Shown here: in pieces, positions 1 to 25,110 of the stretch
Layout: every line of letters begins with the position of its first letter
Numbering within the stretch: position 1 is the stretch's first letter
From: a virus
Strand: one strand, 5' to 3'
Length of the DNA: 25,110 nt
IMG/VR virus record: IMGVR_UViG_3300034104_003078
Span: 1 to 25,110 of that record
Translations under genes and position numbers: made by a program
Notes under the pieces: generated by a model
What the model saw: only the letters and a program-made list of their open reading frames with translations
What the model was told of the DNA's origin: nothing
Database searches by the model: none

Positions 1-791
1 CCTGTAAATTGTCTAGAATAATCAAGTTTATAATTAGTAGCTACTGTTGTAAATTTGGTAGCTGGTTGAGCTAAAATATTAATAGCTGGACTAAATCCAG
101 TCATAGTAACTATGTCTGCTCCAACTACTGAATTTTGAGGAGCCGATCCTGAAGCTAGAGAAACTGGAACGTCACTTGCGTCAGATTTAATATTAAAAGC
201 TTCTACTGTTATACTAGCAGTGGGAACTGCGCCAACAGCGGCTTCAAAAGCGTATTCAGTTACGAAACCATTACCAATTCCAACTACTGTTGAACTTGGA
301 GCTAATGTTCCACCTACTACATCTTCGCCTTCATCTACAGTCAAAATATAGAAATTATTTCCTTGTATATCAGCTAAAAGACCAGAAATAGCTTGAGCGC
401 CATTTATAGTGTTAGTGTCTATTAATACTCCAGCCCCGGCGTCTCCTGTGATGTTAAACCCTAACAATCTTTCATTATAACCATCTGTTACATAATAACT
501 GAAATCCAAACCAACTGTTGGGGATTCCATAACGATAGAATCAAGACGAGCTAGTTTGCCGAACTCGTTGATATCTTGTCTATTGATTGTAAAGTTGAAA
601 TTACAACTTTGAATACGATCTAGTTTCTTAAGTAATGAAATACCAGAAGCTAGTGAACCTGTGCTAACAGGGGTAAATGGTGATGCAGTTGCTGATAAGC
701 CATCTGCTGATACACCACTAACTTGTACTCCTGTGGAGCTAGGAGCTATAAATAAAGCCTGACTTTGGTAAATTACACGATTTCTTGCCAT
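1..791 (-). CDS. Tail-tube-like virion protein (C-terminus off window)
   Basis: The minus strand is open from an ATG at 791-789 to base 1, giving 263 codons without a stop; the 3' end lies outside the window. The protein begins MARNRVIYQS and has no signal peptide or membrane segment. It is rich in beta-prone, small and polar residues. Residues 174-200 (NGFVTEYAF... to ...VEAFN) match a pattern in the two plus-strand proteins at 14000 and 16642: a hydrophobic turn, an alternating strand, a Pro, then a strand ending in an aromatic and N. I therefore infer a tail tube fold. It is last in a leftward run behind neck-like genes, which is the usual place for the major tail protein. The 59-bp gap upstream (792-850) is A/T-rich and contains, on the minus strand, CTGTAAAAATA, a near match to the TRTAAATA motif seen elsewhere. 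It could instead be another beta-rich virion protein. Confidence 0.72.
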   Translation of the reverse strand, partial: MARNRVIYQSQALFIAPSSTGVQVSGVSADGLSATASPFTPVSTGSLASGISLLKKLDRIQSCNFNFTINRQDINEFGKLARLDSIVMESPTVGLDFSYYVTDGYNERLLGFNITGDAGAGVLIDTNTINGAQAISGLLADIQGNNFYILTVDEGEDVVGGTLAPSSTVVGIGNGFVTEYAFEAAVGAVPTASITVEAFNIKSDASDVPVSLASGSAPQNSVVGADIVTMTGFSPAINILAQPATKFTTVATNYKLDYSRQFT

Positions 792-850
792 ATGTTTTGT
801 TTGTTAAAAAATGTTAATTATTTTTACAGTGTATAGGGAATATTGGGAAA

Positions 851-1711
851 TTATAATCTTGGGTATCTATAAGTTTTTATGTTGAAATCTAAAAATCCGA
901 TGTGCAAAGTTGGATTCAATTCTTTAAGAACGCTATCTCTAATTTTAGAGGTAACAACATGATCAATAAATAAAGTTTGATCACTATATTGTTTATTTAC
1001 TACGTTATAATCATATCCAGTGGGATATAAACCTGTTTTTATTTCCCCGAATTCACCCAAAGGGTGTTTGGTCATAGGAACGACACTAAAAACTTCATTA
1101 TAACTATCTGCAAATATACTTAATAAACCATCTAATTGATATAAAGTTTCGCAAAATGCTACTAATTTTATATTGCAATTTGTTTCATCTTCGCCGCCAA
1201 AAGCAAATGCTGTATTGTGAGTGCTTTCAATAGAAGCAAATATTGCTGGAGTTACTGGGTTGTATGGAGGAATATAATTTTCTGTAACAGTGTAGCGGCT
1301 ATTGGTTACATATTTATTTTCGATTATTAAATTATCTTCTGGTTGATCTGTTACATAACTATTTATTTCTTTTACTGTGTAAGTGCCAGTTATATTTAAA
1401 CCGCTTGATACTCCACTATTAAATATTGCTCTACCATTATCAAAATCTATAGCTAAACCGCTTGTTCCGGTTACTACGAAAGCGTTATCTATAGTGAGAC
1501 CGCTTGGTATTTGTGCGCCATTAATATTGTTGTCGTAAACCCATTGTTTATATGGCGATCCATATACGACTTTGTTTCCTCCAAGTCTAGGATCTGTATA
1601 GTTATAAAGCTTGGTATTTTTTATACTATATGCTTCTCCTTTGGTCATGACATAATTATCAAACCATAGAAAAAAACTATTTATAACATTATGCGAAAAA
1701 TTTGGTTTCAT
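851..1711 (-). CDS. Putative neck / tail-terminator virion protein
   Basis: This 286-aa protein has no signal peptide or transmembrane segment. The N-terminal part (about 1-35) and the C-terminal part (about 155-286) look like one alpha/beta domain. The middle (about 40-140) is beta-rich, with Gly/Ser turns and short phrases such as GSPYKQWVYD and GTYTVKEINSY, and may be an inserted domain. The start is fixed by a TAAAATG junction with the neck gene upstream (stop, one A, start), so the two are probably translationally coupled. Its place, after the stopper-like and gp10-like genes and before a tube-like gene, is where siphophages usually encode the tail terminator. The function is inferred from position; I recognise no diagnostic motif. 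It could equally be another structural protein of the neck. Confidence 0.7.
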   Translation of the reverse strand: MKPNFSHNVINSFFLWFDNYVMTKGEAYSIKNTKLYNYTDPRLGGNKVVYGSPYKQWVYDNNINGAQIPSGLTIDNAFVVTGTSGLAIDFDNGRAIFNSGVSSGLNITGTYTVKEINSYVTDQPEDNLIIENKYVTNSRYTVTENYIPPYNPVTPAIFASIESTHNTAFAFGGEDETNCNIKLVAFCETLYQLDGLLSIFADSYNEVFSVVPMTKHPLGEFGEIKTGLYPTGYDYNVVNKQYSDQTLFIDHVVTSKIRDSVLKELNPTLHIGFLDFNIKTYRYPRL

Positions 1712-1712
1712 T

Positions 1713-2291
1713 TTAATTTAAATCTTTAAGTCTACTTTCAAATCTACGAATAAGATCTGATATATATTTTGTGTTCCTAAATACCGCTCCGCTTCTTACT
1801 TTAGAAGTCGAGCTTTGAACTCCCAATCCAGAGCGGCTATTTTTAACTTTTTTAAGATAATAACCTAATCCAGATATTCCAGATTCTATACCTCTAGCCC
1901 AACTTCTTCCTGTAGCCCAAGGCATAGGTGTCATATCGAATATCTCTTTAGTTGTTGGTATTTCAAACATCACTTGCGAAGACATTCCGTTGCTTGAATT
2001 TATTATTCTATATTTAGAAGATAATAATAATTCTCTAATTGGAGCGGTTGGATCGGTGTTTTCGTCAAATCCTATGAATGAATATAAATTAGTAATACCT
2101 CCTAAAGTGCCAGAAATATTTTCGGCATATATGCCTCCTTTTATTTCTACAGTTACAGGATGTTCATCGAATTCTTTTATAATATCATCCTTGATTTTCT
2201 CAAAACGCTCTTTGATATAATCATTTTGGGTTTTGAGATATGTTGGATCTTTTTGCAATTGTTTAAGTAATTCGTAATAAGCTTTGTCCAT
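1713..2291 (-). CDS. HK97-gp10-like neck / tail-completion protein (putative)
   Basis: This 192-aa protein is basic towards its C-terminus. The N-terminal third is a charged helix (YYELLKQLQKD..., then IKERFEKIKDDIIKEF) followed by beta strands. The region from about residue 124 (PWATGRSWARGIESGISG, then LGYYLKK, SRSGLGVQ, and a C-terminal YISDLIRRFESRLKDL helix) resembles gp10-type neck proteins, in which a conserved RSG/GiQ patch precedes a C-terminal helix. Such proteins sit between the head-completion ring and the tail terminator. Junctions are tight on both sides: TAATATG with the stopper-like gene upstream and TAAAATG with the gene downstream. The family assignment comes from general resemblance and gene order, not from a database search. 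Confidence 0.72.
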   Translation of the reverse strand: MDKAYYELLKQLQKDPTYLKTQNDYIKERFEKIKDDIIKEFDEHPVTVEIKGGIYAENISGTLGGITNLYSFIGFDENTDPTAPIRELLLSSKYRIINSSNGMSSQVMFEIPTTKEIFDMTPMPWATGRSWARGIESGISGLGYYLKKVKNSRSGLGVQSSTSKVRSGAVFRNTKYISDLIRRFESRLKDLN

Positions 2292-2292
2292 A

Positions 2293-2748
2293 TTATGGAT
2301 CAGGTTTTAGATAAAGAGTATAAAATTGATTATCAAATAGTCCATGACCTCTAAAAGCTGAATTGAGAACGAATCTCTTACCATCTAAATCTATTCTTTT
2401 AGCATCTTTTATATATTCATAATCTGCGGCAGTTATTTTTAATCTAACACTGCCAACTACAGCTTCAAGCTTGATTTGTGTATTAAGTTGACCTTCACTC
2501 CAATATTGTTTTTGGAAATCGTTGTTGTATAAAATTCTAGCTTTAAATGTCTGATAAACAGGTGTATTTATATATGAAGTCGTTTGACCAGCAGTATTAT
2601 ATAATGGATTAAAGTTGGGATCTGTAATAATAACTACTTTAGATGCATCTTTAAAAACCGTGATGTCGCGAGCAAAAGTCTCATGAACATCCGCAATAAC
2701 TGCGTTTAAAGCAGTTTTTTCAGAAGCAGTTAATAAACTCGTAGCCAT
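2293..2748 (-). CDS. Head-closure (stopper)-like protein (putative)
   Basis: This 151-aa protein has an N-terminal helix (residues 1-30) followed by a beta-rich body. The last 50 residues follow the pattern of small phage stopper/head-completion proteins: LKITAADYEYIKDAKRIDLDGK, then a strand, then GLFDNQFYTLYLKP, that is, an 'x is the value, set by dG, then final strand with L' beta-barrel ending. It is the first gene of the leftward operon and is followed by a gp10-like and a terminator-like gene, which supports a role in closing the portal and docking the tail. The ATG at 2748 directly follows a TGTAAATATATTT element on the minus strand. No Shine-Dalgarno sequence is visible. Confidence 0.65.
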   Translation of the reverse strand: MATSLLTASEKTALNAVIADVHETFARDITVFKDASKVVIITDPNFNPLYNTAGQTTSYINTPVYQTFKARILYNNDFQKQYWSEGQLNTQIKLEAVVGSVRLKITAADYEYIKDAKRIDLDGKRFVLNSAFRGHGLFDNQFYTLYLKPDP

Positions 2749-2753
2749 AAATA

Positions 2754-2761
2754 TATTTACA
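2754..2761 (-). promoter_or_regulatory. TGTAAATA element, candidate promoter of leftward neck/tube operon
   Basis: On the minus strand TGTAAATA lies 5 nt before the ATG at 2748. The wider context, GTGTAAATATATTTATGGC, is nearly identical to the sequence before the tape measure start at 4585, which differs by one extra T. It resembles T4-type late promoters (TATAAATA). If it is a -10-type element, transcription would start at or next to the start codon, giving a leaderless or near-leaderless mRNA. Alternatively it is an A/U-rich translation-initiation element. Confidence 0.4.
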
Positions 2762-2765
2762 CTAG

Positions 2766-2794
2766 TTGAAAAACGATAGAATATATATTATTAT
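2766..2794 (+). promoter_or_regulatory. Possible sigma70-like promoter for chaperone/tape-measure operon
   Basis: TTGAAA (2766-2771) and TATTAT (2789-2794) are spaced by 17 bp on the plus strand, upstream of the ATG at 2804. The implied start of transcription would be within a few bases of the ATG. The region is so AT-rich that a chance match is quite likely. Some promoter is expected here because the 55-bp gap divides two divergent operons. Confidence 0.25.
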
Positions 2795-2799
2795 TTATA
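2792..2799 (-). promoter_or_regulatory. TATAAATA motif (T4-late-promoter-like), minus strand
   Basis: A perfect TATAAATA reads leftwards, 43 nt upstream of the ATG at 2748. T4-like late promoters consist of this octamer with transcription starting a few bases downstream, which here would leave a leader of about 35-40 nt for the stopper-like gene. The same octamer occurs before the L-like gene at 22245. Confidence 0.35.
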
Positions 2800-2803
2800 A
2801 AGT

Positions 2804-3583
2804 ATGGCTAAAGTTCTATATAGTTTTACAATTAAAAAGATTACAGAAGTAGAAGAGGAAAAGCAAGAAATCGTAAAAAACGATAATGGCGAAGACGTAA
2901 CTAGAACTTATAAAGAGAAGATTAAGAAAGAAGTTCCAGTAGAAATTATAGTCAATCAGCCAAACAGAAAACAAATGCAAGAAGCCGACATGGAATTCAG
3001 CGTTGAGATGAGCCGCTGTATTAGAAATGGCGTATTGACAAAAGCTATGTTGCTCAATAAATATAATGATACAGGCGGATTGATCAGTGAGGCTGATGCA
3101 AAGACAATGGTAAATTCAGCAGATGATATCCGCGAACTTCAAGCCAAACTAAGCATTCTTAATCTAAAACCAGAATCAGAAAGAGATGAAGAAGATAAGT
3201 TGAAGATCGATACGATCACTTCTCAAATTCTACAACGTAGAAAAACTCTTATAGAAAAAGAAACCAGTTATTTAACTCTATTTAATCATACAGCAGATAT
3301 CAAGGCTCAGAACAGAGCTATTTTGTGGTATGTATTACATTTAAGTTATTATAAAGATTCTTCAAAAAAGAATGTGGAACTAGAGCCGCTTTTCCCCGGT
3401 AAAACTTTTGAACAAAAAGAAGCCACAATGTTTGATCATGAAGAGAATAAGCATGAAATTTATGAAAAGTGTTATAGCAAGTTAGCTAGTATTATTAGTT
3501 ATTGGTTCTTCACCAGCAATCAAGATAAAGACGAATTCGATAGAATTGTGGGAGAAATAGATGGAACAATCCCAACAGAATAA
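2804..3583 (+). CDS. Tail assembly chaperone-like protein 1 (G-like by position)
   Basis: This 259-aa soluble, charged protein has no membrane segment. Residues 1-60 include a beta region with a highly charged EEEKQEI...TRTYKEKIKKEV insert. Residues 60-100 (MQEADMEFSVEMSRCIRNG, LTKAMLLNKYNDTGG) and the long Lys/Glu-rich helices at about 105-160 dominate the rest. It directly precedes another charged ORF and then the tape measure gene, which is where lambda G and GT tail assembly chaperones lie; these bind the tape measure and recruit tube subunits. The identity is inferred from position, composition and overlap. At 259 aa it is larger than the usual G-type protein of about 130-150 aa. It ends 23 nt inside the next ORF. 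Confidence 0.62.
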   Translation: MAKVLYSFTIKKITEVEEEKQEIVKNDNGEDVTRTYKEKIKKEVPVEIIVNQPNRKQMQEADMEFSVEMSRCIRNGVLTKAMLLNKYNDTGGLISEADAKTMVNSADDIRELQAKLSILNLKPESERDEEDKLKIDTITSQILQRRKTLIEKETSYLTLFNHTADIKAQNRAILWYVLHLSYYKDSSKKNVELEPLFPGKTFEQKEATMFDHEENKHEIYEKCYSKLASIISYWFFTSNQDKDEFDRIVGEIDGTIPTE

Positions 3584-4556
3584 TTTTAAAAGGATATTTC
3601 GGGATATTAAAAATGGATTCTCTGAGATAAAGATCTTGGAGAATCTTTTTTATTTGAAGCATATGTCTTTCGAAGACCAAGTTGATATTGACTTAGTTTA
3701 TGATAAATATTTAAGTCAAGCTATTAGCAAAGGCGTTCCAACGCATAAAGAAACTCTTGAAAGATTGATCGAAGAAGGCGAATGGTCTAAAAAGAAAGAA
3801 ACAGAAATAGCTCAACAAGAAGATTTTGTAAAGAATCTATTAAATCAAAAAAAGTCATTATATTTGAAAGCAGAAATTTTGCGCCTCAATAAAGATATTG
3901 AAGAAGGTCAAAATAAATTAAATAGTTTAAAAAATGCTAGAGCAATGTTTTTTTCTAGAACTGCGGAATCTTATGCTGAAGAAAGATTAAATGATCATTA
4001 TATTTTAAAGTGTTTATATAAGAATAAAAAATTAGAAGAACCAGTATATTCTGAAGAACAATTTGATGAAGTAGATTCTGAAAATCTATTTTTAATAATG
4101 AAAGAGTATACCCGTGTTTATAAAGAAATAAATGATGATAATATTCAACGAATTGTATTGCAAGATTTTTATAATTTATATTTACCATTTGCAGAGAGTC
4201 CTATTGAATTTTATGGAAAACCTATTTGTGATTTATCTTATAATCAGTTAAAATTATTAGTGTATTCACGATTCTTTAAAAATATATTTCAGCAGAATCA
4301 AAACATGCCTCAAGATATTAAAAACGATCCTGATAAAATCATGGATTATGTTAATGCTAATGAGAATGTTAAAAAAGTAAGAGAAAGAAATAGTAATAAA
4401 GAAAACTCCGCTGAATCTATTGTTGGAGCTACTAGAGAAGACCTTGAATATCTAAATATAGCCAAGCCGGGGCAAAAAACTCTATCGTTAGCTGAAGAAG
4501 CGAAGAAAAAAGGCGGCTCTCTTTCTATGGATGACATGATGAAATTATTCGGATAA
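3561..4556 (+). CDS. Tail assembly chaperone-like protein 2 (GT/T-like by position)
   Basis: This 331-aa, strongly charged, mostly helical protein contains a coiled-coil-like stretch at about 80-125 (Lys/Glu/Gln-rich). It ends with a disordered, Lys-rich tail finishing GGSLSMDDMMKLFG. Its ATG lies 23 nt before the upstream stop and immediately after an in-frame TAG (3558-3560), so it cannot be extended upstream. GGGAG at 3550-3554, 6 nt before the ATG, is the only plausible Shine-Dalgarno sequence in the window, though it is also coding sequence. The overlap is in the +1 (or -2) frame, unlike the -1 arrangement of lambda G-GT, so independent coupled initiation is simpler than frameshifting. 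A strong hairpin followed by six T lies at 3616-3651, inside its first 30 codons. Confidence 0.62.
   Translation: MEQSQQNNFKRIFRDIKNGFSEIKILENLFYLKHMSFEDQVDIDLVYDKYLSQAISKGVPTHKETLERLIEEGEWSKKKETEIAQQEDFVKNLLNQKKSLYLKAEILRLNKDIEEGQNKLNSLKNARAMFFSRTAESYAEERLNDHYILKCLYKNKKLEEPVYSEEQFDEVDSENLFLIMKEYTRVYKEINDDNIQRIVLQDFYNLYLPFAESPIEFYGKPICDLSYNQLKLLVYSRFFKNIFQQNQNMPQDIKNDPDKIMDYVNANENVKKVRERNSNKENSAESIVGATREDLEYLNIAKPGQKTLSLAEEAKKKGGSLSMDDMMKLFG
3616..3651 (+). terminator. Intragenic intrinsic-terminator-like hairpin
   Basis: Bases 3616-3628 can pair with 3633-3645 over 13 consecutive positions: 4 GC, 7 AT and 2 GT pairs, with a 4-nt AAAG loop (3629-3632). Six T follow directly (3646-3651). The shape is that of a Rho-independent terminator, but it lies in frame within the second chaperone ORF, upstream of the tape measure gene. 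It may act as an attenuator, an RNA-processing site or a translation-modulating structure, or it may be a coincidence of coding sequence. Confidence 0.4.
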
Positions 4557-4570
4557 TGTCGTATTTAAGG

Positions 4571-4578
4571 TGTAAATA
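4571..4578 (+). promoter_or_regulatory. TGTAAATA element before tape measure gene
   Basis: TGTAAATA lies 6 nt before the TMP ATG at 4585 in a 28-bp gap. The surrounding GTGTAAATATTATTTATGGC matches the element before the stopper-like gene on the other strand apart from one extra T. It is either a late-promoter-like element, giving a nearly leaderless TMP mRNA, or a conserved A/U-rich initiation context. Confidence 0.4.
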
Positions 4579-4584
4579 TTATTT

Positions 4585-7500
4585 ATGGCGGGACCACAAA
4601 TCAATGTTCAAGCTAACCAAGCAGCTTTAGTATCCTCTATTCAAGCGGGAATTACTGCTTACAACCAGCGTTTTGCGAATCAAAATCAAATCAATCTGCA
4701 AGTAAATGCCAGAGGATTTTCCCAACCATTGGGAAGAATAACTGGTGATGTAAAAGATTTCGAATCCGCATTGGCCGCGTCTAACGCTCGCGTAGTTGCA
4801 TTCGGAGCTTCTACAGCCGTGCTTGGTGGCGTAATAAGAAGTTTCAAAGAAATAGTAAATGTTACTATTGAAGTAGAAAAGAATCTTGCTGAAATTAATC
4901 GCGTATTCGGTTTAAGTACCGCTCAATTACAAAAATTTAGTTCTGCGCTTTTTGAAGTTAGCAAAGCCACATCATCTTCATTCGGAGAAGCCTCAAAAGC
5001 TGCTCTTGAATTCTCTCGTCAAGGTATCAAGGCTGAAGAAGTTCTTCAAAGAACAACTGATGCTCTTTTATTAGCAAAATTAGGCGGACTAAGTACTGCA
5101 AACGCTATTGATGCGTTGACCGCTTCTGTAAATGGATTTAAAAATACAGGTATAACTACTACTCAAATTTTAAATAAGTTAGTAGCAGTAGAACAAAACT
5201 ACGCTGTTGGTGCTGGTGACCTTGCTGAAGCTCTATCTCGTACAGGTCAGGCTGCACAAGAAGCTGGAGTGAATATTGATCAATTGAATGCCTTAGTTAC
5301 AGCGGCTCAAGAAAAAACCGCTCGCGGTGGTGCTGTAATTGGTAACGCTTTAAAAACAATTTTTACTCGTTTACAACGTCCAGAAACTTTAGATCAATTA
5401 GAAACGTTTAATATTAAAGTTCGCGACATCGAAGGAAATGTATTGCCAGCTATTACAATACTTAAAAACTTTTCAAGTGTTTATGGAGAATTGGCTGATA
5501 CACAACGCGCTGCGCTTTCAGAACAAGTTGCTGGTGTTTATCAAGTTAACATTCTTAAAGCTATAGTAGGTGATTTGAGTAGCGAACAAAGTGCGTACAA
5601 TGGAGCATTAAGAGATGGAACTAATGCTACAAATGAAGCTCAAGTAGCTGCCGCTAAACTTAATCAGACTTTAGATGCCTTAGTATCTCAAACGGGAACT
5701 GCTGCACAACAGTTTGCTAATAATATTGGTCAAGTAACTTTTGAACCATTAGCTAAATATACCGCTCAGACATTTAAATCAATTTTTGAAAATTTAAACG
5801 ATCTATTAGAAGGCGAAGGAATTGGATCTGTATTTGCTAATGGATTTTTGAAAGGAATCAGAAATATAATTGCTGGTCCCGGCGCAATTGCTGCATTTTA
5901 TACATTATTTAAGTTAATACAAAACTCTTTTAACTTCTTAACTCAGGCTTTGCCTCAGATTGCGGGTATTACTACAGAGTCTCAAAAGAGAAAAGATATT
6001 GAGGCTAGTGTTCTAAGAATATTACAACAAGAAGGTCCCTTAAGACAAGCTTTATTGGGTTATACTGGTAATCAGGCTGCACAAGCTCAATTATTATTAA
6101 ATGCTGCTAAAGCTCAAACAGCAGAATATCAACAACAATTACAAATCGCTCAAAGATTAGCTCCATTATTAGCTACTAAAGGCGTTGTTGTTAATCCAAA
6201 ATCTGGACAAAAAGGACTTGCTGCGACAAGAAGTTCTGGATATATACCAAAAATTACTAAGATGGCTGAAACTATCGGCGCACAAGCTGGTGGTTATTCT
6301 CCCGGTCAAGTTGTTCGTTCTCCTGTTGGTGGAGTAATGAATACCGCAGAAGATGTAAAATATATTCCCGGTTTTGCTCAACCTTTTATTAATCCTCCCG
6401 CTAGATCAAAAGCTGGTCGCGCTCACAGACAAAGATCAATACAACAAACTGGTGTTGATCCATATATGGCAGCTAAAGGATTTGTTCCTAATTTTGCTGC
6501 TGGGATTGATTTAGGTGCAAGAGGAAAACAATTTGAAAAATTAATAAATTATTATTTAACTAATTCAGAATCATACGCAGGACCTGCTTTATTAGATTTT
6601 CCATATCCAAATAATTCGATCACTTCAGCTTCTTCACAAGATAAAGCTAAAATAGCTTTAAATGATGACACTGTTTTTGGAGATGCTAAAATTACATCTG
6701 CTCTTTACAGTAGAAAAGATTTAATTAAAAAATTAGTAGGCTCTTTAAATACTAGTGCTTATAAAAAAATAATTAATAAAGCAAATACAACAAAATCAGA
6801 TTATGTTAATTTAAATTCTTATTTGCCAGTAAAACCATCTTTGATTTCAAGCAAAGCATCCGTTACTCCTGATCAAGTAAATGCAAAAGCATCTGCGGAA
6901 TTAGGAGGAGATGTAGTATTAAATCTAGCTCGTTTATTTAATAATCCAGTTACAGATACTTTAACATCAGACGGATTTCATAAAAGACTATTATTAAATT
7001 ATATTGAAGATTATGTAACTATACCTAACTTTTCGAGTTCTGGTTTTATTCCTAATTTTTCTCCAATAATAGATGATAATTATTTTGATAAACATGCATT
7101 TCCCGGCGGAACAGCAATCGGACCTGTCCCTGATAAAGCTATACAAAATATAATAGATAGGCAAAAGAAACGTCAAATGACGTATTTAGATTTTGATAGA
7201 ACATTGGTAAGAACTGTTGGTGACATAGCTTATGCTAAAGCTTCTCCAGAAAATAAAAAAGGCGTTTTGCAAAAAATGTTTTTAAATCAAGAAGCTAGAT
7301 TAAATGATGTCAAATCATCTAAGCTTACTCAGTTTGGTCAATTATTGCGTCAGAAGATACAAGAAAAAGTAATTGATCCAAATTTACTTGGATTAATGAC
7401 GGCTTCTGATGAAACTCCCGGTATGCCAGAATATATATCTAGAATTTGGAGTATACCAAAAATAAATCAAATTTATTCAGCAAAACCCGGTACAAAAGAA

Positions 7501-10500
7501 GCTAGATTAGCCAGTATGGGTATTTCAGCTAGTGGGTTTATTCCTAATTTCGCTGAAATGTCTATGTCTCAAATTGCCGCCGCCGTTCGTTTGGGAAAAA
7601 TGAGCGAAGCTGATGCAAGAAAAATGGGTTGGAAGCCTACATCTGAAAAAATTGCTGAAAGAAAAGGAAGAGTCGCGCAAGAAAAATCTGATAAATTAGC
7701 AGGTATTAGTTATAAGAATATTGATGTTCCTTGGAAAACTTATGATGAGTTCGGAGGAACAAATTATGATTATGGCGCTGCTTATGAAAAGCATGCTTTA
7801 AGCGTTTTAAAAGCAAAATATCCTACAATTCAGGATGCTATTTCTGCTGGTATTCCCGGTGGTCCAAGTTCAAGAGTTGACGCTTTAGATAAAACAACAA
7901 AAACATTTTTTGAGTTCAAAGGCGGCGATCCAACAACTCCTGCCGAATTGATGGCTAAATTTAAAGGAGTAAGAGTTCAGCTTGTTGACAAATATCGAAA
8001 AGAATTAGATACATGGAATGACGTATTAGTGTCTAATCCTAATTGGGGATACTCACAAGGATTTATTCCTAATTTTTCAATAGGCGACAAAATGCGTAAA
8101 AGTATGCTTGCAAATAATTTGCGCCCAATTCTTTTTGATTTAGCAAATAATAAATATGGTTATTCTGGGCAGGATGGAAAAGAATATTTATACCATAAAG
8201 ATATATATAATAATAAATTAAAAACTAAAGGAGCAAATATTAATGATTTTGACTTTGCAGAACTTCCTAATTTGGTTAGAGGGTTTATATATCCTAATGG
8301 AAAAATACAATGGGATTATTCTGATAAACAACAAGAAGCTTTAAAAGATTCTAATATAAAAGCTAAAGTTTTGGCTAAACTTAATACAGCAAAACCTGAA
8401 CTAGCAATAGGAAAACCTAAAGTTCTAACTGATGTTCAAAGATTGAGAATGCAATTGGAAGCTCAAGGTGGAGCTTCAGATTATGCTAGAGGTTTTATAC
8501 CTAATTTTGCTGATCCAACAATTAAAACAAACAGTGGTAAAGATGCAATTGAATCTTTTTATCGTAAAGGTTCAGAAGTGGAAGGTAAAAAATTAACAGG
8601 TGGAGTTATAGCTTTTCCTGTTCCTCAAACTACAGATTTATATTCAGTTGGATCTTCTAGCGTAAATATTTCTGGTTCTGGATTTGGAGTTCCTTTGTAT
8701 GATGCGGTATTGGCTGAAGTATCAAAAAAAGGAGCATGGTTAACATCTGATAGAGAAACAGTTAGTGATAAGGCTAGAAGAATTTGGGACGGTTATAGAA
8801 AATTAAGGACAGGTGATGTAAAAAATAAAAAATTACCAATAAAAAATTGGTTTTTAGATCCCGCATTTAATAATGGTAGTTATGAATTTCCAATGAATCC
8901 ACAAGATTTATTAAAAAATAAATCTACATGGCCTTCTGAAAACGATCCTGTTTGGGCTTTACAGCACGCTTATCAATTTAAAAAATCTCAATTAGATAGT
9001 TCTGTAAAAAATAAAATGGCATCTGGTTTTATACCTAACTTTGCGTATAAACAAGCAGTAATGGGATTAGAAGAAAGATTAAGTGGTAATAAAGCTATAT
9101 TAGATACTAGCACCGGACCTTTTCCGTTTATAAGAAACAGTGGTCAGCCTAATTTTGCTGCTGCCGTTGCAGATCATGGAGGCTTGACTCAAGCTTTGAC
9201 TGATTCGATGACAGGGCAAAAAGCTGCTGGTTTGATGTATGATGGTTATGTTCCTAATTTTGCAGATTTTCGTTCTTCTGGACCGATTAGACAAAGATCT
9301 GGAAGAATGGTGAGTAATAAACAAATTGATACAGCAATTGATAGTTATATAAAAAGCATAGATTTATTAACAACTAATAATTTTCAAATCAATGCAGCAG
9401 CACAACAGATATTAAAAAATTATAATTTGCAAGGTGCGGCTTTTAATAATTTGTTAAAACAAATAAAAGCTCATGCTAATGCAGAAAGAAGTGCTGCACA
9501 AGCCGCTCAACAGACTGCACAGGCTGCTCAACAAGCCGCAGCACAAAGACAAACTCAAGTTTCATCTAGATATCAAAGAAGATTTGGACCAGAAAGTGGT
9601 ACTATATTTCAAAGATTAGGAGGAGCTTTTGGAGGATTTTCTGGAAGACAAAGAGCGGGAAATTTAGAAGGTAGACTTGGAGGATTAAGTAATAATATAG
9701 GATTTCAATTGGCAGCACCAATTGTTGGAGGTGTTTTAGAGGAAGCTATCACACAAGGTAAAGATAGAAGTCAATTATCTACAACACAAAGATTTGCAGG
9801 AAATGCAGCTAGTTCTGTAATAACTGGCATGAGTACTGGAGCCGCTTTAGGAACAGCTTTTGGTGGACCGGGAATAGGAACTGCTATTGGTGCTGTAATT
9901 GGTTTAGGTAATGCCGCTATTCAAGCTCAAGATAGCGTACAAGATTTAGCAAATGCAGCAGATCAATATAAAGCTCAAACAACGGCTACTTTAGATGCTG
10001 GCAAATCTTATATTGAGCAGTTGAATCAGTTGGCAAGTATATCTGATCCATCATTACTAAATCAAGCTACATATAAATTATCTGAAACATTTCAGGAATT
10101 AAATAAAACTTCTCCAGAACTTGGGAAAAAATTTTATGAAGCAGGTGGAGATGTAGAAAAAATGCAAACAGCAATGCAAGAATTTGCAAAAAATGCTGCG
10201 TTAATTTCTAATATTAAAAAATTAGGAGCTTCATATAAAGAAGCAGGAGATGCTTTATCTGTAATAGTTCCAAAAAGGAGTGAACAATTAAAGAGAAAAG
10301 GATATAATGTCGAAAATCAAAGCGGAGAAATAAAAACTACAGAAGGTAGTTTGCAGACTTCCTTTGTTCAATTTCAAGGATTTTTTGATCTATTAAAAGA
10401 AGGTGGATTGAGTGCAGAGAATTCTGCAAAATTCATTGAAGAATTTCAAAAAGAAATGCAAGGCGCTACAGATGAAACCACTCTTAAAGCAATTGCTCAA

Positions 10501-13500
10501 AAATATAATATATCTGAAACGGTTGCTGCTGAATTAGCTGCATTATCAGATAATGTCATTGATGAAATGGGTATTGAAGGAGATTTTTTTGTTAAAAATA
10601 GCGCTGTTTTAGTTAAAAAATTCTATGATGAAACAGATAAAAAATTTAAAACAGCTACTCAACAAGCTAAAGAAGTACAATTTAACTCGCGTGAATTGTT
10701 GCGTAAATTGCGTGATGGTATAGATAATTATGTTTTTAATATAGCAAAACAAATTCAACAAAAAGAGTTTGAAGCGTCACGTTTAAATGTTTTAGATAAT
10801 GCGGCAAGTGAATTTATAGATAAATTAGTTACTCCTCTTCAGGCTGGAGCTAGACAAGCAGAAGCAAAAATACGTCAAACTTCTATTTCTCAAGAAACAG
10901 AAAGAATGCGTTTATCTTCTGATATAGCTGGAGCATCTGGAAAACAGATTTTTGAAACATTGGGTGGCGGAAATAAACAAGTAATTGAGGGTCTACAAAA
11001 AACAGTAGATAATTTACAAGATCCAAATCTTCTAGAAGGTACATTAAAAACATTAATTCAACAAACTTCTTCTGCACAAGCTGCACAACAAGCTGGTTTT
11101 AAAGTTGGTGATCCAGAAAAATTGGCGACATTTAATGCCCAATTAAAACAACAGTTGCAAAATACTATCATGCTTTCTGAAAAACAAAAACAACAGCTTG
11201 AAATACAAAATCTTGAATTAGAACTTTTAAATAGAAGATCTGAAGCTGCACAAGTTTTATTAGAGCTTGAGTTTCAACTAATAAATTCTGAACTTGAAAG
11301 AAATAAAGTTCTGAATAAGAGTGTTACTGATAATCAAATCAGAACAGCTAAAGAAAAAGCTATTTTTGAAAGACCCGGTTATGGATTTGGAATGTCGCCT
11401 ACTGGTATTCAAAGTCAAAAAGCTAATCAAGAAAGAGCTGCGTTACAAAGATCTCAAGCCATAGAAAGAGAAAAACTCTTTAGTGGTGGAGAAGATTTTT
11501 TCAAATCAAGAATAACAAAAGCTGTTGAAGATTTGAAATCAGCTAGATTAATTCAATCTAAAAATACTAATCCAATTGATGAGATAACTGGTGTTGCTAA
11601 TAAAGAAAATACTAAATACAATGCTTTACAACAAGCAGAAAATAAATTACAAGCTTTTTCAACAGGCCAAATAAAATCTGTAGACGATTATAAAAAGCGT
11701 CTTGAAGATTTGATGGGTGTATTAACTCCTGTATCGGATACTAATAAGCAGATATATGATGAGGTCGCTAAACAGTTAAAAGCCGTAAATGATTTGACAG
11801 AGGCGCAAAGATCAGAATCTAAAATATTAAATATTAATTTAGAAACTCAAAGGCTGCAAGCTCTTCAGGTTAGTCTTGCAAATAAATTTTATAATGAAAG
11901 ATTAGAAACTCTTCTAAAAACTGCCGATGCGGAGCAAAAGGCTGCTGACGCTTTGGAGGTGAGTTTACAAGCTTTAGATACAAGACAATCCAGAGAATCT
12001 AATTTTTATGGTCTTGGAGTAATGGGTAAAGCTGCAAATCAAGTAGATCTTAATAATCAAAGACTTGCGATACGTCAACAACAAACAACCCAACAAAGTC
12101 TTTCAGGAGCAAGAGGCGCAGTAAATGAGTTTGCAACATATCAAAATGAAATAGCAAATTTAAAAGGTCCTATAAGTCTAGATAGAGTAAAAGCAAAAAA
12201 TGCTATTGCTAATATTAATACTGAGATAAAAAATCTTGATGATGCTAAAGCTTTTGCTGATAATTTAGCAAAAGCCAGAACTTCTTTAGATTCTAGCTCT
12301 GAAGATGCTAAAAAACTTGCTGGTTTTGAAAATCAAGTAAGAGGGATTTTACAAAAAAACACTTCTGAACTTGAAAAACAAAAAGCAATTCAAGATCTTA
12401 TTAACAAAGGAGTAGCGGATGAAGCCACCGATAGAACTTCAATGTATCAAGGTTTCAGATCAGGTTTTGATAATTTAATTACACAAGGTGATGAAATAGG
12501 ACATAAGTTAGGCAAAGAAATTCCCGGTATGTTTGCTGATGGTATGACGAATGCATTAATGGATGTTGCTAGAGGAACAAAATCAATAGGTGACGCTTTC
12601 AAAGACGTTGCTATTAATTTTGGTCAAACATTAATGCAAGAAGTAATGAGAGCAGCTATTGGTAAAGCATTGGGAACCGTTGGTATGGGCTTGTTTGGTG
12701 GAAATCAAAAAGGCGGTTTGATTCATGCTCAAAATGGTATGTATATAAGCGGAGGAAGAAATGGCGACCGCAATCTTGCATTATTAGAAGATGGTGAATA
12801 TGTATTAAATAGAAATGCTGTAGAATCTTTTGGTGGCCCCGGCGTATTGGATAAAATCAATTATGATATGGCTCCAAGATTTGGCAGTAAAATGCAGGGT
12901 GGCGGATCTTTTGAGCTAGTTCCAGAAATGCAGTATAATAAAGATCAAGAATTTGATTATACTGGTAATCTAATGAGTGGCGCTACTAATGTTGGACAAA
13001 TTGATCAAGCTAATTATACAGCTTATGCATTTGCTGAAGATGCGTATTTCAAAAAAATGCGTGAAAAAGCAGTTCAAAATGAACAAGAAAGAGTACAAAA
13101 AGAATTCGCTAAAAAGCAAAAGAATGCTCAGTTAATTAGTAGTATAGTTGGTGCTGTTGGAAGCATAGCATTAGCTGGTGGTATGGGCATGGTAGCTGCT
13201 AAATCAGCGGCAAGTGCTGGTGCTGAAGGTTTAAAACAGGCAGGTGCAGCGTCTGTTAGTTCGTCAGCATCTGTCGCTACGAAAGAAGCGTTTGCAAAAG
13301 CTCAAGAAGCTGGAGGTAAAACTTTTGCTGAATTTTTAAAAGCTAATCCTAATGATGTTTTGATAAATGGTAAATTATTAGCTAATCTTAATGTTGCTAA
13401 TCAAATGGCAAGTGGTGTAAATCCTTTGAAAATATCTGGTGGATTTGGAAGATTTGGTGGCGATGCACAATTAAGCAATATATTGACTCAACAAGGTTTT

Positions 13501-13998
13501 GGCCCAGTAAAATCTGGAACTTCTGGTTTATTTGGTAATATATTTACAACTGGAGCGGGAGTTGTTGGAAGTAACGTAAGAAGAGGTCGTCAAACTGGTG
13601 GTTTGATTGGATTTAATAGTGGTGGATTTGTTCCTTATGGTTCTAGATTATCAGATACGATTCCAGCGTTGTTAACTGGAGGTGAATATGTAATGAACAA
13701 TTCAGCAGTTAAAAAATATGGATTGTCTACAATGAACTCTATGAATTCTGGATCGTATCAAGACGGAGGTTCAACTGCAACTACGAACAATAGCACAAAT
13801 AATAATGCTACAAATATTTCTATCAATATTGATAAATCAGGTAAATCTGTTTATGGCGCAGACAGTTCTAGTTATGAAAAACAAGATATTGTATTGAGCA
13901 AACAAATGGCTAAACAAATTAATTCAGTTGTTTTGAAAACCATGTCTAATGAAAAACGTTACGGTGGTGAATTATATAAAAATCCATTAAGAAGCTAA
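4585..13998 (+). CDS. Giant tape measure protein with internal GFIPNF-linked cassette array
   Basis: This 3137-aa protein sets tail length and is carried inside the tube. Residues 40-395 match the TP901-type TMP core (RVFGLSTAQLQKFSSALFEV, SFGEASKAALEFSRQG, TARGGAVIGNALKTIFTRLQ). Residues 415-460 are hydrophobic. Residues 632-1560 hold seven G-[FY]-[IV]-P-N-F-[AS] motifs between segments of about 70-190 aa; one segment has HAD motifs (D869-F-D871-R-T873, T939) and another has D1099...E1110-F-K1112. A Gly/Ala-rich hydrophobic stretch is at about 1740-1780, and Gln/Glu/Lys-rich coiled coil runs through about 1950-2700. Near the C-terminus the TMP signature 'GG...G...D...lL..GEYV.N..AV' occurs twice (about 2710-2755 and 3005-3055). 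Arg codon use shifts from mainly CGN at the N-terminus to AGA in the cassette region. TAAAATG joins it to the next gene. Confidence 0.95.
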   Translation: MAGPQINVQANQAALVSSIQAGITAYNQRFANQNQINLQVNARGFSQPLGRITGDVKDFESALAASNARVVAFGASTAVLGGVIRSFKEIVNVTIEVEKNLAEINRVFGLSTAQLQKFSSALFEVSKATSSSFGEASKAALEFSRQGIKAEEVLQRTTDALLLAKLGGLSTANAIDALTASVNGFKNTGITTTQILNKLVAVEQNYAVGAGDLAEALSRTGQAAQEAGVNIDQLNALVTAAQEKTARGGAVIGNALKTIFTRLQRPETLDQLETFNIKVRDIEGNVLPAITILKNFSSVYGELADTQRAALSEQVAGVYQVNILKAIVGDLSSEQSAYNGALRDGTNATNEAQVAAAKLNQTLDALVSQTGTAAQQFANNIGQVTFEPLAKYTAQTFKSIFENLNDLLEGEGIGSVFANGFLKGIRNIIAGPGAIAAFYTLFKLIQNSFNFLTQALPQIAGITTESQKRKDIEASVLRILQQEGPLRQALLGYTGNQAAQAQLLLNAAKAQTAEYQQQLQIAQRLAPLLATKGVVVNPKSGQKGLAATRSSGYIPKITKMAETIGAQAGGYSPGQVVRSPVGGVMNTAEDVKYIPGFAQPFINPPARSKAGRAHRQRSIQQTGVDPYMAAKGFVPNFAAGIDLGARGKQFEKLINYYLTNSESYAGPALLDFPYPNNSITSASSQDKAKIALNDDTVFGDAKITSALYSRKDLIKKLVGSLNTSAYKKIINKANTTKSDYVNLNSYLPVKPSLISSKASVTPDQVNAKASAELGGDVVLNLARLFNNPVTDTLTSDGFHKRLLLNYIEDYVTIPNFSSSGFIPNFSPIIDDNYFDKHAFPGGTAIGPVPDKAIQNIIDRQKKRQMTYLDFDRTLVRTVGDIAYAKASPENKKGVLQKMFLNQEARLNDVKSSKLTQFGQLLRQKIQEKVIDPNLLGLMTASDETPGMPEYISRIWSIPKINQIYSAKPGTKEARLASMGISASGFIPNFAEMSMSQIAAAVRLGKMSEADARKMGWKPTSEKIAERKGRVAQEKSDKLAGISYKNIDVPWKTYDEFGGTNYDYGAAYEKHALSVLKAKYPTIQDAISAGIPGGPSSRVDALDKTTKTFFEFKGGDPTTPAELMAKFKGVRVQLVDKYRKELDTWNDVLVSNPNWGYSQGFIPNFSIGDKMRKSMLANNLRPILFDLANNKYGYSGQDGKEYLYHKDIYNNKLKTKGANINDFDFAELPNLVRGFIYPNGKIQWDYSDKQQEALKDSNIKAKVLAKLNTAKPELAIGKPKVLTDVQRLRMQLEAQGGASDYARGFIPNFADPTIKTNSGKDAIESFYRKGSEVEGKKLTGGVIAFPVPQTTDLYSVGSSSVNISGSGFGVPLYDAVLAEVSKKGAWLTSDRETVSDKARRIWDGYRKLRTGDVKNKKLPIKNWFLDPAFNNGSYEFPMNPQDLLKNKSTWPSENDPVWALQHAYQFKKSQLDSSVKNKMASGFIPNFAYKQAVMGLEERLSGNKAILDTSTGPFPFIRNSGQPNFAAAVADHGGLTQALTDSMTGQKAAGLMYDGYVPNFADFRSSGPIRQRSGRMVSNKQIDTAIDSYIKSIDLLTTNNFQINAAAQQILKNYNLQGAAFNNLLKQIKAHANAERSAAQAAQQTAQAAQQAAAQRQTQVSSRYQRRFGPESGTIFQRLGGAFGGFSGRQRAGNLEGRLGGLSNNIGFQLAAPIVGGVLEEAITQGKDRSQLSTTQRFAGNAASSVITGMSTGAALGTAFGGPGIGTAIGAVIGLGNAAIQAQDSVQDLANAADQYKAQTTATLDAGKSYIEQLNQLASISDPSLLNQATYKLSETFQELNKTSPELGKKFYEAGGDVEKMQTAMQEFAKNAALISNIKKLGASYKEAGDALSVIVPKRSEQLKRKGYNVENQSGEIKTTEGSLQTSFVQFQGFFDLLKEGGLSAENSAKFIEEFQKEMQGATDETTLKAIAQKYNISETVAAELAALSDNVIDEMGIEGDFFVKNSAVLVKKFYDETDKKFKTATQQAKEVQFNSRELLRKLRDGIDNYVFNIAKQIQQKEFEASRLNVLDNAASEFIDKLVTPLQAGARQAEAKIRQTSISQETERMRLSSDIAGASGKQIFETLGGGNKQVIEGLQKTVDNLQDPNLLEGTLKTLIQQTSSAQAAQQAGFKVGDPEKLATFNAQLKQQLQNTIMLSEKQKQQLEIQNLELELLNRRSEAAQVLLELEFQLINSELERNKVLNKSVTDNQIRTAKEKAIFERPGYGFGMSPTGIQSQKANQERAALQRSQAIEREKLFSGGEDFFKSRITKAVEDLKSARLIQSKNTNPIDEITGVANKENTKYNALQQAENKLQAFSTGQIKSVDDYKKRLEDLMGVLTPVSDTNKQIYDEVAKQLKAVNDLTEAQRSESKILNINLETQRLQALQVSLANKFYNERLETLLKTADAEQKAADALEVSLQALDTRQSRESNFYGLGVMGKAANQVDLNNQRLAIRQQQTTQQSLSGARGAVNEFATYQNEIANLKGPISLDRVKAKNAIANINTEIKNLDDAKAFADNLAKARTSLDSSSEDAKKLAGFENQVRGILQKNTSELEKQKAIQDLINKGVADEATDRTSMYQGFRSGFDNLITQGDEIGHKLGKEIPGMFADGMTNALMDVARGTKSIGDAFKDVAINFGQTLMQEVMRAAIGKALGTVGMGLFGGNQKGGLIHAQNGMYISGGRNGDRNLALLEDGEYVLNRNAVESFGGPGVLDKINYDMAPRFGSKMQGGGSFELVPEMQYNKDQEFDYTGNLMSGATNVGQIDQANYTAYAFAEDAYFKKMREKAVQNEQERVQKEFAKKQKNAQLISSIVGAVGSIALAGGMGMVAAKSAASAGAEGLKQAGAASVSSSASVATKEAFAKAQEAGGKTFAEFLKANPNDVLINGKLLANLNVANQMASGVNPLKISGGFGRFGGDAQLSNILTQQGFGPVKSGTSGLFGNIFTTGAGVVGSNVRRGRQTGGLIGFNSGGFVPYGSRLSDTIPALLTGGEYVMNNSAVKKYGLSTMNSMNSGSYQDGGSTATTNNSTNNNATNISINIDKSGKSVYGADSSSYEKQDIVLSKQMAKQINSVVLKTMSNEKRYGGELYKNPLRS
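6478..9264 (+). repeat. GFIPNF(A/S) motif array within the tape measure gene
   Basis: Seven intact copies of a 7-residue motif start at TMP residues 632, 820, 984, 1159, 1303, 1481 and 1554. Degenerate relatives are at 552 (GYIPKI), 593 (YIPGFA), 813 (IPNFS) and 1520 (GQPNFA). Spacing between intact copies is 188, 164, 175, 144, 178 and 73 residues. No two of the seven copies I read are identical at the DNA level (GGA/GGT/GGG, ATT/ATA/GTT, AAT/AAC, TTT/TTC vary), and the sequences between them are not similar overall. The protein motif therefore appears to be under selection, rather than being a recent DNA duplication. Confidence 0.9.
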
Positions 13999-13999
13999 A

Positions 14000-14908
14000 A
14001 TGAAAGGCGCGATTACAAATTACGAGAATACCTTCTATTTAGGAGGCACTGCATTATCTGGAGTTTTATCAGTAGATGGCTCTTATAATATTGATTATAA
14101 ACCAATTAATGTTATTGGTCAAGGATTTACTAAACAAGTTGTAGCTTCTATTCCTACAGCGCAATTATCTTTATCAAGATATTTAGTTAATAATGATCCA
14201 GTTTTAGATTTAACTGGGCAGCAGAGAAATTTTTCTGCTGTTTCTATTGATGGTGGTTTATATTATAAAAATAAATATTTTGCTTTTGAAAATGGATATT
14301 TAAACTCTATAGGCATAAGCTGTTCTGTTGGAGAAATACCACAAATACAATCGTCGTTTGATGTATATGGTAATATTGGTCCTAATTTTAATCCTTCGGG
14401 CAATAATTATGCGGGTTCAGTTTTTGTACCTCAAGTTAAAAATATAACTATTGCTTGTAGAAATTCTTCTACAAATAGAGTTAAAGATTTTAATATTGAT
14501 TTCAATAATAAAAATTTAGCTATTTATGCATTAAGAGCAAACGATTCTAATTTACCAGTTGAGGTTAATCAAGTTGGACCAATAGAAGTTACAACATCTT
14601 TTACGTTGGATGTTGATGATTATGAAACAAAACAATTGTTTGATGATTTGAGTAGTAATGGCACAACTAATTTTACTATAAGAGTTAGTGGAACTATATT
14701 AAAAGATATACCTTTAACTACAGCAGATGGGCAAATTTTGCAAGAAGCCGCTGGAATGCAAGATTTATATTCGTTTTTAACTATAGAAGACGCAACTCCA
14801 TTATTTAATTTTACTAATACTGATGCTATAATAAATTCAGAGCAAGTTAGTTCTACCGCTGAAGATGTTGTTAGTGTAAAACTATCATATAAAACATATT
14901 TAAACTAA
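14000..14908 (+). CDS. Tail-tube-like paralogue A
   Basis: This 302-aa beta-rich protein has no signal peptide or membrane segment. The N-terminus (residues 1-60) has short strands and Gly turns. Residues 97-125 (ENGYLNSIGISCSVGE then PQIQSSFDVYGN) align by eye with residues 89-117 of the protein at 16642 (GLYPKSVSFSVEPFQP then ISAEFDWYGN) and with residues 174-200 of the tube-like protein at 791-1. The second half repeats the beta pattern (PIEVTTSFTLDVDDYETKQL). It probably forms a ring in the tube or at its distal end. It starts one base after the TMP stop (TAAAATG). In lambda this site, between H and M, has no tube gene, so a distal-tail or adaptor role is an inference. Confidence 0.7.
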   Translation: MKGAITNYENTFYLGGTALSGVLSVDGSYNIDYKPINVIGQGFTKQVVASIPTAQLSLSRYLVNNDPVLDLTGQQRNFSAVSIDGGLYYKNKYFAFENGYLNSIGISCSVGEIPQIQSSFDVYGNIGPNFNPSGNNYAGSVFVPQVKNITIACRNSSTNRVKDFNIDFNNKNLAIYALRANDSNLPVEVNQVGPIEVTTSFTLDVDDYETKQLFDDLSSNGTTNFTIRVSGTILKDIPLTTADGQILQEAAGMQDLYSFLTIEDATPLFNFTNTDAIINSEQVSSTAEDVVSVKLSYKTYLN

Positions 14909-14909
14909 A

Positions 14910-16640
14910 ATGGCTATATTTACAGATCTACCAGTCATAACGAGCGCGACCATTACTGATTCACATGTATTTGCTGTTGCGACATTAAATACTACCGATC
15001 AGTTAACATTAAATGAATTGCAAAAGTCATTTACTGGTTTAAAAGCTCGTTCATCCGCACTAAGTATAGTTGGATATACTGTTCCAAGCGGAATTACGGT
15101 TGCTGCAAATGGTTATGTTGGCGTAGATAATTTTAGTCCATCTGTTTCTTTAGATATTGGAGATCAAGGTCTTACATCTCCTGAAGTTAGATTAAGAACA
15201 AGAACATCAGCAAGACAAGCTTCTTATTCTTTATATGCTCCAGATGTTATTTGGAGAGGAGTAAAAAAATCTAGCGATACAGATTATTATATACAAGCTT
15301 CTACAGACGGTTCGAATTATACAGGCGTTTTTAATATAGATATTAGCGGTAGAGTAGGTGTTTTTGATGGAAGCACAGCTTTGACTGATAAGTTTTATGT
15401 GTCAGGAGGAACAGTAAAGTTCGAAAATGAAGCTAGTGGTATTTCTTTTGATCCGCAAAATGCTGATATTAGTTCTAGTTCATCGAATGATCCTTTGACA
15501 TTTAATTATAATAGTCAGAATGATGTAATTTTAGGAACTAATGTATTATATATAGAAAATGGAGCAAATTCTTATGTTGGAATTAATAATATTACTCCAG
15601 CATATGCTTTAGATATAAGTGGCGCGGGATTAACAAAGAGAATCAGATCTTCTACATCTTCTGTATCAGAAGCGTTAGCCAATACGACAACAACAGGATA
15701 TATAAATTTAAATGGTAATAATTTATCTTTTGGAAGAATAAATGGTTTAAGTACACAAAATTTAGTTTATGATATTTCTGCAAAACGATTGGGTATTGGT
15801 CAAACTTCAATGTCTGCAACATTGCATGTTAAATCGACAGACTATACAACAAGCATATTTGAATCGGATGGAAGAACTTTTACTGAAGTATTAAGTATAA
15901 ATACTTATATAACTGGACCTGTTGGAGGTATTTTTAATACTTACGCTACAGGATCAATGTCTTATCCAACTAAAAAATGGTCTGCTGGATATTATAATTC
16001 AGGTTCTTTTGCTGATTCATACGCTTTGTTATATGGTGGCGGAACTAATAATTCAGCAGTTAAATTAGCTATAAATTCAGACGGTGATGTCACTGCTAAA
16101 GGCAGTTATACAACTAATAGTGAATATTGTAAAGGAAAATTTATACAAGTTTATCATACCAGAGTAACTGGTAACTGTATTTATTTTAATCCTTTTGAAT
16201 TTTATAGCGGAAGCTGCAATACAAATCCAAGCGGTCATAATGATTTTTATTCTCCATTTAGTATAGTTCCATATGGAGGAACAATTGAAGAAATACAATT
16301 AATATCATCTGATAATCAAGTTGGTAATGTTAATAGATTAGAAATAGCTTCTGTTTTACCAGTATATAGTTCAGCTATTCCTGATGGATTCGTTTCAGGA
16401 TTTTTTATAAGTCCTCCAAGCAATCCTGTTACATTCCCTACGAGTGGAATAATTGGATATGCCGATATTTCATCGATGTCAAAAAATACTGTTAAACGAA
16501 TTACTAAAAATCTATTTCAAGGATCAACAGCGTTTTTATCAGGAAGATTATTGCAATACAGAATATGTGAAACTAATGGAGGTAAAACATCTCCAGTTGA
16601 TTTTACAGTAGTTTCTAAAATATCATATACTGTAACATAA
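14910..16640 (+). CDS. Tail fibre / appendage with beta-helical repeats
   Basis: This 576-aa protein is rich in Ser, Thr, Asn, Gly and Tyr. A short N-terminal segment (about 1-65) probably anchors it to the tail. Four imperfect repeats follow the phage-fibre pattern 'vGI....P...L.V.g': residues 68-84 (GYVGVDNFSPSVSLDIG), 147-167 (GRVGVFDGST...FYVSGG), 221-238 (SYVGINNITPAYALDISG) and 292-308 (KRLGIGQTSMSATLHV). Such repeats usually form trimeric beta-helical shafts. Residues from about 405 (KGKFIQVYHTRVTGNCIYFNP) to the end form a different, compact, beta-rich domain with three Cys, and may be the receptor-binding head. The gene sits between the two tube-like paralogues and is joined to both by TAAAATG. 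The fibre role is well supported; the receptor is unknown. Confidence 0.72.
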   Translation: MAIFTDLPVITSATITDSHVFAVATLNTTDQLTLNELQKSFTGLKARSSALSIVGYTVPSGITVAANGYVGVDNFSPSVSLDIGDQGLTSPEVRLRTRTSARQASYSLYAPDVIWRGVKKSSDTDYYIQASTDGSNYTGVFNIDISGRVGVFDGSTALTDKFYVSGGTVKFENEASGISFDPQNADISSSSSNDPLTFNYNSQNDVILGTNVLYIENGANSYVGINNITPAYALDISGAGLTKRIRSSTSSVSEALANTTTTGYINLNGNNLSFGRINGLSTQNLVYDISAKRLGIGQTSMSATLHVKSTDYTTSIFESDGRTFTEVLSINTYITGPVGGIFNTYATGSMSYPTKKWSAGYYNSGSFADSYALLYGGGTNNSAVKLAINSDGDVTAKGSYTTNSEYCKGKFIQVYHTRVTGNCIYFNPFEFYSGSCNTNPSGHNDFYSPFSIVPYGGTIEEIQLISSDNQVGNVNRLEIASVLPVYSSAIPDGFVSGFFISPPSNPVTFPTSGIIGYADISSMSKNTVKRITKNLFQGSTAFLSGRLLQYRICETNGGKTSPVDFTVVSKISYTVT

Positions 16641-16641
16641 A

Positions 16642-17436
16642 ATGTCTAATTTTTTAAGTTATCAAAATATTGATTTTAGGTTTGGAAGCCAAAATTACTA
16701 TGCAAATAGAGTAAGTTTGTCAGCACAAGCTTCGGTTAATCCTGTATTATTGAATGATGGTTCATTGTTGAATTATGCGCCTGAAGGCGCTGTGGTTGGA
16801 AGTCTATCTACTGAGTTTTATTTAACAGGAGCTTTGCCAAGTTTTTTAAATATTACAGGTGTAGACGAATCAGCAGTTACGGCTTCCTTCGCTGGTGTTG
16901 CCATAACTGGTTTGTATCCAAAATCTGTATCATTTTCAGTTGAGCCTTTTCAGCCAATTGTTATTTCTGCTGAATTTGATTGGTATGGAAATGTTGCATT
17001 AGAAAATTTCGATGAACAAAGAGATTCTGTTTTATCTACAAAATTAGTTCCTGATTATATTGCAAATGGTTATAAATCTTATATGACTACAAGTAGTATT
17101 GAAGGCGCTGGATATATTGTTTCTTTAAATTATAGTATGACTTGTGATAGACCAGCATTCTTCAATGTTGATGAAAAATATCCATTCAGAGTTGCAAAAT
17201 TGAATAAAAAAGCTGATGTATCAATTAAGTCTAATACATTGGGTCAACTTCTTGAAACAAGCGGAAAATACGCTTATACAAATATAACAATAAAAGATAC
17301 ATATTCTACTACATTAGATACTTTTAGAATTAGTGGAGTATTATCAAGTCAAAGCTATGAGATTTCAGAAGGTCAATATCTATTAGCTTCTGCGGATATT
17401 TTACAAACTGTTCCTGAGCTTAAAACTTTAATATAA
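16642..17436 (+). CDS. Tail-tube-like paralogue B
   Basis: This 264-aa beta-rich protein has no signal peptide. Residues 89-117 contain the strand-Pro-strand-WYGN pattern shared with the 14000 gene product. The first part (21-75: ANRVSLSAQASVNPVLL, GSLSTEFYLTGALPSFLN) and the last part (TLDTFRISGVLSSQSYEISEGQYLLASADILQ) also look like tube-domain strands. It differs enough from paralogue A that they are probably not interchangeable. It lies directly before the M-like tip gene, so it may form the last ring connecting the tube to the tip complex. TAAAATG junctions flank it on both sides. Assignment to the tail tube fold is by visual comparison only. Confidence 0.68.
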   Translation: MSNFLSYQNIDFRFGSQNYYANRVSLSAQASVNPVLLNDGSLLNYAPEGAVVGSLSTEFYLTGALPSFLNITGVDESAVTASFAGVAITGLYPKSVSFSVEPFQPIVISAEFDWYGNVALENFDEQRDSVLSTKLVPDYIANGYKSYMTTSSIEGAGYIVSLNYSMTCDRPAFFNVDEKYPFRVAKLNKKADVSIKSNTLGQLLETSGKYAYTNITIKDTYSTTLDTFRISGVLSSQSYEISEGQYLLASADILQTVPELKTLI

Positions 17437-17437
17437 A

Positions 17438-19306
17438 ATGAGTTCAATTATTTCAGGTTTAAATATAAAAAATATTTATGAGTATGATTCCACATTATCA
17501 TATAATAAATTTGATGTAGTTGATTATGAGCTTGTAACTGGCATATCTGTATATCCTAGTTATACAGGTCTTGGAAATAGTGGATTAATTGCTTGGTTTA
17601 ATAATGATTATTTAGAAGATTTCAATACTGACGGAAGTTTTAATATAACTGGATGGAAAAATAAAGTAGTTGGAAGTGGAGATTTAATTCAGTTATCTTC
17701 TGATGCTAATGTTAGGCCAGATATACAATTTGATCAGAATTACATAACATTAAAAGATCTTGAATTTTTAAGTGGTACTGGTTTTGATTATACCAATAGA
17801 ACTTTTTTTCTTGCGGTAGATGTAATAGAACCAGAAAAAAAGGTGGAACAAAAAATTATTAAATTTGGTACAGATGTTTCACTTGGATCTTTAAAAATAA
17901 ATGGCAATAATACTGAATCTAGCGCAAGTGTTTTATTGGATGCTGATTCTTTTTACGCTGTATCGCCTATTTATAATCATAAAAATATATTTACTATCAT
18001 ACAAAATTCCACAGCTTCGACATTAACTATTAGACAAAATGGTTTCAATATTGGACAAGCCGCTTCCTATGATTCACAATGGAATTCTAATTACTTTGAA
18101 TTAGGAAATAATCCGAAAAATTCAGGTATAAAGTATTATGATTTATTTTATTTTTCTGGAATATTATCTGAGACTGAAATTGATTATTATGAAAAATATT
18201 TTTTTGAAAAGTATTTTTCTGATTATGAAGGATTGTTTTTTGCTAAAAAGAATGTTCCAGTTGGAGAAGCTTATTCTCCAATAACTTATACTGGTAAAAA
18301 TTATTGGACAAGAGATATTGATGATTTATTTAAATTAAGTTACGGCTCATCTGTTAATTTTAGCGCCAAGCTATCACCTTTAACTATGGGTGATGGATAC
18401 AGAACAAATACAGCAAATAATGTCAACACATTAAATGCTACTTTTAATTTAAATTATGATGGGTTAACAGACACGCAATCTAAATGTTTAATAGCGTATT
18501 TCGAAAATACCCCAGAAGCTCCTGTAAAAAGTTTATATGAAGGATTTAAAGCAGTCGATATAGATTTGTTTACGCCATATAAATTAAATGCACAAGTTTA
18601 TTTTAAAAGCATAGATCATAATTCTACATATAATAATATAAATAAAATAACTATCAATACTGAATCTTTATTTGATAGTTCGCTTGATTATAAAGGAATG
18701 TTTGTTGTGCTGGATGAAAAAAATATTAAAACATATACTAATTATGTTGACTATTTGTTAACTAATGATGTGTTTTATTTTAATTCTGATTCTTATTTAG
18801 AAAGAGGATATTATTTTTATACAGGTGTAAATTTAAATCCTCCAAGCTCGTCAACTGGACCAAGCAGTAAAATTTATATAGCGCCAAATAATAGTCCTAC
18901 TGGTATAAATTCTTGGTTTACAAAAGATTTTTATTTCAAAGGTGACTTAGAATACGAGGTAAATGAAAATATAAGATTGCTATCTAACGATATGAAAAAT
19001 TCTACAATAGAATATTCTAAAGATGGAATTAATTATAATGTTTTAGAATTAAATGTAGGATTTAAAAAACGCACTACTCAAGAGGCTAGAGCTATATTGA
19101 AATTTTTAGATGATAAAGCTGGCTTCAAAACTTTTAAATATACATTACCGCAACCATATAATAAAATAATTGATGTTTATTGTCCAGAATGGAATCATAC
19201 TTATAATTTTGAAAATAATCACGACATAAGTGTAAAATTTATAGAGTTCAAAAATCCTTTTAATGCGATTTCAGTTTTTAATACAAACATAACATTAGTC
19301 GAATGA
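17438..19306 (+). CDS. Tail tip protein with two gpM-like domains and a LamG-like insertion
   Basis: This 622-aa protein appears to contain nested domains. Residues 13-32 (YEYDSTLSYNKFDVVDYE) and 266-290 (FFAKKNVPVG...NYW) look like the two halves of a small CBM5/12-type carbohydrate-binding module. They are split by a LamG/concanavalin-like domain (37-262: GLIAWFNND start, and FYFSGILSETEIDYYEKYFFEKY, the typical closing helix). Residues 299-392 (YGSSVNFSAKLSPLTMGDGY to QVYF) and 500-612 (GFKKRTTQEARAILKFLDDK, FKYTLPQPY, CPEWNHTYN, FIEF) both match the lambda minor tail protein M pattern. Lambda gpM is about 110 aa, so this is a much enlarged, duplicated version. The stop overlaps the next start (ATGA). 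Confidence 0.75.
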   Translation: MSSIISGLNIKNIYEYDSTLSYNKFDVVDYELVTGISVYPSYTGLGNSGLIAWFNNDYLEDFNTDGSFNITGWKNKVVGSGDLIQLSSDANVRPDIQFDQNYITLKDLEFLSGTGFDYTNRTFFLAVDVIEPEKKVEQKIIKFGTDVSLGSLKINGNNTESSASVLLDADSFYAVSPIYNHKNIFTIIQNSTASTLTIRQNGFNIGQAASYDSQWNSNYFELGNNPKNSGIKYYDLFYFSGILSETEIDYYEKYFFEKYFSDYEGLFFAKKNVPVGEAYSPITYTGKNYWTRDIDDLFKLSYGSSVNFSAKLSPLTMGDGYRTNTANNVNTLNATFNLNYDGLTDTQSKCLIAYFENTPEAPVKSLYEGFKAVDIDLFTPYKLNAQVYFKSIDHNSTYNNINKITINTESLFDSSLDYKGMFVVLDEKNIKTYTNYVDYLLTNDVFYFNSDSYLERGYYFYTGVNLNPPSSSTGPSSKIYIAPNNSPTGINSWFTKDFYFKGDLEYEVNENIRLLSNDMKNSTIEYSKDGINYNVLELNVGFKKRTTQEARAILKFLDDKAGFKTFKYTLPQPYNKIIDVYCPEWNHTYNFENNHDISVKFIEFKNPFNAISVFNTNITLVE

Positions 19307-20730
19307 GCGTATATTATACAGGTTTTTATTTGAATAAAGTGCCAACTGGTTTTGGCATTTATACGGGTATTTCTTTGACTAATAGCGGAAATTTTCCTGT
19401 TGAATATACAGCAACCATTTCTGATACTACATTAATTGGTTTATCTTCGTCAAGTAGCGCAGATGGTTTTTTGCCTAATACAATGTTTATTTCTAACGAT
19501 TTAAATACATATGATCCGCAAAGTCAACAAGCGGTACAAATAGTTAATCCAAGTCAATCAGGAATTTTTTATGTGTTGCATAAACCGTTCACTAATTTTG
19601 CCGCTGGACAAGAAGCAACTGGTTATGAAAAAACTAGATTAACTATAGAAACAGTATCTTCTGCTGGTGGTACAGACGCTGCGATTTCAATAGATATTAC
19701 TGGTCAAAGAGTATTTGCTCAACCAACTCCAAAAAGAGTAGGTAAATTTTATGCTGTTAAAGATTATATTCCCGGCTATAATGTCAATTTGCAATTTAAT
19801 TGGGGAGTAATAGATTTAGATAATTATATAACAGGATTTAAAATACAAACTGCTACTGATACTTCTTTTTCTAGTATTATAGATACATTAGAATATCCTA
19901 TACAATTGAATAGTAATAGTGATGAACCTATATATGGAAGCTTTGATTGTTTAAGAAATGATGTTTTTCAAGCCAATGTAAGAAATTTAGCAATATCTAC
20001 GAATTACTATTCGAGAATTCAGCCTTTGAATGTAAATGGTGTTGGTCCATATAGTTATGCTACTGGATTCTTAGATTATTATCAAACTTTAAATGAAACT
20101 GGTTATAGCGGCTTGGTTCCTTCTCCCGGTAGTAATTTAAAATATGATCCAACTGGTTTATATCTAACTAAAATTTCAGATAATGAAACTGATTTTGATC
20201 TGTTTGATTTTTTATATAAAGCTAATAATAATTCTACAGATTTTACAAAATACACAGGCGTGATCGTGAAATTTTATCCAGACAAATCTTCTATGGCCGT
20301 ATATAAAGCTTCTTCAATAGATAAAGGAGCTATAAATTTTATAGAACCAAACGATAAACAATTGACATTTAGCGTTGATGTAAATAATACATTTAGAGTT
20401 CAATTGGAATTTGAAAATATCAGTTTATATGGATATGGTGGAGCAGGATTAAGTTGGAGATCAGATGGTACTTTTACTAATCCACAAGCTGGGGGTCCAG
20501 TATTTAATATAGATAATGTCGCTTATATAGATTCAACAAATGTGGAAAGAAAATTTAATTATTATATTTATAAAGATGTTGATAGTGTTTTTTATGCTGG
20601 TGCGGCAGGTAGTAAAGGTTGGTTAATAACTGAAAATACAAATGAAACTGAAAATAAAGTAAAAATAGCAGGAAGTCAAATAACACATTTGTTAGATTAT
20701 AATCTTATAAATACAATAACCAAACCATAA
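19303..20730 (+). CDS. Tail tip protein with Ig-like and fibronectin-III-like domains
   Basis: This 475-aa protein starts within the upstream stop codon (ATGA, 4-nt overlap), which implies coupled translation. Residues 1-140 form a beta-sandwich-like region: alternating strands, 'TNSGNFPVEYT' and 'AAISIDITGQRV', as in Ig-like or ASPM-type folds. Residues 160-256 fit a fibronectin type III domain, including the closing phrase YYSRIQPLNVNGVGPYSYAT. The C-terminal 200 residues are beta-rich with a Gly patch (YGYGGAGLSW) and I recognise no family there. In lambda order, M is followed by L; this and the next gene are extra genes between the M-like and L-like genes. They are likely tip decorations or side fibres that bind cell-surface polymers. 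Confidence 0.65.
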   Translation: MSVYYTGFYLNKVPTGFGIYTGISLTNSGNFPVEYTATISDTTLIGLSSSSSADGFLPNTMFISNDLNTYDPQSQQAVQIVNPSQSGIFYVLHKPFTNFAAGQEATGYEKTRLTIETVSSAGGTDAAISIDITGQRVFAQPTPKRVGKFYAVKDYIPGYNVNLQFNWGVIDLDNYITGFKIQTATDTSFSSIIDTLEYPIQLNSNSDEPIYGSFDCLRNDVFQANVRNLAISTNYYSRIQPLNVNGVGPYSYATGFLDYYQTLNETGYSGLVPSPGSNLKYDPTGLYLTKISDNETDFDLFDFLYKANNNSTDFTKYTGVIVKFYPDKSSMAVYKASSIDKGAINFIEPNDKQLTFSVDVNNTFRVQLEFENISLYGYGGAGLSWRSDGTFTNPQAGGPVFNIDNVAYIDSTNVERKFNYYIYKDVDSVFYAGAAGSKGWLITENTNETENKVKIAGSQITHLLDYNLINTITKP

Positions 20731-20734
20731 TAAA

Positions 20735-22231
20735 ATGGGACTAAATAACAAAATTATCAAAGACGAGCCAGTTGAAGAAATAAATATTTCAGATAATGAT
20801 ATAACTGGAGATGTTGCGGTTTTTATTCCTGAAACGTCTACATTAACAAATTCTAATAATAATACCGCTACGGCTGGAAATAATTCTGCTCAATTACCTC
20901 CTAAACTAACTACAACATCTGCATTAGATGCTGTTTCGACTTCTAATACAGTATCTTCTACAGGAGGAAGTACGCTTCAATTTGTAACAGTTGGAGATAC
21001 AGCAACTGGAGGATCTTTTACACCTATAAAACAAGGAGAGTTGCCGACAGTTTATTTCAATTTCAAAGAAAATGCATTTTATGATGGTGATTTGATTTTT
21101 AGATTTAAAACGAATAATTTAACAAGTACTGATTTTACTGGTAGCACAATATCTACTTGGAATAGTGATTCTACAATAAGATCTGGATTGACTTTAACTG
21201 GAACTAACAAATTAAAAGTTGTAAAAGCTTATGATAAATATTTTTACGAGTTAAGTGGTAATTCAGAAATAACAAATTCTGCAATTAATTTACCAGTTAA
21301 AACTAATCCTTCGTATACTATTTTAGTTTTTGCTTTAGGAGCGGATAATTTATCTGATAACGATGATTATTTAACTATTTTTGACATGTTTAATAGAACT
21401 AATGTTATTCATAAATTTGTTCATAATTATACAAGTAGTTCTTACTTTAATCCAGCTTCAGAAATTTTAAATATAGGTAAACAATTATCTGGTTATAATC
21501 TTAGAGGATCAAATCCAAATCAAAATTATTTTGGTAATTTTGTTGGCGGTACATTAAATAGTTTCAAGTATTTACAAACTAATGGAAACTTATATACTAA
21601 TTATGTATGGAATAATCCAACCGATTTATTTTGGGATAATTTTGCGACTTATTCTAATCGAATGCCAGATAGCGTAAAATATAATAGTTTTAACGCTTTT
21701 AATATTAGAAATCTAAGAAATGATATAACTAATCCTACTGCTGTTCAAGATTTTCAATTATATACTCATCCAAGTAATCCAGTAACAAATATGCAAATGT
21801 TTTCATTATTTTTTGTTGAGATGTTCACTTATATAACTGATGATGCTGTTGGATCAAATTATGTAACTTTAAATTTTGAAACATATATAAATGGTCAAAA
21901 AACTTTTGCTGGTAAACAATACATGAATAATGCTATTACTATTGATAATACTAATAACTATTTAATAACATTGAGTAATAAAAATAACGCTAGTTCCGCA
22001 ACAACATCTAGAATGTTTTTATTTGATTATATGCATGGTTCTGCAACATCGATATCAAATATGAGAACTAATTCTAAAAAGATTATTGAATCTTTGTGTT
22101 ATGATTATAAAAATATATTTCTTAAAAAGACAACAGATTTACAAATAAGTGATGGAAAAAAATCATTGCTGTTTGCTCCTAAAATACCACATCCATACTT
22201 GAACATGTATTTCACAAGCGCATCGACTTAA
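20735..22231 (+). CDS. LamG-like tail tip / adhesin protein
   Basis: In this 498-aa protein, residues 1-105 are low-complexity and rich in Asn, Thr and Ser, probably a disordered linker or anchoring arm. Residues 117-455 resemble a LamG/concanavalin-like jelly roll: GDLIFRFKTNNL, TISTWNSDSTIRSG, YTILVFALG, and a late FLFDYMHGSATSISNMRTNSKKIIESL segment corresponding to the closing helix seen in its two neighbours. Such domains commonly bind glycans. I see no lambda counterpart by position. The junction with the previous gene is TAATAAAATG. It is followed by a 33-bp gap, the longest in the tip cluster, which contains TATAAATA. Receptor binding is an inference; the fold is moderately supported. 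Confidence 0.62.
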   Translation: MGLNNKIIKDEPVEEINISDNDITGDVAVFIPETSTLTNSNNNTATAGNNSAQLPPKLTTTSALDAVSTSNTVSSTGGSTLQFVTVGDTATGGSFTPIKQGELPTVYFNFKENAFYDGDLIFRFKTNNLTSTDFTGSTISTWNSDSTIRSGLTLTGTNKLKVVKAYDKYFYELSGNSEITNSAINLPVKTNPSYTILVFALGADNLSDNDDYLTIFDMFNRTNVIHKFVHNYTSSSYFNPASEILNIGKQLSGYNLRGSNPNQNYFGNFVGGTLNSFKYLQTNGNLYTNYVWNNPTDLFWDNFATYSNRMPDSVKYNSFNAFNIRNLRNDITNPTAVQDFQLYTHPSNPVTNMQMFSLFFVEMFTYITDDAVGSNYVTLNFETYINGQKTFAGKQYMNNAITIDNTNNYLITLSNKNNASSATTSRMFLFDYMHGSATSISNMRTNSKKIIESLCYDYKNIFLKKTTDLQISDGKKSLLFAPKIPHPYLNMYFTSAST

Positions 22232-22244
22232 TTAGAAATAAAAC

Positions 22245-22252
22245 TATAAATA
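22245..22252 (+). promoter_or_regulatory. TATAAATA element, candidate promoter for the L-K-I genes
   Basis: A perfect TATAAATA lies 12 nt before the ATG at 22265, in the only gap longer than 4 nt between the TMP stop and the L-like gene. It matches the T4-type late-promoter octamer and one of the motifs in the divergent region (2792-2799). The predicted transcript would have a leader of only a few bases. Confidence 0.42.
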
Positions 22253-22264
22253 CTGATAATAAAT

Positions 22265-24142
22265 ATGTCTGATCTATTTTTATTAAAAAATACAGAGATA
22301 ATAGATTTGTTTGAAATCAAGATTAATGATTATGAGGGTTATTTACGCTTTCATGGATCTAAAAATTTTGATAAAGATATTGTCTTCAAAGGTCAGACTT
22401 ATTTATTTATACCGTCAGAAATTTCAAATTTAGAATATACTTCAGAAGGCAAACAAAGTCGCCCAACTTTGTTAATTTCTAATGTTAATAATTTTATAAC
22501 TAATTTTATAAAAGATCGCAACGATCTATTGGGTTGTAGGTTTTTTAGAAAAAAGATTTTAGCGAAAGATTTAGATGATATAAATTTTGGAGGATCTAAT
22601 AAAAATACTTTGGGGCAAAATACTTTTACGTCTTTTATATCTAATGATACTTTTATAATTCAAAAGAAGAATTACGAACAAAAAGACAAAGTAGAATTTG
22701 TTTTAGCTAATATTTTAGATATAGATGGATTAACAGTTCCAACTAGAAAAGTATATAATGATTCTTGTCAATGGCAGTATAGAGGTTGTGGTTGTAATTA
22801 TGGTAAAATAAATGGTTATAAAGGTCCTTCTGTTGCAATAGGTTCATATACATATACAGCTTTAGAAACAGTAAATAGCGATTATTCTTTAACGTCTAAT
22901 TTAGTAGGATGGTTTAAGCCAAACGATTCTACAAATCCAAGCGTTCAGACTTTTAGTGGAACGGTTTCAGTTAAAGAGTATCCTAACAATAAAGATTTAA
23001 TATTCGATAAGTTAACTGCTTGGGCGACTGCTGCTGGTTCAGCAACTGTTACTTTAACAAATAGTCCTAAAAAATATGTAAACGTCAATAGACTAAATAA
23101 TAATACTGGAATATTATTTACTCAAAATTGGCCCCAAAATCTTTGGGACACAATGCAGATAAATTTGGATTTTCAAACTACTCCACAAAATTGCACTATC
23201 TTTTATGTATCAGAGTTAGTCAATAAAGTTTTCAAAACTAAAAAGGGAAATGATGGATTATGTGCAAATGGAGGTGTAGCTAGAAGAGGTTTGACGACTA
23301 ATGGGGCAAGTGGTAATAATTTTTTATTAGGTTGGCATGCTGGATATGAGGATGTTTTATATGTAAACAAATGGATTACGCCTGTTAAGGCTATTACTTC
23401 TTGCCCATTCATAAATATTCCTAGAGTATATGGAGCTGTTTTACCTACATCAGCGACTGAAAAAACTATTTTTTATAGAGATGGAAATAAAATTATTGAA
23501 CAAACGGGGGTGACTGGAAAACCTAAAAATTTTGGTATTAACCTATGTTCTAACGAGCAAAGTGAAATTGTTGTATATGAAGTCATTGTTTACGACACTA
23601 TTTTAACTGGTGATCAAGTTAAAGCTGTAAGTTCTTATTTGGCATCAAAGTATAAAACTCCGATTTCTTATAATATAATAAAAACAATTAATAAACAGAG
23701 CATTGATTATTTTACTGGTTATGATGATGGAAACTTGGGTGTTCCAATGGCAGATGAAAATAATAAAGTGTTTTTGAAAAATCAACCTTCTACTTTTATT
23801 AATTATGAATCTTATGAATTGACTGACATTGTATATAAGGGCGATTATGATAATACAGTTCCTTATACTCAAGGAGATTTTGTTAAAATAGATCCATCTT
23901 TGGATTATGATTTCAATGAAAAAGTTATATTTAATAATTTAGAAATACCATCTAAATTCTTTGTTTGTGTAGGGCCATCTGCAAGTGGTCAGCATCCATT
24001 TCAATACACAAACATTTGGAAAGAAGATAAATGCTCCAAAAATTTAAATGGTTGTTCTTTAAGATTTAAAGATCCTAATGTCAATGTTCCTTTTGGAGGA
24101 TTTCCCGGCACAATTGGTTATGACTACAGACTTCCCGGTTAA
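22265..24142 (+). CDS. Lambda gpL-like tail tip protein (Fe-S type) with inserted LamG and CBM domains
   Basis: This 625-aa protein carries the minor tail protein L framework at its two ends. Residues 1-178 contain the N-terminal domain, with C168-x8-C177 in CQWQYRGCGC (C175 is also present). The C-terminus has C590-x6-C597, followed by LRFKD and the conserved PFGGFPG (609-615). In lambda gpL four cysteines with the same within-pair spacings ligate an iron-sulfur cluster. Here about 412 residues separate the second and third ligands, against about 22 in lambda. The insert holds a LamG-like domain (about 205-468: NLVGWFKPND start; IVYDTILTGDQVKAVSSYLA closing helix) and a CBM5/12-like module (about 525-586: YDNTVPYTQGDFVKI...W585). 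The 3' end overlaps the K-like gene. Confidence 0.85.
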   Translation: MSDLFLLKNTEIIDLFEIKINDYEGYLRFHGSKNFDKDIVFKGQTYLFIPSEISNLEYTSEGKQSRPTLLISNVNNFITNFIKDRNDLLGCRFFRKKILAKDLDDINFGGSNKNTLGQNTFTSFISNDTFIIQKKNYEQKDKVEFVLANILDIDGLTVPTRKVYNDSCQWQYRGCGCNYGKINGYKGPSVAIGSYTYTALETVNSDYSLTSNLVGWFKPNDSTNPSVQTFSGTVSVKEYPNNKDLIFDKLTAWATAAGSATVTLTNSPKKYVNVNRLNNNTGILFTQNWPQNLWDTMQINLDFQTTPQNCTIFYVSELVNKVFKTKKGNDGLCANGGVARRGLTTNGASGNNFLLGWHAGYEDVLYVNKWITPVKAITSCPFINIPRVYGAVLPTSATEKTIFYRDGNKIIEQTGVTGKPKNFGINLCSNEQSEIVVYEVIVYDTILTGDQVKAVSSYLASKYKTPISYNIIKTINKQSIDYFTGYDDGNLGVPMADENNKVFLKNQPSTFINYESYELTDIVYKGDYDNTVPYTQGDFVKIDPSLDYDFNEKVIFNNLEIPSKFFVCVGPSASGQHPFQYTNIWKEDKCSKNLNGCSLRFKDPNVNVPFGGFPGTIGYDYRLPG

Positions 24143-24458
24143 TAATGATATCTTAGATCTATTGATATATAAATCAGCAAATTCAATAAATGAAATTTGC
24201 GGATTTTTGATTAAAAAAAATAGAGTCTATGACTCTTTCAAAGAATGCTCCAATATACATCCTGATCCGCAGAATTATTTTTTGATATCTCCAAAAGAAT
24301 GTATTTTTGATGGAGATCCTATATTGTTTCATAGTCATCCAATAAGTTCAGATTTGGAAGGTTTTTCAGAATGGGATCTGGAAAATCAACAATACTTTTA
24401 TTTACAAATGCTAGTCTATAGTGTAAAGAATAATAAGTTTTATTATAAATCAATATGA
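24120..24458 (+). CDS. Lambda gpK-like tail protein, JAMM/MPN-only
   Basis: From the ATG at 24120 this is a 112-aa MPN (JAMM) domain protein, without the C-terminal NlpC/P60 peptidase of lambda gpK. Likely zinc-site residues are E25, H71-S-H73-P, S83 and D86. The 9-residue gap between H73 and S83 is two longer than the textbook H-x-H-x7-S-x2-D. An in-frame ATG at 24078 would add 14 residues, but those bases encode the conserved PFGGFPG end of the L-like protein in another frame and look like spurious protein, so I prefer 24120 (23-nt overlap). The stop overlaps the I-like start (ATGA). The L-K-I order is that of lambda. Proteolytic activity, for instance processing of tail components, is possible but unproven. 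Confidence 0.75.
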   Translation: MTTDFPVNNDILDLLIYKSANSINEICGFLIKKNRVYDSFKECSNIHPDPQNYFLISPKECIFDGDPILFHSHPISSDLEGFSEWDLENQQYFYLQMLVYSVKNNKFYYKSI

Positions 24459-25015
24459 TCGACATCACATTACATGGAATTCTAGGTAAAAAACTAGGAA
24501 AGAATTGGCAATTGAATGTCGATTCAGTTTATGAAATATTCGAAGCTGTAGAAGCTAATAATCAAAAAATAAATAAATATTTTTCTGATTTCAAAAGATT
24601 TGTTACTCATTTCGTAGTTTATATTGATGGTAAAATATTACCAGCCCATCTATTAAAAAGTAAAATTTTAGAAAATGGAAACAAAGTCGAAATAGTACCT
24701 ATTATTCAAGGGGCGGGAATAGAATTGATTATAATAGGTATTTTATTAATAGTTTTGTCTATAATTTTGGCAGTTGTTTTAAGTCCTAAAGCTCCGAAAG
24801 ATGTTAAAACCAATTCTACTGTTCTTGGAGGAATAAGAAATGTTTTAAATAGAAATATACCAGTTCCAATAGGATATGGCAGATTAAGAATAGGAAGTGC
24901 GGTAATATCTAATACTATATCTATTTCGCCAGTACCTGCCAATTCCGCATATACAGCGGGAGGAATATTATCGTCAATATCTAATAATCCTAATTTAGCT
25001 CTAAAATTAAATTAA
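24455..25015 (+). CDS. Lambda gpI-like tail assembly protein
   Basis: In this 186-aa protein, residues 1-82 look like a ubiquitin/beta-grasp fold (ITLHGILGKKLGK, FVVYIDGKIL, NGNKVEIVPII). Residues 87-109 are a strongly hydrophobic, potentially membrane-spanning helix (GIELIIIGILLIVLSIILAVV). Residues 124-152 hold the conserved C-terminal element IPVPIGYGRLRIGSAVIS. This order of beta-grasp, hydrophobic helix and P-G-YGR-GS motif is that of lambda tail assembly protein I. In lambda, K and I act before or with J during tip assembly. The ATG overlaps the upstream TGA. The last 30 residues are Ser/Asn-rich. Confidence 0.82.
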   Translation: MIDITLHGILGKKLGKNWQLNVDSVYEIFEAVEANNQKINKYFSDFKRFVTHFVVYIDGKILPAHLLKSKILENGNKVEIVPIIQGAGIELIIIGILLIVLSIILAVVLSPKAPKDVKTNSTVLGGIRNVLNRNIPVPIGYGRLRIGSAVISNTISISPVPANSAYTAGGILSSISNNPNLALKLN

Positions 25016-25018
25016 TAT

Positions 25019-25110
25019 ATGACTGAAAAACCTTTTTTTGTTAATGAAGTTTCATCAAGCGTTTTAAAAGCGTTTCAATACGCAGATAAAGATCCAGACA
25101 GAAAACTAGA
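25019..25110 (+). CDS. Start of gene in the J (central tip fibre) position, truncated by window
   Basis: An ATG at 25019, three bases after the I-like stop, opens a frame of 30 codons that is still open at the window end. The protein begins MTEKPFFVNEVSSSV and is charged, without a signal peptide. By lambda gene order (L-K-I-J) it should be the central tail-tip host-specificity protein. The 30 residues themselves carry no diagnostic motif. Confidence 0.5.
   Translation, partial: MTEKPFFVNEVSSSVLKAFQYADKDPDRKL

Follow-up and report, generated by a model that had tools for sequence, protein, structure and literature searches.

The tape measure protein (TMP) sets the length of a phage tail and, when the phage infects, normally exits the tail before the DNA does. 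MARTX and polymorphic toxins are known to carry exchangeable effector modules on a conserved backbone for delivery. Enzymatic domains within TMPs, as proposed for the locus described here, occur in TM4 Mt3 and in the transglycosylase TMPs of the SPbeta type; the Mt3 domain is dispensable and helps infection (PMC1796659). In phage 80alpha, the TMP runs from its N-terminus at the neck, beside the DNA, to its C-terminus at the tip (PMC11661146). Other likenesses are found in polyvalent proteins, which carry several effector-like domains per polypeptide and are believed to reach the host together with the DNA (Iyer et al. 2017, PMC5512222), where delivery at our locus would follow from TMP biology; in the contractile injection effectors Sle1 and Tme, which combine a TMP-like cargo protein with an exchangeable functional domain (PMC13277306); and in TMPs with 11-residue repeats, whose repeated units are gained and lost within the protein (Belcaid et al. 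2011, PMC3271669). When mosaicism of phage proteins was surveyed in 2023, no genuine recent case could be confirmed for TMPs (PMC10684548).

In the present study we analysed a stretch of 25,110 nucleotides of viral DNA, referred to as the window, together with loci of related viruses (numbered with the prefix L). The ORF at 4585-13998 encodes 3137 residues and is identified as the TMP by family homology and by its place ahead of minor tail genes. Residues 124-317 match PhageMin_Tail (PF10145, E 5.8e-26), many PHROG tape-measure families match the ORF (best 4.9e-48), and the genes downstream of it include Phage_min_tail, Phage_tail_L and a tail assembly protein, a lambda-like set. The TMP is best explained as belonging to a lambda-type siphovirus lineage. 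Two further ORFs, of 259 and 331 aa, have homologs directly upstream of the TMP in 97 and 101 of 131 loci, respectively. The features of the window are as follows.

2804-3583, + strand: conserved 259-aa ORF, possibly tail assembly chaperone part 1, from its position
3561-4556, + strand: conserved 331-aa ORF overlapping the 259-aa ORF, possibly tail assembly chaperone part 2, from its position
4585-13998, + strand: TMP gene, 3137 aa (PF10145, PHROG TMP families, downstream lambda-like tail genes)
4585-6477, + strand: conserved N-terminal TMP backbone, residues 1-631, common to the whole family at 33-99% identity
6478-6498, + strand: motif copy 1, GFVPNFA; the L006 DNA match stops exactly here
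6496-7041, + strand: cassette 1, 182 aa, PD-(D/E)XK-like signature GxxFE...LLDFP...GDAK; relatives in L080, L104, L243 and L244
7042-7062, + strand: motif copy 2, GFIPNFS
7060-7533, + strand: cassette 2, 158 aa, HAD-phosphatase-like motifs I (YLDFDRTL) and II (MTAS), by eye
7534-7554, + strand: motif copy 3, GFIPNFA; the L006 DNA match starts here
7552-8058, + strand: cassette 3, 169 aa, PD-(D/E)XK-like signature YEKHA...RVDALD...FEFKGG; 98% identical in L006, 83% in L161
8059-8079, + strand: motif copy 4, GFIPNFS; the L006 DNA match stops here
8077-8490, + strand: cassette 4, 138 aa; its family also occurs in L006, L013, L016 and L151
8491-8511, + strand: motif copy 5, GFIPNFA
8509-9024, + strand: cassette 5, 172 aa, GNAT-like C-terminal pattern GFGVPLY...WLTSDRETVSDKARRIW, by eye only; 70-97% identical in L097, L013, L167 and L115
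9025-9045, + strand: motif copy 6, GFIPNFA; the L006 DNA match restarts here
9043-9243, + strand: conserved 67-aa linker module at the end of the array; 43 homologs in relatives
9244-9264, + strand: motif copy 7, GYVPNFA, the final boundary
9265-13998, + strand: C-terminal TMP backbone behind the array, 79% identical to L006 and 38% to L009

Seven in-frame copies of the motif G[FY][IV]PNF[AS], starting at nt 6478, 7042, 7534, 8059, 8491, 9025 and 9244, cover TMP residues 632-1560 with spacings of 188, 164, 175, 144, 178 and 73 residues, where the composition of the TMP predicts 3.4e-5 copies by chance. A preceding sequence-only reading had reported these copies and spacings, which the in-frame positions bear out, and had described the motif as conserved in protein and varied in codons; all seven 21-mers indeed differ. 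Over the TMPs compared, 264 of 268 copies have a DNA sequence unlike that of any other copy in their own gene, and 621 contexts gave the slightly longer consensus A[AS]xG[FY][IV]PNFA. The motif is absent from every complete non-TMP ORF of the loci examined, and no paper mentioning the motif string was found in the literature. Chance was rejected as its origin in view of the expectation of 3e-5, recent tandem duplication because the codons differ, and a DNA-level recombination site because the DNA is not conserved. As the best reading of these sequences, the motif would act at the protein level as a boundary signal.

The TMP family has at least 548 matches in viral contigs. The array recurs throughout this family: among 80 loci retrieved by the N-terminal backbone alone, with the motif unused in the search, 77 carry 2-9 motifs; of the other three, two are truncated ORFs and one, L207, has a single motif. 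The 332 cassettes fall into 115 families, and the array varies from 84 to 1453 residues across TMPs while the N-terminal part is near constant in length. No cassettes were found in cultured phages, and no free-standing cassette copies in the loci examined.

In this family, entire cassettes are acquired, lost and exchanged between phages through recombination, with visible endpoints at motif-coding DNA. The N-termini of the window TMP and L006 are 99.4% identical, yet their arrays of five and three cassettes, respectively, have one cassette in common, and among 104 pairs of TMPs whose N-termini reach 85% identity, 97 differ in cassette content. Exchange is exemplified by the pairs window/L006, L013/L016, L101/L155, L175/L194 and L008/L045; in the last, a 699-bp cassette is 97% identical within a 69% identical backbone and ends at motifs. 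Where DNA matches reach 90% identity or more, 78% of right ends lie 0-30 nt from a motif start (uniform expectation 6.9%) and 80% of left ends at -15 to 21 nt, although these ends are non-independent observations because the pairs share phylogeny. At 95% identity, 17/17 right ends and 10/11 left ends fall within these ranges. Different array ranks are occupied in 19 of 28 multi-member cassette families. Swapping of the segments between relatives had been put forward as a test from the window alone, and the cassettes did prove exchangeable, with the motif as their exact boundary; collinear and slowly diverging segments, named beforehand as the pattern that would speak against the idea, were looked for and swapping was seen instead.

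Most cassettes are probably small enzymes, among which PD-(D/E)XK nuclease-like proteins appear to be commonest, judging from signatures and profiles. The PD-(D/E)XK signature is found in 98 of 332 cassettes, compared with 3.8 in shuffles. In the commonest (core) cassette family, the E, D, [DE] and K residues of the E...D...[DE]xK active site are invariant in 41/41 otherwise dissimilar members, and the signature is also present in cassettes 1 and 3 of the window. Cassettes of relatives match the Pfam families SNase (1.9e-9), GNAT (7.2e-8; the profile is matched by L077, L062 and L080) and nucleotidyltransferase (3.4e-8). Several enzyme-type cassettes are recognised across the family by profile or signature; within the window, Pfam matches no cassette. 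HExxH patterns occur in a few relatives and were not seen in the window, no cassette matched a Pfam peptidase, and PADLOC and NCBIfam searches of 123 cassettes gave weak, scattered matches only. That cassettes are under selection as functional domains has been demonstrated in part.

Most cassette families lack a match in Pfam or the PDB, including all five window cassettes, and no meaningful match came from searching PDB sequences with cassettes 1-5 or with the profile of the core family (for cassette 4, none below E 0.25). The core-cassette HMM matches the cassette 1 family at 3e-6 to 2e-5. In profile-profile comparison, a relation to the core family receives moderate support for cassette 1 but weak support for cassette 3, and an iterated HMM search, which may have drifted, joined both with about 75 other cassettes. 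The tie of the two cassettes to the core family may hold, mainly on the basis of the common signature. The intervening segments had been described as unrelated, which needs correction for cassettes 1 and 3 on account of this signature, whereas the suggestion of enzyme-like motifs in at least one segment proved sound, many segments being enzyme-like. An 85-87% identical version of cassette 2 is present in L013/L016, whose N-termini are 64% identical. HAD motifs I and II and a lysine are visible in it by eye, with no acidic final motif IV beyond; the complete set of motifs I-IV is not present, nor is there a Pfam or PDB match. Cassette 5 resembles GNAT acetyltransferases in pattern only, with no match to the profile, Pfam or the PDB.

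The AlphaFold2 model of window cassettes 2-6, built from 16 sequences, had a mean pLDDT of 39.5 and was too poor to interpret, as was most of the model of the linker-core-linker unit of L099 (21 sequences, mean pLDDT 55.2); the sole interpretable part is the small linker module, near pLDDT 80. At a pLDDT of only 55, the L099 core was modelled with the order helix-strand-helix-strand-helix around the putative active-site residues, and Foldseek searches of this model against the PDB and BFVD returned nothing below E 0.07. An array of continuous coiled coil only was considered less likely since catalytic signatures are present.

The explanation we favour, with a probability of about 0.6, is that the TMP carries an array of interchangeable cassettes, mostly enzymes, and doubles as a modular injected cargo polypeptide. 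The conserved N-terminal third and the conserved C-terminal part flank the array, in which every cassette is bordered by the linear motif. Since the TMP exits the tail before the DNA, the array would most likely be injected cargo that acts early in infection on host or competitor functions. The motif may be kept by protein-level selection as a cleavage signal, as a signal for docking to a chaperone or the tube, or as an obligatory crossover-tolerant hinge. A counterpoint is that the cargo reading leaves a folded domain inside the tail tube without explanation. More tentatively, the TMP could be a polyprotein magazine of a large siphovirus lineage, so far uncultured: a changeable enzyme set, usually including a PD-(D/E)XK-type nuclease, would be injected per virion, with A[AS]xGF[IV]PNFA as the universal signal at which the enzymes are separated or docked, and would be reshuffled between phages by recombination there. 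A variant nested within the favoured explanation, and not exclusive of it, is that the motif is cleaved by a protease of the phage or the host, either within the virion or during entry, which would make the TMP a true polyprotein. A short, exposed-looking and nearly invariant motif between every cassette pair is consistent with cleavage, TMP processing is common (PMC1796659), and the TMP of 80alpha is often fragmented on gels (PMC11661146). We consider this doubtful, as no protease family was recognised in the window's tail genes, and sequence alone cannot tell a cleavage site from a docking site.

The catalytic-type residues bear on whether the cassettes instead form a host-entry adaptor array, which would bind variable periplasmic or inner-membrane proteins, or dodge TMP-binding defences at DNA entry, and would be swapped as host-range determinants, with the enzyme-like residues as relics. 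During entry, the TMP of lambda is in contact with ManYZ and with SNIPE, a defence nuclease, and TMP regions determine which partner is used (PMC13190303); cassette swapping among close relatives would also fit host or defence pressure. Such adaptors are nevertheless unlikely given the invariance of these residues in otherwise dissimilar core cassettes and the clear SNase, GNAT and nucleotidyltransferase domains of relatives. It is less probable still that the array mainly sets tail length, the cassettes being tolerated inserts and the motif a flexible joint copied along. The range of array lengths beside a near-constant N-terminal part agrees with such filler, as do the changes in tail length caused by TMP insertions and deletions in other phages (PMC1796659, PMC3271669), but filler would not account for specific conserved catalytic signatures and has no need for 115 families of complex sequence or for whole cassettes conserved in diverged backbones. 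In-frame selfish cassettes, in which nucleases would help themselves to spread to motif sites, much as homing endonucleases do, while staying in the protein, seem highly improbable. Nuclease-like cassettes are common, exchange boundaries are exact, and a whole cassette with its motifs moved between the diverged L008 and L045 backbones; on the other hand, many cassettes are not nucleases and none stands free in these loci. The motif DNA is varied and therefore offers no fixed DNA target for insertion of the kind expected of a homing element.

If the cassettes are injected, the favoured reading of a modular cargo polypeptide would make the family a natural library of more than 100 mostly uncharacterised early-acting phage effectors, with motif boundaries ready-made for expressing each cassette alone, and a concrete means of asking which portions of a TMP pass into the cell, and in which state. 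Compared with MARTX and polymorphic toxins, which are bacterial and have terminal or autoprocessed effectors and immunity genes, the backbone here is a phage tail tape. The TMPs of TM4 Mt3 and the SPbeta type have one fixed peptidoglycan-acting domain, without an array, a repeated motif or cassette exchange, whereas the recognisable domains of the present family act on nucleic acids or small groups. Known polyvalent proteins are not TMPs; the accessible text on them leaves tape measures unmentioned, describes no uniform boundary motif and ascribes release to built-in peptidases (PMC5512222). Sle1 and Tme belong to bacterial injection systems and have a single C-terminal effector domain rather than a multi-cassette array (PMC13277306), and the 11-residue repeats are short length units, in contrast to cassettes with distinct sequences (PMC3271669). 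Unlike the outcome of the 2023 survey (PMC10684548), mosaicism of the TMP is plain, exact and frequent in the present family.

The window's tape measure protein (TMP) carries a modular array in which cassettes, some with conserved catalytic-type residues, are exchanged exactly at a short protein motif. PhageMin_Tail (residues 124-317, E 5.8e-26) and PHROG TMP families (E down to 4.9e-48) match the protein, and downstream lie lambda-type minor tail genes, with matches to Phage_min_tail (1.8e-12) and Phage_tail_L (2.8e-36), together with a gene for a PHROG 32 tail assembly protein (5.4e-25).

4585-13998, plus strand: TMP ORF, 3137 aa (PhageMin_Tail and PHROG TMP families)
2804-3583 and 3561-4556, plus strand: ORFs of 259 aa and 331 aa, overlapping by 23 nt, directly upstream of the TMP, conserved in about 100 of 131 loci
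851-2748, minus strand: three ORFs of 286, 192 and 151 aa, whose homologs precede the TMP in 58-71 loci
Locus L040, 5042-6751, minus strand: 570-aa cassette with a HATPase-like profile (3.8e-5) and a separate HExxH pattern

The 259- and 331-aa ORFs have no match in Pfam or PHROGs, and probably form a pair of G/GT-like tail assembly chaperones that is unusual in size. The three minus-strand ORFs have no database match, and their homologs are mainly minus-strand as well.

Seven copies of G[FY][IV]PNF[AS], noted in the sequence-only reading between 6478 and 9264, are present at these positions (3.4e-5 expected), and the codon variation it described is real, with no two of the seven DNA copies the same. 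Across 621 contexts, the consensus extends to A[AS]xG[FY][IV]PNFA in sequence rich in G, K, S and A, and the surroundings are probably flexible. The motif is absent from complete non-TMP ORFs of at least 200 aa in the collected loci. Near the TMP C-terminus (about residues 2710-3090), GG...GEYVLNRNAV and GGFVP...GEYVMNNSAV repeats bear a loose likeness to GFVPNF. Arrays also hold conserved linker modules of 60-84 aa, likewise motif-terminated (SEI..GALAGGY.PG... and AIGRE..AG...NPLGLGVYNTKDEP; contig L099 5333-6715 and relatives), for which a helix-strand-helix fold is predicted in L099 and relatives (pLDDT about 70-84).

The proposed check for segments swapped between relatives comes out positive: close relatives differ in their cassettes, and match ends fall at motifs. 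The first 634 TMP residues are 99.4% identical between the window and the related locus L006; the two arrays, with seven and five motifs, have in common only cassette 3 (98%), the final linker (92%) and a diverged cassette-4 relative. In ORF coordinates, their DNA matches run up to nt 1923, from 2960 to 3501 and from 4449 to 4695, with motif starts at 1903, 2959, 3484, 4450 and 4669. L101 and L155 differ cleanly by a single cassette gained or lost, as do L175 and L194, and L008 and L045 share a 699-bp cassette that is 97% identical from motif to motif, with a backbone at 69%. Over all arrays, 78% of 55 right ends of matches with at least 90% identity lie 0-30 nt from a motif start, where a uniform spread would put 6.9%, and 80% of 44 left ends lie at -15 to 21 nt; at 95% identity, 17 of 17 right ends and 10 of 11 left ends are at the motif. 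Shared ancestry among the pairs makes these counts partly dependent on one another. Of 104 pairs whose N-termini match at 85% identity or more, 97 have one or more cassettes with no homolog in the partner. The 332 cassettes (at least 85 aa, window duplicates removed) form 115 families, including 59 singletons; 28 families have at least three members, and 19 of these appear at more than one array rank. Homologs of window cassettes 1, 2 and 5 were not found outside such arrays.

Since the motif residues are fixed and synonymous variation is free, selection acts on the protein, and the same pattern argues against the motif being a site of DNA-level recombination or homing. Our reading of the sharp breakpoints is that crossovers persist only where they fall between modules; partial DNA identity at the motifs (81-84%) may help them. 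The motif may be a cleavage site, a binding site for the tail assembly chaperones or only a hinge.

Enzyme-like segments had also been proposed, and this holds in part. All 41 members of the commonest cassette family share invariant G, E, D, [DE] and K residues, though otherwise they are 10-27% identical to one reference in a related alignment; the order FE ... D ... [DE]xK is that of PD-(D/E)XK nucleases. A strict version of this signature was counted in 98 of the 332 cassettes, compared to 3.8 in shuffles, with one such cassette in 82 TMP records and two in 8, among them the window (cassettes 1 and 3). These two are thus an exception to the mutual unrelatedness claimed for the segments. The HMM of the commonest family matches cassette 1 relatives (3e-6 to 2e-5), and the signature suggests that cassette 3 belongs here too. 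Cassette 2 has two HAD motifs and lacks the last acidic one; cassette 5, judged by eye, may be akin to GNAT C-termini. Cassettes of relatives match SNase (1.9e-9), GNAT (7.2e-8), nucleotidyltransferase-associated (3.4e-8) and HATPase-like (3.8e-5) profiles, and several have P-loop patterns.

A motif scan of viral contigs gave at least 119 stretches, nearly all with long TMP-like ORFs of 2-8 motifs. To prevent selection on the motif, a second search used alignment of 36 N-terminal backbones and found at least 548 viral stretches encoding a relative; 77 of the best 80 have 2-9 motifs, and the exceptions are two truncated ORFs and L207, with one motif. More distant TMPs, at about 26-31% identity, are encoded in Firmicutes genomes (L145, L146, L148-L150) and carry no motif. 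Among the cultured phages searched, no TMP comes closer than about 30% identity, and this only along a portion of the N-terminus; these cassettes are absent. Bins of Neomarinimicrobiota, Halobacteriovorax, Flavobacteria and Verrucomicrobiales also include contigs with members, a weak hint of hosts. Two contigs of one Halobacteriovorax MAG (L138, 34 kb; L140, 72 kb) encode TMPs with identical eight-motif spacing.

In phage 80alpha, the TMP C-terminus is at the tip and the N-terminus at the neck beside the DNA (PMC11661146), and the lambda TMP contacts inner membrane machinery during injection (PMC13190303). By analogy, the array would sit in the head-proximal part of the tail and leave late, just before the DNA, and would therefore be placed to reach the periplasm or cytoplasm first. 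It may be threaded through the tube, delivered and refolded, and then act in the host.

Three kinds of related protein are on record: TMPs with a single wall-degrading domain (PMC1796659), polyvalent proteins, which are multidomain and injected (PMC5512222), and effectors of contractile systems that derive from TMPs (PMC13277306). Judging by these papers, none of the three is a tape measure with an exchangeable array bounded by a motif. A mosaicism survey listed TMPs as a class for which it could confirm no genuine recent case (PMC10684548). No earlier description of such an array was found in the open-licence papers searched, and one may exist elsewhere. Within the literature searched, the combination is without precedent, while every element of the system has one.
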